64,000 nucleotides of DNA from Sanghuangporus weigelae (taxonomy: Eukaryota; Basidiomycota; Agaricomycetes; Hymenochaetales; Hymenochaetaceae). The notes beneath the pieces were generated by a model. That model did not search any database and was not told the DNA's origin. It saw nothing but the letters and a program-made list of their open reading frames with translations. Position 1 is the first letter of the stretch, and each line of letters opens with the position of its first letter. The stretch lies in contig CP137329.1 in NCBI GenBank assembly GCA_033182465.1, forward strand, positions 806,001 through 870,000. Direction: 5' to 3'. A program made the translations under genes and the position numbers. Below, piece by piece: positions 1 through 64,000 of this stretch.

Positions 1-428
1 GCCCGGTCCTCGAAACGACTTCCAAATGCCCCTCCCCTCACTCGACGTCGGCCTTTGGCCCGCGTCTTCGTGCAGTAATGGATTGCGCGACTCATGAGGA
101 GCCACTCAGGGCAATGTCTTTCTGGTTCGTTCCTCGACAAATTTGATTATTATTGCCGGTCCCATCAGGGGACGATCAAGGAGGACTGTAATGCTCAGAC
201 CTTAGCCCACTCGCAAGGAAAGTTGCAAAGGCACCTGTACGTAGCGAGTGTCGCGGCTTTGGGTCTGTCGTGGTTAAAGGAAGAAAAATGCCAGTCGGCT
301 AAATGAAATATTTGTATATGATGACTCGGACTCGGATTGCATGATATAAGCATTTCTCACGCATTTGCGAAGAATTTATTTTTGCCTGTTCAATTCGTGC
401 CGCCGCGACTTCGCCTCATAGTGTATCC
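1..428. other. Left edge, upstream of RCE1
   Basis: No gene is well supported. A frame open from base 1 to a TAA at 76-78 is basic and proline-rich and could be the last codons of a gene entering from the left, but it is too short to judge. The rest is presumably the promoter and leader of the RCE1 gene. Confidence 0.3.
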
Positions 429-1656
429 ATGGGCGACCATGCCATCTCTCAATTTCACTCTCTTTGCTTGGCCGGTCTCATATCAGGCAGCTACGTTTTA
501 TCAATATATCTGTCTCTTTTCATAGCAAAGCCCAAGCCGCCTCTCTGGAGAAATGACCCGGCTGTAATCAAAGCGCGTTGCTTATTAGCTTCAATAAGCA
601 GTCTGTTAAGCTGTGGGGTTGTGTACTTCACGATTCTGTACGCCTTTGGTGAAGACGTGCGTTGGTTTTGATGTATCCGTGAATTGTACATCTGACTGGT
701 TTGTGTTTTGGAGCCTGTAGCAATGAACGAGACTCTTGTCCACTTGGGATTTTCTCTCGGACCTCCTTCGCAAATTTTAGCGCACTTGATCGTGCCCGCA
801 CTGTTCTTGGGACCACTCTATGCAACATTCCTAAGCCAGTCGTTCCCTTTGCAACAAAATTGGGACTTTGATAGTGATTTCAAGTCACGTTTTCTGACCT
901 GGGAGGGTTTTAGAAATTATGCTATGGTCTGCTCTTGCGATTCTTCGTGTCCGACCCGAATCCTCTTTGATCCTGCATTCTCAGGCTCCAACTACCGAAG
1001 AGGTCACATATCGCGCGTGCCTTTTGTCCGTGTACAAGCTCGCTGGGCACAGTAAAAACACGATGATATGGCTCGCGCCTTGCTGGTTTGGTTTAGGTGA
1101 GACTCATCTGCAGAGAGCAAGGTGGAATTTAACGTATTTTTCAGCTCATATTCATCACGCCTCCGAAACTTATAAGCGTTTAGGAAAGACGTCAGCTGCG
1201 TTACGCACGACTCTGACTAGCACCCGTATGCTCAGTGATACATAATAAATCTTCGCACACCATGTTCACGCCTTGAAAGTATTCCAGTTTGCTTACACAA
1301 CGATCTTCGGGTGGTTATGTAGTTTTCTCTTTCTACGAACAGGTAGATATGCTCGCTCTTTAGATCTCTCTGGTTTCGGCTGACTTGCTTCTTCAGGTTC
1401 CATCTTCGTGCCTATTTCTGCTCATATATTCTGCAATATCATGGGATTCCCTGCTATGACCTGGGAACTGAAGCAATTCCCTTCTCATAGGACCTGTAAG
1501 CTGTTCTTTCTCGTTATCATCTGTCCTTCCTTATGCTAATTCTTGTCGAACTTGTAAATAGCTATCGTACTGTCTTACGTAGCGGGCGTCGTATTGTTTT
1601 ATTATTTTCTGTTTCCGTGGTCATTTAATCCTTATAGCATCTACTGGAAGATGTAA
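429..1656 (+). CDS. RCE1: CAAX prenyl protease 2 (Rce1 type II CAAX endopeptidase)
   Basis: Rce1 is an ER-membrane endoprotease that removes the last three residues of prenylated CAAX proteins such as Ras, Rho and mating pheromones. Seven exons join in frame: 429-660, 721-926, 985-1096, 1145-1225, 1280-1342, 1397-1495 and 1562-1656, giving about 295 residues, the normal length. The family motifs appear in order: a hydrophobic N-terminus followed by DPAVIKAR, FLGPLYATF, the catalytic TEE..YR stretch right after the second intron, FGLAHIHH across the third intron, FAYTTIFGW, and the second metal/active-site motif SAHIFCNIMGFP. All essential Glu, His and Asn positions are present. The start is the first ATG that gives this N-terminus. 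The first two donors (GTTGGT, GTCTGC) are weak but are required by frame and conservation. In a basidiomycete its pheromone substrates link it to mating; that is family knowledge, not seen here. Confidence 0.92.
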
Positions 1657-2354
1657 TCGCAGTGCCTTTTTTTGCTCAATCTAGCCAGTCGCGCTCACAA
1701 CTACTAGCCTTAAAGGCCCGCAGGACTCCGATTCTCTGCCAATCCTCACATAGACAACGTCAATTCACTTCGACCCAGTTACCGATCGAAGTCTTTCAGC
1801 ACTGCATAAGTCGATTTCCATGGATCAATTATAACATCTTTCTTTATTCTGTACAGTCTATTTTTCGAGTATGAGAGAATGCGAGACGAGAATGAGCAAT
1901 GCGACAATAAAAATAATTCTTGCGATGACCAGAAAGAAAGAAAACGTGAAATACTAGGAAAGCAAGGCGCAGAGCAAATCAGAGCACGGTGGACGACAAA
2001 GCACAGCAAATGACAGCAGAACAGAGCAAGGTGACAAAGCAAGGTGGACAGCAAGTGACAAATAGCGAAGTGAAGTGAAAGGAAAATCATAGCTACATAG
2101 TGGTGCAGGAAGCATAAAGGGCATAAAGTATTTACTTCATAGAATTATAAAGCGCCGAAAGAAATAGAAAAAGGTAGGCCACAAATACAGGGTGGTTCGC
2201 AATACAAAGTAGATATGGAAACAGCCGACGAGTTACTGGCAGACAGTACTGCCGTAATAAAATAGACCATATCACCGAGAAGCAGTAGGAAGAGAAAATC
2301 AAACCCAAATGCGAAAAAGGAACCGAACGAAAACAAACCGCGAGTGGAATACGG
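1657..2354. other. Convergent 3' region between RCE1 and Clp1-like A
   Basis: No gene seen. About 1960-2090 is an A/G-rich stretch with degenerate repeats of the type GAGCAAGGTGACAAAGC. The rest is AT-rich and should hold the two 3' untranslated regions. Confidence 0.5.
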
Positions 2355-3534
2355 TCATCTCTGCGCGAGCAGTAGCGCATTACGATGAGCCTTCCACGCC
2401 ATGTCGATCACGTTCCATAAGGCAGGATTGAGCACGCCCAACGAGCAGGCATTCTGCCATACAGCGTATACGCGCAGCGCACCAGAGAGGATTGAGGAAC
2501 CAGTGTACACCTTCGCGAGTTCCTCTGCCAGACGGGAGAAGTCGCCTTGCCACATTCCACCGTCCGGAGGTCCGATAGGAATCAATTCACGGAAGAGCAC
2601 TGAGGTGTCTTGTGTGCAGAGGAAATGCATCATGAGAGGAAAGGTCTCTATGGAAGGAAGGCAGAATGGAAGCAGCGGTACGACACGGGTATGACAGCGA
2701 GTATCATCGACAGTTCGCGGGTCGAGTGTGGATTCGGGCGGAGATAGGTTTGGAATAGGAGGGACGCGACCGCAGTGCGCAGCCAATACTTGTGCGTGGG
2801 CAGGTATGAGTAGGACCTTTTTATACTTGACTTTCGGGTCGCCGTTGTGCACCGCGAGCATATGGGTAGGCATATGCTCAGCGCGCACTGTCTTCGGTAC
2901 TCCGATGGTCACGAAGGCCGGAACATCACCGCTGTGGGTCGCGACGATAGGAGCAGAAATTGTGCTAGATATGGCAGAGAAAAGACTGAAAGTGAGGATT
3001 ACATCAATATCGAAGTAATAATAATTGTGGCTTTTCGACTTACTCTTTTCCGTGCCTAACCAATTCCTTACGCGCAATCTTGAGTCCATTCAATTCGACT
3101 ACGGGATCATATCCGGCCTGCAGAAGAATCTCAGGAGGCGTGTCTTCAAGAACTAGACGCTGAAGGCGTTCCGGGATGCGCTTTGCGTAAAGCGCATTCG
3201 CGATAGCTCCGGAACCGATCTCCTCTGGGTCTTCGTGAAGTCCCAGTTGACCACATCCAGGGCAACGCGTAGGACACTTCGTCTTCGTCTCAATTTCCGC
3301 CGCACGAGGATCGCATGGTGAGTGTCGGGACCTCGAGTGGCCAAGTATACGCTCCCTTCGCTGCAGAGTCTTCTTAGAAGAAATAGTTGCCAAAAATGGA
3401 TCGCGCCTCGCTGGTTTGAGTACGCGCTGGCGACGATGTCGTGCGGTTTCACCAAGAGTCGAAGGCGCGACATCTGCAGGTATTACGACCAGCGCAAGTT
3501 TCTTTGCCTTCGATGATTGGATTGTGGTTCGCAT
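2355..3534 (-). CDS. Clp1-like protein A
   Basis: Two exons (3534-3044 and 2985-2355) join in frame into about 373 residues; an in-frame ATG at 3597 would add 21. The intron has a GTAAGT donor and TTCAG acceptor. The N-terminal third is basic and unrecognised. The rest matches the second such gene at 28.7-30.5 kb block by block: PTHMLAV, an IPAHAQVLAAHC block, a leucine-rich middle, and a C-terminus ending LWNVIDMAWKAH. From memory this pattern is that of fungal Clp1, a small protein needed for clamp-cell formation and for dikaryon development downstream of the A mating-type locus; its biochemical activity is unknown. The length is close to that of Coprinopsis Clp1. The family call is by pattern recognition; the paralogy to gene B is visible directly. 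Confidence 0.65.
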
Positions 3535-3894
3535 GGTGGATAATATTGAGCCCCAGAGGTGAGTGGTAACGTTGTGAAAACCGGGAAATTTGGGCACTAT
3601 TCGATTCCCCTGATTTTATAGACACAAGAGGACGCGTAAGCCGGTCTGTTAGTGTGGTCAAATAGAAAGAAGGGCCAATGCATCTTTGCCAGTTCCTATG
3701 TTTAATACGCTGTGGATGGATTGCTAGATGGATTGGTGTTGCTCGTCTTGGTAAACATGGACCCACAAGAAGACCAAACAAATGTGTCCCTATTTATGCC
3801 TTACTTCATACTTATGCCTGAGAAATAATTACCAATCACAAAAACATGTGGCTTATGTTACGTAACATAAAGCTCTTCACCACGGCACGATGCG
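3535..3894. other. Divergent intergenic region, Clp1-like A / kinase-like
   Basis: Contains the presumed promoters of the Clp1-like gene (-) and the kinase-like gene (+). The near-palindrome TTATGTTACGTAACATAA lies at 3852-3869, about 26 bases before the kinase-like start. No coding signal. Confidence 0.4.
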
Positions 3895-5840
3895 ATGACG
3901 AAGGACTATTTGAGAGAAAAGGCGAAGTTCTATTCCCCGTCTACCGAAGGTAACCAAAGTAGCTCTACAGATGTCGCTGCCGTCGAGATGGAACGACTTC
4001 CACGAATATGGTTGCCAAAGGCTGGCTGGAAAGATCTGGACATGGACAACAAGTTGCTGGAGCTAGTTGATGATTATCTTGCGGACTGTGAATTACCTGA
4101 GCCTCGAAGCAGTTGGGACAGACGGTTTGAGCCGGAAATTGATGACAATCACACGTTGCTTTCATGGTCTGCTAACAACCTAGAAATCCACGTATGTCGG
4201 CCTTTGTATCGACATGAAGAGTATGCCTCATGGGTTAATCAGGCTCTGGGGATGGTTAAATTTGGCGCGATTGATGCATTGGGCAAGGTCATGGCGAGCC
4301 TCGGTGGTCCAATTCGAGTTACTGATCAAACCGTTCCTCCTGAACGCGGACGCGGGAACGAATTCAAATCGAAAGTAGGTTGTGTCCTTCACGGAGAACG
4401 GGGCACCATTCTGGTGGAAGTTAAGGCCCCGCACCTCTTAGATATGTTAACCCAAATATTCGAATTGAATTCGTTCAGTATTAGTATGCGGCCGGGGGAC
4501 TCTGTTGAAAGTAGGATTATCAATAAGGTCTGTTTCAACTTATGTCTTTGTCAGTCGCAATCTTTCAAACATCGTCCGGCTGTGCATATGCATGGGTTCT
4601 CACCGAGCAAAATGGCTGGCGCTAACATCCCATCACAAATGGGTTTTTCTTCGATTACACAATGAACTCAGGAATCCTTTCATATCATATTCAAGTGTCA
4701 TCCCTCAGCAAAATGACACAAGGCCCTTCCGTGCCCTACTTGGAATGATGATCTCCTCAGAGTGAAATTGAGGACAACTCCAAAGTGATCCGGACTGGAC
4801 GGCTTCATCCGATCAAAGAAGAGAAGCAAACTAAGAAAGAACCGCCACCAGACCCCGAGAAACAAGACAAGAGCGGGTCGTACAAGGGACAGGCTCAGAG
4901 TACGAGAGATGAACCGCCGGTTGTTCGCCCAAAGACCCATTCCGAAGCCCCTCCTGTTCTTATGGTAGGTTTCCTTTTTGTTGCATTCGGCTTTAATTAC
5001 TCATCGCGCAAGCAGTTCAGCTGGTCCACCCGTGTGGCGGACCACGAACATTGGTTCTTATTCGACACCATGTTTGGAGCAGATTGGTGTTACTCATTGA
5101 GTAAATCGGATAAACCCATCATGCTCCGACTGCTTCGCGATATAGGGGAGGGTATCTCAGGGATAGTGTACGAGGCCAAAATCGACATCGACGGCCACGG
5201 CGAAGATCCTAGCTCTCCCTCGTTTGCAGTGAAGATGGTGCAGAAAAGTGATTCCGATGTCTCATCCAATCCTTGCATAAGGAGCTTGACTTCTATCGTG
5301 TGATTAACCAAGCAATACAAGAAGGAAGAATCAGAGACGTCATCGTTCCTCGTTGTTACGGCTTATTTGAATCAAAGGATATGGTCATGTTGGTCATGGA
5401 CTACGGTGGAGAGACTTTGAATAATGAAGAATGGGCTCGCTTGACGTACAAGGACAAGTAAGTCATTAATCAGTCACTTTCTGGAATAGCGGCTGACGAA
5501 ACGATAGAATTGAGATTTTCGAATCGGCGCTGTCCCTTCACGATATCGGGATTAGCCACGCTGATCTTGAACCGCGCAACATACTTCGTAGTGCGGATGG
5601 GTCCTTCAAGATCATCGACTTTTCTCTCAGTGCCTTGCATTCATGCAAGGCTATTAGAAAAGTGAGCATTCCGGTTTGTAACATTTTGCTCATGACTTAC
5701 TCGGGGCACAGGTTTCTTGGTTCGTGGAAAATGGTCACGACATCGGTTTGGATGGTGGTTGTGGTGAACTAAACTGTTATTGGATGAGATATATGAAGCA
5801 ATACTCAATGAACGGTCATATGATAATTGATGGGACGTAA
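3895..5840 (+). CDS. Protein kinase-like domain protein (agaricomycete family)
   Basis: A multi-exon gene. Exon 1 (from 3895, first good ATG) encodes about 205 residues of acidic N-terminal sequence of unknown function. The C-terminal part is a diverged protein kinase: glycine loop GEGISGIVYEA (near 5140), lysine strand FAVKMV (near 5226), hinge-like LVMDYGG (near 5390), catalytic loop HADLEPRNIL (near 5560) and a DFS in place of the usual DFG (near 5618). The gene ends at TAA 5838-5840. Introns are visible near 4530-4556, 4930-5020, 5276, 5458-5507 and 5660-5712; I did not fix every boundary. The retained HxDLxxxN and Lys suggest it may still bind ATP, but DFS and the odd N-lobe make activity uncertain. 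Such single-domain kinase-like genes are abundant in Agaricomycetes; no substrate can be named. Confidence 0.6.
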
Positions 5841-6169
5841 ATGTACTATTCCAACTTTGTATTTTCACTCATGGATGTTCCTATGTTAAGTGTTTCGTTC
5901 ATCTCGTACAGTATGCCCTGCCGTGTAGGTACATCTAATAAATAAATCACCTTGTAGATCAACTTCGTTTTGTTTTCAAAGTCACCTCGTCCGTGATGTC
6001 CTTGAAGGTCAGTGTGAAAAAAAGTAAAGCCTGGAATTGCTAAGCATATAAGGAACAACAGATGCAGCGTTTCATTCAGAGAAAATAACATCGACTCAAC
6101 AGCTTCTCTTTACAGGATCTTAATGGGGCACTATGGTCTGTAACCACTGGCACAATATGATCTTCGAGC
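5841..6169. other. 3' flank of kinase-like gene
   Basis: AT-rich with no coding signal; presumably the kinase-like 3' untranslated region followed by spacer. Confidence 0.4.
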
Positions 6170-6378
6170 TATGAAAATCTCATAGAATCATCGATTTCGC
6201 ACGGAGGGATCTTGCCTCGCTCTCCTTTATACGACTCGCTCATCGTCCTGTCTTGCTTACTATGGTCTGGCGGCGGTTCTTCTTTAGCTTGCTTCTCCTC
6301 GCGAATCGGATGAAGTGCCAGTTGTCCAATCCAGGCCATATTCGATACAACCTCAACGGACTCCACGGCGAGCGTCAT
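6170..6378 (-). pseudogene. Inverted fragment of the kinase-like gene
   Basis: Read on the minus strand, this stretch encodes LHPIREEKQAKEEPPPD and then SESYKGE. The kinase-like gene encodes LHPIKEEKQTKKEPPPD and SYKGQ at about 4800-4890 on the plus strand. Only the linker region before the kinase fold is present, with no start and no kinase domain. It lies in the gap between the kinase-like gene and the 3' end of GWT1. I read it as a diverged, inverted partial duplicate; similarity fades on both sides. Confidence 0.65.
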
Positions 6379-6514
6379 TCTGTACCTGATTGCCCTGTTT
6401 TCGCTTTGATTAAGGGCGTCACATCAGCGTCTCTTATCTCATCACAGAATTGAAAGAAGTGTTCAATCAGGATTTGGACGGGGTATACGGTAGAGAAACA
6501 AGACTGCAAATAAA

Positions 6515-8595
6515 TCAGAACTTCCATAACCTCGCCTTTCTAAATGTCCATGCCACAGCGCACAAAGCGAAAGAATACAAGGACAGAATGACCATCGCCA
6601 CACCGTCGGATGCGTACATCGTCGATACGGACAGGTTGATTAATCCAGTCGCAACATTCGCCTGTTGCATAATGAGGTTTGCGTGAGCGTAAAATCCGTG
6701 CAGGAAGAAAGGGAATAAAGGTACGACGCACAAGTAAGAAAAGCGCAAGTCCATTGAGGTTGATCGCTTCGAGTAATGACGGAGCTACAGATTTCGACTT
6801 CGATTTGCCTCCGGATACGTATGAACCCGGGTGTAGACTGCTGGGGGAGATCGGGCTGAAACTTGACGAAGTCTTTCGCGAGACAGAGAGTTTATCTAGT
6901 AAGAGGTAGAACATGATGAACGATGTGTTATATGCGGCCACCCAGATGACATAGGGTAGATTGGCCTGCCGAACGGCGAGTTGAAAAAGGAGTTGTTATA
7001 AGAACAAGTGTATATTGTTCCAAGTGAAGCGTACCAATCGTCTGGAAACCCATCCCCCGGTATTCATCCAGTAGCACACAGCGAGGCATGTCCACCAGAG
7101 GAACGCATACGAGAACAGCTCGAGAATGGTCTTATCGTCCTGTCGTTTGGGTATTTTCTTGCCATCCCTGGTCACGTTTGCGTTCTCGCTATGAGCAATT
7201 GTAGGTGAGGGCGGAGCAGAATCATTCCCTCGCAACCGTAATCGTAATCTGTTTTGCTGACGGCGAAAATCCGACGGCGAAAGTGGAAGGATGAGTGTCC
7301 CGACTGAGAGACCTAGCAGATGGATCGCAAGGTAGCCTGCAGTTCCGATGTGAGGAAGGACTCTTCAGCCGGCAGTGAGAGGTGAGACAGACCTGTAAGT
7401 GATACAAGTCCTTCTTTGTTTGCACTTAAAAGACCTCCTCGCGATGCAGTCAGCGTGTACTGTTGAAGGGGAGTCAACGACAAAGCCAGCTGATGACCTT
7501 ATTGACGCAGGCGTTGAGTTTTTCATGATGAGAGAAGACTCAAATGAGCAGAAACACTGACAAAGCGCGACCAGAAAGCCCAAAAGTGATATGGGCAGAT
7601 ATATCATTATGGGATGCAGAAGGACCTGCAGAATCGGAAGGATGGCGAGAGTGAAGAAGAAATTCCAGTGAGTGCCATACTCCGATTCATGTTCCTAATC
7701 AAAGCGTATCAATTTTAGCATCTCGATTATAAAGTTAGGACGCCTATTTAGGCTTACCGGATACTCAGTGCCTTTCACTGAGATTACGCGGATGACTCCA
7801 AGTGCGAAAACGGGAAGCACTTTCTTGACTACAGCAAGCACTTTCGGCCTAGGCGGAACTAAGAGATACATTGGGTCCTTAAGAAGCGAGATCGCGGAAA
7901 CCACGCCTTGCGAGAAAACGAATGATCCGACTCCAAGATCCATCTATGTAACTAATCCCATGAGTCTTGTCCTCTCGCAACCCTTTTCAGAGCGAGGCAG
8001 TCCCACTCACTAATGAGACTCCGAATGTTTCGCATTTCGCCAATGAACGCGGAAAAACCGGAAAATCGACAGCAAGAATGGCCAAGAAAGTCATGAGGAG
8101 CATGTGGGCTCTGTATACCGTCAAGGAAGGTAATTGTGAGATAATGATGCGCGAATTACTCGGGGGCGGGGAGGTATTAGTTGACTGTCCACTGAATGAC
8201 GATGTCCGAGAGACGGAGGGCGATAACGGAGGCTCATCGTAGTCTTTCCAGGGAAGACTGAACAATATGGCAGTCAGAATCAGGAGCATTGTGCATAGCA
8301 AGAGCGGCATCTCCGCGAAGAGGGTCATGGAGAGAAGAAGTGGTAGAACGAGAATAGTCCATTCTAGTACCAGATTGGATTGATTTAGCGAGGACAAACG
8401 GGACCTTACAGCAGCATAAAGTGCAATCGAACACTATTCTCGATACCATGAGCCCAGAGCAGTCAAGTCAGTTGCAGAGAGGTAGCTTACCAGTGCAACG
8501 GCTGAGATGAAGTTAACGTGAGTGACCGTTGAGCCCGTCGCGCCAGAGACGAAAGCCTCTTTCGACGACTTGTAATCTGCCTTGTTGCTGCTCAT
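6515..8595 (-). CDS. GWT1: GPI-anchored wall transfer protein 1 (inositol acyltransferase), complete copy
   Basis: Gwt1/PIG-W is a multi-spanning ER protein that acylates the inositol of GlcN-PI, an early step of GPI-anchor synthesis. The ATG at 8595-8593 opens with a short exon containing [11 protein letters not shown], the family N-terminal motif. Exons read 8595-8491, 8433-8011, 7943-7758, 7694-7562, 7497-7393, 7336 to about 7047, then an exon starting at about 6971, and a last exon ending at 6515; all junctions keep frame. Diagnostic blocks in order: [94 protein letters not shown] and [15 protein letters not shown] near the C-terminus. No break is seen. A second, inverted copy starts at 62443. 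Confidence 0.93.
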
Positions 8596-8686
8596 AATCT
8601 CGGCATGGTGAAAGGATAAACAGTGGAGACGCGCGCGTCTGCATCGAGAATCCGAATGGCGTAAACTTCGCGCAGCACGTGCAGGA
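8596..8686. promoter_or_regulatory. Shared 91-bp divergent promoter, GWT1 / F-box gene
   Basis: Only 91 bases separate the GWT1 ATG (-) from the F-box ATG (+), so the two leaders and core promoters must share this DNA. The inverted GWT1 copy at the right end keeps homology only to about 8655, so its junction falls inside this spacer. Confidence 0.55.
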
Positions 8687-10581
8687 ATGTCTTCTTCTCT
8701 CCCCCTCGACCATGACTCCGAGTCGATGCCCGAGTTCTACATAAACCTGAGCGCTGCACCTGTCCTGAGGATGCACACAATACGAACGCGAAACATCCTC
8801 GAAATCGACGAAATCCTACGCACATTCCTGCGCTGGTGCGATAAGCCGACGCTCGCCTGCCTCGCACGAACCGCCAAGTTCTTCTCCGACCCCGCCTTGG
8901 ATATCTTGTGGGAGAACCTCGAGTCTTTCGCTCATCTCCTCAAGATATTCCCGGAGGGGCTCATCACTTGGGCGCCTGTAACTCCAAATGGCCCAATCAA
9001 AGCAGTAAGCCTACAGATATACTCTGCTTAATATGAATGCACGTCGATATGATGCTGTTGTATATGTAGACCGTGAACCACCTCATCGTGCCGCGAGACT
9101 GGAAACGATTCTCGCTGTATGCGCAGCGTGTGCGTACTTGGGGACCAGAAGACCTATCTTACGTCGAGGAGCCATTAGTCGATCATATTGCATTTGGGCG
9201 GAATCCAGGATACATCCTACCTCGACTAACGCACATGGAGGTGACGGCGACGTCCGTGTCGGGTGTGCACCTTCAAACACTCATGCTCTGCCCTACACTC
9301 GAGAGCGTATCTATATGGAACCCTGATCCAAATACCTGGGCCGCTCGCTCCATGCACACCTTTTTCCGCACTTTGGCGGATAGAGCGCCCAAGTTGAGTA
9401 AGTTCATCGTTCATTGGGGCAATGCTGGAGATGCTGTGACCGAGCATTTCGTGGAGGGCTTGTCGGATGTGTTCTCTCAGGAGCTGGTAGATCTGAAGTC
9501 GGTCAACTTGTGGACCCCGAAATGCCTTGATGCGAAGGGTTTCTCTCGACTCGCGCAACTCCCGAATCTGACGACGTTACACTTGAACCTCCTGGGGAGC
9601 ATACGCACACTCGTTTCTCAAATCGAAGACAACTCGACAGCGTTCATTTCGTTGCAGAACCTCTTCCTCGCCGGGGAGACGGAAGAGTTTCACAAAGTCG
9701 TCAAGTGCTTCGGTAACAATGCGCCATCAATGGTCAGCCTAGGATTCAGCGTGCACGCTTATCCACAGTCCCAGGAACTACAGCATTTGTTCGAGATAGT
9801 AGCATCAAAGTTCTGTTCCCTCCGCCTCTTACAATTCAACGTCCCCAAACAAGAAATCAGCGTCGATTACGCTAACAGGCTCTACATCACGACTCCGGAA
9901 CTTTACTATCACGACATGAGCGTGCTACAGCCCTTGCTCACCATGCGCAATCTCGCCGCGGTGCATCTGGAAATCGGAGTCCCCCTCTACCTTACGGATA
10001 TGGACCTGTTTGCGCTGAGTGCGGCATGGCCGGCGATCGAGGTGCTGAACTTGTGTTCTGACCCCTACTGCGAGCGCGCGAGGGCTGTGAGGCCGCCTGC
10101 TGCGACGATTATCGGGCTGTTGGCTATCGCCGAAGCGTGTCCCTCCCTCCAGCACCTCGGGCTCTTCCTTGATTGCTCGACGGGGATAACGGAGAGCATG
10201 ATCGCGGGTGCACCTGTCGCTTCGCACGCGCTCATCAATCTCGACGTCGGGCGGTCGCGCGTGCTCGAGCCGCCGCTCGTCGCGGCACTCCTGAGCGGCG
10301 TCTTCCCGAATTTGAAAGTGTTCCAGTGGGCAGGGATGGATGCGAGCGAGGGGTTGTTGGCTTCGGACGGAGGAGCAGGGGGACTGAGCTCGGGCTTGCA
10401 GGAGGGGTATGCACCCGGGTGGAGACAGGTTTTTGATCTGTTGCCCGTGTTCAGGGCTGTTCGGGCTAGCGAGCGACGGGAGAGAGGTTTGCTTGATTGG
10501 AACACCGATGCAAGTGTTTTATCTTGTTCTATTGCGAGTGCGGGTGTCGGGGATGGGAGAACGTCGATGGTCGTGGATTGA
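8687..10581 (+). CDS. F-box/LRR-type protein
   Basis: Two exons, 8687-9004 and 9070-10581 (65-nt intron, GTAAGC...GTAG), give 609 residues. Residues about 38-75 have an F-box-like pattern (EILRTFLRWCDKPTLACLARTAK..., then a LWENL end); the rest is made of irregular leucine-rich segments such as LPNLTTLHLNLLG and PSLQHLGLFLDC. This is the usual layout of the large basidiomycete F-box/LRR families, thought to be substrate adaptors of SCF ubiquitin ligases; the target is unknown. Part of its 3' half (10138-10310) is found again, decayed and inverted, at 55167-55340. Confidence 0.75.
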
Positions 10582-11817
10582 CTTCATTCAAGTTCGTCTT
10601 GGTTGTTTGTCTTCTTTGACAGGATTGCTTTTTTTTGCCTATGCGAAACTTAAGTATCGATCGAGTCGGTTTTGGGATCTATGAATAATATCCATCTTGT
10701 ATCTTACCAACTCACTGACCATTCTAATTATCCACAAATCTTCTTGACCACCTGAGTTCACGCTTCTGAACTACAATGTATGTTATCTCTACCTCTGTTT
10801 TTTGTATCGTTGGTCCTTTCCCTCCATGATCCCGATGTTCTTACATATGCATGCCTACTCACGATTCTTCGCTATCTTTTTTTCTCGTTCCGTTCGTTTC
10901 AACTGTAATTGAATAAAGAGCCACATAAAGTTCAAGTACTAGTTTGAAGATGACCCCCTTTAGCTTGACGATACGGAAAGGAACTGTTACGCTGATTAAT
11001 ATTGATTATGCATTTTTCTTCCGCTCTAGTATCCTAGCCGGAGTTACGATGATTCTGTCACTATGTCTTACCAACTTTAATATTTCGTCCTGTTTGTGAA
11101 GGGAATGAGTTCTATGTGCAGGACGTCTGCTGGACAGTAGGGGAAGTGTAGTTCTAGTTCCACTTCACTATCCCTAGGTCTGGAATGTATTGTGTATGTG
11201 TCCGACGGGCATCTGACCGACGCTCGACTCTTGGGTCCATACTTATAGGATGAAAAGACACGTAGAGGCACGAAATTGAAGATGCGAGGAGTCACTTGTG
11301 CAAGTCATGAACTTAGACATCGTGTTCTTAACTTAGTTTAGGAGTTCTAACCTCTACGCTCCGTAATGCGGTATCTGGTGCATTAGGTGTTTGTCTCGGG
11401 ATGGGTGATCGAGGGAGGTATCGATCACGGATTTAAAAGCCATACTGTCCAGAGTACTACAGTACTAAGAGACTCGAGGACGAATCGAAGTGACTTCAAC
11501 CCAATTCGTCGATTCGCCCGCGGAGAGGCGTCATTCTGCTTACTCCCGGTCGGCCCATTCACGGACTGCACACGCTACGCAGCAGACACAAGAGCATACT
11601 GAATAGCTTGGCGAGATGCAGTAGTTTGCTGAGTATAATGCTAATAGAGTAATTTTGATGCGCAGTGAGGTGAGTAATAAATAAAGTTACGGAACACGTG
11701 CGAATATTTATTTATTTATTTCGTCTGCCCACATCATCCAACTGGTGGTCATAAAATATGATAATATAAAATACTAATCAAAATCCCCCAAGGGCCTCTT
11801 ATCTTCCGTCGTCCATC
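10582..11817. other. Intergenic region between F-box gene and NT-C2 gene
   Basis: No gene supported. It holds the 3' end of the F-box transcript, pyrimidine-rich DNA near 10780-10900, and a short TTTA run at about 11706-11721 near the next promoter. Short frames inside show no family features. Confidence 0.45.
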
Positions 11818-14388
11818 ATGACACTCCTCTCCGCGTCGTCGGCAGCGTCTTCGTCGTCGACGACGACAACGACGGCGACTACCAAACTTAGGCACCCTCA
11901 TCTTTTTCCTCCTCATTCCGCCTCATCACACGTATCTCGCGCCAGCACACCCAGCACAAACACCCCCTCGTCTAGCACATCTCCCGCCCCTTCTTCCACT
12001 CTATCTCTCCCACTCAAGTCCGCTCACCAGCATCACGGTGTACGAGCGCATTTGGCAGAGCTGCTCCCGTTGCCACGACACGCTTTATTCGACGTCAAGC
12101 TCACGATCCACCAACTCTGGAACGTACCTCTGGTAGCTGGCGAGTTTAGCGTAAAATGGAAGTTCCAACACGTACATCGAGAACGCGTTGGTGGTATTCG
12201 AAGACCGGGAACTCCCAGCACATTGACGTCGAGTGGGAGATTTACCCCCGATAGTGCCGGTTTTCTGACGCTGACGAACAACAGTAACAACGGATTTGGA
12301 TCGGGCTGGCCGGGCTGGTCGGGGTCGGGGTTGGGCAAGGGAAAGGGGCGAGAAGTGCTGCCTCCTGCTGCTGCTGCTGATCATGATTCAGAACATGATT
12401 CCGCGCACTCGAATCTGATCCCCTCGGGCGCGTCGATGCTCTCCATTCCATCCACGTCCGAGGGGTCATCCTCCTCGCCCTCGCTCTCTCCTCGGAGACA
12501 TTCACTGGACTTGCTCAGCGAGACTCGTAATAATTCAGTTGCAAGTGCGAGTGCGAATGGATTCGGAAATTCGGATGGGATTGGGGATTGGGATGGCGGT
12601 GCGAACGGGAGTGCGAATAATGTGAATGCAAATGTTCCGGACAGTGCCTCAGAGACGCATTCGAATGAAGCGCGGGGTCGGACGCCATACGTCGCGTTGC
12701 GCGATCATCATGTGAAGTGGGGCCAGACTGTCCATGTTACAGTCCAAATAGCCGTCCAGCGCGATACGTTGGAATTGCAACCTTGCGAGCTTAAGCTTGT
12801 CGTCGAGCAGGTGCGTACATACACTTAATTATATCATCATATTTTTTTTTTCAGGAAGTACTAACGCATTGTTATTGTAATTCAGCTGACGAACCCAAGC
12901 AACTCCTCTTCGTTATCAAACCCGCGCTTGGGGGCGGTTTACCTCAACCTCGCAGAATACGTCGACAAGGGACCGGTGATGCGCCGTCACCTCCTCCGAC
13001 AATCCAAGACGAATGCGACTCTACAGCTCTCGCTCGAACTAACGCATGCAGGTGGTGAGAGCAACTACAAAGCGCCTCCTTTACAAAAGGGCGAAGTGAT
13101 GGCGGGTGTATCAGCGTTATTAGAGAAAAGCGCTGTAGGCGGAGCCCCTCGCACCCGCCCTGCATACGATCGGACGGTCTCCCGTCCTCCCGTAAAAATG
13201 CACAGAAGAGGCACAGATCGGAGAGACGTACTGGGAATTGGACTTGCGTTAGGAAGGGGAGGAAGAGGAGGAGGGTGGAATACTCCGACCGTCCCGATGA
13301 TGCTCGGCCCGTCGGAACTGGAATTGGAACTGGAACTGGAGATGGGCGGACCGGGAGCGGGGGCGCTGAAGACGACGGAGAATATCATCGAGGCGATTTT
13401 TAATCCCGTGCCGAGCAGCTCGTCTGCTCCGAGTCCGTTTACGTATTATGTCCCGCCGAACCCGAGGCCTCCTCTACCGTTGACGCCCTCGGGTTCGGGT
13501 TCTGTGAGGTCTTCGAGTATGCAGAGCGTGAGCGCCGGTGGAAGCGGGAGTGTGAGCGTCAGTGCTGGGACGAGTGGGGAGGTCGATTTGAGTGCGGATG
13601 TTGATGATGATGGGGAAGGAGACGGGGGAGGAGTTGCATACGCCGAGCCTGAAAAGAGACCGCCGAGCATCGCACCCTCTTCAGCTCGGAGCGACCGTTC
13701 CCTCCCCGCGTCGGTATCACTCTCTACGACTTCCTCCCACCACGAGCAGGATAGGGACAGGGATAGAGAGAGTATTGGTGGGCGGTTGAATTCGGGCCGT
13801 AACGTCAATGCCAATGCCAGCGCGAATGTGTTGAACACGGGTGCGGGTGCGAGTGGAGGGAAGAAGTGGTGGAAGAAATTCTCGGGAATCTCGAGGCCTG
13901 CGTCTCCAGCTCCAGTTCCGTCTCCAGTTCCAGTTCCAGCTCCGGCGCCTTCATCCTCTCAGTTACCTTCTCCATCACCTATTCCAGGGTACGGGCTTGG
14001 ACTTGGACTTGGACGTGAACATGGAGGACAGGGAGGATACGGATCTGAGCCAACGTCTTTGCCCTCCCAATCCCCCAGGCTGGACGCACGCACCGGATTA
14101 TCTGGATCGGCGCATACGCATACGCATAATTCACATTCTGTGAGGTCGTCGCCTGGTGTCCTCCTTCACGAAAACGAGCACTCTTCCGGGTGGGGTTGCA
14201 CAACTGAGATTAATGAAGCTGAAGATGATTCTAGGAATGAGCAGAGTCGGTTGTCAGCGCCGCAGATTGTCGTTCGGAGCCCTACGTCTGCGGCTCATTC
14301 ACCCCGTTCACCTCAGTCTCCTCGGTCCCCTCATGATGCTCACGGAGTCGATGCGAACTCGAGGAGTATAACTCGGAGACCATCATGA
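11818..14388 (+). CDS. NT-C2 (EEIG1/EHBP1 N-terminal type) domain protein
   Basis: Two exons, 11818-12810 and 12886-14388, join in frame (GTGCGT donor, TTCAG acceptor) into 831 residues. After a Ser/Thr-rich leader, a C2-like domain starts at residue about 95: FDVKLTIHQLWNVPLVAGEF, then FSVKWKFQH. A long Ser/Gly insertion follows, then HHVKWGQTVHVTV, LELQPCELKLVVEQ, LGAVYLNLAEYVDKG and LLRQSKTNATLQLSL. This order is that of the NT-C2 domain found in FAM102/EEIG1 and EHBP1, a membrane- or small-GTPase-associated module. The last ~350 residues are low-complexity Ser/Pro/Gly with no recognisable domain. A role at membranes is family inference. Confidence 0.75.
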
Positions 14389-15775
14389 ATCACGGCTCTC
14401 GCCGCCTGTTTTTTCTGCCTTCTTGCCCCGCGTCCCCACCAGACTTATCCCCTCCTTACCTTCTATCATTGATTACTAAGTTCTTCACAATTGTCCCACT
14501 CCGGGTTTCGTGTTTTGTTTTAATTTCCTCCTTTCTTGTTCCGATTGGGTTAGTTGAAAACCCTGAAAGAGGGTGTGTTTATCTTTATTCAACTTTTTCC
14601 TTCTGTCCCTTCTTTTTCGTTCATTCGACTTTCGGGCGTATGAACCTTGCTATTTCTTACTCTCTTATCCTCGTACGTTGACTTATTCCCTTATTTTTTT
14701 TTTCTTCTGCCAAGAAGCACTTGCGATTACTAACGAGGGAAAAGAAAAGAATACCTTATCTACTGTACTCAGATCGTTTACTTTTTACCTCCGTCTTCCC
14801 CATCTCCGCTCTTGCACTCTCTCTGCTTTCTCATGTCATGATGATGTTAATGTCCCACCTGCTCCCTTTTTTTGTTATCATTTTGGATGCCATTTTTTTT
14901 CTAAGTCCGTGTCTTATCGCATGGTATGGTATCGTATACGCTAGTTACTCCTATCGTCGAATTTTTTCACCGCATCCTACCTTACTCGTCCTTGCCCTTT
15001 TTGCCTTCTTGGCCTCTCTTGCAGTAAGGAATATCATCTCATATCACTTCCCAGTGGTCCGTGATCATGATTATGACCCGGCATACACGTTTTCCGATGG
15101 ATGCAAACTCGATTCTTTACTTGTCTTGCACTTGCACTTGCATTCAAATGATAGCTTTGTACACGGTTGATTTTTGCGCGATTTCTTACATATGTACTTG
15201 ATGTGTATCATAGAGAATTACAATAGAGCAAGAGCACATGATAAGAAGTCACGATTTGCGTTCGTTCTTTGTCGGCGTGATTGAAAAGAGATGTTAGACA
15301 GTACGTAGTTCGGAGCGAACCAATTCGGTTTCAATGGAGTTCTTTCTTTTGCTATCAGACGCCGATTAAAAATCAAACGGTGCGCCAGGGTAATTTTGTG
15401 GGGGAAATTTGGGATTTTTTTCGAGTGGTCAAAATCAAGTGGCGATTGATAGCAAAAAAAAAAGAACTCTAATGTGTTCAAGCTGGGTTAGAGACTCGGA
15501 GAGGGGAAGTGCATACGGAGATTGCAGTTTCAGTTTGCTATGCACTGACGCACGAGAGTGCAACAACTTTTGGGAGGTTCTAATAAGAAGTTACACGGAT
15601 GGAGTTAGGTTATTGGTGAGATTGCGTTGATAAGTAAGAGTGTAGTACTGGATGTACAAGTGCGGGATGTATTGTATGGAGACTACCTGGAAGGCTAGTT
15701 AGATAGATTCCTCCAAGGGCGAGACGCGAACGAGAGAATATACCAGATCAACGATAGCGATAGCATGTTGTTGAG
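14389..15775. other. Convergent intergenic region
   Basis: Pyrimidine-rich 3' flank of the NT-C2 gene and 3' flank of bL28m. Frames here are biased by T-rich sequence and show no family features. The only clear structure is the inverted repeat listed at 15335-15470. Confidence 0.45.
15335..15470. repeat. 136-bp hairpin with ~28-bp imperfect arms (MITE-like)
   Basis: The left arm (15335-15363, GAGTTCTTTCTTTTGCTATC then AGACGCC) is matched in reverse complement by the right arm (15441-15470), with a few mismatches and a longer A-tract. The loop is about 77 bp. No clear target duplication is seen, so a small non-autonomous element is possible but unproven. Confidence 0.5.
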
Positions 15776-16460
15776 TTATAAGGCAGCGTGTATCTGCTCT
15801 GCCTTAGCCTCAGCGCCGCCCGTCCCCGTCCGTACCTCTAAATTCGAGTTCTTCAACGATCCGAGCCGCTCGCTTTCCAACGCCGTCGTCTTCTTCGTCC
15901 CAGATTTGAGACTACCAGCATCGGAGTTCTTGATCTCTCCGCCTTTGGTTTCGGTTCGTCCTTCCAAGAATGTCGACGACGGCGCAGGATGGAGATTAGC
16001 CAGCCGGGTATTTCTCACAGCTTGTCGAGCGAGCTGCTCTTGCTTCTCGCGCAGCATGATACGGATGCGCATCCCTTCCGGCCCGAGGAGCTCGTGTCGC
16101 GTGTTGAGGATGTATTGGTCTAAGCCTCCATACTACACCAGAGCACCAGTACGATCCATTCAAAGACAAATCCATTCAGCTTAATTCCTCACAGGAAAAA
16201 ACAAAATCCAGGAGAAAACGCACCTTCCGAATAGTCCTCAAAGACCTCGTCGTGACCTTCAGCCTAAGTTCTCTTCCCAATAAATCTGAGAATAATCCTT
16301 TGTGCTGGACGTTGGGCAGCCATGTGCGGCGCGTTTTGTGTTTAGAGAAGGGGACGTTGTTGCCGAATTGGATAAGCGATCCGTGGAAGAGTCCTGTCTG
16401 TGCTCGCTTGAAGGGCTTGCTGAGGAGGTGTTTGGAGAGGGCTGGGAGCGTTGCGAACAT
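15776..16460 (-). CDS. Mitochondrial large-subunit ribosomal protein bL28m
   Basis: Two exons (16460-16224, 16132-15776) give 197 residues. The N-terminal exon holds SKPFKRAQTGLFHG, QFGNNVPFSKHKTRRTWLPN and KVTTRSLRTIRK, the conserved bL28 core; exon 2 continues YGGLDQYILNTRHELLGPEG, the expected mitochondrial extension. It is a structural protein of the mitoribosome large subunit (yeast Mrpl24). The intron has a GTGCGT donor and GTGTAG acceptor. The gene starts 129 bases from the divergent gene at 16590, so they probably share a promoter. Confidence 0.9.
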
Positions 16461-16589
16461 TTTTGAGGCTTTGAGACTTGAGACTTGAACCTTGAGCGCC
16501 GATTGATTGACGGAGAGAAGGAAAGTGAGAGACGGGCACGTGATCTTTTTTTTTCAAAAACCGGTGCTCATCGTCCTGGACACTTGAAA

Positions 16590-17709
16590 ATGAAACTTTT
16601 AAAGTTAAATCGACTACCAAAAGCTGGACGTTTACGCGCTGTCAGGGTGAGCCTATGCAAAATGTCTCGTACTTACATGATCAAGTGCATTCAACAATAA
16701 TTTACTTGTAAAGTACAAACGAACGACCCCGGGCAACTTCACCCGCCTCATCGCACCAGCTATCGAACGCGGTTGGTACAGTCCCGCGGTCGTAGACCCT
16801 TCACATCCGTGGGCCAAGATTCCCTCCTACAAATACTCTCGAAAACTCCCGGTTTTTTATAAGACCGACGCCCTAGTCCTTCACGCTTACCCCAAGGCGC
16901 TCTTGAGTCCTCCACCCGCGCCCCGTCCAGACGTAAAGTTCGCTCCACCTCCGACAATATATCGTGAAGATGGGAAGGTCAAGGGAAGGAGCAAGAAAAT
17001 TAACATGTCGTTGATGCATGTGATCGGCAAGAAGAACGTTCACAAGTTCTCGGTGGTGAGGAGTAGGATCAAGAGGAGGATCAAAGCTGCTGTGAACTTG
17101 ATCGTCACGCGCGACGCGAGTGTGAAGACTCTGAAGGGGAAGCAGGTCGTTGTGTCGAACGAAACTGATGACGGCGAGAAATGGGTTTTGCAAGGTGCGC
17201 GTACTCTTAGGTTCTTTAATACCTTTGCTCAAACAGGACCTTGTTGTATAGACTGGACATACGTCTTCAAACCGTCTCTAGAAGTCTACCGCATGCCCTT
17301 CCCGACTCTGATCTCCAATATCCGAGAAGCACTCAAATTTGTAAATGCCGCGAGTCGAAGATTAAACCTCATCTGGGGCCTCAGCGAATCCACCGCAACT
17401 CGCCAGCGACAACGAGAATCATGGTCAGGTCAGCCCGAGCCCCAAGAAGCTATTGTGGACACTGCTGCTCAAAGGGAGGCTGCTAACAAACGAGGATGGG
17501 CGAACTCGATAGCGAATTTCGGAGCGCTTTTGTTGCCGTTTATTAAAGAGCATAAGGCGAAGATAATTGATCCTCTCCTTCATGAGGAGGATCCCTTACC
17601 CTCGAAGAAAGAGTTGGACAAGAAGCCCGGACTTGTGGACCTCATGTTCAGTCGGAAACCGATCTTGAAGATCCCGTACGACAAGACGAAGCAGTCTAGG
17701 AAGATATGA
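16590..17709 (+). CDS. Unrecognised basic protein, possible mitochondrial role
   Basis: Exon 1 (16590-16646) encodes MKLLKLNRLPKAGRLRAVR, a basic start that could be a mitochondrial presequence; a GTGAGC donor joins it in phase to 16714, where YKRTTPGNFTRLIAPAIERG begins. The rest runs to TGA 17709, with an optional 42-nt in-frame intron at about 17194-17235. The full reading is about 336-350 residues. A segment near residue 130 (KFSVVRSRIKRRIKAAVNLI) resembles the basic helix of bacterial RnpA-like proteins, but this is only a local likeness. Divergent pairing with bL28m hints at a mitochondrial translation or RNA function. I do not recognise the family. Confidence 0.65.
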
Positions 17710-18311
17710 TGGGTAGATAAACTTGGCTGGTTTGTGCCATTTCTCACTTCCCGTACATCAGCTATGTGATTCTGACTTTCATATCCTCTTGAAGATGAAC
17801 TCTGATTGGCGTATGGTCGCACGATCCGACGAAATACATACTTGTGTCTCCTGTGCATAGAATGGAACAAATCAGTACTGTACAAATATTCCGCCCACAC
17901 TCAGGGCTGGCATAGACGATGCGCAGACGCGGACAATGATGCGTCCGAGTTGAAGCCAGGACACACAAGTTGTGGAACGGAACGTTACCCGAGACGGCGC
18001 GCAGATTAATAAAGAAGGATGATGTTATGCGTGCGGCGTCGTCGGGGAACAGAAATTAGACTGGGGCGGATATCTTCTATTTGTATTGTTGGCACTGGAA
18101 CTCAAGCGAGCTATCACAATGAGGCCAAAAAGTATTCACTACCTTGTTCTTGTAAAAGTACAATAATAATGCCAAAACCTTTTCATATGATTTGTTGTTA
18201 CCGTCGAGTTGTCGGAAAAAGGTAAATTCTATTCACGTGACGCACTTGGTAAAACAAAAACAAGTTTTGAAATACAAGCCGATCCTCCTCTTCACAACCC
18301 ACCGAAGAAGA
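17710..18311. other. Intergenic region upstream of RPC10
   Basis: No gene supported; it should contain the 3' end of the preceding gene and the promoter of the Pol III subunit gene. Confidence 0.4.
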
Positions 18312-19047
18312 ATGTTATTCTGCCCAACATGCGCAAATTTTCTGATCATATCGGCAGACACAGGGAGCAACAAATGGGCATGCAACACTTGTGCATATGA
18401 GTTCCCGATCACCAAACAGGTAGGTTCTCGTGTACCTCCTGGAGCTGCGATCTGTCAGAATCTGCGTAGACGGACTTCTTTCGTTGCTAGACTGAAGCTG
18501 ATGCCTTTGCCCTTGATTTGATTATAATGCTTAAATTTGTGCTGTATTTATAGATGACGTCGCGTGAGCGGCTGCAGCGCAAGGCTGTGGATGATGTGCT
18601 CGGTGGAGAAGCTGCGTGGAGAGATGCGGACTCGACGAGCGGTATGCAAATTCCTGGCTTTTTGCCCGTTCTATTCTGTTTTTACTTATGAGCGTGTCAA
18701 TGTCCGTTCGTGTTCATGCGCCGTGCTTCGTATTCGTGCTTATGCGTGTGTTCATTGCTGTGCGCGTGCATGCGCCGACATGATAGTCGCGTGCCCGAAA
18801 TGCGATTACGACAGAGCGTATTTTTATCAACTGCAGATTCGGTCTGCAGACGAGCCCATGACTACTTGTGCGTTCTATTGTCATCTTATTTGCTATAGGT
18901 GCTCATGGCGCTGTCACGTCTTTTCGCGGTCTAGTTTACCGGTACGGTTCAAGTTTGTTCTCCCGTAAGTAAGATCTGCGGAATCCCTATACTAATACAT
19001 ACAACGACAGATGTACGGCGTGTACGCACCAGTGGAGAGAAGGATAG
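18312..19047 (+). CDS. RNA polymerase III subunit RPC10 (yeast Rpc11)
   Basis: This small zinc-ribbon subunit gives Pol III its RNA-cleavage activity and acts in termination and re-initiation. Five exons: 18312-18419, 18554-18641, 18787-18867, 18935-18941 and 19011-19047, total 106 residues, the family's usual size. N-terminal ribbon: MLFCPTCANFLII and CNTCAYEF. Linker: DVLGGEAAW. C-terminal TFIIS-like ribbon: ACPKCDYDRAYFYQLQIRSA followed by DEPMTTFYRC and CTHQW; the catalytic acidic pair of the RSADEPMT loop is present. Exon 4 is only 7 nt and is needed to spell TTFYRC; intron 4 has a clear CTAAT branch site. All zinc-binding Cys are present. Confidence 0.93.
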
Positions 19048-19865
19048 CTCAAACTTCCTTGAAGGTCACTGTACATATGTTTCATTGGAAGTTTACTCAC
19101 GGCTACAATGGTGGTTGCATTCCATATCATCCAAATCAGTTGAAGTTTTCATTCGCAGTTGCGGTACACTCTCAGGAAAAGGTCATCCAGTGCGGCGCGC
19201 AGGGGAGGCGCAACCAAGGCTATGCAAAAGATTTCCAAAAGATTCACTCTGACTCTAAAGAAGATTGGGTAACGGAGACGATCTGGCTTTGTTTCCGTTG
19301 GTCACGACCATGATGTCCGACCCGCTTTGGTAACTCATCGCCTGTCGGCAACGACCGTCGTTAGCGTCTCGTCGAATTCAAGCCTGTCGTTCGTCCACTT
19401 TGGCACTGCACCCGCCCCTGCGAAAGAGAAGCGTTCAAGGAGTGCCTTGGTCTTCCTCTGCTTGACCGTTCCGAACTTTCGATTGTTCGTATTTGGTGCT
19501 CTCTCCGTCTCTTGCTGGATGGAACTGCACCCGTGCACCATCACTGCTAGTTCTGGGCTACTACAGCGCTGCGACAAGGCGTGTGGAAAGCTTCGCTAAA
19601 GTTGGTCATGGACTCATTGCTACCGCTTGTTCGTTCTTCTCAGGATTAATGAAACAGATGCCAAGATGTCCGCGCTAGCTGGAGATACTCTGATTGACGC
19701 ACTCGGGAGCTGATAGGTGGAACCTACTTACGCTCGTCTGGTATAAAATGCGGCTGCTGATTGTTGAGGAGTTCTTCAATTCGAGTTGACCTCTTGCTTA
19801 TTCTTCACCTCTTTCTTGCTTCTATTTGACTCTGCGAGTCCCGCATTTTCACTTCACTTACCACA
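19048..19865. other. Intergenic region upstream of small secreted protein gene
   Basis: No gene supported. A minus-strand frame of 80 codons at 19335-19577 lacks an ATG start. A TATA-like TATAAA sits at 19742-19747, about 120 bases before the next start, and may be its promoter. Confidence 0.4.
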
Positions 19866-20641
19866 ATGTTCTCCCGACTCTCGTTCGTCTCTTTGCTCGC
19901 TGTCCCAGTCGTTCTCGGCTTCTTCGCGCAGAGCGCTTTGGCGGGTGAGTATAACGGTATTTCTTCGTGCGGAGCTGTGCTGAGGTTGATTGAACGGAAC
20001 GGGCAGCACCTACAAGCGGAGAGCTCGTATCTCGCCAGATTGGCAACTTGCAATGCAACCTTGACAGGCTGGCCATCGTGTCTGCGCTTTCGCAGACGAA
20101 GAACGACGTCGGCGCCCTTGCGTCTGCTGGTGCTTCGTAAGTCCTTCCATCTCCATCGTGATATTGACAAACTAAAAGACTCATGTTGTTGATGACCCTC
20201 CTGTTTAAAAATATTTTACGATATTGATTGGACGATGTTACAATAACGCAACGATAGCGACCCATCTGTGACCTCCGCAACAACCCAGGCCGACTCGGGC
20301 CTGACCGACGCCAAAGATGGGATCACCACTATCGCACAGGCTCTGTTCCAGGGACAGACCGCTCCCGCCTCTGCGCGCGACCAGGTCGGTCAGGGTCTCA
20401 CGACCATCCAGACTGCGTTGGATAGCATCGACTCGTGCGTACTTCCTTTCTTCGTTTGATGGTTGATTTCATCTGTTAATGAATTTTGTCCTTGATGCAT
20501 GCTGATGGATTCTTTGATGCTTGATATCATAATCGGAACTGCAGGACGGACCCGAATGTTACTTCCGCGCTGACCAAGGCAAAGAGTGATTTGACCAAGG
20601 CTATCTCTGCAGGCCAGGGCGTCGTATCGAACTGCAAGTAG
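19866..20641 (+). CDS. Small secreted protein, HsbA-like
   Basis: Four exons (19866-19944, 20007-20136, 20258-20434, 20545-20641) join in frame to 160 residues. The first ~26 residues form a signal peptide (hydrophobic core, then QSALA). The mature part is Ala/Thr/Ser-rich and alpha-helical in character with two Cys (NLQCNL and SNCK) and two related segments, DPSVTSATTQADSGLTDA and DPNVTSALTKAKSDLTKA. Length, helix-rich composition and repeats resemble fungal hydrophobic-surface-binding (HsbA-type) secreted proteins. The secretion signal is visible; the family name is inferred. A structural wall or surface role is likely. Confidence 0.7.
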
Positions 20642-21178
20642 ACTGACTTGATACTACGCACCGTGTGGCTGAGAGACGTGAGTCGAGATGGATGGAGTGA
20701 GTCGGGAGGAGTGAGCTTTGTTTGGGACTTGTTGGATTCCTTCTTGGACCTTGATTTGCTCCTTGTGTATATTCGTGCTTTATATCATGGGTAATTTTTT
20801 GGGAAGGCTTTTCAATATGAGGGATGATGCGCATCAGTTTGTGCGGTTGGATCTCTGTTGACAATCGAATTGAGGCTGAGTGTGATTATTGAGATGCAAT
20901 ATATAAGTTTATTTTCCGCTCTCGCGCTTGACAACCAAAAACTATCCATTTTCCCGTCCCGTGGAAAAACCAAATCCGAAAGACTGAATTGGCGTTCTAC
21001 AAATACACAAACAAGACGCACAGCCTTTGCTTTACTTCTCCATTCCATCCAGTCCAGTCCTTTTTTTTGATACGTCAGGACACTACCGCTAAATCACTAT
21101 CTCACATAGTCCCGGAACGCATACTAAGGTATCACGATTCTGAATTCCGTCTGACTCGCCAAGTCGCAGCTGTTGATG
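20642..21178. other. Convergent 3' region
   Basis: 3' flanks of the secreted-protein gene (+) and the PBDC1-like gene (-). No other structure noticed. Confidence 0.45.
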
Positions 21179-22110
21179 TCATGAGCGCTTCGTCTTTCCC
21201 TTCTTGGTTCGCTCTGCCTCTTGCTTTTCTTTCTCCTTCTGCTGACGTTCCTTTTCGGCTTCGCGGATTGAGACCTCGTGTGCTACATCATTAAGTCCCA
21301 GTCGGTTTCGAGCGATCTGAGTGTAGCTTCATGAGCAGACAGTTCATATGAAAGCCCATAAATGTGCTTGCCTCGATTGCACAGAACTGGTATTTTCCGG
21401 AGAAGGTTAGTCGAAGGTAATTTCAATATGCTGGACTGTGGGATCATACCTGCATACGAGTCACTATAGTAGGTGTCAGAGAGTTGATAATGGAGTGTAG
21501 AGGGAGCATTGAAGCGAACCGAATATCGTGTTAGTTTCCCCATATTCATCTCGGCAATCCGTGCGTATGAGCGAGCCGAAGTTATAATCTTTGACCTTGT
21601 CCTTGTAGCTCTCGATGAATTCACGCCAGCTTTTCTTTCCATCTGGGCTTTTCATCCAATCTTCGTCGAGCTTGATTAGACCTTCGTACGGTTCTTTAAC
21701 GAGCTCGGGAAATCGGTCGGAGATGTCCTCGAAAATCTCATCGTCGATTCTTAAGTGCATTCAGCATGAATAGAAGCCGATGAGCGCCAAGATACTTACC
21801 TGGTAAGTCGTAGCTCCTTTGGTTGCACCTTCTCGAGAAGGTTCCAGTATATCTGAATTGGTCAAGATGGTTAAATATTGTCGCTGAGCTGAACTGTAAC
21901 TGCTGTGTACCTGAGCATGTTCGACTGCTCTTACGGCAAATCTAGCAACGTAATAAGCTCGAAGTCATATACTCGTTGAGCTAGTTGACCACTGACTGTT
22001 TCTCGATCTAATTGCAACGGACTCCATTAGCTTGGTCCGCACTCTAATTCGCTTGGATTTCGCACCTCGACCAAGTTCTGTGCATTGTTCGGGTCGAACT
22101 GTTGGGTCAT
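21179..22110 (-). CDS. PBDC1-family protein (yeast Ypl225w type)
   Basis: Eight exons read on the minus strand: 22110-22066, 22007-21997 (11 nt), 21941-21911, 21852-21800, 21749-21520, 21463-21450 (14 nt), 21386-21372 (15 nt), 21316-21179. Joined they give 178 residues with the whole family signature: FDPNNAQNLVEIEKQFAVRA, YWNLLEKVQPKELRLTRID, FPELVKE, LDEDWMKS, DYNFGSLIRTDCRDEYGETN, TIFVTRMQFCAIEIARNRLG and LNDVAHEVS. Every junction is needed to spell these motifs, which supports the tiny exons. Intron 7 begins GC (GCAAGC) rather than GT. PBDC1/Ypl225w is a conserved small protein reported as a chaperone for nascent eEF1A; that function is from the literature. The C-terminus is Lys/Glu-rich. 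Confidence 0.9.
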
Positions 22111-22509
22111 TGCTGATTGTAGAATCAACTACGCGTGAGTTCGAGGCAAATGGCAATAATGGGAGGTATTGGGAGGTAGGAGAGATAGATCGTGACGTGG
22201 TAGTACTGGTCGAGGACACGGTGGCAAAATCATAGGTCCAAATCTTATTACCAGATTAGGGTGTAGATCTTAATGAGATCATGTGATGATTTTCTCACAT
22301 TTAAAAAATATTATTACCTAAGCAGAACCGATCCTTTCCGAATGATGCAAATTAAATAATAAATCGGCGCTATGACCGCGTCTTTCTCAGTCTATCACCA
22401 CCACGTTCCCCGTCCCTCGCACGAGCTCTCGTCGCACCTCTCGTCGTCGTCCTCAACGCCGACGATGACTGGAGGTTAATTGGGGTACTTGTTCAAGTTG
22501 ATAAATCAA
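22111..22509. promoter_or_regulatory. Divergent promoter region, PBDC1-like / SANT gene
   Basis: About 400 bases between two divergent ATGs. It includes a short AT-rich stretch around 22300-22360 and a pyrimidine- and CG-rich stretch around 22380-22460. No coding signal is seen. Confidence 0.4.
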
Positions 22510-24707
22510 ATGGAAAATGTAGACAACACGCCTAAACATCCCACCGATGGTGCCTGTCCTTCCCTCCCTCAGCCTCAAAATGAAGATGGCAGTGAAACCC
22601 GCAACCGAAAGTCAGTCGGCAATGCAGAGTTCATTTCTACTCCTACGTTGATGTATTTTACAGCTTAGATATTCTTAAAGCATATATTCAACGGCAGAGA
22701 GCTCTTCTCGAACGCATCAAACAAGACGTCGACCGTCTGCAGGCGTCAAGGCCAGCCTTAGACGCTGATCCTAGTGGTGCACTCAATCGTATTCTACAAT
22801 CCGATATTAATGGCGATCCTGGAGAGCGAAGCAAAGACCAAGAAGCATTTGTCACAGGTGTTGACAAGCTGAGCGAATTGGTTAGCGAGGTGTATGGAAG
22901 TAAGGAAGCAGCAATCACAAAAGATGTTGACTGGAATTCATTCAGAGGTTCTGGTAAGGATTCCCAATGATCCTCATTCTTGTATTCATCTCTGGGCTCC
23001 TGCAGACTTGACACCATTGCGTTCCCTTCAAGCACGTTCGGGGTTTTCGTTGATTCCGTCAGGCACTCGACCGCTTACCGGCCCTCCGCTGACGCCAAGT
23101 ATGCCAAGTTTGATCTCACCGAGATCCTCTCTCAGCTCTTTTGTATCACTCGACTGCACTTTTGAGAGGCCGCCAAAGCGCTCAGAGTCTGTATACCAGA
23201 TCCGTGTCCGGGAACAGCGCGAGAGAACCGTTGAACCTGTCCTCGCGATTGCCTCTGAGTTCCTTGCATCTTTACCCTCGGACTCTGATGATGAATGCGT
23301 AAAGCAGGCAAAAGCACGAGAGGCGAAGGAGACGAGGGCAAGGGAAGCAAGGAATGTAAAAGTACATAATGGGAAAGCTAATGAGCACGTAAGGAAGTCG
23401 GCGCACCGAAGGAAGAGCGAAGCTTCTGCTGCGGCTGCTGCAACGCGGCCACGTGGACAGGGTGGGCGATTCAAAAAGAAGGAGGCGATGATGGACGAGA
23501 CTTTGGTTCGTGGGATCCAGATCGGTGGTACTTCTGCTTCTGCGCTCTTTAATTCCGCGTCATTCTCAACGGCGCCCGTACCCGAAATATCACCATCTAC
23601 TCCATTTGTCATCGGTCCTGATGGAGACTCTTATGGGCTTGAGGGCGGTAGACCACAGAGAATACGAAAGCCGTCAATACGTTTCGCATCTGCTGCTCCT
23701 AGCACTTCCAGCTCGAGAAGTACACAGAGTGGCAGTAGTATGTCCTCGGAAAGAAATGGGAACTCCATGGCGAGTTGGCAACCATCATCTTCACCTGTGG
23801 TACACAGCAATCCACCCCGAGGACGCCTTACAATTCGAATTCCAGCTCGATCGGCAATAAAAGGTGCTGCTGGTGACGTATCAGATCAACGAGACAGGCA
23901 GGTCTCGGCGTCGACAATTGTAACGACCTCAACTTCAACAATCTCAACAACTGGAACCACCAGTCTGACGCCATCATTCGGAGGCGGAATTGAAAATGGA
24001 TATGCAGGCGACAAGCAGTATGCTCCTGTAGGTTGGTCCACGGCAGCGGAGGCCAAAAGACAGCAGACTTCCGATCCGGTGACGGTGGCTGTATCTGCTC
24101 TGCACTCGCATTTCTTTGGAGTAAAGCAAGAGGAGGAACAGAGTGAGGATAAAATGAACATTGACCGCTGGGATGCTCTTGACGAGCGAAATGGGAGATT
24201 TAGACTCGATTCTGCGCTTCATGCATTCAAGGTTCCTTTTAAGCATAATCCAATGTCGCAAGATTATGCGATGGACTTGGGCGAGGACGAGCGAGATGGT
24301 GATAGTGACGATTCCTTCGTTCCTGAGCTGCTTCCTCCTTTACCGGGCTCGTCAGCTTCAAGCGCATCCACCAGTCAAACCGGACCCACTATCAGTGACC
24401 CGTTTGAGAGGGCTAAATCGAATCGGATTTCAACACGTCGAGCTGATAGATCGTCTGATACGTTTAACAAAGCGTGGAGCGATGAGGAACAGCGCTTACT
24501 TGATGCTTTACTTGAACGGTACCCAGACGGGACGAAAAATCGGTATGTACGTCAATTATGTCTGGCATTGAGCAGTAGGTTAATTTTGATATCAGCTGGG
24601 CGAATATCTCAAGAGCTATGGGCGGCGCACGAACTCCTAGACAAGTTGCTTCCCGAGTACAAAAATACTTCGCGAAGATGAAGAAGTGGGGTATAAACGT
24701 GGGCTAA
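22510..24707 (+). CDS. SANT/Myb-like protein with ZZZ3-type C-terminus
   Basis: Four exons (22510-22610, 22664-22953, 23006-24542, 24596-24707) give 679 residues. An N-terminal helix-rich part (AYIQRQRALLERIKQDVDRL) is followed by long Ser/Thr/Pro-rich disorder and basic patches (GRFKKKEA). The C-terminal ~60 residues are a SANT/Myb-like fold: WSDEEQRLLDALLERYPDG, then RWANISRAMGGARTPRQVAS and RVQKYFAKMKKWGI. The RTPRQVASRVQKYF pattern is that of ZZZ3, a subunit of the animal ATAC histone acetyltransferase complex; here no ZZ zinc finger is visible. A chromatin or transcription role is inferred. The start is the first ATG in frame; the earlier open codons lack one. Confidence 0.75.
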
Positions 24708-25378
24708 CCGAGGATCCTATTCTCTCATGGAACGTATTCCGATGCAACTAGCCTTTTCCAACTTCTTCTGCTTCGTTGCTTTGTCGCGTTGATCTTCGTA
24801 ATCCCTTCTCATCCTTCCTTTTTCATATTTCTCTTCGCATTCAACAAATCGTACTCACACGCACTGACTCCATTCACGCACCATTCGCCTTCTCGCATTC
24901 CCAAGCATACTTTCTGAACGAGTCCTCATCTACTTCCTCACAACACTTGCATTATGTTTATGCTGTTCAATATGCTTTTCGAATCTTAGCTCGACCAACT
25001 CTGCCTCTTGCTTCACCAAAGTCCTTCCAGCTTTCTTCCTTATCGTATTTTTGTTTTCAAATTCTTGCGAAGAACAACGTTGAAACGTTGTGTTTAATGA
25101 GGTCTTCATCAAGTTATTTCTTTATCCTGGCCCTGGACTCTGTGCCTTATTGACTCGACTACCATTTGTATCATTATGAATATTGCTATAGCGTGAAATT
25201 GGAGTTAGACTTTCGGCGGTTACCGCTTCGCGTAGGTCACGACTCACGTGATGTGATCGGTACGCGTCGGCTACTACTTGGAGGCTCAGCTCTTTCTGTG
25301 CCTTTATTGTGTCTCTATCTCCTTGTCTCGCAGTCTTGATTGATGCAGGCAATATGAAGCACTCGTAGCGATGTGACG
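24708..25378. other. Intergenic region before SLX1
   Basis: T/C-rich 3' flank of the SANT gene and upstream region of SLX1. No gene recognised; a frame at 25122-25457 (-) overlaps the SLX1 start and looks like a shadow. Confidence 0.45.
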
Positions 25379-27741
25379 ATGGTGATACCAACACAAACTC
25401 GGACTCGTACAACGCGAGGGAATAAATCGACTCTTGAGGATAATCATCGTTTCCCACCTTTTTATGCGTGTTATCTTCTCAAGTCTGTCAAGACTCCAAA
25501 GTCAACGGCGTAAATACTCCTCTGTGATTTTTGTAGCCAAGGCTAAAGAGTTATCATATAGCACGTATATCGGAAGCACACCTAATCCTCCTCGACGACT
25601 ACGGTGAGTCGTTCTACTTCCCTTGAACGCTAATTAGGTACTTTAACTCATTCTGTTCTTTCACTGGCCTGCACGTCAGACAGCATAATGGTGAGTTGAC
25701 CAACGGAGCGTGGAAGACTTCTCGAAGTAGACCGTGGGTGATGCAGATGATCGTACACGGCTTTCCGTCCAAATTGGCCGCGTTGCAGTTTGAGTGGGCT
25801 TGGCAACATCCGCATCTTAGCCGGCATCTTCGTCAGGCGAGGAGTGATGCGCAGGTGTTTGGGACGGGGAAGAGGAGGAGTGGTGTGAATGGGACGCTCA
25901 AAGGAAACATCAAGTAAGGAGTTTCTCTCTCTTTTCGTTTTTGTTGCAGAATTAGTGAGGATGCTAATGCAACTCGACAGGACGGTACGGACTATGCTTA
26001 CGACACATCCATACTCGACTTGGCCTCTGCACGTCAAGCTCTTCACACATGAAGCTGTCAAACACTGGGCAGCAGCAGCAGACTCGGCAGGCTCCCTATT
26101 AACGAGGGATCGCAAGACGAAGACGAAGCTGCCGGATCTAGACGCAGTCGACCTGTGCAAAGACATGCCGAGAGGATTCACAGTGAGCGTTGAACTAGAA
26201 GGTGTCGACGGGAAAGGCCAGGGCGACTCACGAGCTGGATCTGGATACGGATACGGAAGGACGGGACCTATTGATGTCACTGACGCACAGTTCACTTCGG
26301 AACATCTCGAGAAACATACAGCAGTCCTCGCGAATCCAGCCTCTCCTACCTGCTCAGTCTGCAACGCATCTCTCTCGGTACCTAGATCGACTGAAATTGT
26401 GCCTGCGTTGGAAGACCAACTTGCTCTCGCACTGTGTCCTGCGCCAGCTTGCAAAGGGACTGCACATTTGCTTTGTCTCGCCAGGAAGTTTTTGAGCGAG
26501 GACATGGACGGTCGTGGAACATCGAAGCTTATCCCCCGTGGAGGAGAATGTCCGACGTGCTTGGGGTATGTTCTGTGGGGAGATGTTATACGAGGATGTT
26601 ATCGACGATGGGGCGGTAAACGAAAAAGTATCAATCTACGAGAAGAGGAGGAAAGTGAGGTGAATGGGGAAGGTATGGATGGGATTCGGATTCTCGAGGG
26701 AGATGTAGGATCTGAGAAGACGCCAATGAGACCAACTCGGAAGGGCAAAGGAAAAGCAGCCAGTTCTGTGGATGCCTCTCAAAATACCAGGAATAAGTGG
26801 GCTCCTCCGAAGGAAAAAAAGAATAAAGCGATTACAACTCCACGTCCTCGAGGTAAACAACTGGGCCTCTATGCCGAGGAAGATGACTCTTCATCTGGCA
26901 ATTTGAACAGTCCTGCCCATCAAGGGACGTCGGGGTTTGGTTCTCATGCTCATTCGTCAGGAACACCAGAGGACGAGGAAGGAGAGTTCTTCGACCTGGA
27001 CGCGATTAGTTCTAGCGACGAAGAAAGCGACGATACGTCTCCCATGCCGTCGAGCAGCAAGTTCACTCCCACTCCAAGGCGTTACAAGACTAAGTCTAAA
27101 GATCCTACTACGAAACACAACCTGCCGCTGGCTGCGAACGCCAGTCCTTCCAAGCGACCTTCTCTTCCCAAACGCGCTGCGAAACCGAGTCGCGACAGAT
27201 CACCAAAGCGCCGTTCCGCAACTCGACATGACCGCACTCATAATCTCGGAGAAGAAGAGAGGGAGAGTAATATCGAGTTCGAGACGTTCGCCGAAAGCTC
27301 TGAGCCTACCGGCGAGTGCCCACGGAGAGCGAGCCCGATGCGCTTCAGTGCTCGACAGCAGCGCGAGCGTCCTTCAGTACGCGCTCCAGGTCCGAGCTCT
27401 CAGCCGAAACGCACTGTGTTGTCTATGCTGGAAGATGATATCAGCGATATCGGTGAGTCCCGTTCCTCTATGTCTATAGCGAATATATCGATCTGATTTA
27501 TGTATGTATGTATCGGACCCGATTCCGCCGTCTTTTATTTTATCTAGAGTCCGACTCGCCGCTCGGATCTCAGCGATCGTCGGCGTTGCATTACTCTGCG
27601 CGACGGGAGGACGGACATGGACATGGACTTTCCCGCATGCTGACTTCTTTGTCTATCAAGTCGCCCGAAAGGCGGGATGATCAAGATCATCACGAATTCG
27701 GTGAAGATGAAGGTGTAATCCGAGTCGTCCTTTCGGATTGA
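25379..27741 (+). CDS. SLX1: Structure-specific endonuclease subunit SLX1
   Basis: Slx1 with Slx4 cuts branched DNA such as stalled forks and Holliday junctions. Five exons (25379-25509, 25562-25603, 25680-25913, 25981-27452, 27548-27741) join to 690 residues. The GIY-YIG domain spans three exons: [29 protein letters not shown], then [11 protein letters not shown] and [20 protein letters not shown], with catalytic Tyr, Arg and the downstream Glu (FEW) in place. The zinc-binding RING-like domain follows (CSVC ... [16 protein letters not shown] ... [19 protein letters not shown]). About 330 further residues are acidic/Ser-rich with basic clusters, longer than usual for the family. The ATG at 25379 opens the frame upstream of FYACYLL. 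Confidence 0.92.
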
Positions 27742-28663
27742 TTGATCGATCGATCGATCGATTGCAAACAGACGAGGACTTGCAAGCATAAGCACCTCAT
27801 ATCCAATCACAAGGATCTGGCTGTGTAAAATCTAATGGTATGGATCATTTCATTTCCATTCGAATTCGAATTCGGATATCTTGGAGATTTATGGTAATAT
27901 ATATAGCAATACAATGTTGTTAAGTAGCCGAGGTGGGGGTCTCAGCTGGCCTTCATCACGTTTATTCGTACTTTACCGTGATCAGGTCCATAAGACCGAG
28001 AAAAAACAACAAAAACAACAAAAAAACGAAAAGATTGATTGTAGAGAAAGAAACTGAACACTACAGGATACACGTATACGAGTAGTGCAAGGCAAGGCAA
28101 GGCAACACGAAATGTCCAAAAAAAAAAACACTCGTTTATTCCCTTCCTCCTAGGACTCCCTCTCTCACCCAGAACGCGCGCGCGTGCATTGATATTGATA
28201 TCGGTATCAGGGAAGAGACTGGACCGAGAGAAAGTGAGATGAAGATGGTAAGATTAAATGTGGTATGTTGTACACATACATACATACATACATACATTCT
28301 TCAGACGTGCGATGCAGGACACAAGAAATTCGGGTAGATGTTGGAAGGACAGGTAAAGGCGGGTATACGGATGGAGAGGAAGAGGAAAGGAGGGACATGT
28401 TGGGGGACGGAGGATGGATGAATGGATGGATGGATGCCCGAGCGAGCGAGCGAGCCAACACTCGGTCTCGGCTGTTGTCAATCTTAATCTTCGATCAACC
28501 GAGTCAGGGTTGTATGTATGTAAGACGTAGGATTACCGCTTCTTGCGACGTCGCTGATGACGGGAGATGAGATGGAGGGATTAGGATTAGGAATGTGAGG
28601 GTGATATGGACATTTTTGAGTTGGTGGGAGGAGGGAGAAAGAGAAGTATTAGTCCGATACCCG

Positions 28664-28719
<56 letters not shown>

Positions 28720-28752
28720 GAAGCAAGCTCGCAGAACAGTCCAACGCAGGAC
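27742..28752. other. Microsatellite-rich spacer
   Basis: No gene. Simple repeats cluster here: GATC/GATT units at about 27738-27765, CATA units at about 28273-28298, ATGG then GAGC units at about 28408-28455, and a long GA run listed separately. Poly-A tracts occur near 28000-28130. Confidence 0.6.
28667..28716. repeat. (GA)n microsatellite, about 25 units
   Basis: An essentially perfect dinucleotide run of about 50 bp, 37 bases beyond the stop codon of Clp1-like B, so probably transcribed in its 3' untranslated region. Confidence 0.9.
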
Positions 28753-30460
28753 CTAATCAACCATCAACTCCGGCACACACTCTTCTCCTCCAACGGCTCC
28801 GGCACCAGCGCCCGTATCAACACCACCAATACCCGCACCAGCAGCTAAAGACGAAGCAGAAGCCGAAGCGGACCCAGCGACGAACCCGAGCGCGCCGAGC
28901 AATACCGCCCACGCGACGTCAACGGCGCCCCAGAACGCCAGGTCGCACACCCCGAGGGCGCGCGCGTTGGCGGCGAGGGACTGCACGAGCCGCGCGCGGT
29001 GCAGGAGGAGCGAGGCCGCGTTCGTCGCATTCGCGTTCGTGGCGATATCAGTCATCGAAGAAGACGAATCAGTTGGGGAGGAGGAGGGGGCGTTGAGGTA
29101 CCCCAGCGCGAGGAGCCGCGACATGTGCGTGAGGCGGCTCGTCAGCCGCGCGTGCCGCGCTGCGGAGCGAGTCGGGGACGTAGGCGATGCGGGGACGTTT
29201 GAAGAGTACGAAGACGGCGCTAAGTCCGACAGCGGCGAGAACAGCTGCGAGAAGACGGACTGCGTGAAGAGTGACGACTGGGACTGCTTGCGCGTCGCCG
29301 CGTCAAATGCAGATGCTGCAGACGGAGTGACGGGAGAAGAAGAGGGCGCAGGAGGGAGGAGAGGGATGCCGAGGAGCGCCTTGACAAGGTTGTCGTAGCG
29401 CTGGGAGTAGAGCACTGCGATCAGCATACCGAGTGTGCGCGGGGAGGGGACGCGTAGTACGACGACGGGGAGGGTCACGTCTGTCGATAAATCCTTACTA
29501 CCGGTTCCACCTCCCCCTTCATCGTCATCCATCTCGGAATCAGAATCATTGGGCAGCTGGAGAGAAGGGTCCGACGGTGGGAGTGCAGGGAGGAAAGGCG
29601 CGTAGACGGCCAGCATCAGCGCGTGGATCGGGGTATAATGTGCCGATGGGCGCGGCGTGTTCAACGAAGTGGAAGGGGGAGAAGAGAGATCGTCTACGAG
29701 ATCGCGTCCAGCCGGTAGACTCGATCGAACAGCGAGGAGGTGTGTAGGTAAGTCCGTGTGCGCGTTCTTCACGCGCACACGTGCCGACGTCGGGAAGTAC
29801 TGAGGGCCATGAGGCTTGTGAAGAGAGAGGATCGACGTATTTCTCAACGAGGCGTACATCCTGAGTACATGCGGGAAGAGGAAGAAAGTCAGCGTCAGGA
29901 ATTTTTATGTTTTTGACAATGTGTGAGTAAAACCGAAGAATGTTATCTGGGCCGGAAAGGGGGCGGCAAAGGAAATACCGGAGAACAGAATAACAGAAAA
30001 AACGAAGAAAAAGAAGGGAGGCAAGAGCGGGAGAAAAGAGGGTAAGAACGCACTGTTCGCCTCTGAGCTCCATGCAATCCTTGATGTATTCAATATTCGT
30101 GTCCACGAGTCCAGGGTCAATCGCAGCGAGCGTCTCAGGGCGCGGTGTTCGAAATGGCGCCCGCGCAAGCTGGCGGGGCAAGGTGATACCCTCGAACATT
30201 GGAATTGCGTTTTCAGCACCCCAGGGGTCGGTCACCGCCTGCGCTGACGACGTCTCCGCCGTCAGTAAATCCTGACCGGTGCGAATTGGCTGTAAGGCGC
30301 GCTGACGTTCGCGCAGATGCTGCTGTTTAAGTCTATCTGAAAGTGCTTGTGCGGACGGTGGTGCACGAGAAGATCGTTTGCGAGAGAGCGACGATGGGTT
30401 GTTTTCCATCGAGGACGAGGTGCGGCGGCCAGCGCCATGTGTGTTTGAGGAAAAAGACAT
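28753..30460 (-). CDS. Clp1-like protein B
   Basis: Two exons (30460-30054 and 29860-28753; donor GTGCGT, acceptor CTCAG) join to 504 residues. The N-terminus is Ser/Arg-rich, followed by RAPPSAQALSDRLKQQHL, PWGAENAIPMFEGITLP and IEYIKDCMELRGEQ. The conserved part then has ARVRVKNA, LPTHLLAV, YTPIHALMLAVYAPFLPALP, LPVVVLRVPSPRTLGMLIAV and near the C-terminus ARALGVCDLAFWGAVDVAWA, matching gene A in order. Compared with A it has extra Ser/Thr-rich and acidic insertions and a longer N-terminus. Clp1 proteins act in clamp-cell and dikaryon formation in mushrooms. The mutual paralogy is seen; the family name is from recall. Confidence 0.65.
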
Positions 30461-31145
30461 TATTTTCTGGGTGGGGAGTGAACGAGGGGCCAGATAAGTA
30501 CCACGGAAAGGAAGCAGTAAGATCGACGAATTCCCATTTCAGGCAGTGTGGCAGATACTTTGTACACACAGCGAGAATAGCAACGCAAGTGTAGACGACA
30601 TTGTAATTCGTGAACAAGTGGTGTTCTTGGGTTTCAAGAAATGGGAGATCATTGTCGACAAAGTATAAAGCAGAAGAATAAAAGGAAGATTAGTGCTTGT
30701 AGTCCGCAGTTCTGCGCAGTCCTGCACGAGACAGTCAATTTCTGTCAGCATAAACAAGGTCTTCGGTGCGCCTTCCTGAACTACGCGTTGTACTTGAGCG
30801 TACTCTTGATGTTCGTCTTGCACGTGGTAGTTACAGACAAAAGAGCAAATGAATTAAGAAAGCCGTTGTACGGTGACGGCTCCGCTCCCACTTGAATCAA
30901 AGCGTGCGTCTTTTGAGGACGATCGGCATCTCCCGGGAGAGATGACTAATAATACGCGATCACGTGTGTGTTCGCCTGTTGTGGCTTGTCTCGAGTCGAA
31001 CTGCTTGGCGGCAAACACAACTTGGGCTCAACACTGCGCCCGTCCAGCGCCGCCATCTTTGCCATTAACAGCGAAAGGGACGCAAATACTGTCTGCACAT
31101 CACATAATCTACGGTGCGAAGTACCCAGAAAGGTGGAGAGCACAC
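30461..31145. promoter_or_regulatory. Divergent region, Clp1-like B / SAP gene
   Basis: About 685 bases between the two divergent starts. An in-frame open stretch precedes the SAP-gene ATG and contains an earlier ATG at 30942, so a longer N-terminus is possible but lacks family support. Confidence 0.4.
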
Positions 31146-34100
31146 ATGTCGACGACGGACATCCTCTTCAACTCCCCCGCCCTTCACTCTCTCAAGCGAG
31201 CGCAGCTCGTACAGCTCTGCAAGAGACACAACATCAAGGCTTCAGGGAAGAACACAGAGCTTGTCTCCCGCCTCAAGAGACACGCGCGGAACTTACCCTC
31301 TGGTGCACCATTGAGTGTCGCCGTGCGCTCTGAAACCGAGGCTGAGGGAGGCGAGAATGAGAACGACGCGAATGATGGGATGATGACGGATATTAGCGAT
31401 GAGGATAATGTGGAGGAGCAACTTTCGTCGCCTGTCAAGGAACGGGAGAGTCAGATTTGGGAGATCGTTTCTCGCAGCTCGCTGGATTCGAAGAGAAGTG
31501 TTGCGGCGAGGAGTCAGACTGCTGGCGAGTTTGGCGCGGCTGCGAACTCTAAGTGTGCGTCACAAACTTCTCAATTTACTCATCATTACATCGAAGTGAA
31601 CGGAAATGTGTAGCGACGATTCTCAAATCGATTGCTAGCTCAATCGGCCTCGCCCGTTCAACATCCTCCAACTCCATTCCAACGGGAGACAGCAGTGATT
31701 CCCTAGCACCACCATCAAGCAACAAGAAAGACAAAGAACTATCAAGCTCGCCCAAACCGCGCAGCATATTCTTCTCCCTCATGCCCCGCAGCAGAGCCAA
31801 CTCGCACGAATCGCAGATAAAAGACAATGGTAATAATAACAACTCGAAGGAGGATTCGCGCAAGTCGCTGATCACAAACGCTATACCATACAACGACATA
31901 CCTATGCCGACGGCCTCGCGGCGTCCGCAGGTCGAACCGTTCGCGTTCTCCTATGCCGGCGCGGAGGATACGTCCCTCGTCTCGGAGATGTCGGTCGACA
32001 CAGCCGACCGACCCGTCCCCGGAATTGGACCCTGCTCGGGCGTTAATGTGGATAACGGCTTCGGTACTGTTCGGCTGATCACGAATACGAACAGACCGCC
32101 CCAGGATGAGGAAGAAGGTCCCAAGTTGACGCCTGTCGTACCGGCGTTCGACCTCATCCCGCCGACACCGGGGAAGACAGGCCTACATCGCTTCCCGGCG
32201 CCTTCGACGCCCGAGGCGAATCGCAGTTTATACCCTATCATAAGCTCCGACGACAGAGACGTTGGCCTTGAGACGCTTACTTCCCCATCGAAGACGCCTG
32301 GAAGACTCGGAGGTAGAGGCAGGGTGGACAAGTCCCTGCCGGCGCTCCCTGAGTTGTCGCCTGTTAGCCCGACTAGTCCCACGGAGCCGTTCATCTTTGG
32401 CTCGCCGAACCCGCGTCACTCGACTGCGGCGGAGGATTTCTCGAATGCGGCGTCGAGCGTGCTCGCGGAGATGAACGCGCGCCTAAATGCTGGTGGTGGA
32501 CGGACTATTGACTCGGGCGTCCTCGCTGCTGCTTCGGGTCAGCGCTCGAAGACCGATATTGAGGCGCTGATGAAGTACGAATTTGGTGGAGCAGGCGAGA
32601 AGGGTAAGGATGATGACGACTCGAAGGGGAAGAAGGGTGAGGGGAGCTTGAGCAAGAAGTTCGACAAGCTGCACGAGAAGGCGTTTAGCAAGATGGAGGG
32701 AATTGATAAACACTATGCAGCCAAGCGCGCTTTGAGAGAGAAGGAGAAAGAGAAAGAAAAGGAGAAGAAGGAGAAGCTGGAGCCGCTGCCGGATAATCGG
32801 AAACGCAAGCAGAGCACGCTTGTTACGAGGAAGAGCACTGTCCCGGCGCCGACGAAGAAGAAGCAGCAGCAAGCCACCGAGAAGGAGTCGCGGAAGAAAA
32901 AGAAGGGTGTCGTCATCCCAGGAGCGTTCGAGCAGGACGAGATGGACGTGGACGAGTCCGTCGTTCTCACAGACGTAGTCATCGAGGAACACGAACCGAG
33001 ACGACAAGAACAACATCACGAAGAAGAAGAGAACGACCGCGGACCGAAACGCGCATGCGTCGAAGAGCCCGTCGCCGCAGGGAGCACCGAAACGAAACGC
33101 GTTTCCATCGTACCTAAAGTTCGCAAAGACACCAGTAATAACGACGAAGAAGAGGAGATGGACGAAGAGAAGAAGCGCAAGCAGAGCGAGGCGATCAAGC
33201 GACGGCTTGAGATTAACAAAGCTCGCAGACGGAGTAGCCGTGGGCGCGTCAATGTGGCGCCTCGTACGCCGATTCGTAAGTCTTCCTTACCTAAATTATG
33301 CGTTTTGCTTGCTTGCTTGTAGTAATGCGTGTTTTTTTTCTTGTCTTTGTGACGTTTAGAGAAGCAGAAAAGCTTCCTTGCGTCGGCCAAGTCATTCGTC
33401 AAGTCCGTCTGGAGTCGCGGTGGGAACACTAGTACTACCGCCGGGAAGACAAACTCTTCGGGACCATCGTATTTGAGGTCGACTGCTTCTAGTGCGAGTA
33501 AGACTCTTGAACAGGATGCGAAGCCTATTCCGACGCAGACCCAGACCCAGACACATGCACCTGTCAGACAGTCGTCACTCTCGCGTGCCTCGAGTGCCGG
33601 CGGTGGTGCAGGAGTTGCACGCAAACCTAGCGCGTCGCAGCAACATTTTTTCGCTGCTGCTCCGAAGTCTGGATTGGAAACGGTCGCGGAGGGTAAGGAG
33701 GAGAAGGAACAGGCTCCGTCGTCAGCTGTAACTTCAGCACCGGCCGCGCAAAATGAGAAGGTACAGAACTCTCAGACGTCAGGCCCGATATTTGGTAGCG
33801 TGCAGCCACGTAAAGCATCCGCGACTTTGATACGAAATCCCAGCACCAGTGGTACTACAGCGCCGGCAACCGCTGCTACAAACTCTAATTCGACCGCTGC
33901 AGCAGCAGCAGCGGGTCGCTCGTCGAGACTTCTCGCGCCAACAGCAAGTTCACTCGCAAAAGCAATTGCTTCTCCTACCAAGTCCACTTCAACAGGAACT
34001 ACTGCTACAACTGCAGCTACACTTCGTTCGAAGGTCCCAAGCATACGCGGTCGGGCGTCTGTCATGTCGCCTTCCAAGATTCCTGTCTTCTCCCCTCCGG

Positions 34101-34885
34101 GTAAGAAGCAGAAACAGAACCACGGCGCGGCGACGTCTGGAGGAAAGCGTATATTCGGCAAGCCGCTCGTCCTCCCGACTAGCCCGCAGGCTCGTTCTGC
34201 GGCGGAGAAGGGTCAGGACGTCAACCCTATCACTGGTGCCGTGAGTCCGCAGCGCCAGGGCCAGCAGCGCACGCCATTCTCGAGCGCGAATGCGAATGGG
34301 CAGACGCAGAGTCTTGCGGGTGCTGCGAATGCGCTGGCGTTGATGAAGGAGGATGGGGGAGTTCGAGGGAAGGAGCAGGCGGGTGTTGAGCGGGCGGGTG
34401 GGTGTACGAATAACCAGAATGAATCCCCGCGGAAGATTAATAAGGCGCTCAACTCGCTGCGCAGGCCGCGCATCTCGCGCTCGAAGGTGATCTCGAAGCT
34501 CGGTGGCGTGGGCGGCCCGACGCGAGCTGATGGCTCGCGTCCGGTTCCTGGTAGTAGCAACGCCATCACCGTCAGCAACGTCAACACCGCCAGCAACGCC
34601 AATGCCAACACGGGCAACACGGGCAACAGACCCCCCTCCACACCCAAAGTCCGCTCCAGCACCGGCATCCACGTGCGCCGGAGCCTGGGGGGCGCTAGCG
34701 CCGCCGCCAAGACGCGGGAGGGCGGCACGCCGGGCGCGGTGATGCTGAGCGCGAAGAAGCGCGCGAGGACGACGGAGTATGCGAGGCGCAAGAACGCGAA
34801 GGGGCAGACTCAGGCTCAGGCGTCGTCGCCCTTGCGTGCGCTGGACTTTGGAGGGGGTGCGGATGGGATGGACGTTGATGCGTGA
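31146..34885 (+). CDS. SAP-domain protein, NuSAP-like
   Basis: Three exons (31146-31554, 31614-33275, 33360-34885) give 1198 residues. Residues about 14-47 form a SAP DNA-binding motif (LKRAQLVQLCKRHNIKASGK then ELVSRLKRH). Mostly disordered Ser/Pro/Lys sequence follows. At residue about 490 lies KKFDKLHEKAFSKMEGIDKH, then a Lys/Glu helix; the KLHExxFxKMExID pattern is like the one after the SAP domain in animal NuSAP, a mitotic spindle and chromosome protein. The C-terminus is basic and Ala/Ser-rich. A nuclear or spindle role is inferred; the SAP fold is the only firm domain. The start is the ATG directly before the SAP motif. Confidence 0.7.
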
Positions 34886-35748
34886 GGCGCCTTTGCAGCT
34901 ACAGCTACAGCTACGGCTTGGTGCTCCAGTCGTTTCGCTTTATTCTGCTTCGGCCCAGGTAAGCGTGCTTCGAGATGGGGATTGCTGCAGGGTGTCCTTT
35001 CTTTCTTTCTTTTCAGTCTTGCTCCATGCAGGGTTTCTGGTTATTGACCCCCCCCCCCTCTCTCTTTCTATATATCCACAAGGGCTACTCGTGTTCTTGA
35101 AAAGAATACCTTACACCACCTAACTTCAAATTCACTATTCTACGTGTACGATAAGAAAACAGTAACTACCTATCGTCTGGTGCATTTCATTCTATTTCAT
35201 CATCTATTTTTTCTCTTTTTTTTTTTTTTGGCCTTTTTCTTTCCCTCATTCAGTCTGTTCCTATCTCCGTCTCTACTTCATCTTCTTCTTCCGGGCCGTC
35301 GAGCTTCTATGAGATTCCGCCAGCCCAGGTCTAGACATGAACTTTCTCGTCCTTTGCCTTTGAATGTGGAAGGGTCAAGCCGATTGATCGTCGAATCTGA
35401 CGCCCGAACACCATTCATGATTTGGATTGAGTATACGATAGCGAGATGACTGCATGTATGTGCATGTATGTACTTGTAAACGTATATAACGAAGTTTTTT
35501 GGGGTTCGTGCGTAATGATGGATGAGATATGAGAGGGGGGAAAATGAAAGGGGCAGATGGGGAAGGAAAGGAAGATATGTTGAGATGCGTACAGGAATTC
35601 CGATAGATAAAACAACAGATATTGAAATGAAACACAAACGAACCATACGACGATAACTGAGCCCATGAGAAATGCATATATGAAGCCGCCGACAGGACGC
35701 GACAATGCCAGCTAAGCCGAGAACAAAAACAATCAAAAAAAAAAAGCA
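34886..35748. other. Convergent 3' region
   Basis: T-rich DNA with a C11 run at about 35047-35057 followed by CT repeats, and a long T tract near 35215-35230. No gene seen. Confidence 0.5.
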
Positions 35749-37878
35749 TCACACGCTAGTCCAACGACCAACGGGAGTCTCAGCGTGCACCGCCTCGGCG
35801 TTGGTCACTTCCCCAAGCGCCCGACGCAGCGGCGGCGGCATGCCTTTACCGATCAAGCGCGCTTTCGCAGCGTTCGCTTGGGCGGCTTGCGATGATGCCT
35901 TCAAGTTTGACTCGTCTGCCCTTCCTAAACTAGACGCACGCATGTTCATATGCGTGTTCATGTCCTTGAAGCCTGCGGGCGACCCGGGCATGATGGCGCT
36001 GGACCCGGAAGCGACTCGCTGGGAGTTCCGCAGCGCGGCGCGCGCGCGGATGAGCTTGACGGAGGATGCGCGCGTGCTGCGCGGAGTGGCCTTGTTCGTT
36101 GTGTTGCTTCCAGTACCGACTCCCGAACCGGAGCCGGAGCCGGAGTTTGGTCCGGCGGTGGAAGTGCGGATGGGCGTAGAAGGAGTTGGAGGGGTAGTTG
36201 TCAAGGTAGGGAACGGCGCATCTTCTGATTGACGGCGCGGAGGAGGCGGGCGCAGGAAGGGAGAGTTGGGCGATGGGGAGGTTATGATGAACGGGCTAGA
36301 GGACGGGGACGGTGCCTTGGATGTGCTTGAAGTTATAGGAATCGGTCTCGCCTCGTTCTCTTTGTTATTATCGGCAGCTCGCGCAGTAGTAGCAGGAATG
36401 ATTGTCGTGGCAGCATTCCGAGGTGTGAATGTCGGAGCGAGCGGATTGAGAGTGCGGGTACTCGACGGATTGTTACTCGCAACGCTCTCATTCTGCTTGC
36501 CCATAGCTTTGTTGAAGTTATTCTTCACTTGCTGTCTGAGGCTATTCCTTCGTAGGCCTGCGTGTCTGGCACCATTACGCGCGGCGAGAAGAAGCGGTTT
36601 GAGTTTTGACGCCTTCGGCGGGAGCGACGGTCTCTTAGTCACGAAAACCGGGATCGGGTTCGCATTCCGATCCGATGGTACTGTTGATGGCAAAGAATGT
36701 ATGCTCGAATTTACTGAGGACTGAACAGAGTAAGGCGAAGAGAGATAAACTTGAGAAATTCGCGGCGCGAAGATCGCTGAAGACGGCAATGACAACGTGT
36801 TCAGAGGAGTTATATTGGATCCTTCAAAGTCCCTTCTTGGAGATTCGGTATTGGAAATGATAACGATCGAATCTTCTGACACGTCGATCAACTTTCCTTC
36901 GGCGTCCTTTGCCAACTCGTCGACCTTGGAAAAGATACAAGAATCAAGTTGCTGGTTCTGCAGACGAGCCAGCAAGCCCAAGCGGTCCGTCTCTTCCTCC
37001 TCATCTGGTTCTTTAATTGCCAGGCATTGTCGAAGCTCAGCATGCTCTTTATTAAGTTGCGTCAACTTCGTCTTCAGCTCCCCGTTTTCCTTTGTCAGGC
37101 GTGTGATTTCAGCCGAGACTTGACCGTACTTCGCCTGGAGAGCGTGGTAAGCTGCGTGATCCACTTGGCTAGCCTCGAGTCGTGCGATCCTCGTGCCAGC
37201 CTCTTTGAGCTTAACCTGTAGTGTCAGTCCTTCACCCTTGAGCTGCTTTACAGCGAGGTTCGCTACCTCGAGTCTGTCTTGCAGAACAGAAGTTGACGTC
37301 GAAGACGCATCGTCATTCTGGATTCGACTAGTTTGTTGTGAAGATGGAGTGATACCGAAGCGAAGAACAGCAGCATAGAACTGAGAGCGCAACATTCTAC
37401 GAAGGAGAGCGAATAGACCAGAGACCAGGCCTAAGGAGATGCACCCCAGAGACCAAAGAATGAAAAGTAGAAGACGTTTCGGCAAAAGTAAGATTGATTT
37501 GCTTTGCTTGTCTTCCAAATAATGATGTTCGTTGTTCTTTGTGTACAAGGAGGATACTGTTCTGCGTAGGACGCCTGACAGTCCTAGAAACTCAAGCACG
37601 AATCTGACAGCTCCAAAAACCTGAGAAGATGAAGTCAGCTTTGAATTTCGAACGCATGGGGAATAGCGTACTTCAATCCAGCCGAATCTATATTGTTTAT
37701 CCTTGGCAAAATCTATTTCTACCTCAGACGTTGTTGACAAGCTGTGACTTGATGATTTGCGCGACGAATATCCGGGTGACGGAGGCAATGAAGGACTTAG
37801 AGATGACTCGACAGCACGGCTACAGCACGAGAGGTTAGGAAGCGACCGAGAGCTCTGAACAAATGCCGCATCAGACAT
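35749..37878 (-). CDS. Membrane/coiled-coil protein of unknown function
   Basis: A long open frame runs to the stop at 35749. The first convincing ATG is at 37878 (709 residues); in-frame ATGs upstream (e.g. near 38020) are possible. A 51-nt in-frame segment around 37620 has GT...CAG ends and may be an intron. Features in order: Ser-rich start, a basic-flanked hydrophobic segment LLLFILWSLGCISLGLVSGL likely to span a membrane, a heptad-rich coiled coil of about 100 residues (DRLEVANLAVKQLKGEGLTL to LNKEHAELRQ), then Ser/Thr/Pro-rich and basic disorder to a C-terminus ending VGRWTSV. No family recognised; the layout would suit a membrane-anchored scaffold. Confidence 0.6.
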   Translation of the reverse strand: MSDAAFVQSSRSLPNLSCCSRAVESSLSPSLPPSPGYSSRKSSSHSLSTTSEVEIDFAKDKQYRFGWIEVRYSPCVRNSKLTSSSQVFGAVRFVLEFLGLSGVLRRTVSSLYTKNNEHHYLEDKQSKSILLLPKRLLLFILWSLGCISLGLVSGLFALLRRMLRSQFYAAVLRFGITPSSQQTSRIQNDDASSTSTSVLQDRLEVANLAVKQLKGEGLTLQVKLKEAGTRIARLEASQVDHAAYHALQAKYGQVSAEITRLTKENGELKTKLTQLNKEHAELRQCLAIKEPDEEEETDRLGLLARLQNQQLDSCIFSKVDELAKDAEGKLIDVSEDSIVIISNTESPRRDFEGSNITPLNTLSLPSSAIFAPRISQVYLSSPYSVQSSVNSSIHSLPSTVPSDRNANPIPVFVTKRPSLPPKASKLKPLLLAARNGARHAGLRRNSLRQQVKNNFNKAMGKQNESVASNNPSSTRTLNPLAPTFTPRNAATTIIPATTARAADNNKENEARPIPITSSTSKAPSPSSSPFIITSPSPNSPFLRPPPPRRQSEDAPFPTLTTTPPTPSTPIRTSTAGPNSGSGSGSGVGTGSNTTNKATPRSTRASSVKLIRARAALRNSQRVASGSSAIMPGSPAGFKDMNTHMNMRASSLGRADESNLKASSQAAQANAAKARLIGKGMPPPLRRALGEVTNAEAVHAETPVGRWTSV

Positions 37879-40099
37879 GGGCGCAGCAAGGAAAGAAAAG
37901 AGAAAGTGGAGCTTTAACAAGCTCGTCGTGAGGCTGGCCGCTCCATAACCAGTAGTCTGGATGGAAACGGAATCAAATACACAGTCAAGTAAGTAGTTCA
38001 TGGCTGGCGTCCAGAGAGTCATCCGTTCAAAAATTCTGCAAGGCAAGAACGAGAGAGCGAGAACAGGAGTTCTATAAGGATATGCATGTTGAGTGAAGGA
38101 GTTCAAGGTCAATATGGAAGTTGAATTCGAGTATAGCGTAATAGTCGATTAAAACTCCGACAACAGATCCTTGCCTTGCTGATTTTCACTCACACGTATA
38201 TTTTTCTCAGCCTACGCCCAGCACCAGTATCAGACTCACTCGGTGACGGTAAGTTGCTGTTCTGTATTCTTTGCGAAAGCCTCTTCCTTGCTGTAGGATG
38301 AACAACATATCACATTCAAGCTCAACAGTCTTACGGTCCTTGTTGGCCGATTGATGAGTTTTACTTCTGCAATTCTGATCTTTTCCTCTTTCGTTCTTTT
38401 CATCCCTTCATCCATTTTTGTTGGGCATGGCTGACGATTTGTTCTTCCCATACATGTCATTCTCCTCAGGCTTGTAACTACTGTTATCTGTGATCATGGT
38501 CTGATGCTATTGGCTCGAGCCTCGGATGTGCACTCGAGACCGACGGGGTCCAGAACATTACTGCATTTAACCTCTCTCCCCGTTCCATTCGTTTCGATGC
38601 CATCGAAATCAAACATGCGAATTCCTGGACAAAGCGCGGCACCACAGCACTGGAGGCTTGCAAGGGTATCGGTGTCTAGTGTTCCGCTGATGTTCTCCTA
38701 CGTTAGTTACATCGGAAATTTGGAAGGTCGACGTATCACATTCTCCGGTGGCCCCGCTAAACGATGTGCATTGAATAATATACGCGACCTGTTGGCCTAA
38801 GTCATGCACAGTCCAGTCACAGAATGCTAATTTGTATGTCGATTCAGACTGATCACTCTAAGCAATAGAGAGATTTTCAGTGTAGCCAATTCCTCCTCCT
38901 CCACGTAGAGCATAAGGATGCCGGTAGTTTAGGTATCAAGTACGTACTATTTGGTGGATAACCTTGCTGAACACCTGTCCAAGTTTGATCCAACCAGTAT
39001 GTCGACACTTGTTACAATTGATGCGCTCCACGAGGACGTTTTCGATGAGCGTTCATGCGTGTTGATTTCAGGAGACTACTCATCGGTAGTAGAAGGCCGC
39101 GTCGAGAGCATTTCCAAAACAATCTGGTGGAAAAAGTGCAGACATTCACGTTCATGAAAAGGAGGAAAGGACGGTCCGATTGAAGACGGGATTCTAAGCA
39201 GAGAAATAAATTGAAGTCGGAGTCCACACTTCTGTGCTTACGAGTTCGTGATCGTCATTCACGAATTCAGAGATGTCCTAGGGCCTACATCGCTTGCCGG
39301 GATCCGACTATACGACAAAAGAACTAGTGAAACGTCTAGGACTTGAAGACACATAGTACATCTATGAGATTATCGCTCCTATTTCGTTTATTCGGGCCAT
39401 GCATGGTTAATATCGTCAGCTGTGATATTGGGCAGGATTACTGGAGCAAGAACGAAAAGTAGTACCCAGTTTTCAACGCCGATATCTCACAGAATGTCGG
39501 ATTTTCGATGTATCGCATAACGGTAGGTATCCAATTCTTGGATATAATGAACGATTCACATAGCTCAATTCAAATGGATTAACAATCATACATAATGCGA
39601 TTGCATTTTTACGCATGCGCAACTTGCGAACAGACGAACATATGATAACATGATGCGTAGATGAAACACGGCAAACGCTGCGCTAGCGCTTGACCAGACG
39701 TGAACCTCCAAAACCTCTCCCTATCACAAGACTGTTCTGATTTCTCCACCATATGTCCCGAGTAACGGTCGTCCCCATGGAAGAGTCGTCATTTCAGAGG
39801 ATTTGGAGCGAATAGTCAACGGATGATTATGAGGTCGGGTTGGCATTCCTGAGAAAGTAAAGTCAGTATCGGTTCTTGGCAGGACGTTTGTGAAGAAAGG
39901 AAGTGAGAAAGAGTAAGGTCAGATAGGAGCGAAAGACATAAGATGCATGTTTGTCTACACAATAGTTTCAGTGTGAACTATGCATGATTTCGGTAGTTCA
40001 TCTTACAAAAATCTCCTCAGGGGCGAGCGTAATTTATGAAAAAGCCAAACGGAAAAGATCCAGAACCAAGGAGAACTAAAAGAGGAGAGAAAGATCGAC
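37879..40099. other. Gene-poor 2.2 kb with coding-like relics
   Basis: No complete gene found. Between about 38190 and 38685 short plus-strand segments look exon-like: one ending at a GTAAGT donor near 38250, one reading DEQHITFKLNSLT near 38298-38336, and one reading CALETDGVQNITAFNLSPRS onward to a TAG near 38683. They do not join into a convincing protein and I do not recognise them. The remainder, 38700-40099, shows no coding signal. Confidence 0.35.
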
Positions 40100-40424
40100 T
40101 TACATCCTCCGCTTGCCGCCTTGTGTTAAGGCAGTTACGTTGACGAATCTTTACACACACACAAAATTGTCAGCCTCGCGATCAGCTCAGAGATCATACC
40201 CGGATAAGCGCACCGTCTGTTGTACAACATCCTCTTCTTTGCACGGCCCTTGGGCTGCTTCTTCTTTTCCTGCTTGTCGACTTTAGGGGTCTGCGATCTG
40301 ACTTTGCCAGCACGGGCAAGCGAGCCGTGAACTGTAATCAAAGCAAAGTGCCGTCGAACAGCATACATTGTCAGCATAAATGCTTCAATTATTGTTTGAG
40401 ATGCGAGGACGTGCCTTTTCCCAT
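40100..40424 (-). CDS. 40S ribosomal protein eS30
   Basis: Three exons: 40424-40415 (10 nt), 40331-40214 and 40148-40100, giving 58 residues. The sequence reads MGK, then [40 protein letters not shown] and [15 protein letters not shown], the eS30 signature. There is no N-terminal ubiquitin-like fusion, as usual in fungi. Exon 1 supplies only ATG GGA AAA G, and the following intron must start with GC (GCACGT) to stay in frame. Intron 2 contains a short AC run. A basic protein of the small ribosomal subunit. Confidence 0.93.
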
Positions 40425-40891
40425 GTTGAGTGTTTGATGGGTTTAAGGATGTGGAAGACGACGACGTCGATGAAAGAGTGATTGGTAATGGCACGTTGGT
40501 CCTGTACAGTTGCGGGCTTTGCCGACTCTTGCTTATGTCATGTACGTAATGACCAAGAATTCGTCCGTACATCGAGTTGACCTGCTTCAGGCTGCTTATG
40601 GAGATGATTGAGTACAAATAGTTTCTTATGGGTTCTAATACAAAGAGACTATCTTGCCGGTAATCTTTCTGATCCCTGCTCAAAGCGATTCGTGCAAAGT
40701 AAACAGGCAGGTGCTACTTACTCACAGGTCGTGGTACCGGGCACCCGCAACTTTGCCTGGCCCTACTTTCTCAATATCCTCGCATGAGAATGAAGTTGCT
40801 CTGCTTCTGAGAGCATATTTTCTATGATTACCTTAAGGCGTAATAGGAGAACGTTTAGGCTCCTATCAACACTCAAGAGTACCTGCGCACG
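40425..40891. promoter_or_regulatory. Divergent region upstream of eS30
   Basis: About 470 bases between the eS30 start (-) and the start at 40892 (+). The minus-strand frame that runs through it is an extension of eS30 exon 2 into its leader and first intron, not a separate gene. Confidence 0.4.
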
Positions 40892-41425
40892 ATGCCTGTT
40901 GTAACCCTCAATGGGAAGAAGAGACCAGCAGTAGATCCAAAGAAACCGCGGCCCCCTCCTGGTCTGGTAAAAGTGAGTCTTTCTCATCTTCGTCTTCTCA
41001 ATCAGGATTTGTAAATGCGTGGAATATCTCTGGATTTTTTTCAGCGCTTCAACAACGCTCGACGCCGGTTCAAGCGAAGGCAATCCGAAGAGTGTAGTGA
41101 ACCCGTGGTCGCTTCGCTCGATCCCTCCTCGTCAACTCCCGTCCCGCCTGTACCAGATATTTCTTTAATTGGCGCCACAACTTCCGAAGAAGTATCGAGC
41201 TCTGCACCAGCACCAGCGAAGAATTCGAAAACGATACAATCCAGAGCGTGGCTCCCACCACTTTTCGCATTTTCCGTGTGGCGTGCGCGATTGAGACGAT
41301 TCAAGTCTGAGTCTCGAAGGTCGTTCACTTCCCCGGACGCATCGGACGCTCTTCGCTCGGATTCCAGCGCCAATGTCCACCTAGTCGAAAATCAGGCTGT
41401 GCATCTCAGCCCTTCAAGCCAATGA
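40892..41425 (+). CDS. Small unknown protein
   Basis: Two exons (40892-40972, 41045-41425; GTGAGT donor, TTTTTTCAG acceptor) give 153 residues. The start is Pro/Lys-rich (KRPAVDPKKPRPPPGLVK), then RFNNARRRFKRRQ, a Ser/Pro-rich middle, and a second basic stretch (WRARLRRFKSESRRS). No family recognised. The good splice signals and compositional continuity across the junction are the main support. Confidence 0.5.
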
Positions 41426-41752
41426 CGGAACCTCGAATGAAATCAATCGGTGCCTTCTACGCTGTCCATCCGAGCAGCTTCTGTTTCGGGCTTGTCGAGC
41501 CGTTCATTGAACATCAGGAGAGAGCTATGTGAAAGCGAGTTACAAGCGGAATATCCGCAGAATCGCTTCAGCATATCAGATCAGTTCCTGTTGCGAGGAC
41601 AAGCACGCGTCCCAGACCTGGCGTATTTACTATCTAAAGATTTTTTTTGTTCAAATCGATTACAATTGGAACATATTGTACTTGATGATATGCGGCGGTG
41701 ATTACAATTGGACTTTGGGAATTCTCATTATGCGCCGCACACAGCAAATGGG

Positions 41753-43551
41753 TTAGAGCTTCGCGTGCTCGCCCTTCGGCGGAGGAATACCATGGGGGTT
41801 ATACCTCAGAGCTTCTCTGTTCCCGTGAACATCTTGCTCAATAGAACGGTACCCGCCGACGGTCATCGTGATATCCAAATCCTATACGCCAACAAGTCTT
41901 GGATCAGAATATAAAGTCGTTAGGAGAGTAGCAGGAGAGACGTACCGCAAGAAGAGATTTCATAACGTGCCGGCAGCCATGCTCTCCATCGTGCGACATG
42001 CCCCACACGTACAACCGTCCGACTTCAACGGCATGTGCGCCCAGCGCGAGCGCTTTGAAGACGTCAGCACCAGTGCGGATGCCGGAATCAAATATAATCG
42101 TCATTTCTGTGATTGCTTATTAGCATGATGTCTGGGACCGAAGGGATATGGACACCGACTGTCGCCGACGGCCTCTGCGATCTCAGGAAGCATCTCAAGA
42201 GAGCCGACTGCTCCGTCGACTTGACGCCCGGCATGGTTAGTTACGACAATACCTTCGCACCCAACTTCGAGTGCCTTGCGTGCATCTGCGACGTTCTGAA
42301 TGCCCTTGAGGACAAATGGGCGGCCACCCGAGATGCGTTTCCACTACAGTCTTTTCTCAGATCTCAAGCTCGATTATTAGAGGGGGAAAGTGTAATTACC
42401 TCTTTGATGAACCACTCCACCTTCTCCCACGTATGCGCCTTCCCGTGCCAGACGCACGAATCAATCCATTTGCCCGAGTCTTTCTCCAGTTCTTCGCCGT
42501 ATTTGCTCATGAAAGCTGGATCTGAGCGTCCATTTTCATTGCCAACTTGACCTGGTGGGTAGTAAAAGCTGTGGAGTAAATTCAGTATAATGGATGTCGC
42601 AGAGCGCAATGGAAAGTAGTACTTACACGTAATTCGCGAGGCTGATATCTGTTGGGCGCCAGCCGAGTTGCCATGTGTCCACAGTGAACATGAGGACGTC
42701 GAAGCCGCTCTTCCAGGCGCGTTCCATCAGGCTCAGTGTCTTCTCGCCGGCATCAATCTGCATTCTCGAACTAAAGTGTATTCAAGTCTGCTTACCACTT
42801 CATCATCATGGCCAGCATATAACTGGAAGAATCGGGGTGCCTTTGCGCGCGGATTCGCGCCATTCGGACCGTCGTACGAGTTTACAGAGTTGCTTTCATT
42901 CGGAACGCTCGCACCTTCATCGTTAGCAGCAGCCACGTCTTCGATGGAGTTGGAAGCGGCCGTCGAAAGACAGTACTAAAGTGGATACCGTAAGCACTGA
43001 TTCCATGAATTGAAGCCAGTGTCCTTACTGGAAGACCCAACTCGCCAGCAATCTTAGCTGGAACTAGTTCACCCTTCGGAGTGTATAGCTTATTGATACC
43101 AATTGGGGCGAACATAATTGGTGCAGGGATCTTATGGCCGAATAATGTTGCTGCGAAGTGCATAACGAAGTCAGCCCATCCGGAGAGGCTCACTTGGAAG
43201 AAGACCTACTCGTCAGATCACGCGTATTCGTGTCGACAAGCATGCGAGGGATGATTCGCCACCTGTAGAAGGCTTCTCGATTGGCACGGTCGGTCCATCC
43301 CATTCCAGCATTAGAATTAGCATAAAAATATCCGTGGTCGGTCAGCTTGCGTTTTGTTGAGTCGGCGAGTTCATCCGGGTGGACGGAAAATGATGGCACT
43401 GTACATAAAGAAAGTCAGGACTGCTGGTCACTGAAGAGATAGAATACTTTGGACTTACTTGTGCCATGTTCGCCACCATTCTTGAACACTTCGCGCTGAT
43501 ACAACGAGTAGTGCGGAGACGGTCCCTTCAACTTGTTGGTAGGATCCATTG
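41753..43551 (-). CDS. FMN-dependent 2-hydroxyacid oxidase (lactate monooxygenase-like)
   Basis: Reads from ATG at 43551 (MDPTNKLKGPSPHYSLYQRE) to TAA at 41753 through about seven exons. Blocks in order: FYRWRIIPRMLVDTNTRDLT, LFGHKIPAPIMFAPIG, APRFFQLYAG, DVLMFTVDTWQLGWRP, GRPFVLKGIQNVADARKALE, the active-site TNHAGRQVDGA (substrate base His and substrate-binding Arg), FDSGIRTGADVFKALALGAH, AVEVGRLYVWG and a C-terminal DLDITMTVGGY. These define the FMN alpha-hydroxyacid dehydrogenase family; the insert between LGWRP and the active site and the overall spacing resemble lactate 2-monooxygenase-like fungal proteins. It oxidises a 2-hydroxy acid such as lactate; the exact substrate cannot be told. 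No break seen. Confidence 0.88.
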
Positions 43552-45190
43552 TGTAGTAAGGAGCAGACTAAGATTGGGTGGTGATTCTTGACTCTAAATA
43601 TGCGTTCAACGAGATTCGTTGGTCGAAGTCTTTGGCCAAAATGTTGCCTGCTTTTATATTCTTTATCTCTGTAGGCCTAGGGTCTCCTTTTTGAAATTGC
43701 CTATACAAGCCAATGACCGGACTTGCGTACCAATTACGACACGAAAGCAAGAGACAAAGATGATTGGACCATAGTGCCCGATGGCCACCCGTCAAGGCGA
43801 CGGAGTTCCCCCGCGTTCCGTGCAGGCGGATGCGGCGGCACGAGCTATGTATGACTATGACGTTGATGAGCTCCAAGAGAGATCCATTCATAGACATGCC
43901 GCTCACTCGACTTGTACGATCGTCAGTCAGTCCGCATTATCCGATCATATTTTGGTGCACACGCATTCCAGACCCTTCCGTCGTTCCTCACCGACGTCCT
44001 CTTTCGCGGACTATAATAGACAAAGCCATTATTAGCTCCATCATTCCTGATTTATTTATAGCTGAAGATTGTATTCACTGAATAAAGTCCTGTAAAATCC
44101 TGCATAATAACCGCGGAAATTAATGGAATGCGTTCCGATTGTCTTCAATAAACATGTCGCTTTGGCGTTATTATACGTCGCTAGCGGTGTCGGGCGGCCA
44201 GCGAGCAGGTGACGCAGTTGGGTCTTCTGTTCAGTCACCATCGTGTCATTAAATCATCATGTTCTTATTGTTGTCCTTCCGTGAACTCAAGCAGGGCGGC
44301 ATCAGGAAAAACCTCAGATCCGAAAAGCAAACGAAAACCTACCAACTGAAATAGCCGAATCCGTAGAGCTGGCAACAAAACCGTAAGTTAAAAGTAAGTC
44401 GTTGTATCATGACTATAGTAAAGAACTACTACAATGCGAAAGAAACCACTCTGGATTGATAGAATAGCTGCCAAATGCATTCCGGAAGTGAACAGAAACG
44501 AAAAGAAACGAAACAGAAAGCAAACAAAGGTCAAACAATTAACAAACAGTCATAGAATGACTTCTCCAGGAATGTAGAGCAGAGAATTTGTCCAAATCCA
44601 TCCGAATCCGTCCTAATTTGGCTGGATTCGTTTGGTTTTCGGACCTGAGGGTTCTCCTGACAGTCATGATGTACTTGCAAGCAACTTGACTTATTAGCAT
44701 GGACAATCCGGATCCTCGGACTTTCGACGCGCATGAGTAGATATTTTATTGATATTTTTTGATTAGTACAGTCATCCAATGACGGACTGGAATATAAGTA
44801 ACGACCCCTCATTACTTCTTGCCGGAACATCTCAAGCCTAGCGAGCTATTTTTCGAAGCAGTTTTGTCAAGAGTGTACCGGTTATGGTTTTTGTCCTTAT
44901 ACGGATGACGCGATCATGTAGGTAATTGGGTGACCGGTGCCGAGGGAACCGGCGATAAAGTCATTCGAACCGCATTTCAGCCGCATTCTATCGTGTTGGG
45001 GGCAACGGCACTTGCTTGCTAAACATGCAGACAAAAATGTGATTGGTGGGACCGGGTGGCCGCCCGCTCCTACCTAACGTCATGTTTTCTTGAAATCTTT
45101 TTTGCGTCAGGTCCGAACATTCTTCCTTCTCACTCTTTGACCGCTACCCGCTTCGTCCGACGACGACTCGGAGTTCTATTGTCAGTCCGT
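43552..45190. other. 1.6-kb intergenic region
   Basis: Upstream region for two divergent genes. Short frames lack family features and splice logic. Around 44440-44530 is an A/G-rich stretch with repeated GAAACGAAA-type units. No gene supported. Confidence 0.4.
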
Positions 45191-47629
45191 CATGTCGACG
45201 TGCTCTGTTTCTCGAATGCGCTTATCGGGAATGACGTTGTTGGTCAGAGTCCATCCCGTGCAGAAGTCGCAGACGCGATGGTTTTCGGCGAGCTCTGCGT
45301 GTGCGAAAGAGCGGCTTGTTATTCTTGGCTCGGGTTGGGGTGGATATGAAGTGTTGCGCGGTGTGGACAAGAAACGCTGGGGTGCGCATTTCGTTGTTAT
45401 TCCCAACTCTCTTATTGACAAGAAACAAGATGTTACGATAGTCTCTCCGAACTCGTATTTCAACTTTACGCCCTTGCTTGCTAGTTGCGCTGTTGGAACT
45501 CTCGAGTTAAGATGTGCGATCGAGCCAGTACGTCTGAATGTTGTCAAATCAGGTGGCAAGGGTACTAAAGCCTACGCGTCACTTCTAGGTGCGGAGATAT
45601 GCTCCAGAAGCTGTATGTCATTTCCGCGGAAGAATAGAGCGTTCATTAATTGTTCTCCGTTCAGACACCGTACCAGGCATGGTGCGACAAGATTGGTATG
45701 TGTCTTTCATTCGTTCTGCAAAAAAATCTAACATTTGACGCGAGATACTAGATTTCAAGCAGAAGAAACTCACCTGTGTATGTCTTGATCTAAGTTCCCT
45801 CGTCGCATCAATGAACTGATGATATGTAAAGGTCCCGGCAACTCCTCTACCGTCGTACTTTGAGCGTCCGCAACAAATTCAAACGTCTATTACAGATCCA
45901 CCAACATCTCCCCCGAGGCTAAAGCTTGCGACTCAGGCTCAAGCGATCTCTACAACCCCGCGCAAGGAGTTCGCAATCAACTATGATAAGCTTGTCATTG
46001 CTGTCGGATGCTATGCGCAAAGTGCGCAATAGTTTCTCGTCCTGATATGCTTCGCAACTTTGCTAACTTGGTTCTTCGGATTCTAGCTTTCGGTATCCCG
46101 GGAGTCAAAGAATTTGGTTATTTCCTGAAGGATGTGCGCGATGCTCGAGCAATTCGTTCTCGTATTCTCGAATGTAAGCTCTTTTTTCTTCATACTTCCG
46201 TATAGCTATCATCTACTGACTTTATTTTGACTAAGGCTTCGACGAAGCTGCCCAGCCCACGCTCTCCGACATGGACCGCCGCAACTTGCTCAATTTCTGT
46301 ATCGTTGGTGCGGGCCCGACAGGAGTTGAGTTTGCCGCAGAGTTGCATGATTTGATCAAGTCGGATATTACGAGGTATTATGGCGAGAAGCTGGCACGTC
46401 TTGCTCGTATCAATCTGTATGATGTTGCAGATCGCATGCTCGGCGGGTTTGAAGAGGGACTGGCTCGGTATGTATTGCCTTCTTTGGCTTTCGCTGCGAA
46501 ATTCTTTTTCTTTTTCTTTTGTGTGGGGAACTGATCTTGAATTGACTTGATAGATATGCAGAGCGGAAGTTTGCCAGAGACGGAATCAACCTTAGGTTGA
46601 GGCACCACGTGGAACGCGTGGAGGATGTACGCGGTGATCCTTCTCATTAAATTTCCCAATCACTCATGCCTCGATCCAGGGTGTGCTGCATGTGAAGGAG
46701 CAAGGCGAAGGTATGTCTTTCTTCATTGCTCTGCAGTCTCAAACTTACATGAATGACAGTACCTTTTGGTATTCTCGTCTGGAGTACCGGACTTGCTTCG
46801 AACCCGATGATACAGTCTATCACCGAATTAGAGAAGCATGAAAGGACGGGCAGGCAAGTTCCATAATGTTCCTGATGATTATCGCATCCAAATTCATTCA
46901 CCTTGCACCCAGTCTGTTTACGGACAAGAATCTGAACGCCATTCAAAAAGACGGTACTATGAATAAAGATATATGGGTAATCGGGGACTGTGGGATCATC
47001 AAAGATGAACTCCTTCCTGCTACCGCTCAAGGTCCGTGGTCTAGTCTACATCATCTATCTGTTCAGCCTAAAGGTGTGCTCCCATTAGTTGCTTCTCAAA
47101 AAGCCAAATACACAACGCGCTCGCTGAATCGCATTGTACGCGATAAACCCGTGGAGGAGCCGTTCCGGTTCCATAATCGCGGAAGTCTCGCGTACCTTGG
47201 CGATTGGTATGCTTTTTTGCTTTCGTTAACAGACATACAATCATGAGACTCCGCGCAGGAAGGCGCTGTATGATCGCTCAAAAGTTGAGAGTGGGCCAAA
47301 AGGAGGAGAGACTGGGTGCGTTTCCGATGTTACCTCAAGCGATTTCATTCACTAATTATTCGACGTAGACGTCTGGCGTGGCTCCTCTGGCGCTCTGCCT
47401 ACTTCACTGGGACGCTCAGTATCCGCAATAAGTACGTTACGTTACGTCTGTTGCCTTGTGCACCCGAGACTTGCGTTGCTAATGAGTAAAACGATAAAAT
47501 CGCAGAATCACCGTACCATACTATTGGTTCCTTAATTGTGGGTGTCTCGGATTCTTGCCCGAGTTGTTGTGATACTGATCCTTTTCCGACGCTAAAGGGA
47601 TATTTGGACGCGACATTACAAGATTCTGA
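45191..47629 (+). CDS. Alternative (type II) NADH:ubiquinone dehydrogenase, mitochondrial
   Basis: NDE/NDI-type single-subunit flavoprotein that passes electrons from NADH to ubiquinone at the inner mitochondrial membrane without pumping protons. About twelve short exons from ATG 45191 to TGA 47627-47629. The first ~40 residues are Ser/Arg-rich, a likely presequence. FAD motif: ERLVILGSGWGGYEVLRG; then DVTIVSPNSYFNFTPLLASC and VGTLELRCAIEPVR. Second nucleotide-binding motif: CIVGAGPTGVEFAAELHD. Others: FGIPGVKEFGYFLKD, WSTGLASNP, IWVIGDC. The C-terminus reads PYYWFLNW ... FGRDITRF, the usual membrane-binding end. No EF hand seen. A relic of a second copy lies 0.9 kb downstream. Confidence 0.9.
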
Positions 47630-48546
47630 CGTATCGTTCGAATTCCTAATAACCTAGACTCTTTCCCCTATAGATAGTTATAAGAACAAAATGAAACCCC
47701 TCAATTGTTAAATATCTTGTCATCCTATACCTAATTATTACCTCGAACCAAGCTTCATATATAGTACAGTATCTTACTTTGATCGCCGATCACGTCGTTT
47801 ATGGCTAAAACTGAAGCACGTGTTATTCTTCATGGAACCCGTATCATATCATCGCGAACTTTGAGTCTATATGATACAATTGAAATGGGATAACTAGTCA
47901 TCTTTTCAGAATGTCCCTATGATTGATGGTAATATTGGACAATCTGCCTCCTCCATCTGGGGTGGTTGCACCTTTGTTCAACATGTTTTCGAAGCATTAC
48001 TATAGTCTCCCCTGTTCCTGGGAAAAGCTGATGGGTATTGCAGTGGTATTGTTTGGGTTTGTGGCTCTTATCTATAGAGTTTCTTTTGATCTTTCTTGTT
48101 TAAGTGTGTCTTCCGAGCCTGAGTTTCACGGATCGTAAGGCTGGAACTTGCCTAATTTAGTTATCGCTGATCTTGATGTAAGTTCTCAATAAACACACTT
48201 AGAGAGATGCATTTTAGTCATGTTCATTCTGTGCCTCAACACAAAACCCCGCACATTTCTGAAGCAAAAAATGTGAGATTGTGCAGAACAGTTGAGTTTA
48301 ATGTTTTATTCGTTCGGAACGGTTGAGAATGGGCCTATCACATTGCTTGCGGTTATGGACGAGTCACAATTTCGAAAGAATTCATCGGTGAGATGCGGGA
48401 CAGCAATTTGGATGTTCATTCCAACCTTCATTCACTCGTTATGATACTAACTTCATTGGGTGCTATGTGCTATATAAAGTGCTGTCATTATTTAGATGGT
48501 GAGGGCTTAAGCTGGGAAGATGACTATGTCGATGGGTTCTGTTCGA
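47630..48546. other. Spacer between NADH dehydrogenase gene and its relic
   Basis: AT-rich, no gene supported. Two short plus-strand frames (47923-48138, 48393-48608) show no recognisable features. Confidence 0.4.
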
Positions 48547-48724
48547 ATGTCGCTGGGAGGAATCAAGCAGAGTGCGCCGATTCGACTCAACTTGCACGCG
48601 TTTTGTAAAGCGCAGAAGCGACTGTTCTCAGCGAGTAGTATCAGAGAAAAGGAGTGACTTGTGGTTCTTGGATCGGGATGGGGAGGTTATGAAGTGTTGA
48701 GAGGTGTGGGCGAGAAGCGCTGGG
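48547..48724 (+). pseudogene. Relic of a second alternative NADH dehydrogenase (exon 1 only)
   Basis: From an ATG at 48547 a presequence-like stretch leads into KRLFSASS, then the FAD motif LVVLGSGWGGYEVLRG and EKRW, ending at a GGTAAG donor, exactly as exon 1 of the gene at 45191 ends. A TGA at 48655-48657 stands where the intact gene has CGG just before LVILG, so the frame is closed. No later exon is found in the next kilobase. This is a truncated tandem duplicate of a host gene. The leader differs from that of the intact gene, suggesting an old paralog rather than a recent copy. Confidence 0.75.
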
Positions 48725-48967
48725 GTAAGTTTTAATCCACTTTCATTTCATTCAGAGCGGAGTTCCAATTCGAATCGCGTCGGGTCAAGGCCACGTGATG
48801 CACGTTCGCGATTGACGCGTCGGTCATGCGGTCGAGCTCGAACCTGAAGCCTCAACCTTGCCGCCTAGGATTTATTTTCTTTCGTATCCCTGTCTTCCTG
48901 ACTTATCACAGAGGACGGAATATACATATACGCAGATAATTCCTTGCCCTTCGCTACATCGCGAGTA

Positions 48968-51900
48968 ATGGAAGCAGAGACTTCAAAACTAGAATCCGTA
49001 ACGGAGGTCAGCAAGTACTGCCAGACCATAAATCGTCCTGCTGACATGAACAATCAACTAGACGGTCATCGACATTCCTTTTGGAGGTTCTGGTATGCTG
49101 TATGCTATGTTTCTGGTCAACACGTTCTTATCGAGATTCAGATAGTGAATCTGACTTTGAAGACGAAGATGTCGAGGATGAGGACGTGCCGGGAGATTCG
49201 TTTCCTTGTAGAATGCATACCCCGCCAGAACTCATACGCCGAGATATTCCGAATGGTGCACTCTTGCGAATGAAAGTGTATCGGGATGCTTTTGATCGTT
49301 GCAGGAGTCGAGCAATGGTACGTTTTTCGTTCAGAAGCCACGCTCACTTCTCAGTTCTTTACTGTCTCAGGAAGTTCTGCGATGGTTGCACAGGCCAGTG
49401 GTGAAGCGTATCTTGGATGTTGTTCAGGGCGCGTATGAAGTCTGTGAAGAAGACAGGCTGATGCCATACACGGAGCTACGTACTGTGGCTATTGCCGGTA
49501 ATGTTTGTCGCCTCTTCACGTATAAGTCAATGTTCTCACATTATGTCTTCCTTATTGAGGATACGACAGAAGCGCAACTTCTTACGTGCTAGAAGATGCT
49601 CGACGTTTGCTCGCCAAGTCAGTCTCGACGGATGACGAAGCCAACCAAAATACGGACAAGAATGAGCTACGATTCAATACCCCTGTGGTCATTTCAATAC
49701 TCACACCGACGGACTGCTCAAACCTAACTTCTGCGATGAAGACTATAATTGGCGGATTCCTTGCTTCAGGTGCCGAAAGTGAAGATCATGAGGACGGACG
49801 GGCCAGACGGAAACTCGCTTTATACGACATTAATCTCCTCGAAACCTGGTATGATGCCCTGCGAGAGTCAAGGGGTACGTGGTAAACTTGTTTATTGAGT
49901 TTGGTGGCTTAATGCCTGTATCACATGTAGAAGAAACAGATCTCCCCAAACTCGTCATTCTTGTCCACGACTTCGAAAAAATAGAGCCTGGAATCATGCA
50001 AGACATCTTCTATACTTGCAGGTAGAATTTCATGGCTCTGTCGTCGATTGTATCGGTTTCTGATCTTTCGATCCAAAGATTGCACGTTCCTCGACTTCCT
50101 TTCGTTTTCATCCTTGGGCTCGCCACTCCACCAACACCATCCTATCTGCATGCCGCGTTTCCCCGTAGAACATTAGCATTATTACGCCTCACACGTGTCG
50201 AGGTCGCCGGTGGCATGGATGTGCTCAAGCACGTTCTTTGCGAAGTATGCACTTTTTATTATCACGCCGATCAGCTGATTGACTTGATGTACAAACCAGA
50301 CCTTTTTTGACCCAGTTTTTGAACCGACGATCATGCCCAGTCCAGCTGTTTTATCCTTTATCATTCAGCAGTTCGCAAGAAAAGCTCAATCCATGGACTT
50401 TGTTCTATCTCTTCTACAGGTGTGATCGAGCATAAACTTCCCAGTCCTGCTGTATTCTCACGTTTTTAGTAGCTCGTACACCTGCGACATTTCACCGACC
50501 CGTTATCTGTCTTAGCGCATGATGAGCTACTTGGGACAGGAAGCATTGAAGACGCAGCAAAGATGTTATCAGAGCCTTCAGGTCGTCCTTTCTTGCTCGC
50601 CCTCCTTGCGAGATTGCATCGTTTCGAAGATGCTAGCACAGCAAAATCCTCTCGCAGTGATGGAATAAACGATTGTAATGGTTCATCTGAAACAGAACGA
50701 TTGGAAAGGACACGTCGAGGAAAGGGAAAACAGAGAGCTAGTGGAGTTAACGAGAAACATGACAATGACAATGTGGCTTTGAACGCCCTCAAATGTGTCC
50801 GGGAACTTCGGCAAGAACACAAGGAACGGTTGCGGAAGAGTCGAATGGCGTTTCATGTTGTCAGAGAATTAAGAAAATGTCTTCTTGAGGACCGAAGAAT
50901 AGACGGGGACTCAAGGCGTGTGCACGGCATTGGAACGGAGCTCGATTTGATGTGTTCGTGGCTTCGTGGGACTATTCCCGACAAAGAGGGAAAGGTTTTG
51001 GTGAAGGGATTGAGGTTCGCGCGGCATATCTCATCATGCTTGTTTCTGATCATCGATTTTATTAGAGGCTCAGCGTCCGTGGCATACAAAAATCTCGCAA
51101 GAGATGTAAAAGATGTTCTATCTGAATGTCCCGAAGAAGTCATTCCGAAAGATGATAATGGGACTAGTTTTCTGGATCTGTTCGACGATTGGATCAACAG
51201 GCTCAATATTGACTCGAATTCGGATACTGCAGCGTCGAATGCCATGGATGAAATGAACAAGTGGTTAGTTAGTTATATTAGGTGTGTCACCTACCGACCT
51301 GTTTAAGGGCAGGACAAGGACGCTGAACTTAGGCCTGACTACAGCGAAAGCACGCGAGATTTCACCGAAACGAAGTTATGGGATATTTGGTACACGGGTA
51401 ATCCCACTGGTATTGAAGAGGCAAGCCTTTTGTTCTTTTAAATCTTGACCCAGCTGACGTGTTGTCGAATAGCTTATCAACCCTGCGCCCCGTGCGGCCA
51501 TCATCAATGCGCTCGTGCATCCGGAACGGTACCTTGGTTACACGAATACTTCTCTATCGAACCCATCTTCGCCTGAAAAGGGGAAGGGAAAACAGCGCGC
51601 AGACAATGTGCCACATGGCGCTGACGGTGGGGATTTGGCTCCGGACACAGTGATTTTGTTCAAAGGATACCTGGAGAGCGGTCGCATGGTGAACGTCTAT
51701 GATTGGTACATGTCGTTCAAGGAGAGTCTAGACGGTCGGCGACGGTCGGAGAAGGCGGCGGAGGAGAAGTCGCTTGCACGTACGCGAGGGAAGAATGATC
51801 GACAAAAAGCTGTGAAGCGGCTCGAGCCCCGGGATAAAGAAAGGTCTGTTTCGCCTAGTCCGACGAGAGGAAGAGGAAGGAGAAGAGGAAGAGGGTCCAG

Positions 51901-52162
51901 GAGAAGAGGTCGAGGGGGACGAGGAGGCAAGTATGCAGAAAGGCTTAATGCGGCACCGGAAAGCGACGATGGCGGTGATGAAAGTGAAACCGGTGATGAG
52001 AATGATCTGAGCCCTGAGGAACGTGAGATATGGGAGTCAGAGGTTCATACGCGCTTTATTCGCTCTATTCAAGAGCTCGATTTACTGGGCTTCATCAAGC
52101 ATACCGGAAGGAAGGCAGACCATGTACAGAAGAGTGTATATGATCTACCGGATTATATTTGA
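48968..52162 (+). CDS. ORC3: Origin recognition complex subunit 3
   Basis: ORC3 is part of the six-subunit complex that marks replication origins and loads MCM. The gene spans several exons; the ATG at 48968 is the best start but the first junction (to an acidic exon at about 49143) is not certain. Recognised blocks: RMKVYRDAFDRC, EVLRWLHRPV, LPKLVILVHDFEKIEPGIMQ, LPFVFILGLATPP, the helical middle (FIIQQFARKAQSMDFVLSLL, LRHFTDPLSVLAHDE) and the C-terminal winged-helix region PDTVILFKGYLESGRMVNVY / DWYMSF ... RFIRSIQELDLLGFIKHTGR / KADHV. An Arg/Gly/Glu-rich low-complexity insert (RGRGRRRGRGSRRRGRGG) sits inside the C-terminal domain. It ends at TGA 52162. Confidence 0.85.
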
Positions 52163-52453
52163 GATGTAATAATGGCTGATCACATATATTGGACATGCAT
52201 ATGAAACGGAATGGGCGCAAGAAATTTGTATTTTCGTGCCTGATCTTTTTTGAACTCCGCGATATAATCCGTGTGTACGTCGACGACTTGCTCTTCACTT
52301 TATCCCACGTCCTTGTCGTCGTTTAGCGCTTCCGCCTGTCCCTCTTCTTGTGTCTTTACACCGCTTACCAGCAAACTCTCGTCGCTCTTTTAGCAGAACA
52401 CTCCTTTCGTTGGATTTAAATAATTCAAATACAAAACAAAATCAATACTTACC

Positions 52454-53303
52454 ATGTTCGGTCGTCTTGTGTTTCTTGTTTCCCTCGTTGCCTCCGGCAT
52501 GGCCAAGCCTTTCGTAAGTTTTCTCCCCTTCGTTTTCTGTTCTTACAGAACGACAATACGAGGAATTAAGAGCTGATATCGTTGTACAGTTAACATCCCC
52601 TGTTGAAGGCACTGTTTGCAGTGGCGGCTCGACTTGCAACATCAACTGGCAGGAAGACAACGTTGCCCCGTTACTCGCCGAATTTGGTGATGCGAGCGTC
52701 GGTCTTTACGTGGGCAATGTCAGGCAACAGGTAAGTAATCTGATGTCATTAATTGTAGGAGAAAATTTGCTGATGGATATAAATAGACCATGGTTCAGAG
52801 CATCTCAGACTCCGTAAACGTCGCGACCACTGCGTCTATCTCCTTTACTATTGACCCCAATGCGGGGCCGGACGATAGTATCTAGTATGTCTTTTTTATT
52901 CCTACCATAATGGACAGTTAGAAGTCTCAATGATAACGTGTCGCGTAATAGCTTCATTCGCTTGGACTCTCTCACTAGTCGCAACGGCACGGTTCCGAAC
53001 CAGGCCTTCTCTGCCAAGTTCACGCTAAATGGAATGTCTGGTACCTTCAACTCAACCGTCCAGGCTCAGATTAATGCTGCCGCTGATGGTACGGCCGCGT
53101 CGGGCGCTGCATCATCCACACCTGCTGCTACCTCATCGGGTCTCACTCGTGTGTCAAGCTCATCCGCTAGCAGGACCGCCTCAAGTACTGCGTCTGCTAG
53201 CTCGGCAGCAGCGAGCGCAAACACTGCTGGTCGTGTCGGTGTTGCGAATGGCCTCGTCAGTGCTGCGGGAGCCGCTGCAGCACTATTCGCTCTTGCACTC
53301 TGA
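52454..53303 (+). CDS. Kre9/Knh1-type Ser-rich GPI-anchored protein
   Basis: Four exons (52454-52513, 52590-52730, 52787-52884, 52952-53303) give 216 residues. Signal peptide (FGRLVFLVSLVASGMAKP), then the Kre9-like immunoglobulin-like domain: LTSPVEGTVCSGGSTCNINW, VGLYVGN, and FSAKFTLNGMSGTF. A Ser/Ala/Thr-rich stalk follows and the last ~20 residues are hydrophobic after a small-residue site, as for a GPI anchor. Such proteins sit at the cell surface and wall. Anchor addition would depend on the GPI pathway in which GWT1 acts. Confidence 0.8.
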
Positions 53304-53842
53304 ACTCGTCCATAACGACTATCCATTCTTGCATATTGTCGCCCACGCATCTTCGCAGTTCCGATGAAAGACACCAATTTACGATTACTTTAGTTGGTTA
53401 TATCGCGTGTACGCTAGTTTGTTTGGGCATGGTTTTCTCTGGATAATTGATGCGGACAGTTTACTATTTGCAACATGAAGCTACCTTTTTTTTGCGGAGA
53501 GAATACTCTATTCCTTTTCTTTCTTTTTTTCGCGGTCATTCGTATTTCTCTCCGATCTCCATTTGCTTATTTTCCCTTGGGGGTTTTCCGCTACGACGGC
53601 CACGTATTTCAAAGCCATTGCACGCTCTTCATGACGATCGTAGATTGGCTCACCACTCGTATGCATGTTCATCTGGACTTGGACATCGCTTGGTTTCCTT
53701 TTCACAAACTATGTTTGTGCATATACCCTTCGCTACGTGCGACCACATTGCGTGCATTACCGCATAGTCTAAAAATCTCGACATAATATACAACGCATTC
53801 TAAAGTGAACACCGCATGCGGAATTGGCCTGTGAGTGAAGAG
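53304..53842. other. Convergent 3' region
   Basis: 3' flank of the GPI-protein gene; T-rich frames at 53447-53786 show no domain features. No gene supported. Confidence 0.45.
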
Positions 53843-55166
53843 TTAGATACGACATACCCAAGGAGGTTCATGTGAACTATGTAGTCTCGAAGTTTTCGCA
53901 ATGATGTCTTGGGCAAGCAACCTCGACTCCGGATTTGTAGAACCACTCGAGCTCAGGATTTCGGAAAGCCAAGAGCAGTCATCAGTTAGCTCAAGTGCAC
54001 GGTCCGGTGCCGATCCATTTTGGGCCATCGACACGACCTCCCAATCAGTCAGGTTATGAAATGGTAGTTCCCTTAGGTATATCTGTACGGGTCAAGCCAG
54101 CGGCATCCACGTAGAGTGACAGAACAACTGGCTTCCAAGCAGGTCATTCCAAAGGCGTAAATATCAGACTTTTCATTCACATGACCATCACCACCGTGAA
54201 CGCTGGGGTGTACGAGCTCAGGAGCCATCCAGCGGAGGGTTCCGCTTATTCCTGTGCCGACGGTTAGCGTACCTGCATTGACGAGTCGCGCTAGACCGAA
54301 ATCTGCAATTCGAGGGCTTCCGGAATCGTCAACGAGAATATTAGCCTAGTCAAGACGTGACGGGGAAAGTCCAGTAGGTTAGTAGTAATAACGCTATTAC
54401 TCAAGAAAAGAATATTGCTGACGCATTTGAGGTCTCCGTGTATTACCTCAGGCTCATTGTTGTGTAAATAAGCCAGTCCTGAGCAAATCTGCTTCGCCTA
54501 TTCCGAAGAAAAAAAAGTGAGAACGGTTCCAGTCTGAAATTTAAGATAAGACTTACCATGTCGAATTTGTCTATAATCGGATTTCGTCGAAGATAGGTCG
54601 GCAGATCCCCCGTTGTCCATGAAAGGTGAAACAAGTCCGACAGAAAGAAATTCCTCGCTACAAATCCCGAGGAATGACAAAATGTTTGGATGGTCAAGCG
54701 GTTTCCAAAATGAATGCCTCCTTGCACAGTTCCTGTCAGCCACAAGTGAGTCTAGCGTCTACCTGAGGTCAAGTGAAATTGACTATCCGATGCTTTTGTC
54801 TCTTCGTCTCGGAATCCCAGAAAAAAGAGAGATCTTGACTGCCACTTTTTGTTTGCCAATTCGTCCTTTGTATATGTCGCCGTAACTTCCGCCTCCGATT
54901 GGATGCTCTTGTAGCTTCTCCACATTACGCAAGTAAAAACTTTTAGGTAAGATTCCGTAGTTTCTTGCTTTGTTGTAAAGGAATCGATCCAGTTCTTTTC
55001 TTTCATTACCAGTCAGCTTCTCCGCACTGTCGTCGAGGATCTGATGATGCAATTGGAACAAAGGAAAAACCAGAAACTTCACTTGACTAGTACTCACTTC
55101 CTGAGCAATATTGACCCTCTCTATTACATTCCGTATGATCGCTCTGCTGGTATGACCGGAATCGCC
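53843..55166 (-). CDS. TKL-type protein kinase, 5' end unresolved
   Basis: A basidiomycete tyrosine-kinase-like Ser/Thr kinase read in about six exons. A pre-kinase helix (LTGNERKELDRFLYNKARNY then GILPKSFYLRNVEKLQEHPI) leads to the glycine loop GGGSYGDIYKG and VAVKI; then WKPLDHPNILSFLGIC, ICSGLAYLHNNEP, the catalytic HGDLKC (split by an intron) ANILVDDSG, ADFGLARL, GTLRWMAPEL and SDIYAFGMTCLE, IYLRELPFHNLTDWE. All catalytic residues (Lys, HGD, DFG, APE) are present. The last intron appears to start with GC. No in-frame ATG was found upstream: the first readable exon runs straight into the F-box fragment at 55167-55340. So the gene is either truncated or starts in DNA I could not resolve. 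Confidence 0.7.
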
Positions 55167-55340
55167 CCCTGCCCACTGGAACACGTTCAGATTCGGGAAG
55201 ACGCCGCTTAGAAGCGCCGCAACCGCCCGACATTGAGATTGATGAGCGCGTGCAAAGCAACAGGTGCACTCGTGATCATGCTCTCTGTTATCCCCGTTGA
55301 GCAATCAAGGAAGAGCCCAAGGTGCTGGAGGGAGGGGCAC
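55167..55340 (-). pseudogene. Decayed F-box/LRR gene fragment
   Basis: On the minus strand this matches bases 10138-10310 of the F-box gene (VAALLSGVFPNLNVFQWAG versus VAALLSGVFPNLKVFQWAG), with a deletion of about two dozen bases that shifts frame and an early stop in the native frame. Most base differences are C to T or G to A at CpG sites of the intact gene. The homology stops at 55340, exactly where the inverted repeat of the next element begins. It abuts the kinase 5' end on the other side. Confidence 0.85.
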
Positions 55341-55504
55341 GAGATAAGCCAACTAACCTAGAAGTAAGAAAAGTTGATTAAGTTAAGATGATGCAATTAT
55401 TATTAGCCCTAACCCTAACCCTAATCGTGTACCTGAGCCTAACTCTAAGTCTGACCTTACACAACTCAATCTAAATCCATCTTCTAGGTTAGTTGGCTTA
55501 TCTC
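55341..55504. mobile_element. 164-bp element with perfect 24-bp TIRs and telomere-type repeats
   Basis: Bases 55341-55364 (starting GAGATAAGCCAACTAACC) are perfectly reverse-complemented at 55481-55504. Between them lie three exact CCCTAA units at 55407-55424 followed by degenerate ones. No protein is encoded. I saw no clear target duplication. It could be a MITE, or a fold-back formed when a chromosome end carrying telomere repeats was joined. The left edge coincides with the end of F-box homology. Confidence 0.75.
55407..55424. repeat. Interstitial telomere-type repeat, (CCCTAA)3
   Basis: Three exact copies of the common fungal telomere unit, read C-rich strand left to right, followed by CCTAACTCTAA-like variants to about 55450. 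Confidence 0.9.
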
Positions 55505-56307
55505 ATTGATGAGGTCTTTTATACTATTAGATTACTTCAGAACATTCATTCTACTTATCACTTTAGTTACCAATTACTCATCTCAGTTTTAATGCAAACT
55601 TCTTTTATACTCTTAGCTTCTATCAGGGCCTACTTTCTTACTTTACTTTAATTTTCCTAAGTTAGCATATATAATACAACTTTTCTTTATTTCTATAATA
55701 TTCTAGCTTTTTATAATAATTCTTAGTTGCAATAGTAGTATAAATAATATTATAACTATAATAAACAATAGAAAACAACTCTTATTACAATTGTAGTCAT
55801 AATAAATAACTAAGATAAGTCAGATAAATAGTACAAGTTATTATAATCTGTGTTAGCTATATATAATATAAGATATATTATTAACTTATTATAATCTACA
55901 AAGCTTATCTATATACCATATCAACTTGCTTTGAAACAAAATCTAACTATATTTGTGTTAGGGAGTAGGCCCGGGGTTACACCGGTTCGATCCTTTTGCC
56001 TAAGCAGCGGTGTGTTGTGCAGAGGTGATCTTATCTACCCACGTCTGGCTGTACCACGTGGTCCCTTACTAGCCTTCCTAGTCGCGGTCCGAGTTATGGA
56101 TGCTTTCAGATACGAGGTGATAGTAAAGCAGATTGGGATTTCCAAGAGGCGTGATAGTACAAAGCACACAGTAATAGTCTAGTTAGGACTTTACACCAGT
56201 GTGTTAAGAGGATCAAAAGATGGGGAAATGAGGACCTAATCTTACAACTATTTATGCTCCCAGATATTCCATTTTCCGTCCTATTTCTTACTCATCCTGT
56301 TTCCACT
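55505..56307. other. AT-rich DNA
   Basis: Strongly AT-rich at 55505-55960 (runs of TATAATA and TTATTATAA), then mixed sequence. No gene supported. Contrasts with the flanking genes and looks like decayed or repeat-derived DNA. Confidence 0.5.
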
Positions 56308-56407
56308 TTACTCCACTCTTTGTAAGGTCGTCTCCACTATGACAGAATTCTGTGGAGTTGCTGACTGAGACAATAGAGGTGGTGTTCCAATGATGAATGC
56401 TCCACTG

Positions 56408-57049
56408 TCAGTACTCCATAACGATGTCATTGCCATTATTAAGTGGCATCTTTGCCCTTGGAGCGATGTAGGCTGCTCGGTATGTGATTCTTCGGAATTC
56501 ATCTCGAGGTCCAGCGAGGGTAAGCATAACTCGCACGTCCGTGTTAAGGTGTTGAGTCGGTGTAGAGTATGGTCCAAGGCATATCATGAACTGCATAAGC
56601 TCTGCTGGTGGGTTCTGCTGGGTTCTGGTGACTAGCCATGCTTTGCCTTCATATCGTATGTCTCGGATGTAATGCCATATCCTTCGTTGTATAAGGAGTT
56701 GTAATTGCTTGGTCTCCAGGTTTGCATCTCTTGGTAAATAAAGGTTTGCCTGTATTGTAGATGCTGGACATAGTGTGTGCAACTCCGGTCTATACCATCC
56801 TATCATTCTCCAAGTTATCGGGTTCGCAGTTCGAGGGGTCCGAGTTGTGATCGTGAGTTCCTCTCGTTTCTTGGGTACTATTGGGTTTGGTGGATTGGAA
56901 TGCATTGTATCTTGAAGGTGTCGCTCGGTTTCGATGTGACAGTCATGCGTACCAACTGTTGCCGTGCATACTATGTAGTATACTTCATAAAGGACCATGT
57001 AAACTCGTGCACAGACTTGACAGTGCTGAAATGCCAGTGAGGTCTCCAT
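56408..57049 (-). CDS. Orphan hypothetical frame
   Basis: One open frame of 213 codons from an ATG at 57049 to a stop at 56408, set in AT-rich repeat-bearing DNA. Its middle reads like protein (RMIGWYRPELHTLCPAST, IQRRIWHYIRDIRYEGKAWL, RVMLTLAGPRDEFRRITYRA). Codon composition is more balanced than the surroundings. No domain recognised. It may be part of an unidentified repeat family. Confidence 0.4.
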   Translation of the reverse strand: METSLAFQHCQVCARVYMVLYEVYYIVCTATVGTHDCHIETERHLQDTMHSNPPNPIVPKKREELTITTRTPRTANPITWRMIGWYRPELHTLCPASTIQANLYLPRDANLETKQLQLLIQRRIWHYIRDIRYEGKAWLVTRTQQNPPAELMQFMICLGPYSTPTQHLNTDVRVMLTLAGPRDEFRRITYRAAYIAPRAKMPLNNGNDIVMEY

Positions 57050-57891
57050 AAACCTTATTAGCCTTTAGCCTTTTAGCGTTTAGGCTTTAGTAGTTGTGCT
57101 TCTGGACTTCTAAGAAGTTTGATCGCTTCTTTTGATCGAGGTCGCTTTGGTTGCTTGGTCGGCGGCGTTAGAGTGGTAGTCCGCGGTAATAGGCGGTCGG
57201 CGGTGTTAGTTGTTAGCGGGATTACGTATCCGCTTTGGTACTTCTAGCGCTCGGGTGGTAACGGGTTACTGGTCGCGTTTGGAAAGCTGATCGTGTGGAT
57301 GTGCTGATTGCGTCGATCCTGATGCGAGATTTTGAGCGGATCCTTTCAATTTGTATCATTTACTCTAGTATTATATTATTCTATTGAAAACAGAGACGTT
57401 GCTGGTCTTACAATAACAATATAGATTTAGGTTATTCCTCTTAGTGATCACTGAGAGCAAACACAATATATAAAAAAAAAGGTCTAAACTACCCACAGCT
57501 ATCCACAGCTATAAGTAGTTTGGATTGTTTTTCTGATGCTAGAATGTAACTACGAAAAGTACATATAATATATATATATTTCTTATCTGGGGTATACCTC
57601 TGGGCATCTAAGTAAGTTTCCGAACTCGGGCATCTCAAAATCTAATATACTCAACATTACAGATCTTATGCTAATATTACTAATATATGTAAATTCAGAT
57701 TCTGCTTAAAATTTGCATTCTGGCAGTACTTATTTCATCTAAATTGGTGCAGAACTCAGTCTGATATACATATTTTTGTATTTTATCTACTGCATTCAAA
57801 TGAGTATTTCTTGATTTGTTGGTTAACTAAGCCATTACATAAAGTCAGACAGCCATTCCCACGAAAATTCTGCACAAAAAAGTATATAAAC
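57050..57891. other. Repeat-like, AT-rich spacer
   Basis: 57170-57240 contains GGCGGTCGGCGGTGTTAG-like local repeats; 57360-57890 is AT-rich. No gene and no terminal repeats identified. Confidence 0.4.
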
Positions 57892-58095
57892 TGTCACGTG
57901 TCACATAAGCTGTCACGGAGTTGCTGGAGTCACCAAGTCACTGTCACCAAATCACTGTCACAGAGTCACTGGAGTCACCAAGTCACTATCACTAAGTCAC
58001 TATCACTAAGTCACTGTCACTAAGTCATTGTCACAGAGTCATTGTCACAGAGTCACTGGAGTTGCCAAAGTCACTGTCACAGAGTCACCGGCAAC
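57892..58095. repeat. 14-bp-period minisatellite (GTCAC/AGTCACT units)
   Basis: About 14 imperfect copies of a unit like ACTGTCACTAAGTC in tandem. The array is bracketed by short inverted segments, CGGAGTTGCTGG near 57915 and CCGGCAACTCCGG near 58088, so the strand could fold around the array. Confidence 0.8.
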
Positions 58096-58149
58096 TCCGG
58101 ACCGGACTGAGAGCTGAGCCCGAGAAGGAATATAGATGATGTAAGGTGA

Positions 58150-58490
58150 TAATAATGCCATGATAATAATGCCAGGAATTTCTAGACGTTAGGTCATAAT
58201 AGCACCAGGAATTCCTAGATGTGTCATAATAACGCAAGGAATTCCTAGATGTAAGGTCATAATAACGCAAGGAATTCCTAGACGTCAGGTCATAATAGCA
58301 CTAGGAATTCCTAGACGTAAGGTGACAATAACACCAGGAATTCCTAGACATCAGGTCATGATAGCACCAGGAATTCCTAGATGTAAGGTGACAATAATGC
58401 CAGGAATTCCTATAGATATAAGGTGACAATAAAATGCAAAGAATTCCTGGATGTCAGGTGATAATAGCACCAGGAATTCCTAATTCCTTA
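58150..58490. repeat. 33-bp-period minisatellite (GGAATTCCTAGA units)
   Basis: About nine to ten tandem copies, mostly 33 bp, each with the palindrome GGAATTCC followed by TAGAYRTMAGGT and ATAATARCRC-like sequence. It ends 43 bases before the hAT target site. Confidence 0.85.
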
Positions 58491-58532
58491 GGATGCACAG
58501 CCAGAGAAGGGTACCTTTAGATCGAATTAATA

Positions 58533-58540
58533 GTGTAGGG
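58533..58540. repeat. Left target-site duplication GTGTAGGG
   Basis: Eight bases directly before the left TIR, identical to 62391-62398 directly after the right TIR. An 8-bp duplication is the hAT hallmark. Confidence 0.9.
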
Positions 58541-58607
58541 TAGTGTAGGAGTGATAACTCCCTGAGTAGTTTGCCACAAGTTGACAACATGCGGACGCGA
58601 GTATGCT

Positions 58608-58644
58608 GGAGTTTACAACATGTTTGCAACATGTTGTAAACTCC
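58608..58644. repeat. Perfect 15-bp hairpin near the left hAT end
   Basis: GGAGTTTACAACATG (58608-58622) and its exact reverse complement (58630-58644) around a 7-nt loop. ACAACATG also occurs at 58584 and near the right end at 62351, so it may be a subterminal transposase-binding motif. Confidence 0.7.
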
Positions 58645-58852
58645 GTGAGAATGTATTTGATAATATATATATATATTTGTCAGCAAATTTGATTACTAAG
58701 GCTTGTCTGCTTGTATGAAGTCGAAGTATTTTCATGAAAAAAATCCAACGGTTGGTTTCTATACAGTGAGTAGGGATTCTTTATTGGGGTATAGTAATTC
58801 CTAGCATTATAAGTCATATGGACTTGTAGAAAAGCAAATAAAAATAAATATT

Positions 58853-61800
58853 TTAGCCCATCTTCCATAACTCGTCATCCTCCAACTCATCGGAATCATC
58901 CTCGCAACTTTCATCCCCAGAGTCATTCTTGTTAGTTTTCGCTTCGAGTATATGAGGATCGATACCCCTTTCCGAAAGGACGTCACGAAGTAATGAAGAG
59001 TCCATGTTTATATGGCTCTCCAAGTCAAGCTTGTCACCTGAGAACTTGTATGCATTGTCATTCCCTTCGTTTTCGTCACCATGAGCATCCCCTTCGACGA
59101 AATTGTCAAAATCAATGTCGTTTGAATCAAAAACTACCTCATCAGAGTTAGCCGTGCTAGGCTGAGCTGATTCGGCGTTTGAAACAGCAGGTGACGGGGT
59201 CTTGTCTTGGAAAAGGTATTCCGTCATGTCACAAAATTTGACGCTTGGATAGAATGGCTCAGGACGCTTCTGTAGATTTTGTTAGTCGAATATTAATACA
59301 AACGACTTGATTTTTTTTGAAACTCACCTCTGGATCGAATCTATACCAATCACGAATCGTGGCCATCCGGACAAGGGTCGAAGCATCTTGTTTATTGCGA
59401 AGCGGCGTGTTCATCCATGTGAATGTTGAAGCGGTTCGCTCATCGAACATCGAGTTTGGAAGCACCTCGAAAAGGCTACGTGCCAGCTTCTGGTAAGGTA
59501 ATATGAGTATGTGAAATGTAACGGTTGTATTTTGGGACGTTACCGCAAGTGGTTGTGCATCTGGGTTCTTGTCGAGCCTTGCCCACCATTCTCCAGCAAC
59601 ACCGTTCTTGCGAAAACGGGTGTTGAATGGATATTCGCCTTTCTGATACTCAAGTAGTTGTCGAGGGAGACGAAGGCGCGCTTCTGATTGCTTTAAACCA
59701 GCAATATCCTTGCTAAAGCTCTTGTAGTGTTCGCGTAAGAGAGACAATAAGAAATTCCCCACTCTGACAAGGGTCTGAGGAAGTTTCTCTTCGGGTTTTG
59801 GGCAAACCAGCTTGCCCGATGTATCGCGCGCTGGTATCTTCACTTTGGGTATCTGGAGAGGGTTGAGATCCTTCAAAACATGTACTTTACGAAACCCTGT
59901 GAAGAGCATCAGTAGTTGACTTGTTGAACATAGACTTTCGAAGAACTCATTGGGATCGAGAACAAATCCAGCGATATATACGTCCGAGGGTGCATCATTG
60001 ACCATTTGATTGAATCGGTAATTGACTGAGCGCCAAATTTTTTCGCTGTCCGCCAATAACAGGCTGCCTTGCGAGAGCATACGGTGGATACTGGCGGCAA
60101 CTGCAAGCCAGAACAAATAAACATCAGCAACAGTAGAATGGGAGGATTCAAGACAAGTAAGTGCTTTCGCTACGGGCGAAAGCACCATCGTAAGTCTTTG
60201 TAGTCCAAACGAGAATGCCGACGCCGCAAATCCGGGTAAAAAAAAGTGCTTGATGCCTGCAGACTTGATCTTGCCATCCTTGAATGATTCCACGAGAGCC
60301 GCATAGTTTTGCTCGATAGATAAGGCAGCGTAGTAAACCGTTCCAAAACGAGTCTTTCCGACTGATTTGATTCCTTGCGCGATCCCCAGTTCACGTCGTC
60401 TGAGCTTCAGTTGCGAAGTACTATTCGTCGACTTGTGAAAGAATTGAATGATGTGCTGGACGTGGCCGATAATCTTGCATAAAACAGAATCGTCAGTGTG
60501 AATATCACCCACGAGCGCGTAGACTTGTACATGAAGAACTTTGGTGTATGGATTCGCTACGACTCGCGCAGCGGAACGCACAACATGCATAATAACACAA
60601 CTCACCTCATCAAATGTTTCAATCTTCCCAATATCCTTGCAAAGCAAATTGAGACGGTGACACGGATCGGGAAGTATGATAATCCATGGATACGAATCTC
60701 GGACCAGTCTACGCGCTGCGGAGGTGTTTCCAGTATTATCAGAGGTGATACCCCTGAATCTCTCAGAACCGATGGTTTTGATGACCTACGATCAGATCAG
60801 AAGTGCAACGAAATATTGTAAGTTCACAATACAGAAGTGCAACGAAATATCGAATGGTTCACTCACCGAGTTGAGTACTTCGAATAAATGTGTGGCGGTA
60901 TGAGACTCCATGGATGCCTGACTGCCTTCCACCAAGAAGGCTCTGCGCTGCGGGGTGATTACATGAACCGTATAAATTGATTGGAGGCCGGCCGTTGTGC
61001 CTCCATCAAAACTGATGGTCAGGTTTTCACAGGTCTGGAGGTGCTCGAGTTGTTTGGACTTGACGAAAGCATACTCGGCCGGGATGAGGGTGTCCGTGAA
61101 CGTTTTTGAGGTCGGCGAATCGTATTTTGGGTTGGCAACGCAGAGGAGATCCCTCCACTCCTTTCTATCGACAATAGATGCAGGAATGCCACACGCACAT
61201 ATAACCTTGAGAACAGTAATATCAGGTTTTTGATAAGCTGTACACGAACATGCACATACCTTGAGAACAGCAAAATTAACTTTTTTGATAAGCTGCTCAC
61301 GGCCACAGTGCTCCACAACTTCTTTCAGGTTCGTTCCAGTTTTTCGGTTCTCAGATGATGTCGGCTTTCCTTCGCCCGGTTTATCCTCCGCGGTCTCTTC
61401 TGTCTCGAAGTAATAGCCAAGAGACCGCTTTTGAAGGCGGTCGTTGACTTGTTGCTGTAGATTCTGAGGTACGTAAAAGCAAACCGCAGCGTGCTTGAAG
61501 ACATGCTTGCGGAATGCTGACTTCTTCTCCCACAGTGTGGGACATCCGTTCCCAGCACAGCGGTACTTATCGGGCTGGTCCGAGCAAAGAATCCTCAACT
61601 TACCCAGTAGAGGATCTGCCGGTCTCCCTCCGCTTCCCTTCTTCTTCGGCTTCCCCAGATCAAACTTAAGTTTCTTTTTCTCATTGTTTTCTTCCGGATC
61701 AGTCTGCTTTCGTTTTGAAGAACCATTTGTCGAATGTAGGAGTGTTGGGTCGATAGGTATGTCAAAATTGGACTCGACCTGTTGAAAAACTGAGTATATG

Positions 61801-62191
61801 CTTTCAGAAACAAATTTGATAAAAGACGCACGGCTTTGATGGCCTCGTTGGCCGAATGAAGTAAATCAAGAACCCACTTTTGGAGCACGGCATGACCGGG
61901 AAACAATGTATTATAGGTTCGAAGCATGTCCACCACTGCCGTCAGTCCAGGTCCCTGTTCCACGAACGTAATTCCCTTCTTTCGGCCCTCGGGGGCAAAT
62001 ATAACTTCAAATCCATGGTTCACGGCCCCATCGAGACCATAATCGTCGATCAACTGAGCGTCCGGCTCAAAAAATTGGAAATTATAAAAATTGCCCCCAC
62101 TTGGTATGTTAGTAGGAAGACACGGAAGTAAGCGTACGAGCTCCTGAAGCTTATCTTCGAGCTCGCCGGGTGAGAGAATGTGTACGGACAT
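58853..62191 (-). CDS. hAT transposase (968 residues, seven exons)
   Basis: Exons 62191-61832, 61778-61260, 61205-60867, 60785-60606, 60473-59544, 59489-59328, 59269-58853; every exon but the last is a multiple of three, so all six introns are phase 0. Domains: unknown N-terminus; a BED-like zinc finger (CAGNGC ... KHVFKH, residues ~190-215); the RNase-H-like core with first acidic residue in [10 protein letters not shown], second in [11 protein letters not shown], followed by [15 protein letters not shown]; the insertion domain with [14 protein letters not shown] and [17 protein letters not shown]; the C-terminal dimerisation region WWARL ... [20 protein letters not shown] / [12 protein letters not shown]. 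The last exon is acidic and ends DDELWKMG. It excises and reinserts the element by cut-and-paste. No defect seen. Confidence 0.9.
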
Positions 62192-62321
62192 CGTTTGTGA
62201 ACAGTAAGTACCAATGAAATTTTCTTTACCATGTATGCTACGCTTACAAATGATTATATTACAAATCGCTAAGTTTTGAGTTTACCACATGCCATTTTTT
62301 CGCTCCGAGTTTTCAACTGTG

Positions 62322-62345
62322 GTTAACCACGTGGTTAACCACTCG
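62322..62345. repeat. Palindromic GTGGTTAACCAC pair near the right hAT end
   Basis: Two GTGGTTAACCAC palindromes overlap around a central CACGTG between the transposase start and the right TIR; possibly a subterminal protein-binding site or promoter element. Confidence 0.5.
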
Positions 62346-62390
62346 AGTTGACAACATGTGGCATTCATTTGAGTTTTCACTCCTACACTA

Positions 62391-62398
62391 GTGTAGGG
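62391..62398. repeat. Right target-site duplication GTGTAGGG
   Basis: Partner of 58533-58540; marks the right insertion edge of the hAT element. Confidence 0.9.
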
Positions 62399-62442
62399 AA
62401 AGTTCCACCTAAGAGGTCTTATATAAGGGGGTACCTGAAGTG

Positions 62443-64000
62443 CGGATTCTCGGATGCAGACGCGTCTCTAGTTTATCCTTTCACCATGCCGAGATTATGA
62501 GCAGCAACAAGGCAGACTACAAGTCGTCGAAAGAGGCTTTCGTCTCTGGCGTGACGGGCTCAACGGTCACTCACGTTAACCTCATCTCAGCCGTTGCACT
62601 GGTAAGCTACCTCTCTGCAACTGACTTGACTGCTCTGGGCTCATGGTATCGAGAATAGTGTTCGATTGCACTTTATGCTGCTGTAAGGTCCCGTTTGTCC
62701 TCGCCAAATCAATCCAATCTGGTACTAGAATGGACTATTCTCGTTCTACCACTTCTTCTCTCCATGACCCTCTTCGCGGAGATGCCGCTCTTGCTGTGCA
62801 CAATGCTCCTGATTCTGACTGCCATATTGTTCAGTCTTCCCTGGAAAGACTACGATGAGCCTCCGTTATCGCCCTCCGTCTCTCGGACATCGTCATTCAG
62901 TGGACAGTCAACTAATACCTCCCCGCCCCCGAGTAATTCGCGCATCATTATCTCACAATTACCTTCCTTGACGGTATACAGAGCCCACATGCTCCTCATG
63001 ACTTTCTTGGCCATCCTCGCCGTTGATTTTCCCGTCTTTCCACGTTCATTGGCGAAATGCGAAATATTCGGAGTCTCATTAGTGAGCGGGATCGCCTTGC
63101 TCTGAAAAAAAGTTACGAGAGGACAAGAAGACTCATGGGATTAGCTACATAGATGGATCTTGGGGTCGGATCATTCGTTTTCTCGCAAGGCGTGGTTTCC
63201 GCGATCTCGCTTCTTAAGGACCCAATGTATATCCTAGTTCCGCCCAGACCGAAAGTGCTTCCCGTCTTCGCACTTGGAGTCATCCGTGTAATTTCAGTAA
63301 AAGGCACTGAGTATCCGGTAAGCTTAAATAGGCGTCCTGACTTTATGAGATGTTAAAACTGAGGTGCTTTGATTAGGAACATGAACCGGAGTATGGCACT
63401 CACTGGAATTTTTTCTTCACCCTCGCTATCCTTCCGATCCTCCAGGTCCTCCTGCACCCCATAATGATACATTCACCCATATCGCTTTGGGGCTTCTTGG
63501 TCGCGCTTTGTCGGTGTTTCTCCTCATTTGGGATTCTCTTTTCATGACAAACTTAACGCCTGCGTCAATAAGGTCACCAGCTGGCTTTGTCGTTGACTCT
63601 CTTTCAACAATACACCTTGACCGCACCGCGAACAGGCCTTTTAAGTGCAAACAAAGAAGGGCTTGTATCACTTTCAGGTCCGTCCGTCTTACCTCTCAAT
63701 ATCTGCTGAAGAATCCTTCTTCACACCGGAATTGCAGGCTACCTTGCGATCCATTTGCTAGGTCTCTCAGTCGGGACACTCATCCTTCCACTTTCGCCTT
63801 CGGATTCCTAGCGTCAGCAAAATCGATTACAATTACGTTTGCGAGGAATCGACTCCGCTCCGTCCTCACCTACAACTACTCGGAGCAATAACGCAAGCGC
63901 GACCATGGATGGCGAGAAGGCACCAAAACGACAGGACGATAAGACTATTCTCGAGCTGTTCTCGTATGCGTTTCTCTGGTGGACATGCCTCGCTGTGTGC
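62443..64000 (+). pseudogene. GWT1: Inverted second copy of GWT1, cut by the window end
   Basis: Homology to the minus-strand GWT1 locus starts at 62443, before the ATG at 62497, and runs to the window end with all splice sites conserved (intron 1 is identical). Compared with the complete copy it lacks 21 bp (seven residues, between the two AAAGTGCTT repeats seen at about 7815-7845 in the intact copy) before [11 protein letters not shown], a region the family usually keeps. A TAG at 63809-63811 interrupts the frame after [12 protein letters not shown]. Both suggest a non-functional copy, though the frame is otherwise open to the end of the window and the C-terminus is unseen. The first ~360 bp are about 98-99% identical, later exons only about 88%. 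Confidence 0.85.

Follow-up and report, generated by a model that had tools for sequence, protein, structure and literature searches.

Among the closest described systems are the products of double-strand break repair in yeast, where fold-back inversions arise, most of them about 5-34 bp, and the other end is joined with 0-5 bp of microhomology, according to the excerpted report (PMC11724301). Interior telomere repeats are documented in Pyricularia oryzae, for which the excerpt of a genome survey gives 2-21 interior (CCCTAA)3+ runs per genome, most interstitial motifs being subterminal (PMC8381367). Here we describe a 164-bp block of Sanghuangporus weigelae that lies at the end of a duplicated gene fragment and encloses a telomere-like tract between perfect inverted arms. 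We propose, at roughly even odds (probability about 0.5), that it is a fold-back DNA-repair scar holding a telomere relic, in which a broken end would have folded back, copied 24 bp of itself and been joined to an F-box gene fragment.

Results

A perfect inverted repeat begins where the F-box homology stops

The genome comprises 13 contigs with 33,870,148 bases in total, and the window, the whole stretch of 64,000 nucleotides that was analysed, covers C12:806001-870000. The block occupies positions 55341-55504, and, as had been claimed, its ends are perfect: the left arm (55341-55364, plus strand) and the right arm (55481-55504, minus strand) are exact reverse complements over 24 nt (100% complementary), separated by 116 nt. 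They form the longest perfect inverted repeat of the window at spans up to 400 bp, the runner-up being 17 bp, and the maximum in 20 Markov-generated control windows was 15 bp. Folded as single-stranded DNA, the block performs well beyond its shuffles (z -6.47; 0/200 as good). The block is a real, statistically solid junction feature. A second perfect inverted repeat, of 17 bp with a 3-bp spacer, is present at 58608-58644.

To the left of the block lies a decayed 175-bp fragment of an F-box/LRR-like gene (55167-55341, minus strand), which aligns to 10335-10136 and is thus inverted relative to its other copy (10136-10335, plus strand) and 25 bp shorter than that matching stretch. The other copy sits within a 502-aa open frame (9073-10581) whose F-box label is that of the original prediction; a Pfam search with this frame gave no match at E≤0.001. 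The homology was said to end at the left edge of the block, and it does so to the base: the last shared position is the G at 55341, with which the arm begins and which is common to both sides. A continuation of the homology for 10 bp into the arm (GATA-AGCCAAC), obtained under two of three gap schemes, was rejected as not significant: under three scorings it was matched by 154, 46 and 400 of 400 24-mers drawn at random from the window. The two F-box copies differ by 15 substitutions over 175 aligned bases, nine at CpG sites of the other, longer copy and six elsewhere. All nine CpG substitutions are C>T or G>A if the longer copy is taken as ancestral, and the CpG-site changes suggest decay of the duplicate through CpG methylation. 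Beside the fragment, also on the minus strand, are pieces of a protein-kinase domain (54076-54497), apparently split by introns or decayed, of which 54076-54345 scores above the Pfam cut-off and 54294-54497 below it.

Base composition shifts at 55341. The F-box fragment has 58% GC and the DNA left of it 44%, whereas the spacers within the block and the right flank have 20-33%; because of this change the AT-rich spacer (55365-55403, 20.5% GC) and the short spacer (55460-55480, 33% GC) are assigned to the right-hand side. The arms (42% GC, both devoid of CpG) and the telomere-like tract (46% GC) are not AT-rich.

The right flank proper (55505-55955) is AT-rich and ends at the start of a high-copy LTR-type repeat (55956-56400, TGTTAGGG...). 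Part of it (55621-55945) has a 74% relative at C8:1149969-1150317. This relative (L044:3970-4318 in the extracted C8 stretch, L044) lies just within a roughly 560-bp inverted repeat (92%, L044:3410-6886), and 5793-6886 of the same stretch is a 1.1-kb palindrome (97%). The LTR-type repeat, starting TGTTAGGGAGTAGGCC, has at least 81 matched pieces with 40 of 382 candidates scored, and the listed copies include four pairs about 10.7-10.8 kb apart; a search with 55956-57500 that covered the window and the 5 kb beyond it found no second copy. A search of 54601-56400 for known RNAs gave one lncRNA match (56191-56263), which was discarded as sub-threshold (16.9 bits, cut-off 40).

The native telomere has a 12-13 bp unit

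At 24 of the 26 contig ends we found arrays of about 120-240 bp in which CCCTAA and GCCTAA alternate, not plain CCCTAA; no array is present at the right ends of C5 and C13. The telomere is built from a 12-bp unit, CCCTAAGCCTAA, and a 13-bp variant, CCCTAAAGCCTAA, which together read CCCTAA(A)GCCTAA and on the G-strand TTAGGCTTAGGG or TTAGGCTTTAGGG. The string CCCTAAGCCTAACC has 241 genome copies, against 0 for its reversed control, and 239 of the 241 are in the terminal 3 kb. A looser 19-base telomere pattern gave 205 matches, and the roughly 100 listed are all terminal. For CCCTAACCCTAA there are 23 sites, 20 in terminal 3-kb stretches, two overlapping within the block and one, at C1:4468269, located 23 kb inward of the contig end. 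The run (CCCTAA)3 occurs once in the genome, in the block, and is absent from the terminal arrays.

The region of C1:4468269 comprises subterminal tandem units and a 514-aa reverse-transcriptase-like frame with telomere tracts beside it; this frame has no Pfam match at E≤0.05. By its motifs, the element looks like a telomere-associated Penelope-like element. Penelope-like elements near telomeres are described for Agaricus bisporus in the excerpted source (PMC7473861).

A literature search with six rotations of the 12-bp unit returned, among the matches listed, no title evidently on such a telomere; those listed are by title mostly on primer or oligo sequences, with one fungal chromosome-end paper. 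The phrase 'interstitial telomer' was likewise not found among the listed matches on mushrooms. The 12-13 bp unit is possibly of more interest than the junction block itself, and searches for interstitial plain TTAGGG would mis-size relics wherever, as here, the telomere unit is longer.

The block encloses a degenerate telomere relic

The block had been reported to enclose (CCCTAA)3. This perfect core is indeed there, between the arms at 55407-55424 (plus strand), but the repeats do not end with its 18 bp. A tract of about 56 bp (55404-55459, C-rich strand on the plus strand) aligns without gaps to the 12-bp unit, with 44/56 positions in register and 12/56 differing. The stretch that follows the core (55425-55480) fits the 12-bp unit best, with a score of 31, compared with 23 for the 13-bp variant and 21 for plain CCCTAA. 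A score of 31 was reached by 0/1000 dinucleotide shuffles and by none of the 77-bp tiles of the window (n=3197) away from the block, the best elsewhere being 20. Mismatches cluster directly after the core (5/7 at 55425-55431, then 5/28 at 55432-55459). The tract is accordingly a telomere relic of native type, degenerate and longer than first described. With native-type repeats at C12:861404-861459 of 1,651,260 bases, a non-terminal position, it belongs among interstitial telomeric sequences.

CCCTAA on the plus strand is the orientation of a left chromosome end, and as a former end the tract would go with the AT-rich DNA to its right. The relic may once have been a real chromosome end or may be a captured snippet. 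Compared with the terminal 3 kb of all 26 contig ends, the right flank showed, among the matches listed, no similarity to chromosome ends apart from the telomere tract, and the one relative found for the flank is the mid-contig C8 locus; a former chromosome end is therefore unsupported beyond the tract, and a subtelomeric origin of the flank was rejected.

The tract looks like an older relic of the right-hand DNA that predates the arms; it looks either older than they are or already degenerate when it was placed. The 12-bp unit itself contains no CpG. Since the arms are free of CpG and the F-box copies have just six non-CpG differences, the arms may date from the same time as the F-box junction. 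The identity of all 24 arm pairs is compatible with a single age for arms and junction, its probability at 5% divergence being estimated at about 0.3.

A fold-back model for the junction

In the model that we prefer, the AT-rich DNA on the right would have carried an old, degenerate piece of native telomere near its left end, in left-chromosome-end orientation, and a double-strand break would have occurred just left of this relic. The resected 3' end would then fold back, leaving a loop of about 116 nt, and synthesis would be primed by a short complementary stretch such as CTTCT/AGAAG, which lies at the arms' inner edge. Copying its own strand for 24 bp would create the perfect inverted arm 55341-55364, with 55481-55504 as the original copy, and the new end would finally be ligated to the already duplicated F-box fragment through a microhomology of about 1 bp (G). 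The fold-back, the end joining and their sequence in time are what we infer from one present-day sequence.

The feature expected of a fold-back inversion at a break, an inverted copy adjoining the junction, is present. Under the model the outer edge of the new arm is also where F-box homology ends, which would explain why the two coincide; fold-back followed by a one-base join would equally account for perfect arms, the change in composition, the lack of other copies and the lack of a visible target-site duplication. The in-register match of the tract to the native unit and its left-end orientation also agree with the model. Against it stand a loop of 116 nt, compared with 41 nt in the yeast case, priming bases that are indistinguishable from the arm itself, a perfect (CCCTAA)3 that adjoins a mismatched stretch, and arms and a tract that are not AT-rich.

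Alternative origins of the block

A fragment that already possessed inverted arms and telomere-like repeats could instead have been inserted whole at the break by end joining. The locus juxtaposes unrelated pieces, namely a kinase remnant, the F-box fragment, the block, AT-rich DNA and an LTR, which suits the capture of filler DNA, and distant double (two-fragment) inverted insertions occur in yeast mutants according to the excerpted report (PMC11724301). We nevertheless regard this origin as unlikely, though worth keeping in view: the genome searches brought up no donor sequence for arms or spacers, and the composition of the spacers goes with the right flank. Filler templated locally was considered separately and rejected. 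The 12-mer GATGATGCAATT, shared with 55043-55054, is unremarkable in that 26/500 Markov-generated blocks share at least 12 bases with the 1-kb flanks; in a second test, one comparison out of 8 yielded p=0.008, and the left spacer plus arm matched the AT-rich flank in inverted orientation at p=0.023, both unconvincing after 8 tests.

The original prediction had offered a MITE (a non-autonomous terminal-inverted-repeat transposon) with captured telomere repeats, here in a single copy, as one of two explanations. Perfect 24-bp inverted ends, a short body and an arm edge coincident with the junction would suit such an element, as would perfect ends around a degenerate body, the pattern that selection by transposition would give. 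The search for further copies of the ends, which the prediction had proposed as a check, did not bear this out. In genome similarity searches, in which the best candidates were scored and very common words skipped, no second copy of the 164-bp block turned up, its matches being itself and its two arms; the inner 136 bp (55365-55500) at E≤10 matched itself and the opposite arm and nothing else in the genome (one candidate scored). A 16-bp core of the left arm has no genome site beyond the two arms at up to one mismatch. At up to two mismatches it has 10 matches (the two arms exactly and eight with two mismatches), against 24 for its reversed control, and is hence no commoner than the control. 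The flanks, compared by eye, show no target-site duplication or other direct repeat beside 55341 and 55504, and a TA duplication placed inside the arms would need four extra bases that are palindromic by chance (GAGA/TCTC). With terminal inverted repeats but neither dispersed copies nor a visible target-site duplication, and with the only (CCCTAA)3 of the genome inside it, the block is improbable as a MITE.

The arms could themselves be degenerate native telomere repeats. If so, the 164 bp would be an insert that carries telomere-type sequence at each end, oriented as in a chromosome. Such an insert, at a break in mid-chromosome, would represent either linear DNA that was captured there or an inverted repeat of telomeric origin. 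The arm can be aligned, as TAAGCC-AA--CTAA-CCTA, against TAAGCCTAACCCTAAGCCTA. Its likeness is equalled by 54/7997 window 24-mers, by 0.16-0.8% of 5000 random 24-mers (three scorings) and by 0.2-0.65% of single-base shuffles, and by 7-23% of the arm's dinucleotide shuffles. We give this origin a slim chance.

The other explanation in the original prediction was that a broken end received telomere repeats and was then rejoined. Compared with a MITE, a breakpoint scar in the general sense is the better fit, as neither a second copy nor a target-site duplication was seen and the DNA differs on either side; the simple telomere-addition form is not supported. Native-type repeats do lie near the junction, as telomerase healing would leave them, but their orientation is wrong for the F-box side, where healing would put TTAGGG-type rather than CCCTAA-type repeats on the plus strand at 55342. 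Moreover, the tract is degenerate and starts 62 bp inward of that point, and the terminal arrays contain no (CCCTAA)3. Healing and rejoining is accordingly highly doubtful as the origin of the junction; telomerase healing of the right-hand side alone is possible.

An insertion derived from telomerase RNA (TERC-ITS type), in which the spacer beside the repeats would be a copy of that RNA, has a similar general layout of repeats and unique flank in one insert (excerpt of PMC8537989), yet is very improbable here, the spacers having no other match at E≤10 (one candidate scored) in the genome, which ought to include the telomerase RNA gene, although a strongly decayed copy could escape such a search. 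A symmetrical intron or introner with terminal inverted repeats can be set aside as no more probable, despite splice-like motifs seen by eye at the inner edges of the arms (GTAAGA from 55364, CTTCTAG at 55481-55487) and the inverted ends without flanking duplications of Hypoxylaceae stwintrons described in the excerpt of PMC8469720, given a single copy, a decayed F-box fragment on the minus strand and no plus-strand frame longer than 102 aa overlapping 53800-56500.

Discussion

If the fold-back model is true, one short sequence would combine a telomere relic with a fold-back inversion, both of them signatures of repair, within a mid-chromosome fungal rearrangement. Each has its own counterpart among known systems, and so do the alternatives.

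With MITEs the block shares short length and terminal inverted repeats, and it differs in that no second copy was found and no target-site duplication seen. With vertebrate interstitial telomeric sequences, including TERC-ITS, it has in common telomere-like repeats at presumed sites of break repair, as far as the excerpted account goes (PMC8537989); it is fungal, its tract is degenerate, and no telomerase-RNA-like flank was found. The telomere relics of Pyricularia oryzae, in the excerpt of PMC8381367, are also short interstitial tracts of native type, read there as former or repaired ends. The block has a single such tract, located mid-chromosome, degenerate, enclosed by an inverted repeat and derived from a telomere unit of 12-13 bp. 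Finally, the yeast case of local fold-back inversion, as presented in the excerpt of PMC11724301, was induced, with a 41-nt loop and a pre-existing imperfect 10-bp inverted repeat, whereas the loop of the block would be 116 nt; the two share a short inverted copy beside a junction and a join with little microhomology.
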